This document shows, piece by piece, positions 1-64,000 of a stretch of DNA of 64,000 bases. This DNA is from Candidatus Electrothrix rattekaaiensis (GTDB lineage Bacteria; Desulfobacterota; Desulfobulbia; Desulfobulbales; Desulfobulbaceae), in NCBI GenBank assembly GCA_032595675.1, contig JAVQMD010000003.1:62001-126000 (forward strand). Reading direction: 5' to 3'. Below the pieces are notes generated by a model. It ran no database searches and was not told the DNA's origin. It worked only from the letters and a program-made list of their open reading frames with translations. Position 1 is the stretch's first letter. Every line of letters starts with the position of its first letter. Position numbers and translations under genes: made by a program.

Positions 1-448
1 CCTCGTCACCGGCAAAGATTTGTTGAGAACGAGCAGCCAAATCATGAAGATCCAGCAAATCTGTCTCCGAAGTCCGGGCCTCAGGAGGATAATAGGTCAA
101 TGCGCCCATAGTGGAACGGCCTAGGTACAGCAGGCGGTCAAGGGGAGAAAGGGTGCTCGGTTCACGACCCAGGCTGCGAAAATGCCGATCCATGAGCAAC
201 AGTCCCCAGCCGTCGGGCAAGGAATCATCAAAAAGCCCGAAAAGCGGCCCGAAATTCCGCTGCTGATGTTCCACAAGACCGGCTTTGGCAGGCAGGATAA
301 AGGGGGAGAGTTCCAGGTTCCTTTGCAGCCAGGAAGAATGGTATTCAAAAAACAGGCGATGCCCCTGTATCGCCAGAACACCCACTGGCAGTGATTCTTC
401 CGGCGAAACAGTAAATCGTACCTCTACGTCCTGCATTCCAGCAGCCAT
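1..448 (-). CDS. hipA: HipA-like kinase toxin, N-terminal part (runs off the left edge)
   Basis: About 149 N-terminal residues of a HipA-family protein. The conserved N-terminal HipA region is readable, with LPVGVLAIQGHRLFFEY, then NFGPLFGLFDDSLPDGWG and LDRLLYLGRSTMGAL. This family phosphorylates Ser/Thr on a target such as GltX and is neutralised by HipB; the kinase core would lie beyond the window. The ATG at 446-448 follows the hipB stop by one base, so the two genes are translationally coupled and antitoxin comes first, the usual HipBA order. Whether the toxin is intact cannot be judged from this fragment. A second, damaged copy lies at 9.4-10.0 kb. Confidence 0.85.
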   Translation of the reverse strand, partial: MAAGMQDVEVRFTVSPEESLPVGVLAIQGHRLFFEYHSSWLQRNLELSPFILPAKAGLVEHQQRNFGPLFGLFDDSLPDGWGLLLMDRHFRSLGREPSTLSPLDRLLYLGRSTMGALTYYPPEARTSETDLLDLHDLAARSQQIFAGDE

Positions 449-449
449 A

Positions 450-761
450 TCAGATTTTTCCCCGTTTCGGTGTTTTTTGTCGGGTCACCTCCCGCAACTC
501 CGCCAGAGAGCGTGCCTCAGGAGGAGTAAAAAGGTCGGCAAACTCAGGCAGCCGACCAAGGGCGTGAGCCAGACGCAAAAGATTTTTCAGGGAAACCTGC
601 CCAGTTGTCTCAAAGCGTTTCAGAGAAGCCGGAGACACTCCGGCCCGAGCAGCCAAGGTGGTCCGTTTATAGCCAGCCTGAAGGCGCAGGGTCTTGAAGC
701 GTTCCGCCAACAGCTGTTCTGTTTCCGGCGGTGTGAGGAGTGCGGGGATGGAGGTGAGCAT
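450..761 (-). CDS. hipB: HipB-like Xre-family antitoxin
   Basis: 103 aa with a helix-turn-helix of the Xre/HipB type at about residues 18-70 (RFKTLRLQAGYKRTTLAARA, then SPASLKRFETTG). It should bind DNA and neutralise the HipA kinase encoded directly downstream. The N-terminus MLTSIPAL recurs, fused to HipA sequence, in the relic at 9403-10011, showing the two loci are paralogous. An inverted repeat about 75 bases upstream is the likely autoregulatory operator. The C-terminal tail is basic (TRQKTPKRGK). Confidence 0.85.
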   Translation of the reverse strand: MLTSIPALLTPPETEQLLAERFKTLRLQAGYKRTTLAARAGVSPASLKRFETTGQVSLKNLLRLAHALGRLPEFADLFTPPEARSLAELREVTRQKTPKRGKI

Positions 762-834
762 GTCCTTATTGTAACCGGTGACGAAACAAAGTAAAGGTTA
801 ATATATCACCCCCTGAAGCAATAATCTTTCAGTT

Positions 835-854
835 ATGGACAATATACTGTCCAT
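835..854. promoter_or_regulatory. Palindromic operator upstream of hipBA
   Basis: Perfect inverted repeat ATGGACA-N6-TGTCCAT lying 75-95 bases upstream of hipB. HipB proteins bind short palindromes with TATCC/GGATA-type cores, so GGACA/TGTCC arms here fit a family-like operator. One arm, ATGGACAATATA, is kept upstream of the hipBA relic (10052 onward) while the other arm is altered, which supports this as the cognate site. Confidence 0.65.
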
Positions 855-867
855 TGTTTTGAATGCC

Positions 868-944
868 GTAGGGGCAAACCCCTGTGTTTGCCCTGAACGT
901 CCCATGCGGTATATAAACGGGCAGGCACAGGGACCTGCCCCTAC
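868..944. repeat. Composite dispersed palindromic repeat (GTAGGGGC...GCCCCTAC)
   Basis: Two imperfect hairpins in tandem. The outer ends are GTAGGGGC and GCCCCTAC; inside are CAAACCCCTGTGTTTG and GGCAGGCACAGGGACCTGCC. The same type of element occurs at 27970-28030 and, as single 28-bp palindromes, at several other places in the window. It fills the gap between the ATPase gene and hipBA and contains no gene. Confidence 0.85.
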
Positions 945-983
945 AATCCCATACCGAACAAGGGGGTGTTTTTAGGAAAATCC

Positions 984-2801
984 TTATGTGCGTCTTTCAT
1001 TCTCCTCAAACATCGGAACGGAGTAATTACTGCCGAACCTCTTGAAGATGCTGTTAATACCGTCATAATCAGATGCATACATATCCTCCCGGCTGCCAGC
1101 AAGCCCCAGCACCTCGTCAGTAAACCCGCCGGTTGAGATCAGCCAGAAATGTATTTCCGGCACCGGTTGTCTCTCTTCTTCCAGCTGCTGCCTGAACACC
1201 TGTGCCGCAGCCTCAAGTTTTTCCACCTGTGCCATCCCCATAGGCTTCCGGGTGTACTTGCATTCACAGAGCCAGACCCGATCTTCTTTTTCTTCTCTGC
1301 CGAGCACGTCAATCTGGTAGGCCGGGCTTGCTGCCGCCTTGACAGTCTGGGTTCTGACATACTGAAACAGAGGTACCTCCAGCTCGCCCTGCTTACCAAA
1401 CCAAGCACCGGGCAGCTGCTCACGGTTGAATTTGAGCATGGAAACCTCGGTCGCCATTTCCAGAAATTTTCCCTTCATGGTGTTGAGCAGTCCCTGCTGG
1501 CTCAGATCGACCTCCTCCACTCCTTCCAGATCCTGTTCATACACAAACTTGATAAAGCGCATCAGACAGATATCATTAAAGGTGTAGAATCTTTCCGCAC
1601 TCCGATAAACCAAATCTGCTGCGTAGAGCTTCTCTATCTTTTTTGCTACAGCCTTTTTCGGCACCCCGAGCTTGTCCGCAATGGCCTTGGTATCCACAGG
1701 CTGATTGTTATAGCGGGTGAAATAGTAGATGATCTTTTTCCCCAGCTCCGTATCATCATCCTGATTGATTAGGTTCCGGTTGTTGTCGAAGTGGGTCCTC
1801 CAGAAACCGTAGATCTTGCCGTTTTCGATCTCGTAGCGGATGATCCGGTCAATGTCCTCCCGGCTCCTGAAACTTTTCCCTTCGCATTCGGATATCGCCA
1901 GACAGTAGAGATAATAGGGATGACCTCCTGTCTGGGCACTGGCATAGAGAGCAAGTTCCGGTGTGACCTTCTTATCCGGAGCATAGTATTTCAGGGTCGT
2001 ATGGAGAAGTGCGGCCCCGTCGGGCACGGAAAGCGGTTTGATATATTTGAAGCCGAAACGTCCGCCCAGCGGCCCGCCCATGACGGTTCGGAACACCATA
2101 GTCACAGCGGACCCGGAAACCAGCATGGGTGCCTTGCGGCTCTGGGCCTGCCGGTCAAAGGTGTTGGCAAGCCGGATGGCACCGTACCCGTCTGAGCGGT
2201 CTTTGGCATCCATCAGCTCTTTGGGCATATTGTAAATGCTGAACTGCATATCTTGGAACTCGTCGATGATCACAGCCACTCTGGTGCCGGAATGGGAACC
2301 CAGCCGTTCAGGTACCCGAATAAAGGCATCCCAATGGATCAGAGCATCCTCATCTCCGTGATGCGTATACCGATGCACAAAACGCTGAATATATTCCTTT
2401 GCCATGATGGCGGCCTTATGGTCTGTTCTATAATCCAGCAGCTCTTCCATTGCTGTATCCTGTCCGAATAGCACGGGATCCTGCTCGCAATAGGCCAGGT
2501 ATTGCCGGAAAAAGGTAGTTGCGTACTCCAGCAGGAACTCCCTGAGGGTCCGTTTTTCACGGGTCATCTTGAAGTAAAACGGTGCGACCTGATACTCCGG
2601 CTCGAAGAACACGGTGTTCACCAGCCGATCCAGGAGCACGGTCTTACCGATTCTCCGGGGCGCGATCAGGGCAGTGCTGGTTGCGCCCATGCGCCGGATC
2701 GCAGCGACCCACTGGTCCAGCTCGCGAAGAAGTTCCACCCGGTCGGTGAATTCATCTTCGTGGACCATTTCTTCCACGGGCCATATTTTGTTTTCAGGCA
2801 T
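984..2801 (-). CDS. P-loop ATPase with C-terminal PD-(D/E)XK-type nuclease motif
   Basis: 605 aa. Residues 43-60 carry a Walker A loop (APRRIGKT, 47-54) and residues 174-184 a Walker B (VAVIIDEFQD), as in the archaeal-type STAND-like ATPases often annotated as AAA family ATPase. A winged-helix-like section follows (DTKAIADKLGVPKKAVAKKI, about 370-390). The C-terminus has IDVLGREEKEDRVWLCECKY, which fits the D...ExK core of a PD-(D/E)XK fold. This class is multi-copy in many anaerobes, and two further AAA plus nuclease genes lie at 35.4 and 37.5 kb. The function is not established; mobile or defence roles are guesses. It starts at an ATG 50 bases after the MocA-like gene and may be an independent unit. 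Confidence 0.75.
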   Translation of the reverse strand: MPENKIWPVEEMVHEDEFTDRVELLRELDQWVAAIRRMGATSTALIAPRRIGKTVLLDRLVNTVFFEPEYQVAPFYFKMTREKRTLREFLLEYATTFFRQYLAYCEQDPVLFGQDTAMEELLDYRTDHKAAIMAKEYIQRFVHRYTHHGDEDALIHWDAFIRVPERLGSHSGTRVAVIIDEFQDMQFSIYNMPKELMDAKDRSDGYGAIRLANTFDRQAQSRKAPMLVSGSAVTMVFRTVMGGPLGGRFGFKYIKPLSVPDGAALLHTTLKYYAPDKKVTPELALYASAQTGGHPYYLYCLAISECEGKSFRSREDIDRIIRYEIENGKIYGFWRTHFDNNRNLINQDDDTELGKKIIYYFTRYNNQPVDTKAIADKLGVPKKAVAKKIEKLYAADLVYRSAERFYTFNDICLMRFIKFVYEQDLEGVEEVDLSQQGLLNTMKGKFLEMATEVSMLKFNREQLPGAWFGKQGELEVPLFQYVRTQTVKAAASPAYQIDVLGREEKEDRVWLCECKYTRKPMGMAQVEKLEAAAQVFRQQLEEERQPVPEIHFWLISTGGFTDEVLGLAGSREDMYASDYDGINSIFKRFGSNYSVPMFEENERRT

Positions 2802-2850
2802 CGTATATCTCGTCTGCTGTTTACTTTTTCGTCAGGATGATTCATATGAT

Positions 2851-3414
2851 TCATATATCGGTACGTCTATCCACATCCTGGACAATACCGCGATCATCCA
2901 CAGGGAGTAACTGCACCATTGCTGCATGAGTTTTGAGCAGTTTTTTCGCGCCGCTGTCACCGTCCAGTGCTGCTAACTCTTCCTGAAACTGCTGGCTGAA
3001 TCCTACCGGATGACCGCGTCTGCCCTGAAAGACCGGGGCAGCAATAGCAGCACCGTTAACAAGCGCACCAGCAATATGCTGCAGTGTTTCCGTCTGTATC
3101 CAGGGCATATCGGCCAAGATGATGAGCCAGCCGTCGGCATGCTGGGCGGCCTGTATGCCCCGCGCTATACTGTTCCCCATGCCTGCTGCGGGATTCGGCT
3201 GAATAACCTTCCTGAAACCGAGCTGCACCAGCTCTTCAGTAAGCTGCACATCACCTGCACGCACGACTGCAACACTGTCTGTAAGTACGTTGATGAGCTT
3301 ACGACCGGAAGTCAGGCCGATGGATTCACCATCAGGCAAAGGATAAGAAAGCTTGTCACCACCAAAGCGGATGCTGTTGCCTGCAGCCAGGAGAATACCG
3401 ATGATATTCTTCAT
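2851..3414 (-). CDS. MocA-like molybdenum cofactor cytidylyltransferase
   Basis: 187 aa of the MobA-like NTP transferase fold. The N-terminal nucleotide loop ILLAAGNSIRFGGDKL, the metal site ADMPWI near 100, GRRGHPVGF near 130 and the C-terminal GIVQDVDRRTDI are all family marks. MocA adds CMP to molybdopterin to make the cofactor used by xanthine-dehydrogenase-type enzymes. It overlaps the XdhC-like gene by 4 bases and is the last gene of the molybdo-hydroxylase operon, so it probably matures the cofactor for the IorB-like subunit. Specificity (CTP versus GTP) cannot be read with certainty. Confidence 0.8.
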   Translation of the reverse strand: MKNIIGILLAAGNSIRFGGDKLSYPLPDGESIGLTSGRKLINVLTDSVAVVRAGDVQLTEELVQLGFRKVIQPNPAAGMGNSIARGIQAAQHADGWLIILADMPWIQTETLQHIAGALVNGAAIAAPVFQGRRGHPVGFSQQFQEELAALDGDSGAKKLLKTHAAMVQLLPVDDRGIVQDVDRRTDI

Positions 3415-4391
3415 CCTGCCTGCTGGAGACGGAAAGGGGCCGCAGCATGCCGCGCTGCTGTAATTTCGGCCATAATGGACAGGGCGATTTCAGGTGGGGT
3501 GTGACTACCGATATCCAGGCCCACAGGGGCATGGAGGCGGCTGATCTCTTCTGTACTGAGTTCGAGCTGTTGCAGACGTTCCCGCCGATCAGCACTGGTT
3601 TTACGCGAACCCAGGGCACCGACGTAAAAAGTGCTGTTTTGTAAGGCCTCCATCAAGGCCATATCGTCTACTCTCGGATCATGGGCAAGGGTAACAACAG
3701 CAGCGCGGGGATGGTCGGCAAGTGCTGTTGCAGCTTCATCAGGCAGCGTACAGATAAGCTCGACACCCTCTTCCTGCCAGCCTCGACAATGTTCATCACG
3801 GGGATCGCATACTGTCACCTGATAGCCTAACAACAGGGCAATACGTGCGGTATACCGTGCCAGCTGTCCAGCTCCGATCAGCAGTAAATGCCAGGAGGGG
3901 CCGAATATCTGATTGACCGTTTCGGCATCGGCAAAAAACTCCTCTTCCGGTGCGGCAGGATGCAATGTTACTTCATCGGTTTTGAGGCAAACCTGCCGCC
4001 GCACCAGTTTATTTGCCTTCAGATCAGCCAGAAGAGCGTTCAGCGGTGCTGCATCCTGCAGCGGTTCAAGCAGTAATTCCAGACGTCCGCCGCAGGGCAG
4101 GCCGAAGCGGGCAGCATCACCGCCTTGGACGCCATAACTGATGAGCATAGACCGGGTGACAGCAAGTGTTTTTTCACAAAAACGGGCAATGAGATTATCT
4201 TCTATGCAACCGCCTGATACCGACCCCTCGAAACGGCCGTCACCGCGCATCACCAGCAGCGAGCCGGGCGGACGCGGTGAAGAACCCCAGGTCTTGACGA
4301 CCGTGACCAGGGCAACTCGCTGTCCTGCATTGACCCAGTCAGCTGCCGCTGCAAGGACTTCGCGATCAGTGCCATACGTGATGTCAGCCAT
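3411..4391 (-). CDS. XdhC/CoxI-family molybdenum cofactor insertion protein
   Basis: 326 aa. The N-terminal XdhC_CoxI domain shows TWGSSPRPPGSLLVM and GSVSGGCIEDNL; the C-terminal Rossmann domain starts at LLLIGAGQLARYTA and ends with HAPVGLDIGSHTPPEIALSI. XdhC proteins bind molybdopterin, protect it and hand it, often after sulfuration, to xanthine-oxidase-family enzymes. It sits 20 bases downstream of the IorB-like gene and overlaps mocA (ATGA-type, 4 bases), so all four genes very likely share a transcript. Confidence 0.9.
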   Translation of the reverse strand: MADITYGTDREVLAAAADWVNAGQRVALVTVVKTWGSSPRPPGSLLVMRGDGRFEGSVSGGCIEDNLIARFCEKTLAVTRSMLISYGVQGGDAARFGLPCGGRLELLLEPLQDAAPLNALLADLKANKLVRRQVCLKTDEVTLHPAAPEEEFFADAETVNQIFGPSWHLLLIGAGQLARYTARIALLLGYQVTVCDPRDEHCRGWQEEGVELICTLPDEAATALADHPRAAVVTLAHDPRVDDMALMEALQNSTFYVGALGSRKTSADRRERLQQLELSTEEISRLHAPVGLDIGSHTPPEIALSIMAEITAARHAAAPFRLQQAG

Positions 4392-4411
4392 AGCATGTAC
4401 TCCTGTTCGTG

Positions 4412-6589
4412 TTAAACAGCGTGTAAGGGCAGATTATAATGCCGCTTTCCTGTGGCTGCTGCAAGAGCATTTGCCACCGCAGGTGCGATGACCGGAGTGG
4501 CCGGTTCTCCGACACCGGTGGGTGCCTCTGGCGACGGAACAATATGCACCTGCACATCTGGCATATCTGGAAGATGCAGCACCTGATAATCGTGAAAATT
4601 ACTCTGCTGCACCCGGCCTTTGTCGAGCGTGATTTCACTGCCTGAAATCATAGCCAGGCCAAAGCCCATACCACCTTCCATCTGCGCTTTAATGATGTCA
4701 GGATTAACCGCAATGCCGCAGTCCACAGCAATAACTACCTTGTCTACCTTGAATGTGCCGTTCTCAACCGTGACATCCGCAACCATTGCTACATAGGATT
4801 TGAAGGATTTATGCACAGCAACACCGCGACCTTTCTGCTTGCCGTCTCCGGTGGAACTTGCCGGTACGTTACCCCAGCCAGCCTTTTCCGCTGCGAGTTT
4901 GAGAACCGCACTGTGGCGGGGATGCTCTTTCAGTAAGGCCAGGCGGTATTCCACCGGATCTTTACCTGCTTTAGCTGCCAGCTCATCAATAAAGGTTTCT
5001 ACAGTATAGGCAGTATGGGTGGAGCCAACAGAACGCCACCACTGAATAGGTACTGGTAATTCAGGAGAATGCAGTTCCACGAGCTGATTCGGTATCTGAT
5101 AGGGCTGATTGTTTGCGCCTTCCACTGAAGTCGGATCAACACCGCCTTGTATGGCAGCAGCAAGGGGTGTACCGCTCATGATTGACTGCCCAACGAGCCG
5201 GTGATGCCAGACTTTAGGCATACCGTCTTTGTCCAGAACAGCACGGATGCGGTGCAGGTTGAGTGGACGGTACCAACCGCCCCGCATGTCATCTTCCCGT
5301 GTCCAGACTAATTTCACCGGTACCTGCTTTTTTAAGCCTTTGGCGATATGCGCAGTTTCCAGCAGATAATCTGCTTTAGGGTTGGCTCGGCGGCCAAAGG
5401 AACCGCCTGCGTACAGCATGTTGATCTTGACCTGGTCCGGCTTCAGGCCGAACAGGGTTGCAAGAGCCCGCTGATCTCCGGTCTGCATCTGTTCGCCGTT
5501 CCATACTTCAGCACTGTCACCGTGATAATGGATAACGCAGTTTAACGGTTCCAGAGCAGCATGGGCCAGGAAAGGATACCGGTATTCCGCTTCCACGACA
5601 TTATCAGCTTTTTCCAGAAGAGCTGCAGCATCACCATCTTTGCGGGCAACAGCACCTGGTTTGTCTGCTAGCTCTGCATATTGTTGAAAAATATTCTCGC
5701 TGCCCTGTTTAAAGGCTTTGGATTCGTCCCAGTCAATCTTCAGAGCATCACGGCCCGTCTTTGCTGCCCAGAAATCTTTTGCCACCACAGCAACACCGGA
5801 GGGAATTTGGATAACATCCTGGACACCAACCACTGCCCGTGCTGCCTTATCGTCAACATTTTTGACAGTAGCACCGAACATCGGCGGATGGGCAACCACG
5901 GCAGTGAGCATATCCGGGAGCTGCACATCCTGGGTAAATATCGCAGTGCCGTTGATTTTTTCGCTGGTATCTTTCCGGGGTATCTTTTTACCGATCAGCT
6001 GAAACTGCGCCGGATCTTTGAGCTTGAGTTTTTCCGGCACCTGCTGTTTGCCAGCTGCCTCTGCCAGTTCACCCAGGCTCGCAGATTTTTCACCGTGACT
6101 GACTGTACCGTTCACCACTTTGATATCTGCTGCCTTCACCTGCCACTGTTCAGCTGCTGCATTGACAAGCATAGCCCGTGCTGCTGCCCCTGCTTCGCGC
6201 ATCTGCATCCAGGAGTTGGCAATAGCCGTGCTGCCGCCAGTGCCCTGCATATTGCCCCATAAGAGATTATTGTATCGTTTATTATCAGCAGGTGCTCCTT
6301 CCACTTTGATCTGCGTCCAGTCAGCGTCCAGTTCTTCCGCAATGATGGTGGCCAGGCCGGTATGGCTTCCCTGGCCCATTTCCAGATGTTTGGCAATCAC
6401 CGTGACCGTATTGTCTGTTCTGATCCGTAAAAAAGCATTAGGACTGAAAGGCATTGGGACTGGACTGCCATCTGCCTGAACAGTGCTTACTGCACCTTCC
6501 GGGACGGCAAAGCCCAAGGTCAATCCGGCACCTGCGGCCAAGCCCAGTTTCAAAAAATCACGACGGTCGATTGTACGTATTGCATGCAT
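4412..6589 (-). CDS. Molybdopterin-binding subunit of an isoquinoline-1-oxidoreductase-like hydroxylase (IorB-like)
   Basis: 725 aa, large subunit of the xanthine oxidase superfamily. It starts with a Tat signal (RRDFLKLGLAAGAGLTLGFA), so folded cofactor-loaded enzyme is exported to the periplasm. Family segments include GQGSHTGLATIIAEELDADW, GGSFGRRANPKADY and the C-terminal PTGVGEPATPVIAP, whose Glu is the expected catalytic base. Members hydroxylate N-heterocycles or oxidise aldehydes and pass electrons through the FeS subunit to cytochromes. The small FeS subunit is encoded 12 bases upstream, and maturation proteins follow. The substrate is not deducible. The length is close to that of IorB proteins with a complete Tat leader. 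Confidence 0.9.
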   Translation of the reverse strand: MHAIRTIDRRDFLKLGLAAGAGLTLGFAVPEGAVSTVQADGSPVPMPFSPNAFLRIRTDNTVTVIAKHLEMGQGSHTGLATIIAEELDADWTQIKVEGAPADNKRYNNLLWGNMQGTGGSTAIANSWMQMREAGAAARAMLVNAAAEQWQVKAADIKVVNGTVSHGEKSASLGELAEAAGKQQVPEKLKLKDPAQFQLIGKKIPRKDTSEKINGTAIFTQDVQLPDMLTAVVAHPPMFGATVKNVDDKAARAVVGVQDVIQIPSGVAVVAKDFWAAKTGRDALKIDWDESKAFKQGSENIFQQYAELADKPGAVARKDGDAAALLEKADNVVEAEYRYPFLAHAALEPLNCVIHYHGDSAEVWNGEQMQTGDQRALATLFGLKPDQVKINMLYAGGSFGRRANPKADYLLETAHIAKGLKKQVPVKLVWTREDDMRGGWYRPLNLHRIRAVLDKDGMPKVWHHRLVGQSIMSGTPLAAAIQGGVDPTSVEGANNQPYQIPNQLVELHSPELPVPIQWWRSVGSTHTAYTVETFIDELAAKAGKDPVEYRLALLKEHPRHSAVLKLAAEKAGWGNVPASSTGDGKQKGRGVAVHKSFKSYVAMVADVTVENGTFKVDKVVIAVDCGIAVNPDIIKAQMEGGMGFGLAMISGSEITLDKGRVQQSNFHDYQVLHLPDMPDVQVHIVPSPEAPTGVGEPATPVIAPAVANALAAATGKRHYNLPLHAV

Positions 6590-6601
6590 CAGGCTGCCTC
6601 C

Positions 6602-7063
6602 TTATGCTGATTTTTTTTCCGCAGCCGCATGAATACCGGCACGGATGCGGTGGTAGGTATTGCAGCGGCAGATATTATTCCCCATAGCCTTGTCAATGTC
6701 TGTATCGCCTGGTTTAGGGGTATGCTTCAGCAAGGCTGCTGCACTCATGATCTGGCCCGGCTGGCAATAACCGCACTGCACGACTTCCAATGTTTTCCAG
6801 GCTTCCTGGATAGCCTTACCTTCCGCTGTTTCTCCAATACCTTCAATAGTGGTAATCTGTTTCCCTGCGGCCAGTGAAACTGGCGTGGAGCAGGATTGGA
6901 CAGGCTGCCCGTCGAGGTGGACCGTGCAGGCACTGCACAGCCCGACACCGCAGCCGAACTTTGTTCCAGTCAGCTTGGCATGGTCACGAATCGCCCACAG
7001 TAGAGGCATATCGTCGGCAACATCCAGTTCATATTCAGTACCGTTGATGGTCAATTTGATCAT
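6602..7063 (-). CDS. Two-[2Fe-2S] small subunit of the molybdenum hydroxylase (IorA-like)
   Basis: 153 aa. The plant-type ferredoxin domain has [21 protein letters not shown] (4 Cys, residues about 38-60) and the C-terminal four-helix domain has CGYCQPG near 97 and CRCNTYHRI near 134, giving two [2Fe-2S] clusters. It has no signal of its own and is presumably carried out with the Tat-tagged IorB-like partner. As the first gene of the operon it begins at ATG 7061-7063 with AGGAGG upstream, just inside the tail of the uvrA relic frame. Confidence 0.92.
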
Positions 7064-7185
7064 AGAAAATCCTCCTTTTTGTAGGTTGCCGGAGTCTGCT
7101 CAACGATGCAGCCGGATATGTGAAAAATCATAGCATCACCGTAATAGTAACGTACCGACTCTGTCAAGTTCCAGATTGCCTGCGC

Positions 7186-7308
7186 TGATTTTTTTCCAGA
7201 CAGGCCGGTGAAAACAACCCGCTGGTTGCAGGGCAGATCGACAGAGATATTCTTCAGGTTGTGCATCCGTGCGCCGCGCACGGAAATGTATTTGGATTCG
7301 GAGGTCAC
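7186..7308 (-). pseudogene. uvrA: 5' relic of uvrA
   Basis: From a GTG at 7308 the frame reads [17 protein letters not shown], then [14 protein letters not shown]. This is the start of UvrA (RGARxHNLKNI...VxTGLSGSGKSS) up to the first Walker A, where SGSGKSS has become SGKKSA. After that the frame has no UvrA similarity. An excision-repair ATPase of about 940 aa is thus reduced to some 40 codons. The break point is where the iorA promoter region now begins, so the molybdo-hydroxylase operon or another rearrangement probably replaced the rest. Confidence 0.75.
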
Positions 7309-7402
7309 GGGGATGATTTTGGTTGATAGTTACGCTGAGGATTGCATAGAAATCGTGATTCCTTCCTTGCCATAACTTAGGCTAAACAGCAAACAGGCTG
7401 AA

Positions 7403-7432
7403 CGATTTAAATCGTATTTTACTATAAATACG
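7403..7432. promoter_or_regulatory. AT-rich overlapping palindromes upstream of the Cys-repeat gene
   Basis: CGATTTAAATCG (7403-7414) is a perfect 12-bp palindrome and overlaps CGTATTT-N6-AAATACG (7413-7432). They lie about 130 bases before the start codon of the cysteine-repeat protein in an otherwise gene-free stretch (7309-7559). They could be a regulator site; no promoter hexamers are convincing, so this is only suggestive. Confidence 0.35.
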
Positions 7433-7559
7433 CCTTAAAACAATTTATTCCCTTGCAAAAAAGACAAATCATTTCGTACAATAGATCTGTTTCTTATTTG
7501 CGGTAAGTAGTTTGCTGATCAGGGATAACCCAAAAGGAGTTCAACGAAGGAGAATTGCA

Positions 7560-9272
7560 ATGAAACTGAAGATGTTGGTCTACATCACTTTACTGCTGGT
7601 CTTGTCGGCTGGTGTTGTTCAGGCAGCTGAAGAAGCTACGTGTCTGAACAAGATAGGAGTGCATCCTGTTCATGAACCACTAACGAGCGCGAACGCTCTT
7701 TGGGACATGATGCGGAAAGATGAGGTCAGGAAGGATATTAAAGATGCGCTCAGTAGAGCAAAATGTCCCCCGGAGACAGGTGACTCATGCTCCAAGCTTG
7801 TTAAACCACTCAAAACCTTTTTTCAGCAGGATTTCAAAGTGGATAATTTTCGTCATCGTACATACCATGCTAAGGACTCTATCATTTTCCATTGGATGAT
7901 GTTCAGACCTGGAGGTGATTTTAAGAAAAAAATTGAGGTAGCGAAAAATATAAAATGGTGTGGAGAGAAGCTTCTTCATGCATACGAATTTGACGTAAAA
8001 GCTAACAGTAAAACTTACACCTTTACTGTACCGAAAGAGTGCGGAAATTTGGCGTTGTTGAAAGTAACTGAATGTCCCGATAATACATGCGAAAACTGTC
8101 CCGGCGACAATTGCCCTGAAGAGTGCAAACCGAAGAATCCATGCGAGAACTGTCCTGGTAACAATTGCCCTGAAGAATGCAACAAATGTCAGAACTGCCC
8201 CGGTGACAATTGTCCTGAAGAATGCAAGCCGAAGAATCCATGCGAGGATTGTCCCGGCGACAATTGCCCCGAAGAGTGCAAGCCGAAGAATCCGTGCGAG
8301 AACTGTCCTGGTAACAATTGCCCTGAAGAATGCAACAAATGTCAGAACTGCCCCGGCGACAATTGCCCTGAAGAATGCAAGTCGAAGAATCCATGCCCTA
8401 AAAATTGCAGAGAAAAATGTGCAAGCAACTCCTACAGCGAGGATTGTCAAACCTGCAAAAAACTCAACTGTATTGAAGTCCCGCCACCATGCCCGGACAA
8501 ACCATGCCCTAAAAATTGCAGAGAAAAATGTGCAAGCAACTCCTACAGTGAGGATTGTCAAACCTGCAAAAAGCTCAACTGTATTGAAGTCCCGCCACCA
8601 TGCCCGGACAAACCATGCCCTAAAAATTGCAGAGAAAAATGTGCAAGCAACTCCTACAGTGAGGATTGTCAAACCTGCAAAAAGCTCAACTGCATTGAGC
8701 CTCCCGAGAAATGTCCTAATGACTGTCGACAGAAATGCAAAGACGAATCCAACGGTGCAGATTGTCTGAAGTGCAAAGATCTCAACTGCATTCAGCTTGT
8801 CCCCTCTCCCTTCCACTTCATTGCCGATCTCGGCTATTACCGCCAGTCTGACCCGGCAGACTACCTCTTTGGTCGGGTTGGTATAGAATACAACCTCTCT
8901 GATAATGCCAGCTGGCTTGAAGGCGTATCTCTCCTGACCATGATCGGGGCCGCACCAAAAATCGGCGGTTCAGACGGGGACAGCGCGTTCCTGCTGGATG
9001 TAATAGCCCAGTATAACTGGTTACAGTCCTTCGGCAGATCACTGCCCACCCTGAGGGGATTCACCGGTCTCGGTCTCGGCGGCTGGTTCACTTCAGGCGA
9101 TACCGAAGATGATTCTGGAGACAGCGACTTGGATATCATAGCCAATATCGGTGTCAGGATTCTTGACAATCCCAATATGTCTATCTTTCTCGAAATGCGA
9201 AACGCAGTCGATGAACTGGATAGTATATCGGAATACGGACGATTCGGCGCAGGCGTGAGGTTCCAATTCTAA
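7560..9272 (+). CDS. Exported cysteine-repeat protein with C-terminal outer-membrane barrel
   Basis: 570 aa from ATG 7560, chosen because GAAGGAG sits 8 bases upstream and a signal peptide follows (MKLKMLVYITLLLVLSAG, cleaved after VQA). Residues about 20-175 form a globular region. Residues about 177-278 hold six units of the pattern C-x2-C-PGxN-C-PEE-C, and about 279-410 hold four units with CxxxCxxxC...DCxxCKxLNC, separated by Pro-rich linkers. The last 150 residues look like a small beta-barrel and end in RFQF, with the terminal Phe needed for BAM insertion. The Cys part would face the periplasm or surface. Metal binding or disulfide cross-linking is possible; no enzyme motif is seen. The family is not recognised. 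Confidence 0.8.
   Translation: MKLKMLVYITLLLVLSAGVVQAAEEATCLNKIGVHPVHEPLTSANALWDMMRKDEVRKDIKDALSRAKCPPETGDSCSKLVKPLKTFFQQDFKVDNFRHRTYHAKDSIIFHWMMFRPGGDFKKKIEVAKNIKWCGEKLLHAYEFDVKANSKTYTFTVPKECGNLALLKVTECPDNTCENCPGDNCPEECKPKNPCENCPGNNCPEECNKCQNCPGDNCPEECKPKNPCEDCPGDNCPEECKPKNPCENCPGNNCPEECNKCQNCPGDNCPEECKSKNPCPKNCREKCASNSYSEDCQTCKKLNCIEVPPPCPDKPCPKNCREKCASNSYSEDCQTCKKLNCIEVPPPCPDKPCPKNCREKCASNSYSEDCQTCKKLNCIEPPEKCPNDCRQKCKDESNGADCLKCKDLNCIQLVPSPFHFIADLGYYRQSDPADYLFGRVGIEYNLSDNASWLEGVSLLTMIGAAPKIGGSDGDSAFLLDVIAQYNWLQSFGRSLPTLRGFTGLGLGGWFTSGDTEDDSGDSDLDIIANIGVRILDNPNMSIFLEMRNAVDELDSISEYGRFGAGVRFQF
8088..8393 (+). repeat. Six tandem Cys-rich coding repeats (type 1)
   Basis: Alternating 54- and 45-base units encode CxxCPGxNCPEEC followed by KPKNP or NK. 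The spacing is always C-x2-C-x4-C-x3-C, giving 24 cysteines in about 100 residues. Near-identical codons between units point to recent expansion by slippage or unequal recombination. Confidence 0.9.
8394..8789 (+). repeat. Four tandem Cys-rich coding repeats (type 2), 111-bp period
   Basis: Three almost identical 111-base units and a diverged fourth encode CPKNCREKC...SEDCQTCKKLNC with a Pro-rich linker. The first three differ by only a few silent bases; the fourth (CPNDCRQKCKDESNGADC) is older. The different divergence of the units shows local amplification. Confidence 0.9.
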
Positions 9273-9340
9273 CGCGGCAGAGTGGAATATCATGACGACA
9301 CTCCGTCCGCAGCTTGACGGATAACTTTTTAAAAACGAAA

Positions 9341-9387
9341 AACAGCCTGCTTGCCTCCTGAGCCGAAGGAGCAGCAGGTTGTTTTTT
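9341..9387 (+). terminator. Rho-independent terminator after the Cys-repeat gene
   Basis: AACAGCCTGC pairs with GCAGGTTGTT (one G-T wobble) around an internal hairpin (cctcctgagccgaagg), followed by TTTTTTGCTTTTT. It lies 69 bases downstream of the stop codon. Confidence 0.7.
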
Positions 9388-9402
9388 GCTTTTTCTAGCG
9401 AG

Positions 9403-10011
9403 TTACCTGCTACATCCAACACGTACCACAGCCAACCGCCGAGAAATCCGCGCACTAACCACCCCTCTGACACCAGCAATCCGAGCAAACTCCGGCCAGC
9501 GTTCCACAGTAGCAGCAACCTCATCAAATATCACTTCCACCTCTTTCTCCGCAACACCATATCGTCCCGCCAGCTCAACAACATGCCTATACGCAGGAGC
9601 ACGGCCTTCACCGGCCACGCTCATGCTGTGCTCACCTCCAGGGCCGTCGGCAAAGGTAAGGTCATAGGCCGGGGCCAGCGACCATTTTCCTGTACGATCA
9701 TCCAGAAGAAAACTGAAATTCTTCACATGATCGTCGCGATTATGGGTCAGGATGTTGAACAGCATCAGCCGGAAGGCCCGCAGCAGATCATCATGATTGC
9801 GGGTCAGCAGGGTGGTCACCTTGAAAAGATCAGCATAGTCACAGGACGGGATACGAAAATTCGCCTGGATAAGATTGCCAAAGGTGTGGATATGGTACCG
9901 GCTGTTATCCGGGCCGCGATCGAAACGTTTGATTCCGAAAAAAGACTCTCCCTGCAATGCGGGGATAGAGGTGAGCATATCTTCATTATAACCGACAACG
10001 AGATAAGACAA
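9403..10011 (-). pseudogene. hipA: hipB-hipA deletion relic (C-terminal HipA kinase core)
   Basis: The frame opens with MLTSIPAL, identical to the first eight residues of HipB at 450-761, and then jumps directly into HipA C-terminal sequence (GESFFGIKRFDRG). The kinase catalytic loop HNRDDHVKNFSF and the APAYDLTF segment are kept, but the HipB helix-turn-helix and the HipA N-terminal half are missing. A single deletion from early hipB to mid hipA explains this. An upstream half-operator remains at 10052. A short product could still be made but is unlikely to be a regulated toxin. Confidence 0.8.
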
Positions 10012-10051
10012 AAATCTATATAATATCCTTTACAGTGGTAATTATACAGCT

Positions 10052-10071
10052 ATGGACAATATATTATCCCG
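10052..10071. promoter_or_regulatory. Decayed hipBA operator
   Basis: ATGGACAATATATTATCCCG matches the left arm and centre of the palindrome at 835-854, but the right arm TGTCCAT has become TATCCCG. It has the same orientation and relation to the relic as the intact operator has to hipB. Confidence 0.5.
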
Positions 10072-10223
10072 TACGGGCTGTATTTGAGCGTAGAATTTCG
10101 ACCATCTCAATTATTGTAACAGAAGCAAACAAGAGCTCACTCTCCCTGCTTGACCACCGCATAAAAAAAGGATATTATTTGCAAATAATTCCAGACCTAT
10201 TTAACCAATCAGGAGAAACTCGG

Positions 10224-11387
10224 ATGAGAAAAACGATGATGGTCAGTGCCTTCCTTGCGGGCACTCTTTTCTGCCTCGGACAGAATGCTGTCGGTGCGGA
10301 GAGCGAATGCAATGTTTTCGGCACATCACGATGGGGCGGGGAACAGATTTACAACAGCTGCGTGGAATGCTTAGGGCAGAGCAGGAATTGCGAGAAACGT
10401 TGTTTCGATACAAACGCCACCTGTACAGCTGTCGGCTATGACCGTTATGGTTTTCGCAGCACTGTGCAGGGGCCGCAGGCCAAAAAAGAACAACGGGCCA
10501 GAAAAAAGGCCGTCCGGCAATGTGAGCAACAAGGGTTAAGCAATTGCGCTGTTGATCGTTGTACAGAAGAGAAAACCCTACGACCGGAGAGCGTTGAGGT
10601 CTGCCGTTCTCAACCGGTGGCAATTGACCGGCCACATCGAGGCCGTAACGGGGGAAGAGAGAACTCAGCAGAATATCGTTGCGGTATTTTCCCGAAATCT
10701 CCCCGTGCATCGCAACGTGAATATCCGAGCTGCGAAACTTGTATCCAGGAAAACGGGCAATGCGAGGAACGTTGCGCAGAATCCGGTTATACCTGTACAG
10801 CTGTCGGCTCTCGTCCGCGCAATTTCCCTCAAACTGTCCAAGGTGATCTTGCCGATAACCGGCAGAGAGCGGAGCGAAGTGTCATGCAAAAATGTTACAA
10901 CGCTGGTCTCAACGGATGTGCCCTTGGGAAATGTAGCGAAACAATGCGCTTCGACCCTAACCAAGTGACTCCTTGTCAAACCCGAAGCCGGACCGGCAAT
11001 GTGAACGGCGGGCGAGGGAACAGAACATCTCCATCCCCGGTCGTTCCAAATGTAAGCGGCAGGAATGAGCACAGGAATCCCTCACCCCCGGTGGTTCCTC
11101 AGCCAACCCAAAAATATGTCAGTTCCTGGCAGCACCTCAAAGGGGATTGCGAGGGGAGTTCAAGCCCTAAGGTGGCTCAACAATGCGGTAACCGAGGATT
11201 CTGGCAAGGAATCTCTTGTCGGGTAACCTGGAGTGACGGAAGCGTGCAAGATCTGCACGGACAAGTTGACCTGATGGATTCCTACGGACGGGCTTATTGT
11301 ACCCGAGACTCTCGCCCTGCCCGCTTCAACTGCGTCAACAGATGCGATAACACCAATGGCTCCTTGATGACCCTATCCCGGCCATAA
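10224..11387 (+). CDS. Exported protein with two Cys-rich repeats, unknown family
   Basis: 387 aa from ATG 10224; AGGAGA lies at 10211-10216 and a signal peptide follows (MRKTMMVSAFLAGTLFCLG, cleavage near GAES). Two related domains of about 85 residues each carry C-x2-C, C-x3-C and TCTAVG (CVECLGQSRNCEKRC..TCTAVGYDRYG and CETCIQENGQCEERC..TCTAVGSRPRN) and end in CAVDRC or CALGKC. A Pro/Arg-rich linker leads to a third Cys-containing domain with CRVTWSDGSVQDLHGQVD. No catalytic motif is seen. It is probably periplasmic or secreted with several disulfides. It neighbours another Cys-rich exported protein but no operon link is visible because the hipBA relic lies between them. Confidence 0.7.
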   Translation: MRKTMMVSAFLAGTLFCLGQNAVGAESECNVFGTSRWGGEQIYNSCVECLGQSRNCEKRCFDTNATCTAVGYDRYGFRSTVQGPQAKKEQRARKKAVRQCEQQGLSNCAVDRCTEEKTLRPESVEVCRSQPVAIDRPHRGRNGGRENSAEYRCGIFPKSPRASQREYPSCETCIQENGQCEERCAESGYTCTAVGSRPRNFPQTVQGDLADNRQRAERSVMQKCYNAGLNGCALGKCSETMRFDPNQVTPCQTRSRTGNVNGGRGNRTSPSPVVPNVSGRNEHRNPSPPVVPQPTQKYVSSWQHLKGDCEGSSSPKVAQQCGNRGFWQGISCRVTWSDGSVQDLHGQVDLMDSYGRAYCTRDSRPARFNCVNRCDNTNGSLMTLSRP

Positions 11388-11525
11388 GCGACTGAACAAA
11401 CCAGCGAAGCGGTCTCATGACACTCTGTGCCGCCTCGCTGAGGCTTGCTGTTCGACTAAAAATCCCTTCCCCTCCTCCCTCCTCCTCATCTTCACGGCTC
11501 ATCTACTCGCAGGATCGGTTGTCTT

Positions 11526-12659
11526 CTAAGGGCTGACAAGTCGGGCTACGGCAACCAACTGCTGGCGTCCGTTACCAAAGGGCGGATAACCGGCCCTGGT
11601 TGGTGTACGTTTATGCCAACGGGTTATCGAGGCTGCGGTCTCACCTCTTCGGCCATGCCCGTGAAAAAGCTCATAACTGACCAGTCGACCGGCTTTGTCC
11701 TTATGTATGCGCACCACCACGCCCACATGATCAATCCCGCCCCGTGACGCCAACAACCTGTTCACGGAAAAATTCTTATACAGCGAACCGTTGCGACCGA
11801 AAAACAGCACCACCCCGGGCCTGATTATATGAGACTGCTTCACTGCATTTTTAATAAGTACCAACTCTCCTCGCTCATGATACCAGCGGGCAAGGTCTCT
11901 GGAATCCCGATACTGCGCAAGAGATGGATATGCATGATCAGGGCAGCACTTTTTCACCCCCTGCAGGACTCGATGAAAGATTCCAGAGCAATCACTGAGC
12001 GGCCCTATACCGTACCGGATGGACCGGGACTCCAAAAATGCAACGGTTGTCCGCAATGCAGGTATCAGCCCCCCCTCACAGGCGACCCGACCATTATCCT
12101 TGTCAAAAACATCAGGAATAAATTTCTGCACAGACCTTCCCGGCGGCGCAATACGCTTCTTTGTTCGTAAAGGTTTCAACGAGACAACAGATAGGGGAAG
12201 GGCCTGCTTCTGTTCCGGCGGCGCAATATACTTCTTTTTACCCAAAGGTTTCAACAGGACAACAGGTTGAGGAAAAGTCTCCTTCTGTTCAGGAGCCATA
12301 CATATTATCGTCCCGCCCCCCGCAGGAGGAAGAAAGGGGAAAATGCAATATTGAGCATCCCGTTGGATATCTCGACATTGTTCATCAAATCGAATCTCTT
12401 CCTGCTCTGCTGTCTCTATTATCAAGACAGGGGAAAACTCAGCCTCAGCCTCAGGCTCAGCCAAGGTGCTGCAGGATTCAGGTTGAACCGGTTCTTTTTT
12501 TTCCGTTGGCAGCTCAGAAGGCACTTGCTGCTCCACAGGGATCGGTTCTTTTACCGGTTCCGGTTGTGAGCATCTCCCCAAAAGAAAAACCCCGGCCAAG
12601 GCCACTACAAGCAGGAAGACCTGGACAGGTTTCAAATGAAAAAAATCCGTAAATTTCAT
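11526..12659 (-). CDS. Membrane-anchored NlpC/P60-like putative peptidase
   Basis: 377 aa. An N-terminal hydrophobic segment (VQVFLLVVALAGVFLLGRC) anchors it; the Cys is not in a good lipobox because Arg is at -1. A Pro/Glu-rich stretch and a direct repeat (KKKYIAPPEQKQALPLSVV against TKKRIAPPGRS) follow. The C-terminal 170 residues have SDCSGIFHRVL and GGIDHVGVVVRIHKD, which match the Cys and His blocks of NlpC/P60 cell-wall peptidases. Peptidoglycan hydrolysis is inferred from these motifs only. It overlaps the upstream radical SAM gene by 4 bases, so they are co-transcribed. Confidence 0.6.
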   Translation of the reverse strand: MKFTDFFHLKPVQVFLLVVALAGVFLLGRCSQPEPVKEPIPVEQQVPSELPTEKKEPVQPESCSTLAEPEAEAEFSPVLIIETAEQEEIRFDEQCRDIQRDAQYCIFPFLPPAGGGTIICMAPEQKETFPQPVVLLKPLGKKKYIAPPEQKQALPLSVVSLKPLRTKKRIAPPGRSVQKFIPDVFDKDNGRVACEGGLIPALRTTVAFLESRSIRYGIGPLSDCSGIFHRVLQGVKKCCPDHAYPSLAQYRDSRDLARWYHERGELVLIKNAVKQSHIIRPGVVLFFGRNGSLYKNFSVNRLLASRGGIDHVGVVVRIHKDKAGRLVSYELFHGHGRRGETAASITRWHKRTPTRAGYPPFGNGRQQLVAVARLVSP

Positions 12660-13720
12660 TCGATCTTCCTTGTATCATGGAGAGGGAATTGCCAGACACC
12701 TTCAATGCCTTCTCGGCATGTTGGACATCTGCCGTTTTCAAGTCGATTGCTGTGTACAGTAAAACCGGTTCGGGAAATCAACTCCGTGTGACAGGACGGG
12801 CACAGGGTATTTTCTCCTTCACCGGAGCGAACATTGCCCTGATAAACAAAGCGCAGGCCCGCATCCAAACCGATTTGCCGAGCCATACGCAGGGAGGTCA
12901 CCGGGGTCGGCTCCCGATCAAGCATCTTGTAGGTAGGATGAAAGCCGGTCACATGCCAAGGAATGGCAGGATCTACCTCATAGAGAAAAGAGGCAATACC
13001 AGCAAGCTCCTCAACTGTATCGTTCAGGCCGGGAATAAGCAGAGTGGTGACCTCCACCCAGACCCCCAGTTCCCGCAGCAGGCGCACGGTATCCAGCACC
13101 GGCTGAAGAGAAGCCTTACAGATTGTGCGGTAAAACTCCTCGGAAAAAGCTTTGATATCAATATTAATGCCATCAAGCTGTGGTGCCAGCTCCCGGCTAC
13201 ATTCTGCGGTCATATAACCGTTACTGACAAAGAGATTGGCAAGCCCCCGGCTATGGGCAAGTTCCATGCAATCACGGGCAAACTCGTAAAAAATGGTCGG
13301 TTCCACATAGGTATAGCTGATGCTTTGACAGCCGCTCTGCTCCGCTGCCGCAACAACCTGTTCCGGGCTTTGCAGGCTGCCTGCAATCTCCCCTGCGTTC
13401 ATATGCGGGTACTGGGAAATCTGATAATTTTGGCAATGCTGGCAAAAAAAATTACAGCCAACCGTGGAAATCGAAGAGGAACGAGAGGTGGGAAGAAAAT
13501 GAAAAAAAGGCTTTTTTTCGACAGGGTCGATATTTTCCGCCACCAACCTGCCGTAAACAAGAGAATACAGAACGCCCTCCTGATTTTCCCGTACCCCACA
13601 ACGCCCTCTCCTGCCCGACCTGATTCGGCAACGATGATGGCAAAGAGCACAGGCAACTTCCTGATCTTCCTGATCTTCATGACGGAGATCTTCTCGGATA
13701 TACAAACGTGCTTCTTTCAT
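12656..13720 (-). CDS. amrS: AmmeMemoRadiSam-system radical SAM enzyme
   Basis: 354 aa. An N-terminal zinc-like cluster (CALCHHRCRI..GRCGVRENQEG) is followed by the radical SAM motif CNFFCQHCQNYQIS at about residues 89-102, and SYTYVEPTIFYEFARDC, FVSNGYM and NIDIKAFSEEFY of the family. A second Cys cluster lies at the end (CPSCH..CPTC). This family (PflA-like) usually occurs with AmmeMemo partners; none is seen here, and the substrate is unknown. Three 9-base direct repeats (GTTAATTCC, GTTAATTCC, GTTGATTCG) precede a good GGGAGG site upstream of the ATG. Confidence 0.85.
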   Translation of the reverse strand: MKEARLYIREDLRHEDQEDQEVACALCHHRCRIRSGRRGRCGVRENQEGVLYSLVYGRLVAENIDPVEKKPFFHFLPTSRSSSISTVGCNFFCQHCQNYQISQYPHMNAGEIAGSLQSPEQVVAAAEQSGCQSISYTYVEPTIFYEFARDCMELAHSRGLANLFVSNGYMTAECSRELAPQLDGINIDIKAFSEEFYRTICKASLQPVLDTVRLLRELGVWVEVTTLLIPGLNDTVEELAGIASFLYEVDPAIPWHVTGFHPTYKMLDREPTPVTSLRMARQIGLDAGLRFVYQGNVRSGEGENTLCPSCHTELISRTGFTVHSNRLENGRCPTCREGIEGVWQFPLHDTRKIE

Positions 13721-13853
13721 GGAAGAACCTCCCGAATCAACGGAATTAACGGAATTAACAGTTGCAGGCCAAGAGGGAACTGCGTATAACCAAAGGATAA
13801 AAAATTATTTCCTTTTTGCCAAGCTGGATATGACATAAGCCTAAAAAAATAAG

Positions 13854-14318
13854 ATGAAAAAAATCATTTCAGGCGGACAGACAGGGGCTGATCGAGCCGC
13901 ATTAGATGCAGCCAGAGAACGCGGCATCCCGCATGGGGGCTGGTTACCCAAGGGAAGGGTGACAGAAGACGGACCTCTGGGGCAAGAGTATTGCCTTCAG
14001 GAGCTGGATTCGTACCGCTATCGGGATCGCACCCAAAAAAATGTTGTGGAAAGCGACGGCACCCTGATCGTCTCCTATGGCCCGCTGACCAGCGGCTCTG
14101 CCCTGACCGAAGCCCTAGCAATTCGCCATGATCGTCCCTGCCTCCATCTCAATATGGAGTATTTTTCTCTGGACGAGGCTGTGCAGGCTGTTGAGCAATG
14201 GTTGGCAAGAAATGCCATTGAGACCCTCAATGTGGCAGGGCCACGAGCCAGCAGCGACGAGCGGATCTACGAGACGGTCCGAGAGCTTATCCTCGGCATC
14301 AACACAGGAGAGCGATAA
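13854..14318 (+). CDS. YpsA/cpYpsA-family putative molybdenum carrier or nucleotide-binding protein
   Basis: 154 aa. The N-terminus KKIISGGQTGADRAALDAA and the G-rich VSYGPLTSGSALTEALA segment are typical of the putative molybdenum carrier family (Rossmann-like, LOG/SLOG-related). SLOG proteins bind nucleotide-type ligands; the molybdenum name derives from a crystal structure and the role is unproven. It is convergent with galE (14 bases between stops), and no terminator is evident between them. Confidence 0.8.
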   Translation: MKKIISGGQTGADRAALDAARERGIPHGGWLPKGRVTEDGPLGQEYCLQELDSYRYRDRTQKNVVESDGTLIVSYGPLTSGSALTEALAIRHDRPCLHLNMEYFSLDEAVQAVEQWLARNAIETLNVAGPRASSDERIYETVRELILGINTGER

Positions 14319-14331
14319 ACCGCCCCTCTTC

Positions 14332-15300
14332 CTACGCAGCATGCCAAGCCAAGGCAGAGCGAATAATCGTCTCAATATCCGAATGTCGGGGCCGCCATCC
14401 CAAGAACTCAGCAGCCTTATCCGCTGAAGCGATCAGGGCCGGGGGATCTCCTGGTCGTCGCGGGCCGTACTTGACCGGGACCTTGCGCCCTGAAAGCTCC
14501 TCAACCGTCTGGATAATGTTCTGCACCGAGGTGCCGGTCCCCGTGCCGAGATTAAAGACCCGGCTCTTCTTTTCTTCCTGTAAAAAGTCCAAGGCCCGCA
14601 CATGGGCGTCTGCCAGATCAGCAACATGGATATAATCCCTGATCGCGGTGCCATCCGGGGTATCGTAATCTGTTCCGTAAACTTCTATGGCAGATCGTTT
14701 TTCCAGTGCAGCCAAGATGGTCAAAGGGATGAGATGGGTTTCAGGCTCATGGTCTTCCCCGATATCACCGTCCATGTCGGCTCCGGCAGCATTAAAATAG
14801 CGTAGGGCAATAGAGGAGAAATCATAGGCAGTACTATAATCAGCAAGGATCTGCTCGATCATCAATTTACTGCGACCATAGGGATTGATCGGCTGCTGCG
14901 GATGCTCTTCGGTCAGAGGAAGGGCCTGGGGATTCCCGTAGGTTGCACAGGTACTGGAAAAGATAAACTGATCACAGCCAAAGCGACGCATCACCTCCAG
15001 CAGGGCAAGGGTTCCGGTCACATTATTTTGGTAATATTTTTCTGGATGCTCAACCGACTCCCCCACGTAGGCAAAGGCGGCAAAATGGATCACCGCCTCG
15101 GGTTGATATTCCGCAAAAACCTTTGCCAATGCCTCCCTATCACGGATATCCCCCTGGATAAATGGACCCCATTGCACGGCCCTGGCATGGCCGTAAATCA
15201 GATTATCATAGGTGATGGGCAGGTATCCTTGTTGAGCAAGGAGCTTACAGGTATGACTGCCGATATAACCGGCACCGCCGGTGACGAGGATATTTTTCAT
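14332..15300 (-). CDS. galE: UDP-glucose 4-epimerase
   Basis: 322 aa from ATG 15298-15300, chosen because the Rossmann motif MKNILVTGGAGYIGSH begins there; an upstream extension would add 26 unconserved residues. The NAD site GGAGYIGSH, the SST triad region (FSSTCATYG), NPYGRSKLMIEQIL with Tyr/Lys, and ALRYFNAAGAD are diagnostic. It interconverts UDP-glucose and UDP-galactose for lipopolysaccharide or exopolysaccharide. It is divergent from the CpxR-like gene, whose putative autoregulatory box lies between them. Confidence 0.95.
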   Translation of the reverse strand: MKNILVTGGAGYIGSHTCKLLAQQGYLPITYDNLIYGHARAVQWGPFIQGDIRDREALAKVFAEYQPEAVIHFAAFAYVGESVEHPEKYYQNNVTGTLALLEVMRRFGCDQFIFSSTCATYGNPQALPLTEEHPQQPINPYGRSKLMIEQILADYSTAYDFSSIALRYFNAAGADMDGDIGEDHEPETHLIPLTILAALEKRSAIEVYGTDYDTPDGTAIRDYIHVADLADAHVRALDFLQEEKKSRVFNLGTGTGTSVQNIIQTVEELSGRKVPVKYGPRRPGDPPALIASADKAAEFLGWRPRHSDIETIIRSALAWHAA

Positions 15301-15503
15301 ATTGTATTTGACATTATCGAGCTGAACCCGAAACAAAAAACCGTCTACCGCACGCATAAACGACAGGAACCCGTTCATTCCTTTCTCAAGACGTAGTGCG
15401 GCTCTTCTATTATCTGGAAGATAAGATAGCAGAAACGCCCCATCATCTCAACGCAGGAACAAAAAAATACCCACCCCCTAAAAATGCCCGGCCTGTTAAA
15501 ATT

Positions 15504-15519
15504 GTAAAGCCTTTGTAAA
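15504..15519 (+). promoter_or_regulatory. CpxR-type box upstream of the response regulator gene
   Basis: GTAAA-N6-GTAAA, a direct repeat with 11-base period, matching the CpxR consensus GTAAA(N4-8)GTAAA. It lies 66 bases before the cpxR-like start in the divergent gap with galE. The same arrangement is found at 51385-51400 near envelope-stress type genes. Confidence 0.55.
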
Positions 15520-15584
15520 ATTGATTGCCCGAAAGCACTCTGACAGCAACAATAGAAGAGAATATAATTCAAGGATAAATTGCA

Positions 15585-16304
15585 ATGAAGATACTTATGA
15601 TTGATGATGACCGGAAGCTCTGCCGCTTGGTTGCGGATTATCTGGAGCCTATGGGCTATGAAGTTGAAGCGGCCCATAACGGGGCACGGGGCTTAGAGAT
15701 GGTCAAGGCCGGGGAGTATCATGCCGCCATCCTGGACGTGATGATGCCGGAAATGGACGGATTTGAGGTACTGAAACAGCTGCGCAAGGAGTCTGACATT
15801 CCGGTACTGATGCTCAGTGCCCGAGGAGATGAAACCGATAGGATCGTAGGGCTTGAGATGGGAGCGGATGATTATCTGCCCAAGACCTTTTCCTCCCGTG
15901 AACTGCTTGCCCGCCTCCGCGCTGTCACCCGCCGACACCAACTTGTGGAAGAGAAAGCAAAAGCATCAGCAGATTCCATTGCGGAAGATGAGGTGCTGAT
16001 CTTTGCAGAATTACGGATTGAGCAGGGTTCCAGAACGGTCCGCCTCAACGAGGAGACCGTAAGCCTGACCCCGGTGGAGTACGATCTCTTGACCACCCTA
16101 GCCCATTCCGCAGGCCGGGTTCTGAACCGTGACCAGCTCCTTGACGCTGTTGCTGGCAGAAACTACGAGGTCTTTGACCGGTCTGTAGATGTTCACATTT
16201 CCTCGTTGCGAAAAAAACTCGGGGAAAACCCCCGCACCCCCCGTTTCATCCAGACAATTCGCACAGCCGGATATATGTTTAAACAACCGGATAAAGAAAA
16301 ATGA
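15585..16304 (+). CDS. cpxR: OmpR/CpxR-like response regulator
   Basis: 239 aa. The receiver domain has the acidic pair DD at 7-8, phospho-acceptor Asp51 (AILDVMMPEMDG), Ser78 and Lys100 (GADDYLPK); the C-terminal winged helix has LTPVEYDLLTTLAHSAGRVLNR and DVHISSLRKKLG. The 4-base overlap with the kinase gene, the kinase type and the GTAAA box upstream argue for a Cpx-like envelope stress regulator. The CpxR name is by analogy, not proven orthology. Confidence 0.9.
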   Translation: MKILMIDDDRKLCRLVADYLEPMGYEVEAAHNGARGLEMVKAGEYHAAILDVMMPEMDGFEVLKQLRKESDIPVLMLSARGDETDRIVGLEMGADDYLPKTFSSRELLARLRAVTRRHQLVEEKAKASADSIAEDEVLIFAELRIEQGSRTVRLNEETVSLTPVEYDLLTTLAHSAGRVLNRDQLLDAVAGRNYEVFDRSVDVHISSLRKKLGENPRTPRFIQTIRTAGYMFKQPDKEK

Positions 16305-17806
16305 GAAAACCGACCTCCACCCTCTTTACCAAAATCCTGTCTTGGTTTTTCCTCAACCTGCTGCTTGTGCTTGCGGCATTGACGCTGTTTTTCGCTTTTC
16401 AGCCCCAAGTAGATCTGCACGACTTTTTTGGCCAACAGGGATCTGACCGGTTACGAGCCGCAGGCATGCTGATCGCCCATGACCTGAATCAGGCCCAGCC
16501 CGAAAAATGGACCGAGATACTCGCCCGGCACGGAGCTATCCACGGCGTTGATTTTGTTCTTGTTTCAAGAGATAGGGTGCTCTTCTCTCCCACCCTGAAA
16601 ACCTTACCCAAGGAGGTTATGCTCAGGTCGCAAGATGCCCTACGCCATAAAGGACGAAGAAAGATCATGCGTCAACTCCTCCAAAAAAATACCGAGGTCA
16701 ACAAAAAATGTCTGTCAGAGGTGGAGGAAGATTGCGCAAAAAGCATTCTTCTCCCCAAAAGGTATGGCAGGAGGACACACCTGATCATGCGCTCCAAGGA
16801 ACCGACCCGATACTGGTTCGGCACCAAGATCCCCTTAGTTACCGGTACAGAGGAGCATCGCCCCATGATGCCCAGCCTGCTGCTGGCGGTCTCTGATTCC
16901 ATAACAGGCAATGGCTTTTTCTTTGATCCCCTGCCCTGGATGGTGGTTGCTGCGAGCGTGCTGCTCATCTCTGTTCTGCTCTGGATTCCCTTGGTCCGCA
17001 ATATTACCAAGCCCCTTGTTCGCATGACCCGAGCAGCTGAAGAGATCGCCAAGGGCAATTTTAACGTGTCCATCAATGAACCCAGGGCCGACGAGATCGG
17101 GCGACTGGCAAGGACGATCAATAATATGACGGCCCGGCTTGCTGACTTTGTCAAAGGCCAGAAACGTTTCCTCGGCGATGTGGCCCATGAGCTGGGATCG
17201 CCGGTGGCACGAATTCAGTTTGGCTTAGGCGTTTTGGAACAGCGCCTTGAAGGGGGAAATCAAGAGCGGGTCCGTGATGTGATGGAGGATGTTGAAGAAA
17301 TGTCCAAGCTAATCCGGGAGCTGCTGGCCTTTTCCCGGGCTGAGATGCATTCCGGTGCGGTTGAACTGGAGCATATTCTCCTGCTGCCGGTTGTGGAGGC
17401 GGCGGTACGCCGGGAAGGGACTCCGACTGTGCAGATTGATGTGCAGATCGACCCGGAAATCTCCGCCCTTGCCTCGGCAGACCTGTTGACACGGGCCTTG
17501 GCTAATGTTCTGCGCAATGCAATCAAATACGCTGGCGAGGCCGGGCCGATTCTGGTTGCTGCTCAGGAAAAAGAAGATCAGGTCATCCTCACTATCAAGG
17601 ATTCCGGGCCGGGGGTTGCTGAAGAATATCTTGACCGCCTTTTTGACCCCTTCTTTCGCCCGGAACCCTCCCGTAATCGGGATTCCGGCGGGGCTGGGCT
17701 GGGCATGGCCATTGTTAAAACCTGTGTTGCCGCCTGCAAGGGCACGGTTTCGGCCAGGAACCGGGAGCCGAATGGGTTTGCGGTGACGATTCGGCTGGGT
17801 TGCTGA
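16301..17806 (+). CDS. cpxA: CpxA-like sensor histidine kinase
   Basis: 501 aa. TM1 at about 10-33, a periplasmic domain of about 180 residues, TM2 at 211-232, HAMP (ITKPLVRMTRAAEEIAKGNF) at 235-285, the H-box RFLGDVAHELGSPVARIQ with His296, then the N-box LANVLRNAIKYAG, DSGPGV and GLGMAIVK ATP-binding motifs. CpxA has a similar H-box with the same spacing. Predicted signals are envelope stress; Spy/CpxP-like and EF-hand proteins at 50-51 kb are candidate targets. Confidence 0.9.
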   Translation: MRKPTSTLFTKILSWFFLNLLLVLAALTLFFAFQPQVDLHDFFGQQGSDRLRAAGMLIAHDLNQAQPEKWTEILARHGAIHGVDFVLVSRDRVLFSPTLKTLPKEVMLRSQDALRHKGRRKIMRQLLQKNTEVNKKCLSEVEEDCAKSILLPKRYGRRTHLIMRSKEPTRYWFGTKIPLVTGTEEHRPMMPSLLLAVSDSITGNGFFFDPLPWMVVAASVLLISVLLWIPLVRNITKPLVRMTRAAEEIAKGNFNVSINEPRADEIGRLARTINNMTARLADFVKGQKRFLGDVAHELGSPVARIQFGLGVLEQRLEGGNQERVRDVMEDVEEMSKLIRELLAFSRAEMHSGAVELEHILLLPVVEAAVRREGTPTVQIDVQIDPEISALASADLLTRALANVLRNAIKYAGEAGPILVAAQEKEDQVILTIKDSGPGVAEEYLDRLFDPFFRPEPSRNRDSGGAGLGMAIVKTCVAACKGTVSARNREPNGFAVTIRLGC

Positions 17807-17829
17807 TTTTTCCTCTCGGTGTTAATCCT

Positions 17830-17887
17830 CCCAGCGTTAAAACGCTGGGCTATTGGCGGGCTGTCCCTCCGGGACGCTTTGCGTCCC
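17830..17887. repeat. Dispersed double-hairpin repeat
   Basis: CCCAGCGTT-AA-AACGCTGGG (17830-17849) is followed by GGGACGC-TTT-GCGTCCC (17871-17887). The pair lies 24 bases after the kinase stop codon. It resembles multi-copy intergenic elements of other repeat-rich genomes. It may end cpxRA transcription, but there is no good T-tract. Confidence 0.65.
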
Positions 17888-17967
17888 CAAGAGGCTGGAA
17901 GAATACAAGCCCTATATTTCAAAACCGGGTAAGGAAGACGAAAAAAATCAATTCATTCCGGTGTTGC

Positions 17968-18258
17968 TTATATTTGAGGCACGAAGTTAATTTGCAGTTC
18001 GCAGCCCGCAGCTTTGGCGTATTTCTCAATGGTTGAAAGCCGGGGAGAAATCGCTGAATGCACATTCTCCAGTCTGGAAATATTACTCTTGTTCGTTTTC
18101 AAGATTTCAGCAATTCCCTCCTGGGTTAAGCCAGCATCCTTGCGAATTCTTATCAGCTGTTTTCTCAATGCATAAGCAGGAGAAAGTTTACGATATTCTT
18201 TTTCTACTTGAGGATCGGATAATGCTTTTTTTTTAAATTCCTGGAATGTCGGTCTCAT
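17968..18258 (-). CDS. Xre-family antitoxin-like regulator (HigA-type)
   Basis: 96 aa with a helix-turn-helix at about 32-80 (LIRIRKDAGLTQEGIAEILK, TNKSNISRLEN). It follows the RelE-type toxin gene by 47 bases. The toxin-first order is that of HigBA. The C-terminal GCELQINFVP strand is common in this antitoxin group. Confidence 0.85.
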   Translation of the reverse strand: MRPTFQEFKKKALSDPQVEKEYRKLSPAYALRKQLIRIRKDAGLTQEGIAEILKTNKSNISRLENVHSAISPRLSTIEKYAKAAGCELQINFVPQI

Positions 18259-18305
18259 AACGTTACCTCTTTTAATCTTTTTCGGACGATTTTGGCTACG
18301 ACGGA

Positions 18306-18572
18306 TCAGGCCAGATTCCTGTAAACGTCTTTTCTATGCCCGATTTTCACGATTAGAATAACCAAACGATCTTCCTCTATGGTGTAGATGATTCGGTAAT
18401 TACCGGATCGGACTTTATGAAAATCGTTCTTTCCCTTCATCTTGGTCAGATCAGGATTCGGCAGATTCTCGGCTGTTTCCTCAATCTTTTTCTTGATGCG
18501 GACCAAATCCCGCTTCGGGAAACGCTTCAGAGTTTTCAGCACAGCGGGACGAAACTCTATCTCGTATGGCAT
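18306..18572 (-). CDS. RelE/ParE-superfamily toxin
   Basis: 88 aa. YEIEFRPAVLKTLKRFPKRD, then KMKGKNDFHKVRSGNYRIIY and GHRKDVYRNL are the RelE fold signature; the family cleaves mRNA on the ribosome. Its ATG comes 3 bases after the stop of the 1492-aa NTPase, so the TA pair is probably co-transcribed with, and perhaps dependent on, that gene. Confidence 0.9.
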   Translation of the reverse strand: MPYEIEFRPAVLKTLKRFPKRDLVRIKKKIEETAENLPNPDLTKMKGKNDFHKVRSGNYRIIYTIEEDRLVILIVKIGHRKDVYRNLA

Positions 18573-18575
18573 TGC

Positions 18576-21500
18576 CTACAAACCAAGTTCTTTCCAGACC
18601 TCTTGGGCAGGAATGTTTCCTGCGGGGTCGGCAAGGGCCTTTTCCGCATCTTCGATATCCATTCGATCTTCTATCTGCCGGAGGCTTCCATGTGCCGGTT
18701 CAAGATGCGGGTCGGTAAGATCAAGGCCAAAAACAGCAAGGCGAATTTCGTGATTTTTTTCCTGCTTGATTACCTCGGCTTCATCTTGCAGCAGCTTGAT
18801 CAGTTCCGGGAAGCAAATGCGCTTTTGGGTTTCAGGATGTATCCAGAACTTTTTACTTCCGTTGCAAGTCAGCAGCAGGCAGCCAGCTTTGCAGGTTTCA
18901 TGACGGAGATACTGGCCGACAAGCTGGTTGCGTAAAGCTCGACGGAAGTCGTTGATACTCCAATTCTCGACAAGCTTGATTTCAATTGCAGCCTGCTGGT
19001 TTCCCAGAACAGCGGAGAGGCGAATATCAGGTTTCTTTCTGTCTGCGTCTTCCGGTTCCCGTTCTACCGCAGTATACGATTCATTTGCCTTATCGTTTAA
19101 TTTTCCGGCAAGATAAGACTGCATTTCCGTTTCTTTTTCAATTCTGCGAAGCGTCAGACGAATCGTAAACTTATGATGTGTTATCTCATGTTGCAAATCT
19201 TCAAGCCGATCCATCATGACCTCGAATAACTCATCCCGACTGCGCGGTGGTGCCTCGAACTTCTTTTCAAGTGCGACCAGAGCACCTGAAGCGTAGGAAG
19301 CAAACTCAGCATCTTTTGCTGCCTGCTCCCGTGCAAGCAGACGCAGGCGATCTGGAAAATGGGCAAAAAGCGGATCGTCTGCCAATTCCAAAATAATTTT
19401 ATGCGCCTCGGATCCCGTTGTATTAAGGAGTGATTCTAGTAAACTGCTGCGGGCACTTGCAGCATCATCGCGGGTATCAGGTGAATACGGACCATCGTCA
19501 TGAACTTGATCCTGTTCTGGATGAATGTAAGTGTAGGCACATCGCAAGAGGCATTTCAACGCATTGGCCCGAACTGCTTGATCGTCAATTGCCAGCAAAC
19601 TGGGTGACAGTCGGCCTGAATACCCCTCAAACAATCCGGCAAAGAGACGTACAGCAAGGTCTGTTTGCGCAGACTTTTTGACCGCATTCAGGCCCTGCTC
19701 AAGGACTTCAACGGCTTGTTCTGGATCAAAGCGAAATAACCCCGCTAGCCAAGACAGTGCCAGCGGCCCATCCGGCTCTTTGCTGAATCGCACGGAGCAT
19801 TCAGCAGCAAGAGTTTGACGTTCCTGTAATTCTGCCGTTTCGTCAAGAATTTTTATCACTCGACCGAGATGATCTGCTGAAAACCTCACGCTTTTTTCTT
19901 CAGCAATTTTTTTGGGCCAGTTCGGCAGGGCAGCGCAAAGGCGGGGAGCCAGAAGCTTTTTAACAGATACTTCTGCATTGGATAAACGATATAGAAGAGG
20001 AAGATGCTGGTGATCAGAGGCCATTGCTAGTTGGCGATCAAGTTCATCGCCCAAGATTGATTCAACTGCGCCTGGGTGTTCCTTGACTAACCCTGCAAAC
20101 CAAGAAGGAAAATCATCCCAATTAAGCGTTGCATACGCAGCAGCACGCTTTGCTTCTTCATCGGTCAACCGTTTAGCCCATCCCGGTGAAGACGATTCTT
20201 CGATAAGACCACATAAGGCATAATGCCAAATCATAAGATCTCTCTCGCCATCCGTACGATAGCTCCATAGAGTGGGAGATTCCTTGTGCCAAATTATTTT
20301 GCAAGCGTTCGCAGCACGGGAAGCAACTTCTTCATTGAAGGCTTGGATAAGTTCAATTTTGTTCCAAACTTTAGATGGGCGGTGTCTTTTTGTATGGATA
20401 TTAAGCCAGTGATAGAGATTATGCAGTGTTGAAAAAACTTGTTCCGAGCTGAAGGCTGTCTCTATATCTGCCAACAGTTCTTCCCGCCATTTTTGCCATT
20501 TCTCTATCCGTTGGCGTTCACGTCCCTTGCGAACACATTCTCTCCTGCGTCGCCGTCGTTCCCATTTTTCTTTTTTAGGATTTGGTTTGATCGGTGCGGT
20601 ATCTCTTTTCACCTTCTCGGCAAGAAAGCTATCATCGGCCACAGCCTGCCGGAGCTGCTCAACTTCGGTGTCCGAGCGTTCATTCAGATGCCAAAGTAAA
20701 AGAAGTCCTTCAAGCGCAACATGTCTTTGTTGCTGCGTCGCGGTTGTGTCATTGAGTGCTTTGAAAAGCCAGCCTCGGTCGAGTTTCAAGCTGGTTTCAG
20801 AGCGGGGCCCAAGCAAACTGTTCTCCATCACATCATGATCCAGAAGCCTGTCTTCTTGGGCAGGTACCAAACAGCTCATCAGATCGACTTCAATCAAAAA
20901 TGCTCTTTCCCGCAGTGCCGGATTATCTTTGAAGTGCTTTTTGATTGCAATGAGTTGGGGGCCTTCGCCTGCATTTAGTTCCTTTTCAAAACGGTTCGCC
21001 ACCGCACATGCCCTGATTAAATCACGATCAGAAGTAATTGATGAAAGCTGTTTCTCGCATAAAATAGCCAAGCCTGAAGACAGATAGCCGTACTTGCCGC
21101 TAATCTTCCCGTAGCCCTCCTGCCTACGGTGTCGTCCCTGCCAGATCAGGTCCGCAATCGCATTTCTCAGCTCCACAGCTGTGCTGAATGACGGATCAAT
21201 ATCTCCTGCAATCTGCTCAAGATACCATGAAAATTCAGATATCACACTGCGAGGCTCCGGTGTTTGTTTAATCAACGCGACAAGTTCGTTAACAGAAAGG
21301 TGTCTTGGAAAGAGCTGATGCGCAAGCTGGGGAACAGTCCTTCCCGGCCATTGGTTCTGTTCAGTCAGAATGGACTCGGCAATCTTACGCAACGTTGTTG
21401 ATTGATTACAAGCAACAAGACCAAAGACCGCAAGTCCTCGCTGATGCTCTGACCTCTGCATATCCCAAACAACATTTTCGGCAATATCAACGCAGTTTTC

Positions 21501-23054
21501 AATTGCTCCCTGCGATATAATTTCGAGCAGCAAGTCACATACTTCTTTACTTGCAAGATACTTTCCCCATAACTCACGGAGTACCGGAGCTAGTTCAGGA
21601 TGTGCCAACCGACGAATTTCTCCAATTGAAATACTGATTCCCCGCCACCCGCCTTTACCGTAAGCAGCAGCAAAAAATCGGAGAAGTTCAGCCCTGTCTT
21701 CTATGGACAATGCACCGGGATCGCCATACGCCAGCAGGACTTCCGGCTCCCGTCTGATTAGTTCTCGCCGGATGTCTTCATTCCACAAAGCCAGCCATGC
21801 AGCAATTGGCCGCATGGACGGAATAACCACCTCGGCCCCGTACCGTTCAGCAAAGAAAAAATGCTTCAGCGACTTGATCGACATTCCCTTTTTACGCAGC
21901 AAGCGGAAGTGGCAGGCGGCCAGATATTCTTCCACCGAGCGGTGATGAAAGCGAATACGTCCATAGGTTGCCGGATCAAACAGACCTCTACGGAGAAGCG
22001 CATTGCGTTGAGCGGGAGTCCAATCTGTGAGAATATCAACCGAGTCAAGCACCCCTTCCGCTGCTTCATGTCCAGGAGCCAACAATGTGCGCGTTCGGGT
22101 GAGGGCCAAGGCAAGAGCAAGACGTTCTGCGCCCTCTCTGGCTTTATCATCGGACAGAAGATTGTTATCAGGCCGTTCTGGATCGTCTTTGAGTTTGGCT
22201 GCAATATTCGCTTCATGCTGTTCAACACGAGTTCCGAGCTTCCCTTTTGTATTCCATATCTGAACAAGATTGCCGCAATCAAGAGGACGGTTGGCAAAAA
22301 GCCAAGCTTCCTGCCGCTGAATTTCCTCCATAAAGGCTTCAGCATCCTGCACACCGGAACTGCGTGCGTAAAATTCGATTTGGCCCAGAGTCAGAGGCAG
22401 CATGACCACGGTGCGGACTTCATCCTCCTCATCAGCAGACTTATCCTGCTGATTCCCCTCATTCCGACGAAATGGGGCAAGGAACAGCTTTTCCCCTGTC
22501 ATATCCGTAGAATCCGGCGCAGAAGAAAGAATGGGTAATGTATCCTGCACCGCCTCCAAGTCTAAATCAAATTTCCAGTCACTAGGACGGCAGGAGATGA
22601 CCACATTAACGCGGTCAAGTAGCTCGTAGATATCGTTTGAAAATTGCCCAAGGGACTCTTTGAAATCACCTATGTTGACAAGTTTAAGTTCATCAACTGC
22701 ATCAAGAAAAAAATAGGCAGGAGAAGAGGTTTCTCTCCACCGGTTGAACAGATTTTTATCCTTTCCAACCAGTAGGTTGGTTAGAGGCTTCCGTATAAGC
22801 TTTTCAATTTCAACATAAAAGGCATATTTCCCTTCTTCTTTCAGCTTGCTGGCTTGCTCCCGCATTTCCTCGGTTTTCCCGGAACCTGCTTCTGCCAGTA
22901 ACACCACCCGGCGGGATTCAAGCAGCTTTGTCCAGTCGTCAGTGGTAGAATGAAGAAACCGTTCACCGAACGAAAACAACAATTCCGGGCTTCCAAGTTC
23001 TTCTTCGGTGATGTTGCGAAAGCGGCGGTTGAGTTCGATAAATTTCATGTACAT
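18576..23054 (-). CDS. Giant NACHT-like STAND NTPase with C-terminal PD-(D/E)XK motif
   Basis: 1492 aa. Walker A at 54-61 (AEAGSGKT), Walker B at 114-122 (YFFLDAVDE) and a sensor block VVISCRPSDWKF define a NACHT/STAND NTPase. Residues about 430-1290 are Leu-rich and helical, consistent with a long alpha-solenoid sensor. Near the end PDIRLSAVLGNQQAAIEIKL gives Asp1343, Glu1358 and Lys1360, spaced as in PD-(D/E)XK nucleases. STAND proteins of this size often act in phage defence, sensing a viral protein and activating an effector; that role is inferred. It starts with ATG at 23052-23054 (or 23046-23048), has a weak ribosome site and is followed after 3 bases by RelE and Xre genes. No transmembrane part is seen. 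Confidence 0.8.
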   Translation of the reverse strand: MYMKFIELNRRFRNITEEELGSPELLFSFGERFLHSTTDDWTKLLESRRVVLLAEAGSGKTEEMREQASKLKEEGKYAFYVEIEKLIRKPLTNLLVGKDKNLFNRWRETSSPAYFFLDAVDELKLVNIGDFKESLGQFSNDIYELLDRVNVVISCRPSDWKFDLDLEAVQDTLPILSSAPDSTDMTGEKLFLAPFRRNEGNQQDKSADEEDEVRTVVMLPLTLGQIEFYARSSGVQDAEAFMEEIQRQEAWLFANRPLDCGNLVQIWNTKGKLGTRVEQHEANIAAKLKDDPERPDNNLLSDDKAREGAERLALALALTRTRTLLAPGHEAAEGVLDSVDILTDWTPAQRNALLRRGLFDPATYGRIRFHHRSVEEYLAACHFRLLRKKGMSIKSLKHFFFAERYGAEVVIPSMRPIAAWLALWNEDIRRELIRREPEVLLAYGDPGALSIEDRAELLRFFAAAYGKGGWRGISISIGEIRRLAHPELAPVLRELWGKYLASKEVCDLLLEIISQGAIENCVDIAENVVWDMQRSEHQRGLAVFGLVACNQSTTLRKIAESILTEQNQWPGRTVPQLAHQLFPRHLSVNELVALIKQTPEPRSVISEFSWYLEQIAGDIDPSFSTAVELRNAIADLIWQGRHRRQEGYGKISGKYGYLSSGLAILCEKQLSSITSDRDLIRACAVANRFEKELNAGEGPQLIAIKKHFKDNPALRERAFLIEVDLMSCLVPAQEDRLLDHDVMENSLLGPRSETSLKLDRGWLFKALNDTTATQQQRHVALEGLLLLWHLNERSDTEVEQLRQAVADDSFLAEKVKRDTAPIKPNPKKEKWERRRRRRECVRKGRERQRIEKWQKWREELLADIETAFSSEQVFSTLHNLYHWLNIHTKRHRPSKVWNKIELIQAFNEEVASRAANACKIIWHKESPTLWSYRTDGERDLMIWHYALCGLIEESSSPGWAKRLTDEEAKRAAAYATLNWDDFPSWFAGLVKEHPGAVESILGDELDRQLAMASDHQHLPLLYRLSNAEVSVKKLLAPRLCAALPNWPKKIAEEKSVRFSADHLGRVIKILDETAELQERQTLAAECSVRFSKEPDGPLALSWLAGLFRFDPEQAVEVLEQGLNAVKKSAQTDLAVRLFAGLFEGYSGRLSPSLLAIDDQAVRANALKCLLRCAYTYIHPEQDQVHDDGPYSPDTRDDAASARSSLLESLLNTTGSEAHKIILELADDPLFAHFPDRLRLLAREQAAKDAEFASYASGALVALEKKFEAPPRSRDELFEVMMDRLEDLQHEITHHKFTIRLTLRRIEKETEMQSYLAGKLNDKANESYTAVEREPEDADRKKPDIRLSAVLGNQQAAIEIKLVENWSINDFRRALRNQLVGQYLRHETCKAGCLLLTCNGSKKFWIHPETQKRICFPELIKLLQDEAEVIKQEKNHEIRLAVFGLDLTDPHLEPAHGSLRQIEDRMDIEDAEKALADPAGNIPAQEVWKELGL

Positions 23055-23140
23055 TCAGTATGGGGTTCTTGCCTGCTATGCCCCATTGAAGAGATTACTC
23101 TTTCATGCCGGGCATGGTATTCAGAAAGTGTATATTAGGC

Positions 23141-23214
23141 GTCAGACCACCATTTCCTCTCATCAAACAAAATATGTCTTCTGTATGACTCTATTCCGCT
23201 TTTCCGCCCTGAGC
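23141..23214 (-). pseudogene. Relic of the HEPN gene 3' end (repeat copy)
   Basis: 74 bases match 32192-32265 at most positions. The minus-strand sequence ends in AQGGKAE-stop, the C-terminus of the HEPN protein remnant at 32.2-32.5 kb (AQGGKVE-stop). It lies just upstream of the NTPase gene. The rest of 23055-23283 shows nothing else. Confidence 0.7.
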
Positions 23215-23283
23215 TGATCCTGATTCGGTCGATATCTGGCTCCAAGATGAAACCCGTTTACTGTTCTTCTTCATGGGTTACCC

Positions 23284-24465
23284 CTACCGCATCTCGGCAC
23301 CTTGTCCTTGCCAGTACTGATTCTTGACCGGCATACCCAGGTCTGCCTCAATCAGCAATTGACGGAGCGCACAGAGCCGCTCCAGCAGTCTCGGTTCAAT
23401 CTCCGCATAACCTGCGGCATCAGGGACGCGGTTCACCACCACACCCAGCAGCTCCGTAATTGCATTGCCCACCGAGTTTTGGCTGATGGTGACGATCAGT
23501 TTCCCCTCATCATTACGATAGATGAGCTGCTTGAAGGCAGGCTGCCAGCGGATGCTGTTGGCGTACTTTGGATCGCCGATGCAGCGGTCGCGCACCTTCT
23601 TGGCCGCTTTAAGGAAATCGTTGTTAAAGAGCAGCACCTGCTCGACCTGATCCGGGAAATAAACTTGCTCCGGCATGGGCGCATTGCGGGTCGAGACTTG
23701 GCCGAAAAAGGTACGGTAAAAATCGAGAAAGCCTTTCAGTACCATATCATATTCCTGCCAGAAGCGGATGTCCTGCAGGGCTGTCACACCGCCGCGTACC
23801 TCCCAGCTCGGCAACCCCTGCGGATATCCAGTCAGCCCGATCTTCGTCGATTCCCTGTCTACTGCCTGCAGGATATCGAGATCCAGCGCCTTGGCAAAGA
23901 ACTCCCGGTACACATGCGGGACATGCTCTGCAAACAGGCTGTGTTGCTCGCCGTCGGTCAGGTTCGGGTTATTCGGGTCAGCCAGTTTCGCCTGTCGCAG
24001 TTCCTCCTTGCTGAAGACAATGAAATGGTTGTGGAGCATGCGTATACTCGGCACACCGGGTGAGGTCAGGGACCAGGTTGGGTCCAGACTGGCTTCCCCG
24101 GCCAGAACCAGCCAGGCGTCCGGGTCAGAATACTGCTCCAGCATATAGGAGATGATGATCTGATTCATCCTGTTCCAGATTTGCCGTACCGGCGGGGGCA
24201 CTTGAGTACGGCGTGCAGGCCGTCCGAGCGGATCAAGAATGCATTTGGAGGTGTTGTATATAATGGAGGTGTCAAATTCCCGGCTGTGCCCCAGGGCCTT
24301 GCGGTAGAGGAGCAGATTTTCCGGGGTGAGCAGCAGGCCGTTGTTCTGCACCAGATCGTGCAGATTCTCTGCGCTGTTAAAGAACTCGTTGGGCTTTATG
24401 CCCTCTGGAATCGGTAGCGGAATCGGTCGGTAGGGAACAGTTATTTCTCGTGGGGTTGCCTGCAT
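23284..24465 (-). CDS. Uncharacterised 393-aa protein
   Basis: I do not recognise the family. It is a soluble, mixed protein with no signal, membrane segment or P-loop. Landmarks are PYRPIPLPIPEGIKPNEFF near the start, MLHNHFIVFSKEEL near 143 (an HxH-like pair), WEVRGGVTALQDIRFWQEYD near 220 and FNNDFLKAAKKVRDRC near 275. The HNHF motif is faintly like HIT/GalT-type histidine motifs, but this is not enough for a call. It lies alone between the NTPase operon and brnTA, on the same strand. Codon use and an uninterrupted frame support a real gene. Confidence 0.65.
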   Translation of the reverse strand: MQATPREITVPYRPIPLPIPEGIKPNEFFNSAENLHDLVQNNGLLLTPENLLLYRKALGHSREFDTSIIYNTSKCILDPLGRPARRTQVPPPVRQIWNRMNQIIISYMLEQYSDPDAWLVLAGEASLDPTWSLTSPGVPSIRMLHNHFIVFSKEELRQAKLADPNNPNLTDGEQHSLFAEHVPHVYREFFAKALDLDILQAVDRESTKIGLTGYPQGLPSWEVRGGVTALQDIRFWQEYDMVLKGFLDFYRTFFGQVSTRNAPMPEQVYFPDQVEQVLLFNNDFLKAAKKVRDRCIGDPKYANSIRWQPAFKQLIYRNDEGKLIVTISQNSVGNAITELLGVVVNRVPDAAGYAEIEPRLLERLCALRQLLIEADLGMPVKNQYWQGQGAEMR

Positions 24466-24786
24466 AATTTTTGTATCTCAGCTGGTTACAGTGTAAAGGA
24501 ATAATGAACCAGAACCGGGCGAAACACAATCATTCTTCCCCGTCCTGCCCTGGTGCTTTGTAAAATCTAAAAATTGGTTTTATCAACGCCTGACAGGGCT
24601 GTAAGTAAGCCTCCACAGGGACAATATTTCAAAAAGGACATTTATCCATCTACCAACAATAAAGATTCATGTCAACAAAACAAAAAGTTGCAAACCTCCA
24701 ACCCCTGGAAAAGATATGCTCAAATCAAGCGGAGCCGGTGGTGGATGGGATGCTTTGATCCTGGCTGAAAAAGGAGGAGAACGTTG
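24466..24786. other. Gene-free stretch with repeat remnants
   Basis: No gene is seen. The segment 24646-24690 (ATAAAGATTCATGTCAACAA and flanks) recurs at 32957-33001, so this stretch belongs to the same set of duplicated remnants as the TA island. Confidence 0.5.
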
Positions 24787-25044
24787 TCAATGCAAAGCAA
24801 CTCGTTCCAATTCTTCACGAACAACCTTCCGCAGGGCTGCTTCGCTGACAGGCTCTTGCCTCTTATGAAGATATTCACGAAGTGCTTTATTGATCATTGT
24901 CTGATAACCGGCCCCGGAAGAGTCTGCCCGTTCACGAAACTCTTCAAGTACATCATTGTCGAGGTACATAGTGATACGTGTTTTTCCGGGCTGTTGAATG
25001 ACCGAGCCGCGTTTGGCTGCGGAAAAATCATATTCCTTCTTCAT
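24787..25044 (-). CDS. brnA: BrnA-family antitoxin
   Basis: 85 aa. TRITMYLDNDVLEEFRERAD and GAGYQTMINKALREYL form the ribbon-helix-helix typical of BrnA. It overlaps brnT by 17 bases and should neutralise it and repress the operon. Confidence 0.9.
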   Translation of the reverse strand: MKKEYDFSAAKRGSVIQQPGKTRITMYLDNDVLEEFRERADSSGAGYQTMINKALREYLHKRQEPVSEAALRKVVREELERVALH

Positions 25045-25300
25045 AGTGTTTTCTCTCTTTTGGGGTTGCGGGGCGAGCTGAAATCAAGCGAATATCTTCG
25101 CCCCTGTAGGTGTAAACAACGACCAGAATGCGATGTAAGGCATCAAGGCCAACACTCACGAAACGTTGTTCATAGACTGCATCATCATCTTCACGAGTCA
25201 AGGTCATGGGATCAAAAAAAACGGCTTCCGCATCCGAAAAACGCACTTTGTGCTTATCAAGGTTGATTTTTGCTTTTTTCGGATCCCAAGTTATATTCAT
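25028..25300 (-). CDS. brnT: BrnT-family ribonuclease toxin
   Basis: 90 aa from ATG 25298-25300, the start matching the family (MNITWDPKKAKINLDKHKV). EAVFFDPMTLTREDDD, ERFVSVGLDALHRILVVVYT and RLISARPATPKERKHYE are the BrnT core; the toxin is a RelE-fold RNase that halts growth when freed from BrnA. A palindrome 9 bases upstream is a likely BrnA operator. Confidence 0.92.
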   Translation of the reverse strand: MNITWDPKKAKINLDKHKVRFSDAEAVFFDPMTLTREDDDAVYEQRFVSVGLDALHRILVVVYTYRGEDIRLISARPATPKERKHYEEGI

Positions 25301-25308
25301 AGTGCAAT

Positions 25309-25329
25309 TATACATACAATATATGTATA
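25309..25329. promoter_or_regulatory. Palindromic operator of brnTA
   Basis: TATACATA-CAATA-TATGTATA, perfect 8-base arms, starts 9 bases upstream of the brnT start. Its AT-rich arms also hold a possible -10 element. BrnA family antitoxins repress their own promoters. Confidence 0.65.
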
Positions 25330-25403
25330 GGTCAAACGGCGTAACCAATCAAAATATTTCGCTCTTGCCCCGATCACTTTTACAACGCACCGTGTAAGTA
25401 GTT

Positions 25404-25521
25404 AACGTAGCACATTTTTCGCAAGGAGTTTAACAGCACGACCGGGACAATGCATACTGCGGCTTTTTTGTCGGAGAAATATCTTCACCTCCGGGCCAGT
25501 ATAAACCGCCTAGGGGATCAA
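25404..25521 (-). pseudogene. Relic of a DUF2442 gene 3' end
   Basis: 118 bases closely match 36772-36889, the end of the DUF2442 gene at 36788-37060 (minus-strand reading DPLGGLYWPGGEDISPTKKP). It abuts and overlaps the stop codon of the giant helicase, whose TGA (25518-25520) lies inside the relic. Confidence 0.8.
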
Positions 25522-28500
25522 CAAAAAGAAGGATAGCACGCAAAAAACTCCTTAAAACAAACATTAGCCCGCAAGCTCTCCTCGTTTTGGGCAACAGCGG
25601 TGAAAAAGGTCTCGCTGCCCACGACAATGAGTTTGTGGCGGGCACGGGTGATGGCAACGTTGAAGCGGTTGGGGTTGTTAAGAAACTCGCCCAATACCTG
25701 ATCCGGGTCAGAGCAAGTGAAGCCAAACAGGATCACCTCGCGTTCCGCGCCCTGGATGCGCTCCACGGTGTCGATGAGGGGCAGGTCATCGCTATTGCCC
25801 AACAGCTCCGTCAAACGGCGGGTGATCCGATTATTTTGGGCGCGATGGGGCGAGATGAGCGCCAGCTGTTCCTTGTGCAGACCGTATTTGCTCAGTAGGC
25901 GATGGGCTAGGCAGGCCATGATTTCCGCCTCTATTATTGATTCCTGGCCGCAGCCGTGATGATCGGCACGGACCAGCACCACCGGTTTCTCGGGATCGAT
26001 TATCCTGTCCAGGGGGGCATTGCTGAGCCTGCCCTTGAGCGACAAGCGGGCAGTCGCATTTGCCGGGGCCGGGCGTAACCTGGAATCGTACCAGGTTCGG
26101 CTGGGGAAGGCGCAAATTTCCGCATTCATCCGATAGGTCAAATCCAGGAACACGCTCTGTTGTGGGTAGCGGTGCAGCATGAGAGTGAGCAGGGAGCGAC
26201 GGACCTCGCTTTCCAGAGCTTCATCATTTTTATTATCCCCTTGGTGTTTAACGTGGACAGAGTGGTCAATCGGTTCCTTCTCGACCGGAGCGGAACGGAT
26301 CACCGGCGGCAACTGATGCACATCTCCCAGAAAAAGAAAATTCCCCTTGCCATGAACCAAGCTCAGCATGGCCTGCGGCAGCAGGATCTGTGATGCCTCA
26401 TCAAAAATCACCCAATCAAAGGGTTTGGCAGGCAGCTTTTTGTTTTTCTGCAAATGAGCCAAACCATAGCCGGTGGCACCAAGAATGAGGTAGGGAGAGA
26501 GCATCACCTGCTCAGGATCCTCCAGCGGTTCCACCTGCATCTCGTCCTTGTTTTCATCAAACTCTGGCCCGTCTCTTCGGCCCCATTTGCAGCAACGGCC
26601 CGGAAAATCGGGTAAGGCATATTGATTGACCAGTTTGACCACCTTGCTGAGCACCTGATCAATGGCCTGATGGGTCAAGGCGCTGACGGCAATGCGGAGC
26701 GGCTCATCCCTTGCCTGGGCGTGACGGATCAGCGCGATTAAGATCCAGCCCAGCAGACTGGTCTTGCCGGTGCCGGGCGGCCCCTGAATCAGGCTCAAGG
26801 CATGGCGAAACGGCATTTTGAGGCCCTGTTGTTGGGAGGCATTTAACCCTGCAATCTTGCCCTCAGTGCGCAGCCAGCCGCTGATCCATTCCTGCCACTG
26901 CAAAGGCTGGGTAAAATCCCAGGCCCCGGCAAACAGGTCCACGAGGGGATGATGGACTTTGTCAGAATAAACGGTCTGCACCACCTTGATGAGCTTGGGC
27001 GTGGTCCAATCATCCGCATCTTCTTCCAACGAATAGGCCAGACTTTTCTGCAATTGGAGCGTGCCCCGTTGCCGCGAAGAGAGAGCCACCGATCCCTGGT
27101 GCGGCTCGTAGCTGTCCACGATCACCGGCATGCCGCTTTGCAGATCCTTCACGCCCAGAGGAACCAGCTTTAAAAAGTCACCCTGGCGAAACTTGGAAAC
27201 GCCAGATTCTGCACCATCCGCCACTTCAAAGAGATAGAGAAAGCGACCTTCATCATCCAGGCCGGTGCCGTTAAAATGAAGCGGCCCCAGGGCTCGAAAT
27301 CGCTCCACCCGCTCGGCCAGCGACAGCTCCTGCAAGTCTCTGATATCTTTTTCCTGAAAAGCCCGTTCCGCCTCGATAAAATGTTGATGGGCTTGGCCCC
27401 TGGATGATCCGGTTTGCGCGGGATCATCGAGATTCTCCCAAGTAAGGGCGACCGGCCGGTCGCCCCTACTCCAATCACTGCTCAGATGGGAGGTGATCCA
27501 TTGTTGAACCTGTCTGTTGATGTTAAGGATCGTGGCGAGATGGTCATCCGGTTGTTGATCCTCCGGTTGTTGATCCTCCGGTTGTTGATCCTCCGGTTGT
27601 TGATCCTCCGGTTGTAGGCGCAGATCCGGCAAAGGGTCAAAGTGAACAAGGGAGGCAGGAGCCAGTAACGTAGGGGCGATTGGCCGGTCGCCCCTACTTA
27701 ACCCCAAAACGCAGGCCAGATCATACAAGGTGAGCGTGGCGGGAATGGGCAGGGCAAAATGGTTGCCCAGCACCTGAGCAAGATCGGTCCAAGAAGGAGC
27801 AAGGCTGCAACGGAAAAGATTGCGCATCGGCCCATCCTCCATCATCGCTGCCCAGTCATTGATACCCTGCCGGATTCCTGAACCAAAAAAGAAAATATGC
27901 GGCGTGCCATTCTTGTCAGCAGCCTCTTGCCAGAGGTCAAGAAAACAGGTAGAAAAATCCCGCCAAACTGTAGGGGCAGGCCCCTGTGCCTGCCCGGTAG
28001 GCAAGGACGAACACAGGGGTTCGCCCCTACGGCGCTTAGCTGATGTATCCGCTGCCACCCAGGTGAATACCCGCATCTTCTCGCTTCGTTTGCTGACTCC
28101 AAAGCCCACGGCCTTGGGCAGCATGGTCACAGGGTCATTGAGCAGATGGACGAAAAAACAGGTTGTAATATGCGCGGGGAACAGATCAGTCGTTTGCCCG
28201 ATACGAGCAATTTTATTTTCTTGCAAAGAGGTGACAGCACATTGCAGACGCTCTCTTTGCGCGGGGCTGAAATCGGTGTTTACGGTTGTAGGGGCACGGC
28301 GCGCCGTGCCCCTACGATGTCCAGCGAACCAGGCCGAGGCCTCCCCAATATTCCGTAATCCCAAAGCCCGCATTTTCTCCAAAGCACCTTTGGAGAGCCG
28401 GGGAATGAACTGGATATCTTCTTCCTGCAAAGCCTGTTGATAACAGGAGTCAAAACAGGGGCAACTCAGGCAATGGGCTTGCAATTGCCACCCGGCCTGA

Positions 28501-31500
28501 TCCGGAGGATGCGAGAGACAGTGTGCAAAATTACGCAAAAGAGCGGGCAAGCTTGCCAGATACGGCTGGAGATCAAAGGTATAACGCTGGGGCGTATCAT
28601 CAAGGGGCGAGCGGATCAACAGAAAACCGGTGTCAGCAACTTGGGTGGCTTTGTTTGTGCCGACCAGCTCTTCTTCCCGCTCCAAAAAGGTCTTGAGCAA
28701 AAACGCATAAAAGGCCACCTGCCATTTTTGATGATACCGGGGCTTGGCAACGCTTTTAATGTCGCCCACTTCCAAAAAGATATGTTGCTCTCCGGCTAAA
28801 TCTCCGGTTGAAACACGGATGAGATCAGGAATACCGACCCCATCCAGTTGCTCCTTGCGAGTTGGGCCAAACAAGTCCGGCAAGAGAAACACGCCTTGGG
28901 CCAGATAGACGTTTCCTGTCAGATCCTTTTGCCCGAGAATACGCTGCAACCAATTCCGAGTTTCCGCATAACGGGACTCCAAGGAACGTGGCATCCCGGA
29001 CTGATCCTGTTCACGGACAATATGAAATTGTTCTTTGAGCCCAGCAAGCTCGGCCATAATCTCCCGCTCAAAGGCCAAGCCCCTTGCCAAACGAAGGCCT
29101 GCGTACTCGTCGTCCACTGGGCTTTGTTGGGGCGGCTGATCTTCGGGCCGGAGAAAAGAAGCGCAAAAGTAGCGATGACATTGGTGATGACGAAAATATT
29201 CACCGATAATAGTGCCGGTCAAGGGCCTGTTCCGGTAGCGTGCATCCTTACTAGGCAGGAAGATAGGGGCCACCGAGGCAACAGCTCTATCACCTCCATG
29301 CCGTTCTTTTTCCAAAGATAAAAAGGATGGGCAGTGACAAGGGATGTCAAGAAAGGCAGGCTCCTCTGGATGAAATTCAAGATTGCGGGGATCGCCTGCC
29401 ACTATTTCGGAAGAACCGTCTTTGTATTGCTGGAAAAAATCAATCAGCCGCTGATCCAATATAAAATCAGTGAGTTCACGGCGCAAGATTTCTGTCGGCA
29501 AGGTCGTGCAAAAGGCATTGAGCGGGAACATCACCCGCATCGCCTTGAAATGGCGTTTGATCCAAGCCGTAAAATCATCGCGTTGCAAGGGCAGGCACAG
29601 CTTTTCAAAACGGATCCACTGACTGCACACAAGGCCGATCTCATCGGACAGCACCTCAATATCTTCTGATTGTGCCGCAAAATATTCCTTAACACTCCAT
29701 GCCAGCAGCATATTGCCCACTGCGCCCAGATAGGTGCGGTATTGAAAAGATCCTTGATCGACAAGGACCACCTCAATGCCGTTATCGAGCAGGACAGCCT
29801 TGGCATCCTGGTCCAACTGCTCGCGGATCAGGTTCCGGCTCCGAGAAAAGAGCCCGGCAGCAGCCTCGTTGTCAGCAGAATTTGTTGATTTGAGCACTGC
29901 ACGCATGGCTTGCGCCGTCTCCAAAGAAACATGGCACCCCATGCCGAGCCACAGCAATTCTTTGTCATCCAGCCGCTCCAAGGTAGGCTCGGCCAGAACC
30001 CGTTTATCAGCCTTGGTGTTAATCCATAAAATACGGAGCCGCCGACCAGCGAGCAAGACCTTGTCGCCAGGATCAAGCTGCTTGACAATGGTTTGCGGGA
30101 TATCAGCCACGGCCTCACCCGCCACATCCAGCTTGTATGCAACCTCGGTTTCTGGAAAATTGGCCCAGATCCGATGCTCCACCAGGGCGTCCCAATAGCG
30201 CCAGCCCCCTGTATATAAGCCCTTGAGATTGTCCTTGCGTAGCCATTGTTTCTCCACCAGCGATTGGAAGATGTTCTTAAGCCAAGTTGCCGCTTCCTCG
30301 TTGCCTGGATCAGTACTCGGATCAACATCAGGATCAAGAAAGAGATTCTGCACGGCTGCCAAAGAAAGACGCTTTTTTTCATACAGACATGAAATGATCT
30401 GCTGGCTCAGCACGCTGGGTAACATCTTGGGCAAGGCTGCTTCCACCCGTCCCTGCCGGGCCAAGCTGAGCAAGGCAAGAAAACGCAACACCTGCTGTCC
30501 TGCCCGCTCGCCCCGACACAGCCCCCAAAAATGAATGGCCTTTTGCCGCCGATTGGCCCGACCGATGCGTTGCAAAAAGGCGGCAACCGAATCAGGCGGC
30601 TCAAACAGGAGCACCGCATCCACATCCCCCACATCGATGCCCAGCTCCAGGGTGGAGGTGGCAATGCAGATTGATCTGCTTTGCTTGCGAAAACTGCGTT
30701 CTACGAGCTGGCGCTGTTTGGCAGTCAGATTGGAGTAATGCAGATGCGCCATGCCGCGAAACGAACCGAGCCGATTCAACAGCCCGAAAATTTTATCACA
30801 CCGTCCCCGACTGTTGGCAAAAATCAAAATCTTGTGATAGCCCCATTCGCGGTATAGATCATCCAGCAACCCGATCAGCTCCTGTTCATCATTTTGAAGA
30901 TGCACCAACCTAGGCACGATTTCCCGATTCACCTTGTCGGCCAAGAACACGGTATCAGGAGAGCAACCCAAAAATCGGCCCACTTCCTCGGGGTCGGCAA
31001 GGGTGGCGGATAAGGCGATTCGTTGCACGCTTTGGCTGATACGCCGTTCCAAACGTTGGAGCAGATAGACCAATTGACGGCCACGATATTGATGGATAAA
31101 GGAATGGGCTTCATCAATAATCACGGTGCGCACCCGTGCGAGAAAACCGCGCAGATCCTGATTTGCACTGCCCAGCATCACGTCCAGCGACTCGGGCGTG
31201 GTGAGCATCAGGGCCGGGCTGCCACCCCCTGTATGTTTGACGTCACCGGTGCGAATGGCAAAACCAAGCCCTAGGCGTTCGGTGACAATTGATTTGAAAC
31301 GCCGATAAATATCAGCGGCCAGGGCTCGGGTAGGGACGATATAGAGGACGGACTCGTTGGCCCCAGAACGGATGACCCGCTCCATACAAGGGGCCAGCAC
31401 GGCTTCGGTTTTACCGGAGCCGGTGGCAGATTGGATAATAAGATCTTTCTGCGCCAGGACCGGTTCAATGGCCTGTTGCTGGATGGGATGCAGCTGCTGG

Positions 31501-31547
31501 AATGCGCCGTAAAAGGCGCGATAGGTGTTTGGGAGAAGGTGGATCAA
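25518..31547 (-). CDS. Giant DEAD-helicase / RecB-like nuclease / Upf1-type helicase fusion
   Basis: 2009 aa. N-terminal SF2 helicase: ATGSGKT at 41-47, PTRAL, DEAH at 145-148, RIGRANRR near 330. Middle: a RecB/Cas4-like nuclease (CHRYFCASF near 790, GIPDLIRV and FLEVGDIKS at about 905-935, CLSCPCFDSC near 1031), consistent with an iron-sulfur PD-(D/E)XK nuclease. C-terminal SF1 (Upf1/Dna2-like) helicase: GPPGTGKT at 1589-1596, DEAS near 1716, GDVHQLPP, VERIQGAERE, FNVAITRARH. The only possible start is TTG at 31545-31547, without a good ribosome site, next to relic DNA, and the stop is in relic DNA too, so both ends may be altered. Four palindromic repeats and a 15-bp tandem repeat are translated within it. 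DNA or RNA processing, probably defence, is inferred. Confidence 0.85.
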   Translation of the reverse strand: MIHLLPNTYRAFYGAFQQLHPIQQQAIEPVLAQKDLIIQSATGSGKTEAVLAPCMERVIRSGANESVLYIVPTRALAADIYRRFKSIVTERLGLGFAIRTGDVKHTGGGSPALMLTTPESLDVMLGSANQDLRGFLARVRTVIIDEAHSFIHQYRGRQLVYLLQRLERRISQSVQRIALSATLADPEEVGRFLGCSPDTVFLADKVNREIVPRLVHLQNDEQELIGLLDDLYREWGYHKILIFANSRGRCDKIFGLLNRLGSFRGMAHLHYSNLTAKQRQLVERSFRKQSRSICIATSTLELGIDVGDVDAVLLFEPPDSVAAFLQRIGRANRRQKAIHFWGLCRGERAGQQVLRFLALLSLARQGRVEAALPKMLPSVLSQQIISCLYEKKRLSLAAVQNLFLDPDVDPSTDPGNEEAATWLKNIFQSLVEKQWLRKDNLKGLYTGGWRYWDALVEHRIWANFPETEVAYKLDVAGEAVADIPQTIVKQLDPGDKVLLAGRRLRILWINTKADKRVLAEPTLERLDDKELLWLGMGCHVSLETAQAMRAVLKSTNSADNEAAAGLFSRSRNLIREQLDQDAKAVLLDNGIEVVLVDQGSFQYRTYLGAVGNMLLAWSVKEYFAAQSEDIEVLSDEIGLVCSQWIRFEKLCLPLQRDDFTAWIKRHFKAMRVMFPLNAFCTTLPTEILRRELTDFILDQRLIDFFQQYKDGSSEIVAGDPRNLEFHPEEPAFLDIPCHCPSFLSLEKERHGGDRAVASVAPIFLPSKDARYRNRPLTGTIIGEYFRHHQCHRYFCASFLRPEDQPPQQSPVDDEYAGLRLARGLAFEREIMAELAGLKEQFHIVREQDQSGMPRSLESRYAETRNWLQRILGQKDLTGNVYLAQGVFLLPDLFGPTRKEQLDGVGIPDLIRVSTGDLAGEQHIFLEVGDIKSVAKPRYHQKWQVAFYAFLLKTFLEREEELVGTNKATQVADTGFLLIRSPLDDTPQRYTFDLQPYLASLPALLRNFAHCLSHPPDQAGWQLQAHCLSCPCFDSCYQQALQEEDIQFIPRLSKGALEKMRALGLRNIGEASAWFAGHRRGTARRAPTTVNTDFSPAQRERLQCAVTSLQENKIARIGQTTDLFPAHITTCFFVHLLNDPVTMLPKAVGFGVSKRSEKMRVFTWVAADTSAKRRRGEPLCSSLPTGQAQGPAPTVWRDFSTCFLDLWQEAADKNGTPHIFFFGSGIRQGINDWAAMMEDGPMRNLFRCSLAPSWTDLAQVLGNHFALPIPATLTLYDLACVLGLSRGDRPIAPTLLAPASLVHFDPLPDLRLQPEDQQPEDQQPEDQQPEDQQPDDHLATILNINRQVQQWITSHLSSDWSRGDRPVALTWENLDDPAQTGSSRGQAHQHFIEAERAFQEKDIRDLQELSLAERVERFRALGPLHFNGTGLDDEGRFLYLFEVADGAESGVSKFRQGDFLKLVPLGVKDLQSGMPVIVDSYEPHQGSVALSSRQRGTLQLQKSLAYSLEEDADDWTTPKLIKVVQTVYSDKVHHPLVDLFAGAWDFTQPLQWQEWISGWLRTEGKIAGLNASQQQGLKMPFRHALSLIQGPPGTGKTSLLGWILIALIRHAQARDEPLRIAVSALTHQAIDQVLSKVVKLVNQYALPDFPGRCCKWGRRDGPEFDENKDEMQVEPLEDPEQVMLSPYLILGATGYGLAHLQKNKKLPAKPFDWVIFDEASQILLPQAMLSLVHGKGNFLFLGDVHQLPPVIRSAPVEKEPIDHSVHVKHQGDNKNDEALESEVRRSLLTLMLHRYPQQSVFLDLTYRMNAEICAFPSRTWYDSRLRPAPANATARLSLKGRLSNAPLDRIIDPEKPVVLVRADHHGCGQESIIEAEIMACLAHRLLSKYGLHKEQLALISPHRAQNNRITRRLTELLGNSDDLPLIDTVERIQGAEREVILFGFTCSDPDQVLGEFLNNPNRFNVAITRARHKLIVVGSETFFTAVAQNEESLRANVCFKEFFACYPSFC
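27442..27469. repeat. 28-bp palindromic repeat inside the helicase gene
   Basis: GTAAGGGCGACCGG and its near-complement arm CCGGTCGCCCCTAC. Read on the minus strand it contributes SRGDRPVALT to the protein. Confidence 0.9.
27552..27611 (-). repeat. Four perfect 15-bp coding repeats (QPEDQ)
   Basis: Four copies of ttgttgatcctccgg, followed on the protein by a variant QPDDH. The tract lies in the variable linker between the nuclease and the SF1 helicase, flanked on both sides by palindromic repeats. Slippage in units of five codons keeps the frame. Confidence 0.95.
27670..27697. repeat. 28-bp palindromic repeat inside the helicase gene
   Basis: Arms GTAGGGGCGATTGG and CCGGTCGCCCCTAC. It encodes SRGDRPIAPT in the same frame as the copy at 27442. 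Confidence 0.9.
27970..28030. repeat. 61-bp composite palindromic repeat inside the helicase gene
   Basis: Two hairpins in tandem with outer ends GTAGGGGC and GCCCCTAC, as at 868-944. On the minus strand it gives RRGEPLCSSLPTGQAQGPAP, about 20 residues not expected in a helicase core. Confidence 0.9.
28288..28315. repeat. 28-bp perfect palindrome inside the helicase gene
   Basis: GTAGGGGCACGGCG and its exact complement arm. It encodes RRGTARRAPT in the same frame as the other copies. Confidence 0.9.
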
Positions 31548-31554
31548 GTCAGAA

Positions 31555-31580
31555 ATCAGCCGTCAATCAGAAATTTTTAA
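31555..31580 (-). pseudogene. Short relic of a vapC 3' end at the helicase start
   Basis: About 25 bases (core TCAGCCGTCAATCAGAAATT) are also found at 39073-39097, the end of the VapC-like gene (KFLIDG-stop). It lies 8 bases upstream of the TTG start of the giant helicase. Confidence 0.6.
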
Positions 31581-31583
31581 ACC

Positions 31584-32153
31584 TTAGGAGGATGGGGCCG
31601 CGATCTGCTCAACAAGCACCTCGGTCAGGTTCCGTTGTGCCTTGTCAAAGCCGAACCCAACAAGCACCAGATCCCGCTGGTCGGCCAGATAGGGAGCATG
31701 ATATTTCCTCTGTTTGATCTGCTCCAGTGCTGATGTGGCTGTGCCCATTTTAAATTCCAGCACGTAGATGTACTCCTCGGTCATGATCACCGCATCTGTG
31801 CTGCCAAAGCTCGACTGCACCTCGCACTGTATCTGGATACCCAGCAGCTTCAGAACAATATAGATAACAGAATGATAAAAACCCTCGTATTCCTTTACCT
31901 TATCCAGCTGCTTAACCGTTATGGAGCTGAACAGGGCCTGCAAAGCAGGTAAAAAACGTTCCATCTCATTGCGGGCAAGGGCCTCAAGCAGGAGATCCAC
32001 AATATAGCTCATCTCGTCCGGCGAGCTGTCCGCATAATGTTCCACCGCAAAGTTAAGAAAGGAATCCCGCACCTCCTTGTTGGGAAATTCAAGCAGGTAC
32101 TCCCCGCTCCACCTGTCCTTTTTTTTGATGGTCAGGTAGCCGGTCTGAAACAT
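31584..32153 (-). pseudogene. C-terminal remnant of an AAA-ATPase/PDDEXK_9-type protein
   Basis: 189 residues from ATG 32151-32153. MFQTGYLTIKKKD and YLLEFPNKEVRDSFLNF are the middle of the AAA-ATPase-like family with C-terminal nuclease; STDAVIMTEEYIYVLEFKMG supplies the D...ExK core. The AAA domain of about 300 residues is missing, and upstream lies repeat DNA (AATTATTAGGGGACAG). It may still be translated but cannot be a full member of the family. Confidence 0.7.
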
Positions 32154-32191
32154 GATAATTATTAGGGGACAATTATTAGAATTATTAGGGG

Positions 32192-32265
32192 ACAGACCAC
32201 CATTTCCTCTCATCAAACAGAATATTTCTTCTGTACGACTCTATTCCACTTTTCCGCCCTGAGCT
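32192..32265. repeat. 74-bp repeat shared with 23141-23214
   Basis: Contains the end of the HEPN remnant and its 3' flank. Next to it, 32157-32195 has two copies of ATTATTAGGGGACA, the kind of GGGGACAG remnant often found near REP/RAYT elements. Confidence 0.7.
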
Positions 32266-32523
32266 TCCAAATGATACCTTACCGTATCGTAAATATTTTT
32301 CGCAAAATCATAAAATTGCTTCACCTGTTCCGAAGTTGGTCTGCCTTCGGGCAAAAAACCGAAAGCTCCGGGATAACGGGATTCGATATACAAACGCTTT
32401 CTCGACACACTGCTGCGCATGAAAACTCGCAGCCCCGGTCGCAACTCCGCTATGTAGCAGAGATTCGGCAGCGCACAGGTCTTCCTCGCACGCCTGAAGC
32501 CAAGCGGATACAGAGAGTTTCAT
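32241..32523 (-). pseudogene. HEPN-domain gene with internal deletion and frameshift
   Basis: The first frame (ATG at 32521-32523) reads LSVSAWLQACEEDLCAAESL and FHAQQCVEKAF, the N-terminal half of a HEPN protein. The C-terminal half, YIESRYPGAFGFLPEG to YHLEAQGGKVE, continues in another frame. Compared with about 130 residues for the family, the centre with the usual R-x4-6-H motif is lost. It starts 4 bases inside the end of the MNT gene. Confidence 0.75.
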
Positions 32524-32864
32524 ATCAGAACTTTTCCTTTCTCCAGCACTTCTCTGGTGAATGAATTATCCGCTTGAACAAAATTATCCCATTCACGCCT
32601 CGTATACACAATCAAGTCCATAGGAACCTTACGTTTTAAAAACTTGAAATATTTTTTTACAAAGGAATAATTTTCAATTCTTTCGTCAAAGTTCCTCGGA
32701 ATATCGTCTTTGTCCAGCACTACGATTAAATCTATATCGCTGTCGTCACCAACTTTTCCGTATGCATATGATCCGAACAGCACGGCTTTATACGGCTTCA
32801 GCTCGGTCAGAATATTTTTCAACTCAGTCAGGTAACTCGGTAGCATCTGCTTTTCCGCTTTCAT
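32520..32864 (-). CDS. MNT-type nucleotidyltransferase antitoxin
   Basis: 114 aa from ATG 32862-32864 (an upstream start at 32921 would add 19 residues). AVLFGSYAYGKVGDDSDIDLIVV is the minimal nucleotidyltransferase motif GS-x10-DxD, with a further acidic residue in PMDLIVY. MNT proteins AMPylate and silence their HEPN RNase partners. Here the partner is broken, so the antitoxin is orphaned. Confidence 0.85.
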   Translation of the reverse strand: MKAEKQMLPSYLTELKNILTELKPYKAVLFGSYAYGKVGDDSDIDLIVVLDKDDIPRNFDERIENYSFVKKYFKFLKRKVPMDLIVYTRREWDNFVQADNSFTREVLEKGKVLI

Positions 32865-32956
32865 ATCAATATGCTTTACGCCTCCCTCAACGTCGCCTGC
32901 AATGAGATAATGACAATCCAACTCGTTCTGCTTAATTCTTTTATAAAAGGCATTTT

Positions 32957-33001
32957 TCTGTGTACCATCAATAAAGATTCATGTCAACAAAACAAAAAGT
33001 T
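32957..33001. repeat. 45-bp repeat shared with 24646-24690
   Basis: Core ATAAAGATTCATGTCAACAA plus AAACAAAAAGTT, identical in both copies. It flanks the MNT gene here and brnTA there. Confidence 0.7.
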
Positions 33002-33080
33002 AAGAAGTGCCCCCGCTAAAATCTGTGAGCCTCCAGCCCCAAGAAAAGACGGGGGTAAATAGGGGACGAACTACTCCAGG

Positions 33081-33168
33081 TTGATCCAGGAGCCATCCTG
33101 CGTCACCTGGAACTGACAGCCGGGCGCGTCATTCCTGGTCGTACCCTAGTTTTTTTGATGAAATACAG
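33081..33168 (+). pseudogene. Relic of an AAA_14/DUF4143 ATPase gene
   Basis: About 88 bases match 35629-35720 within the intact ATPase gene (GAILRHLELTAGR...LVFFDEIQ part, Walker B). A few substitutions and one changed codon series show it is an old fragment. The flanks, 33002-33080 and 33169-33360, hold no gene. Confidence 0.75.
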
Positions 33169-33368
33169 GTATATTGGTGTCTTCAGGAGCCGGAAAGGCT
33201 TGAATGAAACCATCGGTGTCGACAAAATTTCCGGGAAAACGGATCGGAAGACTTGTGTGGCGGGTCGCCTGGAGAAGGACCAGAATTAAAAGTCATCTTG
33301 CAAAAGGTAGCAGCAGGTTGTATAGATAATGTATGGTGTATGTAACTACAAACGCAGCGAGGTGAATT

Positions 33369-33629
33369 ATGGAGAAAACAGCGACAATTCAAGCACGGAT
33401 CAATCCCGAGGTCAAACGGGAAGCCCAAAAAATACTGAGTCAGCTTCACATGACGATGTCTGAAGCAATTGCTCTGTATCTCAATCAGATCACGCTTCAT
33501 AAAGGTATTCCTTTTGAAATCAAAATTCCGAATGAGGTGACACAAAAAACACTCAAGGACTCCGAGGCCGGGAAGAATCTTCATCGGGCGGATACGGTTG
33601 CTGACCTCTTTGAGGAGTTAAATTGCTAA
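33369..33629 (+). CDS. RelB/DinJ-family antitoxin
   Basis: 86 aa. TATIQARINPEVKREAQKIL and LHMTMSEAIALYLNQI form the DinJ ribbon-helix-helix; IPFEIKIPNE is the family's toxin-binding region. GAGGTG precedes the ATG. Its end overlaps the toxin start by 7 bases. Confidence 0.9.
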   Translation: MEKTATIQARINPEVKREAQKILSQLHMTMSEAIALYLNQITLHKGIPFEIKIPNEVTQKTLKDSEAGKNLHRADTVADLFEELNC

Positions 33630-33895
33630 CGATTTACTATACAACCCGTTTTAAGAGGGATTTTAAACGGATTAGAAAAAAACATAAAAATATGAGCAAA
33701 CTACAGGTAGTTATTAAACTGCTTGTCGATGAAAAAACGCTTGATCCTCGATATAAAGATCACCGGCTCATCGGGAATTGGGCGAAGCACCGAGAATGTC
33801 ACATCGAACCTGACTGGCTTCTCATCTACAGGATAACTGATAACAATCTGTATCTTGAGAGGACAGGCTCTCACGCCGAGTTGTTCAGGAAGTAG
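33623..33895 (+). CDS. YafQ-family RNase toxin
   Basis: 90 aa starting at TTG, with GAGGAG 7 bases before. TTRFKRDFKRIRKKHKN, LDPRYKDHRLIGNW, RECHIEPDWLLIYRI and LERTGSHAELF are YafQ motifs, including the His of HIEPDW and the C-terminal GSHAELF. It cleaves ribosome-bound mRNA in the family; DinJ is the antitoxin. Confidence 0.9.
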   Translation: MLTIYYTTRFKRDFKRIRKKHKNMSKLQVVIKLLVDEKTLDPRYKDHRLIGNWAKHRECHIEPDWLLIYRITDNNLYLERTGSHAELFRK

Positions 33896-33910
33896 GTTGC
33901 CACAAGGTTC

Positions 33911-33995
33911 AGAGAGAGAAAAGTGGCTTTATCGGCAAAGGCGGATCGACCCAGAGCGTCAAAACTGATTTTGAGAGCAAGGTGTTCTTTTTCGT
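33911..33995 (-). pseudogene. Relic of the AAA_35-type ATPase gene
   Basis: The sequence matches 38783-38874 of the ATPase gene at 37.5-39.1 kb (read on the minus strand, around LRSEKENLALKISFEALGRS). It ends directly at the stop codon of the following small gene. Confidence 0.7.
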
Positions 33996-34243
33996 TACAT
34001 TAATTTTTTAATTTCACTTTCACAGCGTAAGCAAAATTGTTTCACACGGCCATCAACTTCTTTTTCATAACTACACTGATCGCAGTAATTCATGTTGCAT
34101 TTTCTGCAATCATACATGGAGGTCACAGTCTCTTCTGTGCATTGACTGGTTTCTCCAACAATCGCACCGCAAAAATGGCAAGACGCCTTGATTTGATGGT
34201 CACAAACAGAAGTTTTTTGCTTGTTTTCTTCTTGCATGAGCAC
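33995..34243 (-). CDS. Small cysteine-rich zinc-ribbon-like protein
   Basis: 82 aa with CHFCGAIVGETSQC, DCRKCNMNYCDQC and FCLRC, that is four CxxC-like knuckles suited to two zinc sites. No signal peptide is present. I do not recognise the family. It is divergent from the Phd-VapC pair and lies between TA genes, so a regulatory or phage-related role is possible but unproven. Confidence 0.5.
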   Translation of the reverse strand: MLMQEENKQKTSVCDHQIKASCHFCGAIVGETSQCTEETVTSMYDCRKCNMNYCDQCSYEKEVDGRVKQFCLRCESEIKKLM

Positions 34244-34253
34244 TTAACGAGAT

Positions 34254-34270
34254 GTATAGTCCTACTATAC
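34254..34270. promoter_or_regulatory. Palindromic operator of the antitoxin-PIN pair
   Basis: GTATAGT-CCT-ACTATAC, perfect 7-base arms, 20 bases before the antitoxin start and overlapping a probable -10 (TATAGT or ACTATA). This is a typical autoregulatory site of Phd/VapB antitoxins. Confidence 0.65.
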
Positions 34271-34290
34271 ACTTCAAAAAGGAGACTATC

Positions 34291-34545
34291 ATGCAAGCAA
34301 GTATTGTTGACCTGAGATATAAAATGAATGATGTGCTTAAAGCACTGGAACGGAATGAAAAAGTATCTGTACTTTATCGTGGAAAAATAAAGGGCGTACT
34401 CGTTCCCTCATCCACGGCAAGCAAACAGAACAAAAAGAAAAAAATTTCAGAGCATCCCTTTTTCGGCATGGCACCGGCGGATTCCGTTAAATCTGTTGCA
34501 GAAGAGATGAATGAGCTGCGCGGGGGAAGATACCGTGATATTTGA
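34291..34545 (+). CDS. Phd/YefM-like antitoxin
   Basis: 84 aa from ATG 34291 (AAAGGAG 8 bases upstream). The N-terminus MQASIVDLRYKMNDVLKALE is Phd-like, and YRGKIKGVLVPS completes the DNA-binding fold. The C-terminal half should block the PIN toxin that overlaps by 11 bases. Confidence 0.8.
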   Translation: MQASIVDLRYKMNDVLKALERNEKVSVLYRGKIKGVLVPSSTASKQNKKKKISEHPFFGMAPADSVKSVAEEMNELRGGRYRDI

Positions 34546-34912
34546 TACAGATATGTTTATCTGGGTCCAAAGAGGTAACGAGAAAGCAGCAGAGGTCATG
34601 GATGCAGCTGATGCAAGGTATCTCTCGATTCAGACGTACATGGAGTTACTCCAGGGAGCGAAAAACAAAAAACAACATAAGTATGTGAAAGACTTCCTCG
34701 CCTCCTTTGCTTTTGAAGTGCTTCCGCTTACAGAAAACATCGGGCACAGAGCCGCAATCTATGTTGAAGAGTATGCATTGTCATCCGGGGTATGTTCCGG
34801 CGATGCACTCATTGCCGCAACAGCTGTTGAGAATAACATGCCCCTTGTATCAAGCAATAAAAAAAATTTCAGGATAATAAACGAACTGAAATTTCAGCAC
34901 TTTAAACCTTGA
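34535..34912 (+). CDS. PIN-domain RNase toxin (VapC-like)
   Basis: 125 aa from GTG 34535, chosen because the PIN start (IFDTDMFIWV) begins there and GGGGGAAGA lies just upstream. Acidic residues: DTD, YMELLQG (Glu) and CSGDALIAATAV (Asp). Metal-dependent ribonuclease of the VapC type; a close relative lies at 39074-39457. Confidence 0.88.
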   Translation: MIFDTDMFIWVQRGNEKAAEVMDAADARYLSIQTYMELLQGAKNKKQHKYVKDFLASFAFEVLPLTENIGHRAAIYVEEYALSSGVCSGDALIAATAVENNMPLVSSNKKNFRIINELKFQHFKP

Positions 34913-35006
34913 CTCACAAATTAATCGGGGTCAGAGTCTGATTAATCAACTCGTTTGTCACTCTCTCCAATCCCCGACCGCCACCGTAAACATAAAGCCC
35001 AGCTAG

Positions 35007-35087
35007 GTAGGTCCGCTTGAGTGCAACGAAAGCAGACGGTTCCTTTGCTCGGATTGTCTGATTTCGTTGTACTCAATCAAGACCTAC
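35007..35087. repeat. 81-bp long hairpin, REP/RAYT-like
   Basis: Ends GTAGGTC and GACCTAC, followed inward by TTGAGT/ACTCAA, CAACGAAA/TTTCGTTG and CAGAC/GTCTG, so most of the element folds into one imperfect stem. The surrounding 34913-35435 has no gene; it holds TTAATC...GATTAA (34920-34945) and a GGGACAGACC remnant near 35250. Confidence 0.7.
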
Positions 35088-35435
35088 GTGCTTTTCATCA
35101 TCAGCTCAATCTTCTCCTTGCGCCTCCTCCCAAAGCCTGCACCGCAAGTAGCTGTACTATAGTTTTAAATCAACCAGGGCGCAGACGCGAATACCTTTTT
35201 TTATTTCATAGGGTTCATCAACCGGAGCAACAACCCTAAGAAAAACAGGGACAGACCAGGTTTGTTATTCTGATGACTCATCCTTTTGATCATTTTTACC
35301 AGAAAATCCAACAACCCTTGACTTCTTACTCTTTCTTTATCGAAACACCCTTGACTTTTTACTGTGAAGTGTAATATTCTTCCCTTATAATACAGTTTAC
35401 CTGTACAGATCGCATGATATCCTCAAGGTGCTCAT

Positions 35436-36746
35436 TTGAAAAGAATTGTAGAAAAACAAATCATTACGTGGAAAGATTCCGCACGCCGAAAACCCCTGAT
35501 CATCCGTGGAGCACGTCAGGTCGGGAAAACTTGGCTTGTGGACAATGTCCTGGCAGAGCAGTTTGAAGACTACGTCAAGATAGATCTGGAAAAACGGCGC
35601 GACCTGCACCCGCTCTTTGCTGATAATCTTGATCCGGGAGCCATCCTGCGTCACCTGGAACTGACAGCCGGGCGCATCACTCCCGGTCGTACCCTTGTTT
35701 TTTTTGATGAAATCCAAGCATGTCCCAGGGCGATCATGGCCTTGCGCTATTTCTTTGAGGAAATGCCGGAGCTTCATGTTGTTGCTGCCGGTTCCCTGCT
35801 GGAGTTCGCCTTTGGCGAGATTTCGGTGCCGGTCGGACGAGTGCAGTATCTGTACATGCACCCGATGACCTTTTACGAGTACCTCCTCGCCCTGGGCAAA
35901 GAAACTGTGGCCGAATATACGCGACAAGCACCGGAAACGGTTGCCGATTCTATCCAGCAGGCTGTTCTGACGGAACTGCGACAGTATTTTTTTATCGGAG
36001 GAATGCCGGAATGCGTTAAGACTTTTCGTGATTCCGGGTCAATGCTGGCCTCTTTTCAGGTTCAGTCAGAAATCCTTGACTCGTACCGTGATGATTTTGC
36101 CAAGTACCTGCCGAGAATAGACCCCCTCTGCCTTGACGCAGTTTTTCTCAATGCAGCAAAGAGTGTGGGAGAACAGCTCAAATATACCCGCCTCAATGCA
36201 GGCCATTCCGGTCAGATGAACCGCAGGGCCTTTGACCTGTTGGTTAAGGCGAAATTACTCCATAAAATTCCTTCCTGTGACCCCAGTGGACTTCCCCTCG
36301 GTGCAACGGCCAATCTGAAAAAATTCAAGGCAACCATGTTGGACATCGGCCTGATGCAACGGCTTTGTCAGGTACCGGCGAAGACCGAGCTGCTCCAGGA
36401 AGACCTGCTGGCTCTCTATAGGGGGAAACTTGCAGAGCAGTTTGTTGCTCAGGAGCTGCTGGCTTGGCACAGTTCGGAGCTTTTTTATTGGGCACGGGCT
36501 GCCCGCAGCAGTAATGCGGAAGTGGATTTTCTTGTTGTCCGGCAGGGAAAGATTTATCCGGTCGAGGTGAAGTCGGGTGCGGGCGGGAGCATGAAAAGCC
36601 TGCACCTAATGTTGGAGAAATACCCAAAGTGTCCGCAGGGGCTGGTGCTGTACAGTGGTTGCAGGCGTGAGCTGCCTGAGCAGAAGCTGTTGTTTCTGCC
36701 CTTGTACTGCGCTGCTCTGATTGGGGATATGCGATGGGGTACGTAA
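35436..36746 (+). CDS. AAA_14/DUF4143-family ATPase
   Basis: 436 aa starting with TTG (AAGGTG 9 bases upstream; no nearby ATG). Walker A RGARQVGKT ends at Thr32, and Walker B LVFFDEIQ has Asp91-Glu92. DUF4143 follows (ARSSNAEVDFLVVRQGKIYPVEVKSG), with an E...D...ExK nuclease-like core. Family members are widespread, multi-copy and of unknown function. A fragment of a sister gene is at 33081-33168. Confidence 0.88.
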   Translation: MKRIVEKQIITWKDSARRKPLIIRGARQVGKTWLVDNVLAEQFEDYVKIDLEKRRDLHPLFADNLDPGAILRHLELTAGRITPGRTLVFFDEIQACPRAIMALRYFFEEMPELHVVAAGSLLEFAFGEISVPVGRVQYLYMHPMTFYEYLLALGKETVAEYTRQAPETVADSIQQAVLTELRQYFFIGGMPECVKTFRDSGSMLASFQVQSEILDSYRDDFAKYLPRIDPLCLDAVFLNAAKSVGEQLKYTRLNAGHSGQMNRRAFDLLVKAKLLHKIPSCDPSGLPLGATANLKKFKATMLDIGLMQRLCQVPAKTELLQEDLLALYRGKLAEQFVAQELLAWHSSELFYWARAARSSNAEVDFLVVRQGKIYPVEVKSGAGGSMKSLHLMLEKYPKCPQGLVLYSGCRRELPEQKLLFLPLYCAALIGDMRWGT

Positions 36747-36787
36747 AAAGGGTAAATAGGGGACGTAGTGCGTTTTTTGCAAAGAGT

Positions 36788-37060
36788 TTAATGGCCCGAC
36801 CGGGACAGCGCATACTGCGGAATTTTTGTCGGAGAAATATCTTCACCTCCGGGCCAGCATAAACCGCCCAGGGGATCAATAGCAACTTTACGAAAATAAT
36901 TAAAATTCTTCAGCCGCCAGAAAGATTCACGGGTTGTGATCAGGAGGGTCAGCTCCAAGTCCAGCACTTCATCGTCTTCCATAACCACATGTAGCCGATA
37001 CCCCTGATCCGCCTCTGCACGGATTGCTTTTTTCCATGGTGTGTTAATTGTTGAGTTCAT
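36788..37060 (-). CDS. DUF2442-domain protein
   Basis: 90 aa. AEADQGYRLHVVMEDDEVLDLELT and FNYFRKVAIDPLGGLCWPGG are the DUF2442 pattern (usually downstream of DUF4160). The two genes overlap by 17 bases. The pair is TA-like in size and context; the biochemical role is unknown. A copy of the 3' end is at 25404-25521. Confidence 0.85.
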   Translation of the reverse strand: MNSTINTPWKKAIRAEADQGYRLHVVMEDDEVLDLELTLLITTRESFWRLKNFNYFRKVAIDPLGGLCWPGGEDISPTKIPQYALSRSGH

Positions 37061-37271
37061 GCCATGCCTCCATCAGATCTTCTTTGTTTGCCTGGATAAA
37101 CTCCTTGATCTTTTTTTCCTGTTTGGGTGGCATCTCACCGGCGATCCGCTCCCCGTCTTCCAAGCCGAAGGAACCGGCATAATCTCCGTACACTCCGTGG
37201 CAATGGGGAACGCCGTGGTCATCCATATACATGTATATAGAAATTCCGAAAAAAAAAGCAATTCTGGGCAT
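37044..37271 (-). CDS. DUF4160-domain protein
   Basis: 75 aa from ATG 37269-37271. MPRIAFFFGISIYMYMDDHG, HCHGVYGDY and IKEFIQANKEDLMEAWHEL are typical DUF4160 (PRI..G..I.M...DH..PH.H..Y). It is the first gene of the pair with DUF2442. Confidence 0.88.
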   Translation of the reverse strand: MPRIAFFFGISIYMYMDDHGVPHCHGVYGDYAGSFGLEDGERIAGEMPPKQEKKIKEFIQANKEDLMEAWHELNN

Positions 37272-37359
37272 GTGTTGTTCTTTTTTTTGAGGCGGATGAT
37301 TTAATCTAATCAATCTTGCCATATGCCCAAGCAGTTCGCAAGGGGAAAAACATCAGGCC

Positions 37360-37472
37360 GATTTTCCTCGCACGCCTGAAGCCACGCAGATATGGAGAGT
37401 TTCATATCAGAACTTTTTCTTTTTCCAGCACTTCTCTGGTGAGGGCTTCAGTTCGGTCAGAATATTTTTCCT
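37360..37472 (-). pseudogene. Decayed second copy of the MNT-HEPN pair
   Basis: 37363-37440 matches the HEPN start and MNT end at 32480-32575 (CGCACGCCTGAAGCCA, GAGAGTTTCATATCAGAAC, CCAGCACTTCTCTGGTGA). After an internal deletion it continues with GGCTTCAG...TCGGTCAGAATATTTTTC from the MNT middle (32797-32822). Confidence 0.75.
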
Positions 37473-37488
37473 GATTGTTACAGATATG

Positions 37489-39054
37489 TTACACCCAGAC
37501 CATAAAGATTCCCTTGCCCTGAACCGTAATTTTCTCCTGCCTGTATTCCATCTTTTTTCGGAAGTCGAAAATAACAAGAAAGCCTTGATCCCGCCCTTGG
37601 CGGTTCAGATAATCAACAAGCTGGGCGATTCCTTTTTTATGCTGCTCCGCTCCCTTCCAGATTTTCAGTTCGTTGATGTACTTTTGCCGATTATAGGTGA
37701 TGACCACATCCAGCCGTTTTTCTTCCGAGATCTGCACTTCCTTGAAATCAAAACCATGGCCGTTGATGATCGGTTTGAGAAAGGCCAGATAGAGAAGCCG
37801 CCAGTTTCTTTCCACAAAAGCCGTGTCTTTCGGGCTGTACTGTTCTTTCATGAACTGCTGGAATTTCGTTAATACCTTTTCAAAGTCCAGCGTGTGTTCA
37901 TGGGTAACGAACTGATTCTGAGAGCTGTACTGTTCTATGTTTTTATCTATGAGCTGCCCGATCTTGAGATTCAGGGTGATATAGTTATAGATCCGTTCTT
38001 TATAGATACGATTATGAATATGAAGAGGTTTGGTTCTCTCCCTGCCGAAAATGCCGTACGTGACTCCCTGACTGATCAGACGGTTGTCTTCACTGTACTC
38101 CAGCTGAATATCCTTGAGCAGGATGTTTTCCACCAGCCTGTACAGCTCGCTGTTGTTTTCCAGATTTTTGATCAGGCTCTCAAAGTTCGTGTTTTTTTCC
38201 CGCAGGATATGATCAACGGCCTGATCAACATCTTCTTCACGCCATGAGCTGTCAGGCTGCATTATAACGGTATCAAGAAGATAACAGACTTTGCTGACCA
38301 GAAACGGATGACCCGAAGTAAAAAAATGGAGGCGGCAGGCGACAGCGGCGATATCCATATCAACCTTTCGTTCATCCGCGTATTCCTGCAGCATGGTTTC
38401 AATATCAGAGGAAGAAAAGGTGAGATCAATCTCAAAGTCCGCCGCAATATTCCAAGGGCTGTTTGTGCCGCCGGATTCCGGGCTGATCTTATGCTTCATG
38501 TTTTTCACATCATGGATCCCGGCCAGAATCACGCTGTGAAAGGTGGAGTCTTCTCCCTCGTTCCGGGCTAGATACTTACTCCGCAACAGGCCGAGGAATT
38601 GCAGGAAAAGGGCGTTGTCCGTGGCCGCATCTGTCTCGTCGATCAACAGAACGACTTTTTTCCCCTTGGTGAACTCGGTTATAAAACTGTCCAGATCTGT
38701 AAAGGTTTGAGAAGAACCGGTGGTTGCGCTCTTCAGCCGTTCTTCCATGTCATGCAGGACGCATTGTTTTTTCAGCAGAGAAAGGAAGGCGGTGGAAAAA
38801 GCGGCTTCATCGGCAAAGGCAGATCGACCCAGAGCCTCGAAACTGATCTTGAGAGCAAGGTTTTCTTTCTCGCTTCTCAACCTTTTTGCCAGCAGAAACA
38901 TGAAGGTGCTTTTGCCGTATTGCCGAGGTCGATTGACGGTAAAATATTCCCCAGCATCAATAAGTTCCATGACAGCATCCAGTTTAGCGGAAATATCGAC
39001 GGTGAAATGTCGTTCAGGGATGCAGGTGCCGGTGTAATGAAATTTTTTTGCCAT
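37489..39054 (-). CDS. AAA_35-type ATPase with C-terminal nuclease-like domain
   Basis: 521 aa from ATG 39052-39054. The N-terminus YTGTCIPERHFTVDISAKLD followed by FTVNRPRQYGKSTFMFLLA gives the characteristic P-loop; VVLLIDETDAA is Walker B. The C-terminal region (DVVITYNRQKYINELKIWKG) fits a PD-(D/E)XK core. The upstream VapC gene ends 20 bases before the start. Role unknown; a relic of a relative is at 33911-33995. Confidence 0.85.
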   Translation of the reverse strand: MAKKFHYTGTCIPERHFTVDISAKLDAVMELIDAGEYFTVNRPRQYGKSTFMFLLAKRLRSEKENLALKISFEALGRSAFADEAAFSTAFLSLLKKQCVLHDMEERLKSATTGSSQTFTDLDSFITEFTKGKKVVLLIDETDAATDNALFLQFLGLLRSKYLARNEGEDSTFHSVILAGIHDVKNMKHKISPESGGTNSPWNIAADFEIDLTFSSSDIETMLQEYADERKVDMDIAAVACRLHFFTSGHPFLVSKVCYLLDTVIMQPDSSWREEDVDQAVDHILREKNTNFESLIKNLENNSELYRLVENILLKDIQLEYSEDNRLISQGVTYGIFGRERTKPLHIHNRIYKERIYNYITLNLKIGQLIDKNIEQYSSQNQFVTHEHTLDFEKVLTKFQQFMKEQYSPKDTAFVERNWRLLYLAFLKPIINGHGFDFKEVQISEEKRLDVVITYNRQKYINELKIWKGAEQHKKGIAQLVDYLNRQGRDQGFLVIFDFRKKMEYRQEKITVQGKGIFMVWV

Positions 39055-39073
39055 TTTACCCTGTGCGGAATCA

Positions 39074-39457
39074 TCAGCCGTCAATCAGAAATTTTTGAAT
39101 TTCAATCTCCGGCAGATGCTTGTAATGCTTTTCGTTTCCCGTAATCAGCGGGAGCTGCTTGATGACCGCTGTTGCGCCGATTAACGCATCAGCCAGTTCC
39201 ATAGAATGGCTCAGAGCGTACTGCTCGACATAAAACATCGCTTTGGTGGAGATCAGCTCGTTAATTTGAATGACCTGAGCATTAAGTATGGCCAATGCCT
39301 TTTGAAACGCATTGAGTTCCTGTTTATTTCTCACGCCTTGAACAATTTCCATATAGGTCACCACGGACAGCGAAAAACGATCAAGACCGTGGAGAAGGTC
39401 TATTGCATTTTGATAGCCTCTTGAATACCAGATCAGCACATCTGTATCAATAATCAA
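39074..39457 (-). CDS. PIN-domain RNase toxin (VapC-like)
   Basis: 127 aa from TTG 39455-39457, coupled to the antitoxin stop (TTGA overlap). IIDTDVLIWYSRGY, YMEIVQGVRN and MELADALIGATAV carry the PIN acidic residues. It is related to the VapC-like protein at 34535-34912. Confidence 0.9.
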   Translation of the reverse strand: MIIDTDVLIWYSRGYQNAIDLLHGLDRFSLSVVTYMEIVQGVRNKQELNAFQKALAILNAQVIQINELISTKAMFYVEQYALSHSMELADALIGATAVIKQLPLITGNEKHYKHLPEIEIQKFLIDG

Positions 39458-39690
39458 AATGATCGTCCTTTCCTGAGTTTCCGAACATATCCATCAACAT
39501 CGTTCATATCAGTCCGGTCTTTCCACATGCCGCAGAATTCGTTCTGTTTGTCCTTTTTTACCTGCTCCTCAAGAGGAACAATTCTGGCATAGGGCTTTCC
39601 GTGAAAGGTGATGACAACCTCCTCACCTCTCCTTGCCGCATCAAGGATTTTTTTGGTATGAAATCGTAAGTCTTTGCTGGTTGCCTGCAT
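39454..39690 (-). CDS. Phd/YefM-like antitoxin
   Basis: 78 aa. MQATSKDLRFHTKKILDAA, then EEVVITFHGKPYARIVPLE is the Phd DNA-binding domain. A perfect palindrome (39722-39734) lies upstream as candidate operator. Confidence 0.88.
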   Translation of the reverse strand: MQATSKDLRFHTKKILDAARRGEEVVITFHGKPYARIVPLEEQVKKDKQNEFCGMWKDRTDMNDVDGYVRKLRKGRSF

Positions 39691-39721
39691 AGGGTTCTCC
39701 TGTTTTGTGTAAAGTTTATAT

Positions 39722-39734
39722 TTTACAGTGTAAA
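39722..39734. promoter_or_regulatory. Palindromic operator of the second antitoxin-PIN pair
   Basis: TTTACA-G-TGTAAA, 32 bases before the antitoxin start, within a longer imperfect palindrome GTTTA...TAAAC. Confidence 0.55.
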
Positions 39735-39826
39735 CTCTTACAGGAGTTTGTCAAACAGAATCTCATCACTCTCAAATCACTCTCAATGGCTACGGTTCAG
39801 CGATTGGGAAGCTGGCAGCCAGTTTA

Positions 39827-40243
39827 TTATCTGCTTTTGATATATTCGAGAGGAGTTGAGAGAGTTATATTTGCTGTTTTGTAATCTTTTACGTTTCGCG
39901 TGATAAGAATATCAATATTGTTTTCAAGAGCTGTGTAGTATTGAATTGAGTCTTCGAAGTCCTTGAAGTCTGATGAAAGAGCTAATTCAATCACGCGGTC
40001 ACCACAATTGAGTACCTTGACAAGTGATTTAAGTTTAATGAGTGACTGGATTGCCTTTTGCCTGTCTAGGTGCCTGTTGAGTATGTAGAATATATTTGCG
40101 ATAATAACAGGAGAGGTATAAGCCTGTATCGTTTTATCTTGAATTTGTAGGAAGAGTTCAACTGCGGCTTCAAAATGAGGCTCTCGCTCTGTGAGTAAAT
40201 CAAGAATCACATCTGTATCCAGAAATACTTTATCTTTCTTCAT
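39827..40243 (-). CDS. PIN-domain protein (toxin)
   Basis: 138 aa. VFLDTDVILDLLTEREPH at the start, ANIFYIL, and DFEDSIQYYTALENNIDILITRN near the end are the PIN type with D, D/E and DxxD acidic positions. The start overlaps the end of its partner by 4 bases. Confidence 0.88.
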   Translation of the reverse strand: MKKDKVFLDTDVILDLLTEREPHFEAAVELFLQIQDKTIQAYTSPVIIANIFYILNRHLDRQKAIQSLIKLKSLVKVLNCGDRVIELALSSDFKDFEDSIQYYTALENNIDILITRNVKDYKTANITLSTPLEYIKSR

Positions 40244-40485
40244 TTATATTTTTCTTCCAGATAATCGATGTACTCACTCTTACTTGAGATGACCTCTTTA
40301 TTTTTAAGTACACCTGCAAGCTCTCCAACAACTCCTGAGACTCTTTTTTGCGGTGCAGTTTCACGAGTTATCGTTTTAAAATATGTTTCTGTTAGCTTTG
40401 ATAGAGATGTATTATGAGAACGAGCAAATCGCTTTGCTGACGCAATAACAGAATCATCCATTTTTAATGTGAGTTTTGCATTCAT
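40240..40485 (-). CDS. DUF6364-like antitoxin
   Basis: 81 aa. NAKLTLKMDDSVIASAKRFA and SHNTSLSKLTETYFKTI resemble the ribbon-helix-helix of DUF6364 proteins that precede PIN toxins. The C-terminal tail (SEYIDYLEEKYK) would contact the toxin. Confidence 0.8.
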   Translation of the reverse strand: MNAKLTLKMDDSVIASAKRFARSHNTSLSKLTETYFKTITRETAPQKRVSGVVGELAGVLKNKEVISSKSEYIDYLEEKYK

Positions 40486-40507
40486 AGCGTAAGGCTCCTC
40501 AATTTTC

Positions 40508-40553
40508 TTGATAGATACGGCACGTATTCTTTATTTATTTTAATACGTATCAA
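40508..40553. promoter_or_regulatory. Nested palindrome upstream of the DUF6364-PIN pair
   Basis: Outer arms TTGATA (40508-40513) and TATCAA (40548-40553), inner arms CGTATT (40523-40528) and AATACG (40542-40547). It starts 22 bases before the antitoxin gene, as expected for an autoregulatory site. Confidence 0.55.
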
Positions 40554-40581
40554 ATGCACTGTCAAGTTAGCAAACATGGGA

Positions 40582-41802
40582 TCAACCCAGGACAATTTCC
40601 TGCTGAACAAAATCCAACTGATTAACCAATGCCTTTATTTTCAAACGGGCCTCCCGCGCCCCTGTTTCCTTAAGCGTAGCAGTCAACTGTTTCTGTAATT
40701 CCTTCGGTTCCGGCTGCCAGTCATAGGCTTTGGCGTGTAAATGGATCAGTTTTTCGGCCAGGGTTTGCCACTCCTTACTGGACAGATCGTGCAAATCATA
40801 GATTTTGAGACGATTCCAAGCCTTGGCATAGTTTTCTGCGAAATAAGGCTGCTCTGTTTCACCGCGAGTATCCAGTCTGTCGTAATCCTCACCTTTGACG
40901 GTGGCGAAGAAATCATCGGTAAAGGCGAACACAGGATAAAGGCCGCTTGACTGTGCATCCGGGCAAAAAAAGTGCTGTAAAATGGCGTAGCTTTTGCGGC
41001 GCAGGTTAACCCGGGTCTGGGCAATGGCTTCAGCCTCGTCAAAGAGCAGCACCCAACCCTTGTAGCCCATCTGCTGGAACATAAGTCCCAGAGCTTCAAC
41101 CATGTCCACGTACGGTTCCCACCCCTTGCACGTCAGGGATTGCTCCTTGTAAAAGGAAACCTCACGATATCTCAGGGCCTGCCTGAGCCGAACCAAGGGC
41201 GGCGAATTACCCTTTAGGCTATTGGCTAGGATCCAGGGAAATTCGCGGGGCCGGAACGTGGCATGTTTTTTCAACGCTTTTTGCCGCTTGGAAAGCTCCA
41301 TATCGTCACTGGCCAGGGCTGTGAGCACTGCTTTGAAAACATGGGGCATACATTCTGGAATGATTGCCAAGGGATCAGCCTTTTTGCCTTTGATCCAACG
41401 CTCCCACACTTCCACCAGCGAGTCATCACCCTCTGGAAAGGAGATCTGACTCATCAAGGCGCGATACACCTGACGAAAGTCGTGCAGAGGCACCTCTCTG
41501 GGATCAAGATTGATTGAGCTGACCACAAAACCCTGCGCCAGTGCTCGTTGCCTAAGATAGGTCAGGCTGTGGGATTTCCCCTGACCATAGGAACCGCACA
41601 CGCAGAGATGAGCACCCTTGTTCTTGGCCAAAGCCTGCGTACCTTGATCAAACATCGTGTTCAATTGGCTCTCACGGGCAGTGAGCAGGCTCACTCCAAA
41701 AGGATCGAACAGACCTTCCCGCAAGCGTTCCACGGCCCGTCGCAACGTAAAATTATTCGCCTCTTCTAAAAGAGGAAAAAAAGATGGCATATTCTTGCTC
41801 AT
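40582..41802 (-). CDS. BrxD-like (DUF2791) ATPase, second copy
   Basis: 406 aa. NNFTLRRAVERLREGLFDP leads to the P-loop CGSYGQGKSHS (Gly70-Ser77 core), and GWVLLFDEAEAI is Walker B. The general layout and the GxYGxGKS/TH loop are those of the BREX system ATP-binding (BrxD/DUF2791) family. It follows the first copy by 3 bases. Two divergent DUF2791 proteins in a row suggest a hetero-oligomeric ATPase. No other BREX core gene (PglX, PglZ, BrxL) is in the window. Confidence 0.8.
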   Translation of the reverse strand: MSKNMPSFFPLLEEANNFTLRRAVERLREGLFDPFGVSLLTARESQLNTMFDQGTQALAKNKGAHLCVCGSYGQGKSHSLTYLRQRALAQGFVVSSINLDPREVPLHDFRQVYRALMSQISFPEGDDSLVEVWERWIKGKKADPLAIIPECMPHVFKAVLTALASDDMELSKRQKALKKHATFRPREFPWILANSLKGNSPPLVRLRQALRYREVSFYKEQSLTCKGWEPYVDMVEALGLMFQQMGYKGWVLLFDEAEAIAQTRVNLRRKSYAILQHFFCPDAQSSGLYPVFAFTDDFFATVKGEDYDRLDTRGETEQPYFAENYAKAWNRLKIYDLHDLSSKEWQTLAEKLIHLHAKAYDWQPEPKELQKQLTATLKETGAREARLKIKALVNQLDFVQQEIVLG

Positions 41803-41805
41803 TGC

Positions 41806-43095
41806 TTACTTATCCCAGCTCGGCTGAAGTTGTTCCACTTTTTCCTGCTCCATTGCTTGCTGACTGGAGACGATGTGCTGCTCAAGATCAAGATTTTCAA
41901 CCGGCGCTTCGCCCTGTTCAGCCATATCGAGAATGCTGATGAGCTGTTTGATGAACAGACGCACTTCACTGAGCAGTCCCATCTTTTCCTGATTTTTGCA
42001 GATATCCTTGAGCAGCTTGTCCGACACCGAATTGGTAGCTTCCCAGCGATAGGATATCTCGTGAATACGGCGTAAACAGCTCCCCAGCTCTATTAACTCT
42101 TTGGCGGCTAAAGGGGTGCGGTGCAGATCAATCAACACGCCCCGGTAGTTGAGCTGTTTCTTTTGGCCGATGGTACGTACCCTGCTCCACAAGGCGTCAT
42201 AGGATTTAAAGCCCTTTTCCGAGAGCAGCACGTCGGGAATAATGGAGAAAAATATATGAAAATATTCAGAATTCTCTGAGTTATCGATCAGCAAACGCAC
42301 ATTTTCATAGGCTGCGTTGCGCACCGAAGCAGACTGGGCAATGACGGTCTCCAGTTCATCAAGCAACAAAATCAATCCCTTGTGGTCAACATGTCGTAAG
42401 AAAACGTTCAGAGAATTGAGCAACTGCTTGCTATTGGATTTGTTGACCACCTCAAAAATACCAAAGGGTTTCAACTCACGCTTGGTCGTCTTGCCGCCCT
42501 CAAACCAGTGGAGGATGATCTCCTGACTGGTGTCCCGCTCTTCCTGCTGCTCACCCTCGTGTAAGGGGATAAAACGATTATGGGCTAATGCGGCGAGTGC
42601 GTTGGCAAAATTGATGTTCATGCCCGGCAGATTACGCAGGGTCTCCGCCATATCAGCCAGTTGTGTAGGGGATGGCACCTCTTTTTCAGTCAAACTATCC
42701 AACCACTGCTGTAACAGATTACGAATACCAATGCCCTCGAAACGACCACGAAGCTGTTGGGTAATGACCTGATAAACCGCCTCAAACTTATGAATCGGCG
42801 TTTCCCGGGTCAGGACCACAAAGGAGACCCCAAAACCGTTGTGCAGGGCGAGGTGGCGAATAATCGACATAAAATGAGTTTTGCCGTCGCCGTAATCGCC
42901 GCTGAGAAAGCGGACCTTGGCCCCGCCCTCAGCGATGTAATTGGCCAAATCATCTTCGATAAAGGTGAGCCAATTTTTGCGGCCCACCGTGAAAAACGGT
43001 ACATAATCAGCTGGCACGCTACCTTTGCGCAGTTCCTCAATAATAGAGCGGGCCTGGAAGGGTTTTAATTGATCCAGCTCCTCCATACTTTTCAT
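41806..43095 (-). CDS. BrxD-like (DUF2791) ATPase, first copy
   Basis: 429 aa. FQARSIIEELRKGSVPADYV and FTVGRKNWLTFIEDDL are the DUF2791 N-terminus; the P-loop SGDYGDGKTHF (Lys72) and GLILLLDELETV follow. The family works in BREX-like defence. It overlaps the upstream gene by 4 bases (ATGA). Confidence 0.85.
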   Translation of the reverse strand: MKSMEELDQLKPFQARSIIEELRKGSVPADYVPFFTVGRKNWLTFIEDDLANYIAEGGAKVRFLSGDYGDGKTHFMSIIRHLALHNGFGVSFVVLTRETPIHKFEAVYQVITQQLRGRFEGIGIRNLLQQWLDSLTEKEVPSPTQLADMAETLRNLPGMNINFANALAALAHNRFIPLHEGEQQEERDTSQEIILHWFEGGKTTKRELKPFGIFEVVNKSNSKQLLNSLNVFLRHVDHKGLILLLDELETVIAQSASVRNAAYENVRLLIDNSENSEYFHIFFSIIPDVLLSEKGFKSYDALWSRVRTIGQKKQLNYRGVLIDLHRTPLAAKELIELGSCLRRIHEISYRWEATNSVSDKLLKDICKNQEKMGLLSEVRLFIKQLISILDMAEQGEAPVENLDLEQHIVSSQQAMEQEKVEQLQPSWDK

Positions 43096-43940
43096 ATCGC
43101 GCTCTCCTCACTCTTCTGAAAGGAAATTCCGGTAATTTGTCGACGCTCGCCATCGCTGTCGATCAACCACAGGGAATTGTTACGCCCTGGTCGTAGCTGC
43201 AACATCATGCCATTGGACGTACCACCAATACCCGCTTCAAAATATCGCCACAGGTCCACGCCAAACTGGTCCAAGCTGTAGCCGCGAAACTTGCTTTTAT
43301 CCATGTTGATGAAAAATGCCTTACTTTGCAGGGAAATCACATATTCCAGGTAAAACTGCTGAATCCCCACAGGATGACCCGGAGCCGCGTCCTCCTGCTG
43401 ATTGATCTTTGTATAAGTCGTGTACAGGCCATCAACAAAGGCTTGCGGATCAAAAGGACTGTCATAGAGTTGCTTTTTCAAGCGTAGTGCTGCGGTGACA
43501 ATGCGGCGGGGATCAATGGATTTGAGGACTTTTTTATTGATGGTGGTGGCGCGGTTACTAAAATCAATCTCGCCTTCAATGCCCTTAAGGACAGTAAAAC
43601 GGGGAAAATCGATTTCAATGGGCAAATCAGCCTCCTCAGCCAGCCGGGAAAGGTCTTCAATAAACTCAAAGCGATATTTATCCACTTGTTCGCTGGTATA
43701 TTCCCGCAAAGTCTCAAAAAGAGGCCTGCACGCCCCTAAGGCTTCCTCGTCTTCCACGTTCTGCGCTATCTTGGAGTTCAACAGCTCTTCGAGTTGCAGA
43801 TAATCATCGCGCCCCAGGCAACGCACACATTGTTTCAGAAAATCGGCCAGCCGCTGGCCGCGATTAAGCTCTTGTTGAAAGGGCTTGAGAATATTGTTGA
43901 GATTTTCTTGATTTTCTTGCAAAAAGCTTTCTGTATCCAT
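43092..43940 (-). CDS. Uncharacterised first gene of the BrxD-like operon
   Basis: 282 aa, soluble, helical and acidic at the N-terminus (QELNRGQRLADFLKQCVRCL), without P-loop or nuclease motif that I can see. FINMDKSKFRGYSLDQFGVD and GMMLQLRPGRNNSLWLIDSD are landmarks near the end. The tight coupling (4-base overlap) with two DUF2791 ATPases makes it a component of the same system. A possible role as adaptor or sensor is inference. Family not recognised. Confidence 0.7.
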   Translation of the reverse strand: MDTESFLQENQENLNNILKPFQQELNRGQRLADFLKQCVRCLGRDDYLQLEELLNSKIAQNVEDEEALGACRPLFETLREYTSEQVDKYRFEFIEDLSRLAEEADLPIEIDFPRFTVLKGIEGEIDFSNRATTINKKVLKSIDPRRIVTAALRLKKQLYDSPFDPQAFVDGLYTTYTKINQQEDAAPGHPVGIQQFYLEYVISLQSKAFFINMDKSKFRGYSLDQFGVDLWRYFEAGIGGTSNGMMLQLRPGRNNSLWLIDSDGERRQITGISFQKSEESAI

Positions 43941-44063
43941 TGATTTATTAACTCATTTAATTTTATTTTGAATTTTTTTCACATTCCGCACCATTCCTTT
44001 TGAGATATTTATATATCAGGAATTGTGGTTCAATACAAGTGAGATATATCATCTTCGAGTTCC

Positions 44064-44091
44064 GTAGGGGCGTTTCGCGAAACGCCCCTAC
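44064..44091. repeat. 28-bp perfect palindrome
   Basis: GTAGGGGCGTTTCG and its exact complement. It is in the 372-bp gap (43941-44312) between the ATPase operon and rsgA; I see nothing else in that gap. Confidence 0.9.
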
Positions 44092-44312
44092 AACGAAAGC
44101 GGAGCTTTCTTCACGGGACAACATATTGTCTGCAAGCATGTCTCTGCTTTTGTTACAGACATTATATTAACTTCTACTCTGGCTCGTTATCGGTTAAGGT
44201 AACAAAATGCTCACCTTTATCCCGCACTTGTGCCCAGGTTTTTCTCCTGGTATCTGTCGCAGAGTGACTTCGTTTAACGAATTATTTAACAAAATGTTCA
44301 ACTTAGATAGAA

Positions 44313-45326
44313 ATGAAAATTAATTCCTTGGACTTGAATGCACTTGGCTGGAACTCTTGGTTTGACGCCCAAAGCAGAGAATGTTTTCAACCTGAACAAC
44401 AAATGGCACGAGTAACAGCAGTTGATCGTGGCTGGTATACCGTACGCAATGAGGTTGGGGAAGTAGCAGCGCAGGTAACCGGTAAATTTTTGCACACCAC
44501 CAAAGCCAGCAGCGAGATGCCTTGCGTTGGTGATTGGGTCTGTGTGCATTATGACGCGAAAGATACCGCAAGCATCCATGGCGTGCTCCCTAGAAAATCT
44601 TTCCTACGCCGGAAAACAGCGGGCAAGGATTCCCAGTTGCAGATGATCGCAGCAAATATTGATGTCGCCCTCATTGTCCAGTCGTGCCAATACGATTTTA
44701 ATGTATCCAGGCTGGAACGCTATTTGGTGATGGTGAGTGAAGGACAGGTTGAACCTGTGCTGGTGCTGTCCAAGACGGATTTGGTTGATGCCGCTGCATT
44801 GGCCCGATACATTAAGGAGATCCGGGCGGCAGGAATTAACGCCCGAATTATTGCGCTCAGCCATGTGACCGGTGCTGGTTTGGAAGAAATCCAAGAGCCG
44901 ATGATCTCGGGAAAAACCTATTGCCTCCTAGGTTCATCCGGGGTTGGCAAGAGCACCCTCATTAACCGACTCGCGGGCCAAGATACCCTGAAAACCGGTA
45001 GGGTAAAATCTTCTGGCGAAGGACGGCACACCACTGTCCGGCGGCAACTCATCGTTCTTGAGCAGGGCGGCATGATTATCGACACCCCTGGCATGCGGGA
45101 GGTCGGTATTATTGCCGCCAAGGAAGGCATGGACGATAATTTTGATGATATTCAAGAGTTGGCAGGGAGTTGCCGGTTCAATAATTGTAGCCACGGTAAT
45201 GAACCAGACTGCGCAGTGCTCCAGGCAATACAAGCTGGAACGCTGCCGTCGGCACGGCATGAAAATTACGTAAAACTGCAGCAGGAGGCAAAATTACCTG
45301 CTCGCCCCCGCAGAAAGTGCCCATGA
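44313..45326 (+). CDS. rsgA: Ribosome small subunit-dependent GTPase A
   Basis: 337 aa. OB-fold N-terminus, then a circularly permuted GTPase with SKTDL (G4) before GSSGVGKSTLINRL (G1) and DTPGMRE (G3), and a zinc site CRFNNCSHGNEPDC. RsgA helps late 30S maturation. No clear ribosome site; the next 60 bases after the stop contain a truncated palindrome. Confidence 0.95.
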   Translation: MKINSLDLNALGWNSWFDAQSRECFQPEQQMARVTAVDRGWYTVRNEVGEVAAQVTGKFLHTTKASSEMPCVGDWVCVHYDAKDTASIHGVLPRKSFLRRKTAGKDSQLQMIAANIDVALIVQSCQYDFNVSRLERYLVMVSEGQVEPVLVLSKTDLVDAAALARYIKEIRAAGINARIIALSHVTGAGLEEIQEPMISGKTYCLLGSSGVGKSTLINRLAGQDTLKTGRVKSSGEGRHTTVRRQLIVLEQGGMIIDTPGMREVGIIAAKEGMDDNFDDIQELAGSCRFNNCSHGNEPDCAVLQAIQAGTLPSARHENYVKLQQEAKLPARPRRKCP

Positions 45327-45330
45327 GCAA

Positions 45331-45355
45331 GTAGGGGCATTTCGCGAAACACCCC
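45331..45355. repeat. Truncated 28-bp palindromic repeat
   Basis: GTAGGGGCATTTCG-CGAAACACCCC without the terminal TAC, directly after rsgA (4 bases after the stop codon). Confidence 0.8.
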
Positions 45356-45380
45356 AGCAGAACCCGACAACTACCCCGCT

Positions 45381-46244
45381 CTATTTTTCAACCAGCGTAT
45401 TAACAAACTCAATAATACGGTTTGTCCCCTGCACATCCCCCATCGCCATAATATGAATTCCGTCAGTATGGTCAATGATCTTTTCTATAAAATCACAGGT
45501 GATCTCAATCCCGCTTGCGCCCTCATCTTCCATGCGGGCAATAATTTCATCAGGGACATCAATGCCTGCGACATGTTCATTCATAAACATCGCCATTTTC
45601 ACACTCTTGAGCGGCATCACGCCGATTAATACCGGTTTACCCAGCTTGCGGGCCTCTGTCAGAAAGGCTAGAGTTTTTTCGGCATCATAGACGACCTGGG
45701 TTTGAAAAAAATCCGCTCCGGCCGCAATTTTTTTACTCATTCTTTCCAGCTCGCCTCTGAGATTACCACCCGTCGGCATGGCCGTACATGCGATGGTAAA
45801 ATCTGTTACTCCGCCGAATTCTTTGCCATTAAGATCCAGCCCTATATTCATCCTCCTGATAAGCCGGATAAGTTCAAAGGTATTGTAATCATAAACCGCC
45901 TTAGACAGGTAAGGACCGTGTTTGGGAGGATCACCGGTTGTCACCAGCAGGTTGCGAATACCCAAAGAATGAGCACCAAGCAGGTCCGCCTGAGTCCCTA
46001 GGAGGCTCCGATCTCGACAGGTGAAATGCGGAACAGCTTCGATATTCAGGTTGTTTTGAATCAACGTGCCCATAGCAATCGGATTGATACGCAGATTGCC
46101 CATAGGGCAATCATGCACATTGATCCCGTCAAGCGGGAGATAAGATCGGGCTTTTTCCAGGGACTCGTCTGACAGTACACCCTTTACCGGCCCGAGTTCA
46201 GTGGTGATAACAAATTTTCTGGCCAGTTTTTCAATCAACTTCAT
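45381..46244 (-). CDS. metF: Methylenetetrahydrofolate reductase
   Basis: 287 aa from ATG 46242-46244, chosen for the AGGGGAA site 5 bases upstream. FVITTELGPVKGVLSDE, NIEAVPHFTCRDRS, LLVTTGDPPKHG, DFFQTQVVYDAE and the TIM-barrel end GIEITCDFI are MTHFR segments. It reduces methylene-THF to methyl-THF in one-carbon metabolism or the Wood-Ljungdahl methyl branch. No MetV-type partner is near. Confidence 0.92.
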   Translation of the reverse strand: MKLIEKLARKFVITTELGPVKGVLSDESLEKARSYLPLDGINVHDCPMGNLRINPIAMGTLIQNNLNIEAVPHFTCRDRSLLGTQADLLGAHSLGIRNLLVTTGDPPKHGPYLSKAVYDYNTFELIRLIRRMNIGLDLNGKEFGGVTDFTIACTAMPTGGNLRGELERMSKKIAAGADFFQTQVVYDAEKTLAFLTEARKLGKPVLIGVMPLKSVKMAMFMNEHVAGIDVPDEIIARMEDEGASGIEITCDFIEKIIDHTDGIHIMAMGDVQGTNRIIEFVNTLVEK

Positions 46245-46540
46245 AAAATTCCCCTGCACGTCATGGTTCATACAATGTTCGTCACATATGCTTGGTCATA
46301 GCCAGCATTACACAATTTTTTCCGCAGCCCCTTGGGTAGTTTCTTTTTCTTCTGTCAGATGATGCTTGTTGCGGCATCATCAGTATGCCAAGGTATTTAT
46401 CTTCTGTTTTCAAGAGCTGTCGAACGGTGTATGTTACGAAAATTGTTTTTCCTCTTCATTTTAAATAATCGGCAAAGTTTTCATAGACTTTGTTGTCATC
46501 AATAGAATCCGTTATAACCTGTAAAAAAACAACCTAACTT

Positions 46541-46786
46541 ATGAGTGAACAACAGCCTAATGACCCGTTGCACAATGTGACTTTAAAGGAACTCGTTAAT
46601 TACCTTGTTGATTGTTATGGCTGGGATAAGTTGGGAAGATGGACAAGGATACGATGCTTTGTCAATAATCCCACAGTGAATTCCAGTCTTAAATTCCTCC
46701 GAAAGACACCTTGGGCGAGGACAAAAGTTGAAAACTTATACATTGTCACGAAAAGGAATCAACAAAATAAACCCAAAAGGGGTTGA
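46541..46786 (+). CDS. VF530-family (DUF2132) small protein
   Basis: 81 aa. [27 protein letters not shown] and [20 protein letters not shown] are the VF530 pattern, a small DNA-binding-like fold. It has a weak start context. The 270-bp region upstream shows no gene. Its 3' end faces tpx. Confidence 0.9.
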
Positions 46787-46898
46787 ATGACAGGGGGAGC
46801 CGCATCACAGCAGCTCCCTCCGGCGTTGATACTCATAGAGCAGGCCGTCTTCGACTGAAACAAACGCCTGCGTTACGGGTGATAGGCTTATTCTTTTG

Positions 46899-47399
46899 TT
46901 ACGACAAGGCGTCAATCGCTTTCTGGTAATCGGGCTCGTCTGCTATTTCTGGAACCAGTTGCGTGTAACATACCTTTCCTGCTTCATCAATCACAACAAT
47001 CGCTCTGGCAAATAATCCCGCCAAGGCACTATCAATAATACGGATGCCGTAGGCATTGCCAAAGTCGTGCGAACGCAGCTCAGAAGCTGAGATAACGCTC
47101 TCCAGGCCTTCTGCGCCGCAGAAACGGGCATGGGCAAACGGCAGATCCCGTGAAATGCAGAGCACTTCAGTGTTTTCCAGTTTGCCTGCTTCATTGTTAA
47201 ACCGGCGGACACTTGCTGCACATACCGGGGTGTCCACGCTGGGAAAAATATTGAGCACCAGCTTTTTCCCCTTATACTCGGCTAATGAAACGTCATTCAT
47301 GTCAGTCCTTGTTAAGATGAAATCAGGCGCGTCTTGTCCTACAGTTGGCAGGTCTCCTGTCGTGTTGACCGGTGTACCTTGAAATGTCACTTGAGCCAT
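46899..47399 (-). CDS. tpx: Thiol peroxidase
   Basis: 166 aa from ATG 47397-47399 (AGGAGG upstream). [16 protein letters not shown] holds peroxidatic Cys60, and [13 protein letters not shown] the resolving Cys94, the E. coli Tpx arrangement. It removes hydroperoxides with thioredoxin. Periplasmic or cytosolic location cannot be separated; no signal is seen. Confidence 0.95.
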
Positions 47400-47905
47400 T
47401 GTGCTGTTCCTCCTGTTGAATGAGTATATTTGAGAGTTTGACGGTTGAAGTCCCAAAAAACAACCAAACGCACTGGCGGTATAAATGCCAAGTATTTTTA
47501 CTGATGCGTCACGTTAGGAATACAGTTCTTTTTCAAAGAGACTTTTAAAGAAAAACAAACAGTTTCAGAGGGAAAAAGTCAAGAAGAAAGAGCAGGCAGA
47601 ATGTTTCTCTCTCATGCCGCTGGGCATCAATAAGATCATGAAGGGTAGCCTGAGTTCTGGAAAATTAGTCAAAGATTGTTTGTATTGTGTAGGGGGATAT
47701 TACAATCAAATATAAATTAGTAATATTTTTTGAACATTATTTCGTTTTAATTACGTTTGAAAAACAATAAACTATCCCACCAAGGTGCTTTTTCCAATAC
47801 AAAGGTACAAAAAATGTTTGCTTTCCAGAGCAAGGGAGGGTACAAGATATTATATAGGAATAAATATTAGTATGGATAAATTGTACTCACGGAGGAGGAC
47901 CGATT
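47400..47905. other. Gene-free region upstream of tpx and of the DUF5666-like gene
   Basis: About 500 AT-rich bases that hold the divergent promoters. No open frame or strong hairpin is apparent. The stretch ends in GGAGGAGGACC before the ATG at 47906. Confidence 0.5.
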
Positions 47906-48250
47906 ATGTGCAATCAAAAATTAAAAAATAGCGGTTATCGAGGCGGTGTGATGCTTCAGGCGGTCTCGGTTATGATATTCCTGCTGTCGGTGACAGTTGT
48001 CCAGTCGGCAATCGGCAAAGAGCTTACCGGTATAGTGAAAGAAACGCCCGGAATCGCCTGGCCCGTCGGCACATGGATGGTCGAAGATAATGAAATTAGG
48101 GTCACTGAGCAGACCGTTATCAAAGGGGATCAGTCTAAAGCCCACTTCGGTGCAAAAGTCATTGTCAGGGGCAGCCGTGTTCGCGGTGTCTTTGTTGCGA
48201 GCGAGTTTGAAATCAGGACGGACGACGATCCTACCTTTGCTAGCAATTAG
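47906..48250 (+). CDS. Exported small protein, DUF5666-like OB fold
   Basis: 114 aa. N-terminal signal (VMLQAVSVMIFLLSVTVVQSA) and then KELTGIVKETPGIAWPVGTWMVEDNEIRVTEQTVIKGD, GAKVIVRGSR, which resembles DUF5666/BOF-like OB domains of periplasmic proteins. No partner genes follow. The exact family is tentative. Confidence 0.6.
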   Translation: MCNQKLKNSGYRGGVMLQAVSVMIFLLSVTVVQSAIGKELTGIVKETPGIAWPVGTWMVEDNEIRVTEQTVIKGDQSKAHFGAKVIVRGSRVRGVFVASEFEIRTDDDPTFASN

Positions 48251-48271
48251 CTGGAGAGCGGAGTAAATCCT

Positions 48272-48302
48272 GTAGCAGGGGCGTTTCGCGAAACACCCCT
48301 AC
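48272..48302. repeat. Imperfect GTAGGGGC-type palindrome
   Basis: GTAGCAGGGGCGTTTCG-CGAAACACCCCTAC, with three extra bases in the left arm, 21 bases after the stop of the upstream gene. Confidence 0.85.
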
Positions 48303-48347
48303 AGGGTGAGGTAGGGGGGATGGAATGGGCAGTACGAGGAAAGAAGG

Positions 48348-48848
48348 TTAATGCTCCTCTTCGAGGAGTTCCTCCAAGAGGTGAACCTGGGCCCGGAAAT
48401 CATTGCCGACCAGCTCGCTGATGCTCTGCTGATCGGAATTGACAACCAGACCTTCACTGGCCAGTCGCTTACGCAGCTGTTCCGGGCTGGTTTGGGCAAC
48501 CTGCGCCAGGGTGACCAGCGGCGTATTGGCTAACGCCTTGATCGGCGGCACAAAAGGAGGAGCATGATGTTCTTCACCGCCTATGGGGATAAAACTGAGT
48601 GCCAGCAGCAGGACAAAGCTGCCCATCAGCACCTGTCCCTTCCGCTGCGTGAGGTATTTCTTAAAGGGGGTAAAGTTAAGGGTAAGATGTAATATCGCCC
48701 CGATCAGAAAAACCCAGCTCAACCATTCGTGAACAGCTTTGTTCAGTCCGGTGTCCGCATGAAAAAAGAGAAGGATGCCGGTCACGGCGGTCAGCAGGAA
48801 GGCTCCTGTGGTTATCGGGGTAATCCAGTTGCGTGTTATCATCTTCAT
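48348..48848 (-). CDS. DUF4405-family cytochrome-b-like membrane protein (copy 1)
   Basis: 166 aa from ATG 48846-48848. Three helices at about 6-28, 39-55 and 70-90 with His residues in or near them (LLFFH, VHEWLSWVF, ILHLTLNF) suit heme ligation as in DUF4405 proteins. The C-terminal LAQVAQTSPEQLRKRLASEG to LLEELLEEEH is soluble. A close paralogue lies at 49511-50008. Confidence 0.82.
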   Translation of the reverse strand: MKMITRNWITPITTGAFLLTAVTGILLFFHADTGLNKAVHEWLSWVFLIGAILHLTLNFTPFKKYLTQRKGQVLMGSFVLLLALSFIPIGGEEHHAPPFVPPIKALANTPLVTLAQVAQTSPEQLRKRLASEGLVVNSDQQSISELVGNDFRAQVHLLEELLEEEH

Positions 48849-49022
48849 GGGAAAATTTATAAAAAAGGGTAATGTTTGATTTGTTGACAAAACAGTGTCC
48901 TGCCTAGCAGGGCACTGTTAGAGCCTGTTTAAAAACTCAGAGCGTCCATCTCGTGAAGGGAGACAATTCAAAAAAAATCCTGTCCGTCACAGAGGAATAA
49001 AGTGCCGCGATATTCGTAGCGG

Positions 49023-49124
49023 CTACCACGGTCGTTCGTAGGAGCCACTGCCGTGGGCAGTTGCGAAGAGTGCTAGTGTGAGGAACGAACCGATCATGGT
49101 CAGGGTTGCTGTTTTCTTTTTCAT
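49023..49124 (-). CDS. 33-residue exported peptide or truncated Spy-like gene
   Basis: A GGAGG site at 49134-49130 leads to ATG 49122-49124 and KKKTATLTMIGSFLTLALFA, a clear signal peptide, then HGSGSYERPW and stop. It could be a very small periplasmic peptide or the start of a broken gene. A direct repeat upstream (49197-49214) suggests regulation. Confidence 0.45.
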   Translation of the reverse strand: MKKKTATLTMIGSFLTLALFATAHGSGSYERPW

Positions 49125-49196
49125 AGGAAAGCCTCCGTCTGTGATAATGGTTGAAGCAATTTGCTCTTATTTATCACTCTAGGATAACAAAGAAAA

Positions 49197-49214
49197 GATT
49201 AACGGAAGATTAAC
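49197..49214 (-). promoter_or_regulatory. 11-base-period direct repeat upstream of the small peptide gene
   Basis: GATTAAC-GGAA-GATTAAC on the plus strand (GTTAATC twice on the minus strand). Tandem 7-mers with 11-base period are typical of OmpR-family response-regulator sites. It is 73 bases from the peptide start. Confidence 0.4.
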
Positions 49215-49510
49215 GTGAAAAGTTTTTTCGTTTTTTTCATGTTGCCTTGGAAAAATATTTTTTCTCAGAGGGATCGTGTCATGGCATTTTAAACACCTCT
49301 TTGTTATGGAATATTAAGCTGATGAGTCTGGAACCGAAGAAACCAAAGAAGCCAGTGCTATAACCGAAACACTAAAAATTCCAACCCAACCGCCGCACAG
49401 CCGGAAAGAAGGAGGTAAACCGGCAAAAGAAGACAGCGACGGAAGGATTGAAAACTTAAAAGGGGGGGGAAGGTTGTGGAGCTATGGGGTTGTGGTATAG
49501 GAAGAGAAAA

Positions 49511-50008
49511 TTAATGTTCCTCTTCGAGAAGTTCCTCTAAGAGATGGACCTGGGCGCGGAAATCATCGCCGATCAGTTCGCTGATGCTCTGCTGATCAGA
49601 ATTGACAACCAGTCCTTCGCTGGCCAGTCGCTCACGCAGCTGTTCCGGGCTGGTTCGGGCAACCTGCGCTAGGGTGGTCAGCGGTGCCTTGGCCAAGGCC
49701 TTGATCGGCGGCACAAAAGGGGAGTCATGGTGGCCTTCTTCGCCCATCGGGACAAAACTAAGTGCCAGCAGCAGGACAAAGCTGCCCATCAGCACCTGCG
49801 CCCTGCGCTGGGTGAGGTACTTCTTAAAGGGGGCAAAGTTCAGCGCAAGATGGAGTACCGCACCGGCAAGGAAAACCCAGCTCAGCCATTCGTGAACAGC
49901 CTTGTTCAGGCCAGTGGCCGCATGAAAAAAAAGGAGAACGCCGGTCACGGCGGTCAGCAGGAAGGCTCCGGTGGTTAGGGGGGTGATCCAATCACGAGTC
50001 ATCTTCAT
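49511..50008 (-). CDS. DUF4405-family cytochrome-b-like membrane protein (copy 2)
   Basis: 165 aa, the same layout as 48348-48848, with WITPLTTGAFLLTAVTGVLL, FFHAATGLNKAVHEWLSWVF and LHLALNFAPF, and an almost identical C-terminus. The two arose by tandem duplication, and the peptide gene lies between them. Confidence 0.82.
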   Translation of the reverse strand: MKMTRDWITPLTTGAFLLTAVTGVLLFFHAATGLNKAVHEWLSWVFLAGAVLHLALNFAPFKKYLTQRRAQVLMGSFVLLLALSFVPMGEEGHHDSPFVPPIKALAKAPLTTLAQVARTSPEQLRERLASEGLVVNSDQQSISELIGDDFRAQVHLLEELLEEEH

Positions 50009-50064
50009 AGGAAATACGTAGAATACGTTAGAGGTAAAGATTTCTATTTACAGGGGCCGGTGCC

Positions 50065-50135
50065 GTAAGGGCACGGCGCACCGTGCCCCTGCCGGAACGC
50101 AAGATTTCCGGGCGAACACAGGGGTTCGCCCCTAC
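50065..50135. repeat. Composite GTAGGGGC-type repeat
   Basis: GTAAGGGCACGGCGC-ACCGTGCCCCTGC (50065-50092), then GGCGAAC-ACAGGG-GTTCGCC ending in CCCTAC (50110-50135). It fills the gap between the DUF4405 and Spy-like genes. Confidence 0.85.
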
Positions 50136-50151
50136 CGAGGGATCTGCGGGG

Positions 50152-50739
50152 TTACATTCTTCCCATGCCTTTTTTCATGCCTTGGCCTCCTCCACCCTGA
50201 CCGTTCATCATGCAGGGTTTGTTCATGCCGTTGCCTTGACCGCCGCTGCGTCGGTTCTGACGCAGGGTGCGCAGTTTGTCATGCTGCTCCGGGGTCAGCA
50301 GGCTGCGAAGGGTCAGACGGGTTTCCGTGCGCTGCTCAATCATCTTGCCTTTGACGGTTGCCATTTCCTTGGATAAGATCCGTGCCGCATCTTCATCCAC
50401 CTTGTCCGCTGCAAAGGCATGTTCCATCTTCAGCCGCAGACTGCCCAGCTCCGCCCGCAGGGCCTGTTGTTTTTCACGGGCCGCAAAATCAGCTTCTTTC
50501 AGCTTGCCGACCTGTTCAGCGCTCAGTCCCAGATCCTTTATTGCCTGGGCGTTTTTCCAAACACCCAAAGCACCGCCGAACTGCTTGCCGTTTTGTCCGC
50601 CTTTCATAGCACAGCCACTGCCCTGTCCACCGCCCTGCCCTCCTCTGCGACAGGCATTTGCCGTCATGGGCAGAAGGGAAACTGTGAGCAGACCGGCCAG
50701 TACAGCAGTAACGATTTTCTTGTTGAGACTTCTTTTCAT
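50152..50739 (-). CDS. Spy/CpxP-family periplasmic protein
   Basis: 195 aa from ATG 50737-50739 (GGAGAAA upstream). Signal peptide KKIVTAVLAGLLTVSLLPMTANA. The body has IKDLGLSAEQVGKLKEADFAAREKQQALR and LRSLLTPEQHDKLRTLRQ, that is two LTxxQ-type motifs. Gly/Met/Cys-rich tails (GMNKPCMMNGQGGGGQGMKK) may bind metal. Spy/CpxP proteins act as ATP-independent chaperones in envelope stress, controlled by Cpx in enterics. Confidence 0.85.
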   Translation of the reverse strand: MKRSLNKKIVTAVLAGLLTVSLLPMTANACRRGGQGGGQGSGCAMKGGQNGKQFGGALGVWKNAQAIKDLGLSAEQVGKLKEADFAAREKQQALRAELGSLRLKMEHAFAADKVDEDAARILSKEMATVKGKMIEQRTETRLTLRSLLTPEQHDKLRTLRQNRRSGGQGNGMNKPCMMNGQGGGGQGMKKGMGRM

Positions 50740-50965
50740 GTTGTTTCTCCTGGTAGTTAATGAGTTCCTCAACAGTCGTAAGTTCTCAGCCTTTCAGAAA
50801 GCCACAATCGCTATCTATCTGAAAATGCGATAATTAAGATTTTCAATTTTGTTTTATCAACCTTGTTTTATCAATCTCGTGATTTCAGCAAGATAGAGAA
50901 ACTTACGACTATAGAGACGAGTTCAGTGTTTGGTTGCCGGGGTAATGTTGCCGGAATAATACTTG

Positions 50966-51232
50966 TCAGATGCCCGGACAAAATTCCCTTGAGGTTAACA
51001 CGCCATCTTTATTGGTATCTTTTGCTATGAACATGGCCCTAGCCTGATCATCTCCCCTCGGATGAGAGACTGCCATAAATTCCGTAAGCGTTACTTTCCC
51101 GTCCTTATTGGTATCCAACTCTGCAAAACGCTGTGGGCATCGCATGCCTCTTCCTTGTCCTTGCGCAAAGCTGTATCCTGCAAACATGGCTATGCTCAAT
51201 GCAACGACAGTTGTAATTTTCCATCCTTTCAT
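50966..51232 (-). CDS. Exported EF-hand protein
   Basis: 88 aa. Signal peptide MKGWKITTVVALSIAMFAGYSFA, then EF loops DTNKDGKVTLTE (40-51) and DTNKDGVLTSRE (72-83), so two Ca2+ sites in the periplasm. AAGGAGGATAAA precedes the ATG. A CpxR-type box lies about 150 bases upstream. Confidence 0.88.
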   Translation of the reverse strand: MKGWKITTVVALSIAMFAGYSFAQGQGRGMRCPQRFAELDTNKDGKVTLTEFMAVSHPRGDDQARAMFIAKDTNKDGVLTSREFCPGI

Positions 51233-51384
51233 TTTATCCTCCTTGAGTTTTTTTTAGGTGCCAGTGCCAATATCCGTGTCAGCATTGTTGCAGCACCCGT
51301 TGAGTAGCAAATCGTTTCTTCTTGCCTGTGTCTGACACTATAGACAATGAATGTAAAGGAAATTTGTTTATCAAGGAATAAATT

Positions 51385-51400
51385 GTAAAGATTTTGTAAA
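51385..51400. promoter_or_regulatory. CpxR-type box in the 51.2-51.6 kb gap
   Basis: GTAAA-GATTTT-GTAAA, the same 11-base-period direct repeat as at 15504-15519. It lies between the minus-strand EF-hand gene and the plus-strand 51608 gene and could serve either. Confidence 0.5.
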
Positions 51401-51607
51401 TTCCAGACAAGTACACCGGGAATATGAGAAAACAGATTGATTTATCATGAAAAGAAAAACTATAGAACATGGAAAGTCTCTCCGGGCCGATAAAAATATA
51501 TTGACAGGCAAGATTATCAGTGAGTATTTATCGTGAAGAACATTATGTTCAAAACTGGATCACCACATAGACAAAAGAAAATGGCTTTGCCGAAAGGAGG
51601 AAGAAAG

Positions 51608-52093
51608 ATGCAACTGAAGCGGAAGAAAAAGAGGGGAAATTTTACTGCCGCAATACTGCTTACCGGCTGTTTTATGCTGACAACGGTCAATGCAGGCATG
51701 GCAGAAGGCACCAAGATTCAATTTGATTTTTCTAAAATCAAACCGATCGTGAATACGGAAGCCGCAGCTTCTGGCGAGATAGCTGCTCCGGCTCCCGCTG
51801 TGAGTGCCGGAAAGATATCGGTACCGACAGCACCTTCGACAGCAAATGATGTGCAGAGCAATACAATGGTGATCGGAACCGATGATCAGGAAATAAATCA
51901 GATGATGGGAGATATCGTGGGTGGTGCAGGTTCCAACATCATGGCAGAAATGCAAAAAAAAGTTATGACTGAAAATATGGGGGCTATGCAGGAGTCTATT
52001 CAGGCCACTATCATGAAAAGAGTACAGGATTCTATGCAGCAGCCCGGCAATAATTCAACGCCCAACCCGATGCCTAATCCTATGGCCCAATAG
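51608..52093 (+). CDS. Exported low-complexity protein, unknown family
   Basis: 161 aa from ATG 51608 (AAAGGAGGAAG just upstream, so the further upstream ATG is not used). Signal peptide GNFTAAILLTGCFMLTTVNAG; a Pro/Ala-rich middle and a Met/Gln-rich helical end (MAEMQKKVMTENMGAMQESI) with Asn-Pro-Met repeats (PNPMPNPMAQ). No motif is recognised. Oligomeric or chaperone-like roles are possible. Confidence 0.55.
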   Translation: MQLKRKKKRGNFTAAILLTGCFMLTTVNAGMAEGTKIQFDFSKIKPIVNTEAAASGEIAAPAPAVSAGKISVPTAPSTANDVQSNTMVIGTDDQEINQMMGDIVGGAGSNIMAEMQKKVMTENMGAMQESIQATIMKRVQDSMQQPGNNSTPNPMPNPMAQ

Positions 52094-52151
52094 ACCCTCA
52101 GATCCCCTTGCAATCGCCGCAAGGGAATCGCAAGGTGTTGATGCGCCTTTC

Positions 52152-53579
52152 TCAGTTCCTCAGCGTTCGGATTGTCCCGTACAAGAGGCTACCGATCAGG
52201 CCGGAAAGAAGAGCCAGCAGAAGAGCGGATGCTTTTTTCGGTTTGATCGGTTCAGACGGTATCGCAGGCTGTTGAATAATTTGGAACTGCTCGGAACCTT
52301 GGCTGACTCGGCTGGATTTTTGTTCCGCCTCAAGCTGTTCAACCAGGGTTGCATATCGCTTTTGAGCTGTTTCAGCCTGCTGGCGGAGTTCGGCGGGTGC
52401 CCCTTCCTGTTGCACAAGCTGATCTAAGGTGTTTTTCAGCTGCCCGGCCTGACGTTGCAGAAGATCTGTTTTTTCCTGTTGCCTGCGACAGGATATTTGG
52501 GCAAGAACAAGCTGGTCCGTTGTTTCTTCCAGTTCTTTCCGGGCTGCTGCCGGAATCCCGGCTTCCGCAGAGAGCTTGTTTTCCAACGAGGTGATCTGGA
52601 GACGAACATTAGCGATGAGTCGATCTCCGCTGCCTCCTTTTCCGTATTTCTCCCTAAGATCCTGTTCATAGATTTTCAAACGAAGAAGATCTTTTCTTTC
52701 CTCCTCGAATTGTTCCTTTTTTGTCTGTTCATCGCTCTGATCATCAACCTGTTCAGCTTGCTCGGTTTGCTCAGTTTGATTATCCTGATTCTCAGGCTTG
52801 AGAACGGCGGCGTACTGCTCTTCCAGCGTGTTCAGCCGGTTCAGCTGCTCATGCAGGTTTTCCTGCTCCGTAGAGAGCTGTGTTTTTATTTTGTCATATT
52901 GCGCCGTGATTGTTTCCTGATTTTCTGCCGCAAGAAGAAACCGGTTTTTTTGCTGGAGCATAATGGACAGGGGCTGTACGGCCTGGCGCATTTGTTGGTT
53001 TGCCAAACGAATCGTTTCATTTTTCCATGCTTCCTGGGAGGGCAGGAGTTTTTCGGCTTCCTTACGGAAGAGTTGGAGCAGGGTCTCAATAACCTGAACA
53101 GACATCGCCGCATTCGGATGTTGAAAAGTCATCTGTATGATGCGGGTATCCTTAATCGGCGTGACTTTCAGCTGCTGCTGAAAGGCGGCAAGGGCATGAG
53201 AGAGAACATTATCCTCACTCAGGGTCTCCTGATCAAGATCAGGAAAAATCTTTATTATCCCTATGGCCGTCACAACCTGTTCCGCCAGCACATTACCTTG
53301 CAGTATTTCAACGGCTGTTTGCAAAGTTACGCCTTTTGTATTGTCCTGCCCGGCTGAGTTCGGAGGGAGAGTGCCCGGCCCGGCCTTGTCGGATTGTTGC
53401 CCTGTGCTTTTCTCCTTTGTTATTTCAGGTATATTGATACGCGCACCTGCTTGAAACATAGGCGAACGACGAGAAGAACGACATAAAGAAGTGACTGTGA
53501 CAAGTAATGCGATAAGAAAAAAGACAGCCGTCATCCCGACAGCATATTTTTTGAGAGAGATGAAAAAAGCAGATATCAT
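52152..53579 (-). CDS. Wzz/GNVR-type chain-length determinant-like protein
   Basis: 475 aa. TM1 at about 15-32, an N-terminal Wzz-like region (FQAGARINIPEI and INSERT-like Gln/Asp-rich stretch), a long coiled coil (about 190-430, Gln/Glu/Leu-rich), and C-terminal PAIPSEPIKPKKASALLLALL with TM2, the PxxPxxP-type motif of Wzz proteins. It would set polysaccharide chain length. No wz genes are adjacent. Confidence 0.8.
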   Translation of the reverse strand: MISAFFISLKKYAVGMTAVFFLIALLVTVTSLCRSSRRSPMFQAGARINIPEITKEKSTGQQSDKAGPGTLPPNSAGQDNTKGVTLQTAVEILQGNVLAEQVVTAIGIIKIFPDLDQETLSEDNVLSHALAAFQQQLKVTPIKDTRIIQMTFQHPNAAMSVQVIETLLQLFRKEAEKLLPSQEAWKNETIRLANQQMRQAVQPLSIMLQQKNRFLLAAENQETITAQYDKIKTQLSTEQENLHEQLNRLNTLEEQYAAVLKPENQDNQTEQTEQAEQVDDQSDEQTKKEQFEEERKDLLRLKIYEQDLREKYGKGGSGDRLIANVRLQITSLENKLSAEAGIPAAARKELEETTDQLVLAQISCRRQQEKTDLLQRQAGQLKNTLDQLVQQEGAPAELRQQAETAQKRYATLVEQLEAEQKSSRVSQGSEQFQIIQQPAIPSEPIKPKKASALLLALLSGLIGSLLYGTIRTLRN

Positions 53580-53831
53580 TTTGTATTTCAGAAAAATTTA
53601 AAAAAGTAATTGGGCAATCACTGCGCCTACTCCTGCCACAGAGACAAGCTGAGTGTCCCGCAATATTCATATGCGTACTGTGCGCTTAAGTAATAGGCAG
53701 AAGCCTTACTTTATGCAACCAATTTTTGAGGATGCTAGCCTTCCTAATCGTTATTTTCTTGACCTTCCCCTCACAAAGGGTTAGTAGTATTTTTTTTTAC
53801 TTTTCGTGAAAAATAATATTTTTTAAACTAA

Positions 53832-55223
53832 ATGTCTCCTGATAATAACAAGATTTCTCTCCGATTTATTTTTGTCCTCCTTTCTCTTGTCGGAGCTGTC
53901 GCGCTACTGAAGTTTTCTCCGTATTGCGCATCAATACCGGCCAAAGCCGGTGTTCTTGCTCTGCTTACCCTTGTTTTCTGGGCAACAGCATTGATCCCGG
54001 AACACCTTACGGCCCTGCTTTTCTTTCTGCTGGCGATGGTCTTCTCTCTTGCCGGTCCCGAAGTTATTTTTGCAGGCTTCGGCTCAGCAGCGATTTGGCT
54101 GATCTTTGGGGGCTTGGTCATCGGCATAGCCATCTCGTCAACCGGGTTGGGGGCCAGGATCGCACGCTACGCAGCGGTCTGGCTGCACGGCAGTTACCTG
54201 AAAATCATCAGCGGCCTTGTTGCAGCAGGTCTGCTGTTCAGCTTTCTTATGCCTTCGGCTATGGGCAGGGTTGTCCTGCTGACACCCATTGCCCTGTCTC
54301 TTGCTGATCATTTCGGCTTCAAGGAAGGTTCCAAGGGCAGAACCGGCGTGCTGCTGGCTATTATTTTGGGAACCTATATTCCCGCCTTCGGTATCCTGCC
54401 CGCCAATGTGCCCAATATGGTTCTCGTCGGTATGGCGGAAACTCAGTACAATCTTTCTATTCTCTACGGAACCTATCTCTTTCTTCATTTTCCTCTGCTG
54501 AGTCTTGTCAAAGCGGTGCTGATTATTGCACTTATTCTCTTTTTTTTTCCAGATCAGCCAAAGGAATTACCTGAGCAGAAAGAACAGGCAACAGTAAAAT
54601 TTTCCCAGAACGAATTAATTCTGTCCCTTGTCCTGGCAGGAATGCTCGGACTTTGGATAACGGATTTCCTCCATCATGTCTCTCCGGCCTGGGTTGCTCT
54701 GGGAGGTGCTCTTATTCTTCTCATGCCCGGAGTGGATATTGTCGGCAAGAAGGCGTTTAACCAAAAGATCAACTGGGGAGCCATCATCTTTGTTGCCGGT
54801 ATTCTGGGCGTAGGCGGTATGATCAACCATACCGGTTTAGGCCGTACTGTCGCAGCCGGAATAACAGGTCTGCTGCCCTTGGGTGAGCACCAAAATTTTA
54901 TCAATTATATGTCGATCAGTCTTGCTTCGGCATTCACAGGGATGTTGACTACGCTTCCGGCAGTGCCAGCAGTCCTGACCCCGCTTTCCGACAGTCTGGC
55001 GCAGACAACCGGTTTACCTGTCCGTACCCTGCTCATGATGCAGGTCGTGGGTTTTTCGACCATCATGCTTCCTTATCAAGCTCCGCCCATTGTTGTGGGC
55101 ATGCAGCTCTCAGGAGAGAAACTCATGGATGCGGCAAAAATATGTTTGTCATTGGCCCTGATAACTGGTTTTATCCTTCTGCCACTGAATTTTTTCTGGT
55201 GGAAACTGCTGGACTGGCTGTAG
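53832..55223 (+). CDS. SLC13/DASS-family anion:sodium permease
   Basis: 463 aa with about 12 membrane helices. Family hairpin regions: AMGRVVLLTPIALSLADHFG, GTYIPAFGILPANVPNMVLV, TGMLTTLPAVPAVLTPLSDS and QVVGFSTIMLPYQAPPIVVG. DASS carriers move dicarboxylates, sulfate or related anions with Na+. It has a weak start context. The next gene of the plus-strand cluster begins 134 bases on; a small hairpin (55227-55250) lies between. Confidence 0.82.
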   Translation: MSPDNNKISLRFIFVLLSLVGAVALLKFSPYCASIPAKAGVLALLTLVFWATALIPEHLTALLFFLLAMVFSLAGPEVIFAGFGSAAIWLIFGGLVIGIAISSTGLGARIARYAAVWLHGSYLKIISGLVAAGLLFSFLMPSAMGRVVLLTPIALSLADHFGFKEGSKGRTGVLLAIILGTYIPAFGILPANVPNMVLVGMAETQYNLSILYGTYLFLHFPLLSLVKAVLIIALILFFFPDQPKELPEQKEQATVKFSQNELILSLVLAGMLGLWITDFLHHVSPAWVALGGALILLMPGVDIVGKKAFNQKINWGAIIFVAGILGVGGMINHTGLGRTVAAGITGLLPLGEHQNFINYMSISLASAFTGMLTTLPAVPAVLTPLSDSLAQTTGLPVRTLLMMQVVGFSTIMLPYQAPPIVVGMQLSGEKLMDAAKICLSLALITGFILLPLNFFWWKLLDWL

Positions 55224-55356
55224 TGAATATGATATTTTTTTCATATCATAATCATGTTGTATCTGTTGTGGATCAGATAAAAACATTTGTTAAAAAGACG
55301 AAGTCTTCCCTTGCGGAGACATTCATCAATACAATAAAAAAAGGAGTTACCTGACA

Positions 55357-55938
55357 ATGCGAAGAAAAACTGCACTACTGTTCTCAGCATCTTTATGCCT
55401 GCTGCTGACCTTCACTTCGACAAGCCATAGCTGTGTTGGCCGTATTCTAAATCTGACCGTTAACGAGTCCCCGGAACAGCAGATTATCGCCCATATCATG
55501 GCGACCTATATCACAGAACGGACAGGGACCACCGTGAATATCGTAAATAGCTCAGAGGACAGCGGCACACAATGTCCCAGCGATATCTGTATTAACTATG
55601 TGAACACGGGGCTCTCCGGTATGAGCAGCGATGATCAGGGAAGCGATGATCAAGAAAATTACAGCTTGGTGAAGGAATACTATATTGAAAACGAGAACCT
55701 AGTTTGGCTGAAGCCCTTTGGTTATAAGGGACCGGTTCTGCAACAGAATGCCTCCTTGGCCGTGCCGGTTGCCAATCGGGAATCTCTGGCCAAATTCCCT
55801 GTCCTTGACCGCGTCATCAATAAACTGGGCGACCTGATTGATGACTCCTCTTTGGAACAGCTTCTTCTTCAGCAGACGGAGAGCGGAGATGCCAAAAGTG
55901 TTGCCAAAGATTTTCTTAAGACCAAGAACTTGATCTGA
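55357..55938 (+). CDS. OpuAC-like substrate-binding domain protein (short)
   Basis: 193 aa. Signal peptide (TALLFSASLCLLLTFTSTSH). LNLTVNESPEQQIIAHIMATYITERTGTTVNIV and the C-terminal FPVLDRVINKLGDLIDDSSLEQLLLQ match the glycine-betaine-type OpuAC fold, but at 193 residues it lacks about a third of the domain. AAAGGAG lies upstream. It is the first of six plus-strand genes with YedE at the end. Confidence 0.65.
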   Translation: MRRKTALLFSASLCLLLTFTSTSHSCVGRILNLTVNESPEQQIIAHIMATYITERTGTTVNIVNSSEDSGTQCPSDICINYVNTGLSGMSSDDQGSDDQENYSLVKEYYIENENLVWLKPFGYKGPVLQQNASLAVPVANRESLAKFPVLDRVINKLGDLIDDSSLEQLLLQQTESGDAKSVAKDFLKTKNLI

Positions 55939-55965
55939 TAAAAAAATCCTTACAAAGAGGAAGAA

Positions 55966-56460
55966 ATGCAAAAACTGTTCTTTACCCTGCTTGTCCTTCT
56001 CGTTACAGCTAGTTCTGCTGCTGCACATGGAGGAATTTCCAAGCTTCCAGATTCGGTCCAGATTATGCAGTATAAAATGCTGCTCTATATGGATGCAGAC
56101 GACATTGCCACTCGAAATAGCTTGGCTATGGCCTATTTTCGAAACAACGAGCTGACCGAAGCAGCACAGCAGCTTGAGGAGGTTCTTCAGCTTGATAGCA
56201 ATAATTTCAACGCCCTTGACGGCATGGGCATCGTCCTGCTTGGGCAAAAAAAAGGGGCTGAAGCGGTCAAATACCTAGAGCGGGCTTTAGCACTGAATGA
56301 TAAGGATATGATGGCGTATGTTCATCTTTCCTTGGCTCACAAGCAGCTCAACCAACCTGATCTTGCCAAACAGGCATTGGAAACCGCAGAAAAACTCGCC
56401 GCAACCCCGGAGGCTGCCGTCGAGATTCAGAAGGAAATCGAACTGATCAGTAAATCCTGA
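55966..56460 (+). CDS. Exported TPR protein
   Basis: 164 aa with signal peptide (LFFTLLVLLVTASSAAAHG). TPR repeats: NSLAMAYFRNNELTEAAQQLEEVLQLDSNN, then ALDGMGIVLLGQKKGAEAVKYLERALALNDKD and AYVHLSLAHKQLNQPDLAKQAL. A periplasmic scaffold in this cluster. It starts 27 bases after the previous gene. Confidence 0.85.
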   Translation: MQKLFFTLLVLLVTASSAAAHGGISKLPDSVQIMQYKMLLYMDADDIATRNSLAMAYFRNNELTEAAQQLEEVLQLDSNNFNALDGMGIVLLGQKKGAEAVKYLERALALNDKDMMAYVHLSLAHKQLNQPDLAKQALETAEKLAATPEAAVEIQKEIELISKS

Positions 56461-56626
56461 AGTTGTCGGGTGCTGTCCAGAACCGCCTGCTTTTCTTAAG
56501 ACCCTGATCAATCCTTTATTTCAGCGCAAGGAATAATAACATATGCCCTTGACTCGCTATCATTGAGGGATTTGGGGCAACTGTATTCTGCAAAAAACTA
56601 TAATTTTATTTTTTATCCATAACGAC

Positions 56627-57598
56627 ATGAAAAAAATTGCTCAATATATTTTTCTTCTTGCTGCCGTGTTCATTCTTCAGGCATGCAAGACTGACAAGGG
56701 GGGCGAGCCCGTCGCTGTTTCGGAAAACAAGGAGAAACCTGCCGCCGTTTCCGCCGTTTCAATAGATAACGACAAACCGATTCTTCGTTTCGGCTTTATG
56801 ATCTGCGACAGTCGGAAACTGTCCGAGGAACGCTTTGCTCCTTTTGCCGCCTATCTTGAGAAAAAGCTGGGCCGCAGGGTGGAGATGATTCTCAAAAACA
56901 CCTTTGAGTTCGAGAGCCTGATAAAAAATAACGAAGTTGATTTTTTCCACGTCAACTCCATTGTGGCGGTTCTGCTGAAAGAAAAATACAAGGCCGACCT
57001 GCTGGCCATTGATATTCGCGGGAAAGACGGATACAAGGCCACCGGCACGATCATTGCCCGCAAGGACAGCGGGATCAAGACCATCGAAGATATGCGCGGT
57101 AAATCCATGGTCTTCGGCCCGGCCTTGGCACCTTTCGGGTATATGGCCCAGTATGCTCTGATGCTGGATAATAACTTTGATCCGGAAACAGATTTTTCCT
57201 CCTACACCATTCCTTCCGGCTCTGCCAAACATGACAAGGTGATTTACGGGGTGGAATACGGAAAATATGATGTCGGTGCTGCTCCTCGTATCGACTTGGA
57301 TCGAATGGTGGAAGAGAACATTATTAACCTGGATGATTACAATATCATTGCCGAGAGTGATCCCATGCCGTACTGCACTATCGGAGCGCGGGCTGATATT
57401 GATCCGGCTCTGAAGGAGCAGGTCAAAGACATTGCCCTGAACCTGAAGGATGATGAAGTCGCAACAGTGGACGGAGAAACGCTCAAGGTTCTCAAGCGGA
57501 TGCTTATCGACGGTTTTGCTCCAGTTGTTGACAGCGAGTACGATGCAATTCGGGAAGACCTCAAGCTTTGCAATATGCCTCCGTACACCAAGTACTAA
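56627..57598 (+). CDS. PhnD-like substrate-binding lipoprotein
   Basis: 323 aa. Lipobox LQAC at 17-20, then PhnD/phosphite family sequence: ILRFGFMICDSRKLSEERFAPFAAYLEKKLG, DFFHVNSIVAVLL, GTIIARKDSGIKTIEDMRGKSMVFGPALAPFGY. The family binds phosphonates, phosphite or other oxyanions. No ABC permease or ATPase is near; it may act as a receptor or feed the YedE-type carrier. Confidence 0.85.
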   Translation: MKKIAQYIFLLAAVFILQACKTDKGGEPVAVSENKEKPAAVSAVSIDNDKPILRFGFMICDSRKLSEERFAPFAAYLEKKLGRRVEMILKNTFEFESLIKNNEVDFFHVNSIVAVLLKEKYKADLLAIDIRGKDGYKATGTIIARKDSGIKTIEDMRGKSMVFGPALAPFGYMAQYALMLDNNFDPETDFSSYTIPSGSAKHDKVIYGVEYGKYDVGAAPRIDLDRMVEENIINLDDYNIIAESDPMPYCTIGARADIDPALKEQVKDIALNLKDDEVATVDGETLKVLKRMLIDGFAPVVDSEYDAIREDLKLCNMPPYTKY

Positions 57599-57637
57599 TC
57601 ACCACGATCAATTTTCACGTAAAGGTAGACTACACCA

Positions 57638-58609
57638 ATGATGAATAACAAGATATTTCTGTCGCTGTTTGCAGGTGTTGCAGCAGTGCTTCTGACCCTG
57701 CAGCCTGGATTTGCAAAAGAACTGGTCGTCAATAAAGGGGTTATTGATAAGGATACAATCTGGTCCGGGGATGTTCTGGTGAAAGGAGATGTGGAGGTTG
57801 CCAAGGGAGCGACTCTTCTGATCATGCCGGGCACTACAGTTCGTTTCGCCAAAATCGAGGCCTTTGGGCCGGAAAAGATGTACACGGATAAAGATAACCA
57901 TTTCTCCCGTGCAGAGATCTTTGTTCTCGGAAAACTGTATGCCCAGGGAAGTAAAAAAAGCAAAATAACTTTTACCAGTGCGGAGAAATCCCCTGCTCCC
58001 GGAGACTGGGGCGCGATCAATTTCAACGGCACAGTGGACAACCTGCTTGAATACTGTGAGTTCATGTATGCTCAGACCGCTGTTCACTGCCACTCTTCAC
58101 AGATTGCTGTGCTGCACAATACCTTTAAGTATAACGGAACCGCTATCGGCAGCAAGAATCTGCCCGATGTGCCTGTTCGATGCTCTATGCCGGTTCTTTA
58201 TAACCTGATAACGGAGAACGGCGGCGGGATTATCATCGGCGGCGGAACGGCCTCCCCTGTTGCTCATAATGAAATCAGCAATAATGAGTTTTTCGGCATT
58301 TATGTAAAAAAAGGCGGGCGAGCCGCTGTTCGTTTTAATAATATCAACAAAAACGGCAAGGGCGTAATTTTTTACGCCACGAAAGAGGCTCTTTTGCGGG
58401 ACAATAATATTGCCGACAACGAGAATTATAACATCTCCATGCTGGAAGGCCAGAGCGGAGATATCACCGCCCGCAACAACTGGTGGGGTTCTACTGATGA
58501 GAAAAAAATCCTGGAAAAGGTTATGGACAAGGCCCGTGAAGAAAGTCTCGGCAAGGCTGACCTGACGGATTTTTATACCTCTCCTGTTCCCGGAACAGGT
58601 ATTCTTTAG
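57638..58609 (+). CDS. Exported right-handed beta-helix protein (NosD-like)
   Basis: 323 aa, signal peptide LSLFAGVAAVLLTLQPGFA. Repeated Asn-rich rungs (GGGIIIGGGTASPVAHNEISNN, VRFNNINKNGKGVIFY, RDNNIADNENYNISML) and the end DITARNNWWGSTDE are typical of parallel beta-helix proteins. Such folds hold carbohydrates or metal-cluster assembly factors (NosD). It ends before a strong terminator at 58650. Confidence 0.85.
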   Translation: MMNNKIFLSLFAGVAAVLLTLQPGFAKELVVNKGVIDKDTIWSGDVLVKGDVEVAKGATLLIMPGTTVRFAKIEAFGPEKMYTDKDNHFSRAEIFVLGKLYAQGSKKSKITFTSAEKSPAPGDWGAINFNGTVDNLLEYCEFMYAQTAVHCHSSQIAVLHNTFKYNGTAIGSKNLPDVPVRCSMPVLYNLITENGGGIIIGGGTASPVAHNEISNNEFFGIYVKKGGRAAVRFNNINKNGKGVIFYATKEALLRDNNIADNENYNISMLEGQSGDITARNNWWGSTDEKKILEKVMDKAREESLGKADLTDFYTSPVPGTGIL

Positions 58610-58649
58610 GCTTAATTTTTAGGCTTAAGAACATATCGACAGTTTCAAC

Positions 58650-58695
58650 ATCCGGTCGGGTTCCTGCTGCATCGGGAACCCGACCGGATTTTTTT
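58650..58695 (+). terminator. Strong Rho-independent terminator
   Basis: TCCGGTCGGGTTCC (58651-58664) and GGAACCCGACCGGA (58675-58688) form a 14-bp perfect stem with a 10-base loop, followed by seven T. It splits the cluster: the beta-helix gene ends before it, TPR2 and YedE come after. Confidence 0.92.
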
Positions 58696-58710
58696 ACGCA
58701 ACCGACCATT

Positions 58711-59271
58711 ATGAATATACGAGACAAACTCTTCGGTAACCTTCTGGACAGTTTCACCACTGTCTCGCTGGCCCTGCTGATCATTATCACGGCAGTGATG
58801 CTAGTCCGGCATGGGACAGCAGCACAACAGGACGAGGGAGCTGGCGTCAACAGGAAAGAGCTGGCCGAGGAAATATACCGAAAACGGCTGGAGCAGGATA
58901 AAAAAATCTACAAAGAGGTTAAACGACTCTTAGGGATGAGACAATATTCTGCTGCGCAGGAGGTTCTGCAAAAAGTACAAAAAGAACATCCTGATAATCC
59001 AAGATCTTTCATCTATCAGGCCGGGCTGTACTATAATACCGGAAAAATAGTTGAGGCGATTTCCAGCTATCGCCGGGCTGTGGAGAGCGAGCCTGATTTT
59101 ATTGACAATCAAACCCCTCTTTTTATCGGAAAATCAATAATGGAGCATCTGACAGCAGCAAAAGAACAACTTTTGAAAGAAAAAAAAATACGGCCCGAGG
59201 ATAAAGAAATACAAAAGGCTCTTGATGAGCTTCTTTATTTACAACGAAGAGCAGCAGGTGGGTGTGAATAA
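58711..59271 (+). CDS. Membrane-anchored TPR protein
   Basis: 186 aa. One N-terminal helix (VSLALLIIITAVMLVRH), then TPR-like GMRQYSAAQEVLQKVQKEHP and IYQAGLYYNTGKIVEAISSYRRAVE. It directly precedes the YedE-like gene (stop TAA followed at once by its GTG), so it is very likely its partner. Confidence 0.85.
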   Translation: MNIRDKLFGNLLDSFTTVSLALLIIITAVMLVRHGTAAQQDEGAGVNRKELAEEIYRKRLEQDKKIYKEVKRLLGMRQYSAAQEVLQKVQKEHPDNPRSFIYQAGLYYNTGKIVEAISSYRRAVESEPDFIDNQTPLFIGKSIMEHLTAAKEQLLKEKKIRPEDKEIQKALDELLYLQRRAAGGCE

Positions 59272-60336
59272 GTGATTCGCTTAAAATTACCAGATATTTC
59301 AATTATAACAGGTGTCGTGCTCGGAGCCGGTGCTGTTCTGCTGACGCTTGTCGGCAATCCTGTGAACTCGGGCATCTGTATTTCATGTTTTTTGGAAAAC
59401 CTTGCCGGGGCACTCCAGCTTCAAGACAGTCTCCGTATGAGCTATATCCGGCCGGAGTTGGTCGGTTTTCTCCTGGGTGCTTTTTTTATGGCCAAGCAGA
59501 GCCGTCGCTTTCGGGTGACCGGCGGCTCGTCTCCACTCATCCGTTTTCTGCTCGGATTTTTCATGATTGTGGGCTGCGGTGTTTTTATCGGCTGCCCGAT
59601 CAAGATGATCCTACGTTTGGGAGCCGGAGACCTGACCGCTGTTGCTGCTCTGCTCGGCCTGCTCTTCGGGATATGGCTGGGTGGAAAATACATCAGGGCC
59701 GGTTCTGTGCTTGATCGTGCTCAGAATCTGCCGACTATCAACGGGTATATCCTGCCCGGTATCGGCTTTCTGCTGCTGATCTTTCTCTTTCTGAAGCCAG
59801 CATTTATTCGCCAAGGCTTTTCAGGACCGGCTGCCCAGCATGCGCCGTTGTGGATATCTCTGGCTGTCGGCCTGCTAATAGGCGGACTGGCCCAGCGCTC
59901 CGGGCTTTGCATCACCGGTGGAATCCGTAACTTTTTCCTCTTTCGGGAAAAAACGCTGTTCAGTGGCGTGATTGCCATCTTTGTCTCTGCCTTGATGGTT
60001 TCCTTGGTTAGCGGTCAGTTCAATCTCGGCATGGAGGCTCAGCCCGGTGCCCATCACAGCCATCTCTGGAGCTTTCTGGCTATGGTATTGGTCGGCCTTG
60101 CTGCGGTTATTGTTGATGGTTGCCCTTTCAGGCAGGTTATTAAAGCTGGGGAAGGAGATGTTGATGCGGGGCTTACCTGTTTCGGGATGGTGACCGGGGC
60201 TGCTCTGGTTATTACTTGGCAACTGCGCAGTACTTCAGCCGGACCGGTGTTTAACGGTAAGATTGCCACCCTGCTCGGTCTGATTTTCTGCCTGACAATT
60301 ATTCTCAGCTACCGCAAGGCCCGTCTGAAACGATAA
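59272..60336 (+). CDS. YeeE/YedE-family sulfur or selenium compound transporter
   Basis: 354 aa from GTG 59272. Ten or so helices with the conserved Cys motifs NSGICISCFLENL, VGCGVFIGCPIKMILRLGAGDLTA, RSGLCITGGIRNF and DGCPFRQVIKAGEGDVDAG. Thiosulfate carrier YeeE/TsuA and YedE (putative selenium transporter) share them. The repeated GxxCxxG suits relay of sulfur compounds across the membrane. Substrate unknown. Confidence 0.88.
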   Translation: MIRLKLPDISIITGVVLGAGAVLLTLVGNPVNSGICISCFLENLAGALQLQDSLRMSYIRPELVGFLLGAFFMAKQSRRFRVTGGSSPLIRFLLGFFMIVGCGVFIGCPIKMILRLGAGDLTAVAALLGLLFGIWLGGKYIRAGSVLDRAQNLPTINGYILPGIGFLLLIFLFLKPAFIRQGFSGPAAQHAPLWISLAVGLLIGGLAQRSGLCITGGIRNFFLFREKTLFSGVIAIFVSALMVSLVSGQFNLGMEAQPGAHHSHLWSFLAMVLVGLAAVIVDGCPFRQVIKAGEGDVDAGLTCFGMVTGAALVITWQLRSTSAGPVFNGKIATLLGLIFCLTIILSYRKARLKR

Positions 60337-60360
60337 GACGATAAAAAACGGTAATAAAAC

Positions 60361-60382
60361 CCCCATCCCCAAAGGGATGGGG
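60361..60382. terminator. Hairpin between convergent genes
   Basis: CCCCATCCC-CAAA-GGGATGGGG, perfect 9-bp arms, between yedE-like and the minus-strand barrel gene. No long T-tract, though T8 on the minus strand is 12-20 bases away, so termination is only likely. Confidence 0.5.
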
Positions 60383-60419
60383 AGGTTCCGACAAAATAAA
60401 AAAAAGTATTTCCTCTTGA

Positions 60420-61001
60420 TTAAAAAAGGAAATTGAGACCCAATTTAGCCAACCCAAAATCGTATTGATATTCTTCTTCTGAACCGGGCTGTGCTGTTTC
60501 GTTGTCTGTTTCCAAAAAGGTATAGCGATATTCAGTAAAAAGCTCCATGTTGTAGGAAATCGCAAGGTTCAAGCCCGCACCGATGTGGAACCCAACCTCG
60601 TCGTCCAGCTCCATATTAGAATTCATCGCACTGGAAACGGTCGGGTTTTTAAAGCTGATATCCGTATCAATGGTGTTGTAGTCCGCTCCGAAAAGCATGT
60701 AGCCATCCAGTTGTGGTCCTAACGGTCCTCTGAAGACAGCAGAAAGGCCGATTGAGGTCAGATCCTGGTCAATGGTGTAATCGGCACCTTCTATTTCATC
60801 ACTGAATTTTGTCACTGCGAGTTCAACGGAAAGTATCGGGTTGATAGGGAACTCCAACTGCCCGCCGAATCCTATTTCAGGTTCTTCAACATTACCCCCG
60901 GTTGAATAGGCTCCGTGTATACCGAGCCGAGAAGCTTGTGCCTGACCTGCCATGCCGACAAGCAGGGCGAGTATCCCGGTGTATATAATCCGTCGTTTCA
61001 T
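60420..61001 (-). CDS. Outer-membrane beta-barrel protein
   Basis: 193 aa from ATG 60999-61001 (AAAGGAG upstream). Signal peptide RRIIYTGILALLVGMAGQAQA; alternating strands (SRLGIHGAYSTGG, IGFGGQLEFP, MELFTEYRYTFLE) and the final LAKLGLNFLF end in Phe. It belongs to the small OmpW/porin-like class; pore or ligand unknown. Confidence 0.82.
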   Translation of the reverse strand: MKRRIIYTGILALLVGMAGQAQASRLGIHGAYSTGGNVEEPEIGFGGQLEFPINPILSVELAVTKFSDEIEGADYTIDQDLTSIGLSAVFRGPLGPQLDGYMLFGADYNTIDTDISFKNPTVSSAMNSNMELDDEVGFHIGAGLNLAISYNMELFTEYRYTFLETDNETAQPGSEEEYQYDFGLAKLGLNFLF

Positions 61002-61166
61002 GTGCATCTCCTTTCTTTGTTGTTGGTTGTCCGTCGATAGAAGCAAAAAGCAGCTAATTGCCGCCTCTGTTCAAGCATAGTAGCAGGATAACCGCAGCAG
61101 CTCAAGAAAAGAACTGAAATTGTAGGCCGTACCTGTTGCTTTTGTATGAAAAAAACAGCTGCCAGT

Positions 61167-61814
61167 TTAATGAGCAAATTTTATTTCAACCTGCTTCCTG
61201 ACCTCCTGACCTGATGCAATGAACAGGCCACGAACGGTATATATCCCTTCGGACTGAATAATATCCGGTCGGATGATCCATGTTTCAGTGAAGGAATGCG
61301 GGCTACCTCCGGGGATGGCAACCGGGGTCAATGCCTGGAGGAAAGACTTGCCGCTGCTCCATTGCCATATGCACTCACCGTCGAATTCCACAAAGAAGTC
61401 GTAGATCTGAGAAGTGGGGCAGATTCCCTTCCATATACTTCTATAGGGCCATTCAACTTCAAGAGTGAGATCAAATGGTTTGGGGGACGGAGACGACGGC
61501 ATCATGTTCACCCAGATTTCCTCTGCTTCAGGTTCCAGATCAACTTTAAGCCGTTGCTCCTTTATCTCCTCTGCTTGGCCATGAACATAGGGCGTGATGT
61601 TGTCGTAACGCAACTTTCCTCCTGCTATCTTTCCGCTGACCGTGACTTTGGTTCCCAGTGCCTTCTGGAGAACCGGATCTTCTGCCCAGAGTTGGGCCTG
61701 CTTGGCAAGAGGTAACTCGCTGTAATCGAACTGCTGCAGAAAATAATTCGGTCCTTCAGATTTACTGCCGATCAAATGGAGCTTGGAAAAAATAAATCCG
61801 TGAAATTCGCTCAT
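61167..61814 (-). CDS. BsuPI-domain protein (putative proteinase inhibitor-like)
   Basis: 215 aa from ATG 61812-61814 (AAAGGGAG upstream). The C-terminal part IYDFFVEFDGECIWQWSSGKSFLQAL and PGGSPHSFTETWIIRP resembles the BsuPI family, a beta-sandwich. The N-terminal half FHGFIFSKLHLIGSKSEGPNYFLQ is unassigned. No signal peptide, so cytosolic; actual inhibitor role not shown. Confidence 0.6.
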   Translation of the reverse strand: MSEFHGFIFSKLHLIGSKSEGPNYFLQQFDYSELPLAKQAQLWAEDPVLQKALGTKVTVSGKIAGGKLRYDNITPYVHGQAEEIKEQRLKVDLEPEAEEIWVNMMPSSPSPKPFDLTLEVEWPYRSIWKGICPTSQIYDFFVEFDGECIWQWSSGKSFLQALTPVAIPGGSPHSFTETWIIRPDIIQSEGIYTVRGLFIASGQEVRKQVEIKFAH

Positions 61815-61948
61815 AACCGTATCTCCCTTTTTGAAAAGAAACCGCATTCTATTGAATGCTAAATTTGTATGGTATCACGGATATTTGAAAAAGTAACTTG
61901 AAAACTCCCTGACTTCTCGAGATCTTTTTATTCATCATGCTCGTGAAA

Positions 61949-61988
61949 TAAAAAAAAGGCCGTCTGCGAAATTTCTGCAAACGACCTT
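61949..61988 (-). terminator. Rho-independent terminator of the SDR gene
   Basis: On the minus strand AAGGTCGTTTGC (61988-61977) pairs with GCAGACGGCCTT (61967-61956) over a 9-base loop, with two mismatches/wobbles, followed by a run of U from the A8 tract at 61949-61957. Confidence 0.8.
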
Positions 61989-62188
61989 GATGATATGACA
62001 ACTCTGTTGTCGGCCAATCTTGATGGCAATATGCTGCCCCAGAGACATCATATAACCCCCCTTTGTCAAGACAGGCACTAATAGCTTTGGTCCAGAGTTC
62101 TGTCAGGGCTTCATTCTGGTGTGTTTAAGTTGGTAGCCATAAAATATAAACTTAAACTCTGTATGGTGTGAGGGAAAGCTTGATCTTG

Positions 62189-63016
62189 CTACAGCACCCC
62201 ATTCGGCATATCTGGCACCCGCTCGCTGCCCAGTACAAAACCACCATCCATTCTGAGACAGGATCCGGTCATAAAATCAGCATCCCGGATGAGAAAAAGA
62301 ACAGCGCGGGCAACTTCATCGGGTGTGCCGGTTCGCCCTAAGAGCGTATGCTCCAGGAGCTGGCCCCTTTCTGCCTCGCTGAGTACTTCCCAGCCACGTG
62401 TCCCAAGGCCGTGCCGTTGGTCCACCAGGCCCAGCATTAATTCGTTCACCCGAATAGTCGGGGCTCCCAACCTAGCCCAGGTCTCAGTTAAAGACGTGAT
62501 TCCCCGGTTGGCAGCTGCATAGCCGTCATTAAAGAGTAGACCTGCCGGTCCTGAGCGTCCTGTAACAGCTGCTACAGAAGAAATATTTACAACAGCCGCC
62601 TGCTCAGCTTGACGGAGCAAGGGGAGACATTGATTAAAAACAAACCACTTGGCATGAAGGGTCGTTTCCACTTCCAGCTGCCACTGCTCCGCATTCACTG
62701 GACGACTGTAGCTGCCATGAACAACCGGCATTCCGCCTCGCTCAACATTATTAACAAGTACATGGAGTACACCGAATTCAACTTCCAAACGATCGACCAT
62801 TTCTCCTATAGCGACCGGATTACGCAGATCAACCTCCAAGGTGATATGCCCGGCCCCCATCTTGGAAAACTCAGCTTCCATTTCCCGGCAGGAATTCGGC
62901 CAGTCAAACCAAGGAAGAAAGAGACGCATTCCTTCGGAAGCCAATTTTCGGGCAATTGATCTCCCTAGCCCTCTGCTGGCTCCAAGAACCAATGCATTTT
63001 TTCTTTGTATTTTCAT
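62189..63016 (-). CDS. SDR-family oxidoreductase with altered YxxxK motif
   Basis: 275 aa. GASRGLGRSIARKLASEG is the NAD(P) loop, LVNNVERGG follows, and VNISSVAAVTG holds the catalytic Ser. The Tyr region reads DGYAAANRG: Tyr is present but the Lys of YxxxK is Asn (codon AAC). A lysine change usually lowers or abolishes SDR catalysis, so it may be a non-catalytic binder or use a different base. The C-terminus (GSCLRMDGGFVLGSERVPD) is typical SDR. Substrate unknown. Confidence 0.85.
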   Translation of the reverse strand: MKIQRKNALVLGASRGLGRSIARKLASEGMRLFLPWFDWPNSCREMEAEFSKMGAGHITLEVDLRNPVAIGEMVDRLEVEFGVLHVLVNNVERGGMPVVHGSYSRPVNAEQWQLEVETTLHAKWFVFNQCLPLLRQAEQAAVVNISSVAAVTGRSGPAGLLFNDGYAAANRGITSLTETWARLGAPTIRVNELMLGLVDQRHGLGTRGWEVLSEAERGQLLEHTLLGRTGTPDEVARAVLFLIRDADFMTGSCLRMDGGFVLGSERVPDMPNGVL

Positions 63017-63268
63017 TTACTCTCCTACTCAAAATCTGTGGTTGACATTCTGATCAGCGTCACCTATACGTCCCGAATTCTCAATACACTGAAAACTTCT
63101 TGAGTTCAAGAACACTCAATGGTTTAATGCAACTTATGTAAATTCAAGTCGTCAACTTGGCAAAATGCATCTTTATTTAACCGAGCAAAAGGCATAAATC
63201 CTCATGTCGCTTTTCGGCGCATTATCCAACTTGATTTCCACAAAGTAAATCCCTAACAAGGAAAAGAG

Positions 63269-63733
63269 ATGACTGAAGAAAAGGTAGAACAGCCGAATAT
63301 TCCTGTTTTTCGCATGCAAAAACTTTACATCAAAGATCTCTCATTTGAGAATCCCAATGCCCCACAAATATTTCTTCCGCAGGCCCAAGAGCCTAAAGTA
63401 GATTTCAACCTCCAGCTTGGTAACAAAAAAATTGATGATGATCATTATGAAATGACCATCTCCATTACCGCCAAGGTACTTGATCACAAAACTGACGATA
63501 CTGTAATGTTTGTGATCGAACTTGAGCATGCGGCTATCTTTCTGCTCAAGAACATCCCGGAGGAGCATATTCAGCGTGTTCTGGCCGTTGATTGCCCCCT
63601 GATGCTTTTCCCCTTTACCCGCCAGATTGCCTCCCAGCTTTCCGTTGATGGAGGTTTTATGCCCTTCCTTATGGAACCCATTAATTTTGTGGCACTGTAC
63701 GAAAAGGCCCAGCAGCAAAAGAAGGATTCATAA
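63269..63733 (+). CDS. secB: Protein-export chaperone SecB
   Basis: 154 aa. FRMQKLYIKDLSFENPNAP, the peptide-binding strands and VDCPLMLFPFTRQIASQLSVDGGFMPFLMEPINF are the SecB signature. It keeps preproteins unfolded and delivers them to SecA. A terminator lies 36 bases after the stop. Confidence 0.96.
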   Translation: MTEEKVEQPNIPVFRMQKLYIKDLSFENPNAPQIFLPQAQEPKVDFNLQLGNKKIDDDHYEMTISITAKVLDHKTDDTVMFVIELEHAAIFLLKNIPEEHIQRVLAVDCPLMLFPFTRQIASQLSVDGGFMPFLMEPINFVALYEKAQQQKKDS

Positions 63734-63768
63734 TAATCCTCTCAAACTGAATGAACACCACAAAAAAA

Positions 63769-63800
63769 AGCCCGAACAGCTAAGCTGTTCGGGCTTTTTT
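63769..63800 (+). terminator. Rho-independent terminator after secB
   Basis: AGCCCGAACAGC-TAA-GCTGTTCGGGCT, perfect 12-bp stem, followed by TTTTTT and preceded by A8, so it can work in both directions (also for the minus-strand gene at the right edge). Confidence 0.95.
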
Positions 63801-63839
63801 ACATCTTATCATACTACGCTTTGTTTCATTATCTCCTTT

Positions 63840-64000
63840 TCAAGGGAGGCCATACATTACAAAATTATTCATAAGCGCGGTTGTCGCCTTTCTGATTGCG
63901 TGCTCAAAAAGTGTATCGTACTGATTATCAGCGAGAACTGATTCTGGTGCGACCTTCACATCAACTCGATTCGTCCATACAACGCTTGCATCATAAGCAC
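63840..64000 (-). CDS. C-terminal end of an unidentified protein (runs off the right edge)
   Basis: About 52 residues (SVVWTNRVDVKVAPESVLAD, then YDTLFEHAIRKATTALMNNF, ending MYGLP) in one open minus-strand frame. It is too short to name. It ends 40 bases before the secB terminator, which would serve both genes. Confidence 0.55.
   Translation of the reverse strand, partial: AYDASVVWTNRVDVKVAPESVLADNQYDTLFEHAIRKATTALMNNFVMYGLP

What the first reader, a model, noticed from the sequence alone, without database searches (positions are those of the whole stretch)
7560..9272. Cys-repeat arrays displayed by an outer-membrane barrel
Ten Cys-rich units with fixed spacing (about 45 cysteines) sit between a signal peptide and a C-terminal barrel. 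Units are nearly identical, so the array is expanding. A regular thiol array tethered to the outer membrane could bind metals or cross-link with neighbours. If the host is a cable bacterium, a part in the nickel/sulfur-containing periplasmic conductive fibres is a speculative possibility.
Basis: partly seen in the sequence, partly recalled or inferred. Interest (0 to 1): 0.7.

Follow-up and report, generated by a model that had tools for sequence, protein, structure and literature searches.

The report
Cable-bacteria cysteine-array outer-membrane protein
This gene encodes an exported protein that ends in a small outer-membrane barrel and holds a long chain of regularly spaced cysteines, most likely inside the periplasm; its family was found only in cable bacteria among the genomes searched, and may help build the envelope compartment that houses their electrical fibres.

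Summary
The barrel models as an 8-strand OmpA/NspA-type barrel (Z about 15), so the array should lie in the periplasm, not on the surface. The host genus is Ca. Electrothrix.

All 13 cable genomes checked (8 Electrothrix, 5 Electronema) carry a companion Cys-array barrel protein ("type B"). No array was detected in the other 244 genomes of the order, 60 of them in the same family; relatives there carry PKD-like or proline-rich linkers. In type B, 30 of 30 ungapped Cys columns are invariant, against 33 of 122 other array columns. The window gene ("type A") is a faster-evolving relative in 3 of 8 Electrothrix genomes.

Best reading (0.45): a disulfide-stapled or cross-linking periplasmic stalk anchored in the outer membrane. 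VKOR, a disulfide-forming enzyme, is in 13 of 13 cable genomes and 13 of 60 family relatives. Metal binding is untested; type B lies beside nickel-import genes in 8 of 8 Electrothrix, but apparently not in one operon, and not in Electronema. A link to conduction is unproven.

The parts
7560..9272 (+). Whole gene (type A Cys-array barrel protein), 570 aa
   Evidence: Open frame, ATG with AAGGAG at 7547-7552; translation; orthologues in two other Electrothrix genomes (L009, L010/L037)
7560..7625 (+). Signal peptide, aa 1-22 (Sec type, no lipobox; by eye)
   Evidence: Sequence; similar starts in orthologues and paralogues
7626..8072 (+). N-terminal domain, aa 23-171, unnamed; ends in the VPKECGNLAL motif shared with non-cable Desulfobulbales relatives
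   Evidence: phmmer across relatives; AlphaFold2 pLDDT mostly 80-89; no Pfam or NCBIfam match
8088..8378 (+). Six short Cys units C-x2-C-x4-C-x3-C, aa 177-273 (24 Cys)
   Evidence: Cys spacing list; 144/153 bases identical between the two 51-aa halves
8394..8789 (+). Four long Cys units C-x3-C-x3-C-x8-C-x2-C-x4-C, aa 279-410; nearly the Cys pattern of type B units
   Evidence: 109/111 and 80/81 bases identical between successive copies; short helix pairs in a low-confidence model
8805..9269 (+). C-terminal 8-strand outer-membrane barrel, aa 416-570, ending in RFQF
   Evidence: AlphaFold2 strands 418-569; Foldseek OmpA/OprF/NspA E 1e-4 to 3e-4, VIA Z 14-15; family alignment A1

Best explanation
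A cable-bacteria-specific envelope protein. It is exported by Sec, its C-terminal 8-strand barrel inserts in the outer membrane, and its N-terminal part (a domain plus the Cys array) hangs in the periplasm as a stalk. In the oxidising periplasm the evenly spaced Cys form disulfides (probably by a VKOR-type pathway) that staple each unit and may cross-link neighbouring stalks or partners. This would make a tough mesh between the outer membrane and the ridge compartment or fibre sheath. Type B is the conserved core of this system; the window gene is a lineage-variable member whose array sequence turns over. Shown: gene, array, predicted barrel fold, distribution in the genomes searched, invariant Cys. 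Inferred: export, periplasmic side, disulfides, cross-linking, contact with the fibre sheath.
For: Barrel fold of OmpA/NspA type. Array matches in 13 of 13 cable genomes and 0 of 244 other order genomes, 60 of these in the family. In 10 type B rows, 30 of 30 ungapped Cys columns are invariant against 33 of 122 other array columns; Cys per array is always even (36, 36, 30, 36, 36, 34, 36, 36, 30, 30). Type A arrays keep 51-53 Cys while only 27-30% of non-Cys residues match the window. VKOR above cut-off in 13 of 13 cable and 13 of 60 other family genomes (p about 1e-7, not corrected for shared ancestry). On a 63-row barrel tree the 31 cable rows form one clade (97/84) and the 16 array-bearing rows one clade inside it (98/88), so one gain suffices (54-row tree agrees). 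Boschker 2021 (PMC8238962, passages) suggests abundant disulfides as one reason for the SDS/EDTA-resistant fibre sheath.
Against: No protein-level or redox data. Type A was found in only 3 of 8 Electrothrix genomes, and its Cys count is odd in one orthologue (57) and in one Electronema relative (23). Even counts also follow from 4- or 6-Cys units without disulfides. Digel 2025 (PMC11976967, section 11) unwound fibres by prolonged SDS, with none of six reductant or denaturant terms in its main text, so the fibre strands are not obviously held by disulfides. VKOR is not specific to cable bacteria. The array is modelled poorly (block pLDDT 34-69 in the window protein; mostly 60-83, last block 46, in type B).
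Confidence: 0.45

Rival explanations
1. Metal-thiolate array: the Cys bind Ni, Fe, Zn or Cu in the periplasm, as a store or loading site, possibly for the nickel-sulfur fibres.
For: Cys pairs C-x2-C and C-x3-C; type B is next to nickel-import (nik) genes in 8 of 8 Electrothrix genomes, in one of them (G002) only next to a NikL-like gene; Ni, S and Fe co-localise with the fibres (PMC11976967, passages).
Against: In the own genome a 14-pair terminator-like stem and a convergent ferredoxin-like frame separate type B from nikM; no adjacency seen in 5 Electronema genomes; the window gene is on another contig than the only CbiM; the Raman cofactor resembles nickel bis-dithiolene and not known nickel sites such as the cysteine-ligated one of NiSOD (PMC10959288, passages); an unfolded Sec/BAM substrate would have to be metallated in the periplasm (inference).
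Confidence: 0.2
2. Sulfur-chemistry array: thiols and disulfides take up polysulfide or buffer sulfide and oxygen stress in the periplasm.
For: Cable bacteria oxidise sulfide and encode a periplasmic rhodanese (PMC13047784, passages); a dense array would be a large sulfane-sulfur sink (inference).
Against: No catalytic domain recognised; no sulfur-transfer gene among the 7 window neighbours scanned. No non-cable genome of the order had the array; which of those oxidise sulfide was not looked up.
Confidence: 0.12
3. Spacer only: the Cys array is one of several interchangeable stiff linkers (PKD-like, VPGPER repeat, Pro-rich) between N-domain and barrel, without a specific role for thiols beyond local stability.
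For: Paralogues place VPGPERIVEK or KEVIKYVDRPV-like repeats at the same position (L003, L017, L028, L030, L133-L137, L140); two of twelve members of alignment A4 match PKD domains.
Against: Type B has no N-domain to space from the barrel, yet keeps every ungapped Cys column across two genera, and was found in all 13 cable genomes checked.
Confidence: 0.18

Closest known systems
OmpA / OprF / NspA 8-strand outer-membrane barrels
   Same: Eight strands, ends in an aromatic residue, both ends expected in the periplasm; VIA Z 14-15 over 124-144 residues
   Different: 12-14% identity in those alignments; no Pfam barrel match up to E 1; here the barrel is C-terminal and the extra-membrane part N-terminal; no OmpA-type peptidoglycan-binding domain recognised
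Chlamydial outer membrane complex (MOMP, OmcA, OmcB)
   Same: Works-like analogue: Cys-rich envelope proteins thought to be cross-linked by disulfides into a periplasmic, peptidoglycan-like layer (PMC6812762, passages)
   Different: No sequence relation tested or claimed; cable bacteria are thought to keep a peptidoglycan layer (PMC8238962, section 10); here array and barrel are one chain
Desulfobulbales N-domain + linker + barrel proteins (e.g. Desulfoprunum benzoelyticum L047, Desulfobulbus sp. Tol-SR L048)
   Same: Same N-terminal domain and homologous barrel (43% identity)
   Different: Another linker in place of the Cys array (PKD-like by sequence); 6-7 Cys in the whole frame
Metallothioneins and other Cys-rich repeat proteins
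   Same: Dense paired Cys in short repeats (recalled resemblance)
   Different: Signal peptide and membrane anchor; no Pfam or NCBIfam match; metal binding untested

Membership tests
8-strand outer-membrane barrel (OmpA/NspA fold) | Eight antiparallel strands closing a barrel | tested here: met
   Predicted only: AlphaFold2 strands 418-569 and 225-373 in type B; Z 14-16 to NspA, OprF, OmpA
8-strand outer-membrane barrel (OmpA/NspA fold) | Sequence membership of a named barrel family | tested here: inconclusive
   No barrel family at E up to 1 for the 12 members of A4; no PDB sequence match of A1 up to E 1
8-strand outer-membrane barrel (OmpA/NspA fold) | Both termini in the periplasm | not testable with these tools
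   Established for OmpA-type barrels (recalled); inferred here from strand number
Cys-array barrel family of cable bacteria (proposed here) | 6-Cys unit C-x(2,3)-C-x3-C-x(6,10)-C-x(2,3)-C-x4-C next to this barrel | tested here: met
   4 units in the window protein, 3-5 in each of 9 type B proteins. Against: none in the two type A orthologues, whose units have 8 Cys, and the type B array profile does not score the window array
Chlamydial outer-membrane-complex-like disulfide network | Disulfide cross-links between envelope proteins | not testable with these tools
   Needs non-reducing gels or mass spectrometry; VKOR presence only makes it possible
Nickel-handling system | Same operon as nickel import genes | tested here: not met
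   Window gene on another contig than CbiM; type B adjacent in 8 of 8 Electrothrix but separated by a terminator-like stem (own genome) and a convergent ferredoxin-like frame
Metallothionein-like metal binder | Stoichiometric thiolate metal binding | not testable with these tools
Periplasmic conductive fibre component | Presence in the purified fibre sheath | not testable with these tools
   No fibre-sheath proteome seen in the listings

The most novel reading that the evidence does not exclude
The Cys-array barrel proteins are a missing structural part of the cable-bacteria conduction machinery: type B arrays line the inner face of the outer membrane along each ridge, bind or deliver nickel (hence the nik neighbourhood in Electrothrix), and hold or insulate the nickel-sulfur fibre, with strain-specific type A arrays tuning the contact.
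Probability: 0.12. Interest if true: 0.92.

Novelty: new variant of a known kind. Interest (0 to 1): 0.66.

Why it matters
The proteins that build the conductive fibre system of cable bacteria are not established; Digel 2025 reports that comparative genomics identified no nickel-binding candidate for fibre formation and that homology methods would miss a new family (PMC11976967, passages). Here is a family with no named domain, found in all 13 cable genomes searched across both genera and in none of the other order genomes searched, placed in the likely right compartment and very rich in sulfur. Even if it proves purely structural, it is a concrete, testable marker of the cable envelope; the gene to test is type B, not the window gene.

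Tried and rejected
Surface display: rejected because the predicted barrel has eight strands, so the N-terminal array should be periplasmic. Iron-sulfur clusters in the array: considered because some orthologue units read C-x2-C-x2-C-x3-C (L037; spacings), but a Sec-exported outer-membrane protein is unlikely to carry them (inference). Operon with nickel import: rejected for the own genome by the terminator-like stem and the convergent ferredoxin-like frame; the antisense trace of that frame was also listed in L039 and L101-L104, the stem was looked for in the own genome only. A known RNA element near the nik genes: none at Rfam gathering scores in 4 loci. Known sequence relative for the array: PDB search gave only STE50 at E 0.08-0.16; fold searches were filled by the barrel, so the folds of array and N-domain are barely tested. 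Further arrays in cable genomes: the type B array profile gave 22 matches in 13 genomes at E up to 1: the 13 type B genes, 2 further pieces on contigs of split genes (G005, G088), 5 secondary matches in the same frames and 2 weak ones (E 0.11 and 0.33). The window's own array matched no other cable genome at E up to 1, although orthologues at the same gene carry diverged arrays. So sequence profiles understate array presence, and 'absent' in other genomes means 'not detected'. The window gene's neighbours are not conserved around its orthologue in G006 apart from two scattered matches, so no function follows from the window context. An N-domain alignment was not completed.

Rows dropped: eight fragments or near-duplicates (L061, L075, L114, L115, L117-L120) and identical or short barrels were left out of the trees. 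Of 39 barrel-bearing genomes outside the family, one frame each was read in 22 (20, 1-11 Cys before the barrel; G056; G147); the other 17 were not read. The 8 barrel-only genomes inside the family were all read (2-8 Cys).

Full report
What is there. The gene runs from ATG 7560 to stop 9272 on the + strand: 570 residues, 56 Cys. The array has six units C-x2-C-x4-C-x3-C and four units C-x3-C-x3-C-x8-C-x2-C-x4-C. The long-unit pattern occurs four times, against a shuffle mean of 0.0015. Successive copies share 109/111, 80/81 and 144/153 bases, so the array has duplicated recently.

Which organism. The genome-contig scan with the barrel alignment returned 13 loci. Among them are Ca. Electrothrix aarhusensis, whose locus L037 gives the same 614-residue frame on a contig of the same length as genome G003 in the window's own genus, Ca. 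Electrothrix marina, and Ca. Electronema (strains GS and KV). The window's genus is therefore Ca. Electrothrix; genus g10 holds the Electronema records. The host is a cable bacterium.

Barrel and topology. AlphaFold2 on the window protein gives eight strands between 418 and 569 and a fairly well predicted N-domain, with a poorly predicted array that shows short helix pairs in the long units. Type B from Electronema aureum gives the same eight strands. Foldseek and VIA-align match OmpA, OprF and NspA (E 1e-4 to 3e-4; Z 14-16 over 124-144 residues). Eight-strand barrels of this kind hold both ends in the periplasm (established knowledge, recalled), so the array should be periplasmic. No Pfam or NCBIfam model matches the window protein up to E 1, and PDB sequence searches with the window protein, the barrel profile and the array profile gave nothing better than E 0.08.

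A family of modular proteins. Relatives share the barrel but differ before it. Type A has N-domain plus Cys array: the window, G006 (L009) and G003 (L010/L037), that is 3 of 8 Electrothrix genomes; one of 5 Electronema genomes (G016, L014/L042) has an N-domain with a shorter Cys-rich part (23 Cys in the frame). Type B has only a Cys array before the barrel (360-436-residue frames, 30-37 Cys). Type C has N-domain plus VPGPERIVEK-like repeats or a short linker. Non-cable relatives have N-domain plus PKD-like or proline-rich linkers (PKD_4 at best E 0.0012 in 2 of 12 members of A4; the table does not name the two). On the barrel tree of 63 rows, the 31 cable rows form one clade (97/84) and the 16 array-bearing rows one clade within it (98/88); a 54-row tree gave the same (98/89 and 98/87). 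Some long branches among non-cable rows are unsure.

Distribution. With the type B profile, 21 of 73 family genomes matched: 13 cable genomes with array and barrel (in two, G005 and G088, split over contigs) and 8 with the barrel only (all 8 frames read, 2-8 Cys). In 257 order genomes, which include those 73, 60 matched: the same 13 with the array and 47 whose matches begin at position 145 or later of 351, that is the barrel and the stretch before it. Of the 39 outside the family, one frame each was read in 22, with no array. With the array profile alone, 1 of 395 phylum genomes matched, the window's own. Nothing outside the phylum was searched. A caution: the type B array profile does not score the window's array, and the window's array matches no other cable genome at E up to 1, so fast-changing arrays elsewhere could be missed.

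What selection keeps. In 10 type B rows, 30 of 30 ungapped Cys columns are invariant (6 more Cys columns have gaps), against 33 of 122 other array columns and 59 of 142 barrel columns; every array has an even Cys count. Among the two type A orthologues the barrel is 86-95% identical to the window's, the N-domain 53-54%, and the array only 27-30% outside Cys, yet the Cys number stays at 51, 52 and 53. Cys density is kept while the rest changes.

Redox machinery. VKOR is above the Pfam cut-off in 13 of 13 cable genomes and 13 of 60 other family genomes (8 more of the 60 match below it); DsbB in 1 of 13 cable genomes. A disulfide-forming pathway is therefore plausible in cable bacteria, though not unique to them, and shared ancestry weakens the contrast.

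Nickel neighbourhood. In Electrothrix the type B gene is followed on the same strand by nik genes in 8 of 8 genomes: 7 with CbiM/NikM 0.9-1.1 kb away, G002 with a NikL-like gene only and its CbiM on another contig; in G005 only the barrel end of type B lies on that contig. Pfam confirmed CbiM and DUF4198 in L105 and CbiQ in L101; the name NikL rests on position and on Hiralal 2024, as Pfam gave it only weak matches. Against a shared operon: in the own genome a 14-pair terminator-like stem follows type B, and a frame that reads by eye as a 2[4Fe-4S] ferredoxin lies between on the other strand. In Electronema, CbiM was on another contig in 4 of 5 genomes and not found in the fifth. Hiralal 2024 (PMC11247825, passages) lists nifJ, pgp, fd and hyp. 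around this locus in a figure legend, so the neighbourhood has been drawn before; whether 'hyp.' is type B I could not see.

Mechanism. The most likely reading is an outer-membrane-anchored periplasmic stalk whose Cys are oxidised to disulfides, making stiff, resistant units that may cross-link to neighbours (inference). The works-like analogue is the chlamydial outer membrane complex (PMC6812762, passages). In cable bacteria each ridge holds a fibre in the periplasm (PMC6307468, passages), the extracted sheath survives SDS/EDTA, and disulfides were suggested as one reason (PMC8238962, passages). Against this, prolonged SDS unwinds the fibres into 3.1 nm strands (PMC11976967, section 11), with no reductant named in its main text. 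Metal binding is the main rival; the reported Raman cofactor looks like nickel bis-dithiolene (PMC10959288, passages).

Print status. Searches of the open library for cable bacteria with cysteine-rich and periplasmic (0 papers), cysteine (29), disulfide (18), conductive fibers and core genome (0), proteome with genome and outer membrane (6) and Electronema with proteome and membrane protein (4) showed no description of this family in the listings or the passages read. I opened passages of 2 of the 29, 2 of the 18, 3 of the 6 and 2 of the 4. The 2019 cable-genome paper and a 2025 preprint on the nickel framework of the fibres were seen only as citations, and could bear on this.

Verdict. The link to conduction is unproven. 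Interest 0.66.

Noticed in passing
L105 6699-7826 (own genome C1:950698-951825): Type B Cys-array barrel gene, the conserved member of the family, upstream of the nik genes in Electrothrix.
   Followed up: yes
L105, between 7826 and 8745, minus strand: Small ferredoxin-like frame (CTGCEECVGSCP...CLGCETCVEVC, by eye) convergent with type B, in front of nikM.
   Followed up: partly
L003 541-1956; L017, L028, L030, L133, L140: Paralogues with long VPGPERIVEK repeats at the array position and a conserved CCPxC just before the barrel.
   Followed up: partly
L006 2225-4516 (own genome C4): 764-residue frame with the N-domain and VPGPER repeats but no barrel match, followed by a frame that looks by eye like a metallophosphatase.
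   Followed up: no
L139 254-1954 (G006): 567-residue frame with the N-domain and VPGPER-like repeats but, in place of a barrel, what looks by eye like an alpha/beta hydrolase.
   Followed up: no
L042 2797-5453: In Desulfobulbaceae S01.Bin068 an N-domain Cys-rich barrel gene and a type B gene stand in tandem.
   Followed up: no
window 10191-11387 +: Another probably exported Cys-containing protein with two similar halves; only a weak DUF4189 match (E 0.85).
   Followed up: no
window 4412-7063 -: Tat-signal molybdopterin-binding large subunit with a [2Fe-2S] small subunit beside the window gene.
   Followed up: no
window 27547-27615: 15-base unit repeated 4.6 times without mismatch inside a 2009-residue frame (25518-31547, minus strand).
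   Followed up: no
window 12140-12290: 75-base unit repeated twice inside the frame 11526-12659 (minus strand).
   Followed up: no
13 cable genomes: VKOR in every cable genome searched but only 13 of 60 other family genomes above cut-off.
   Followed up: partly
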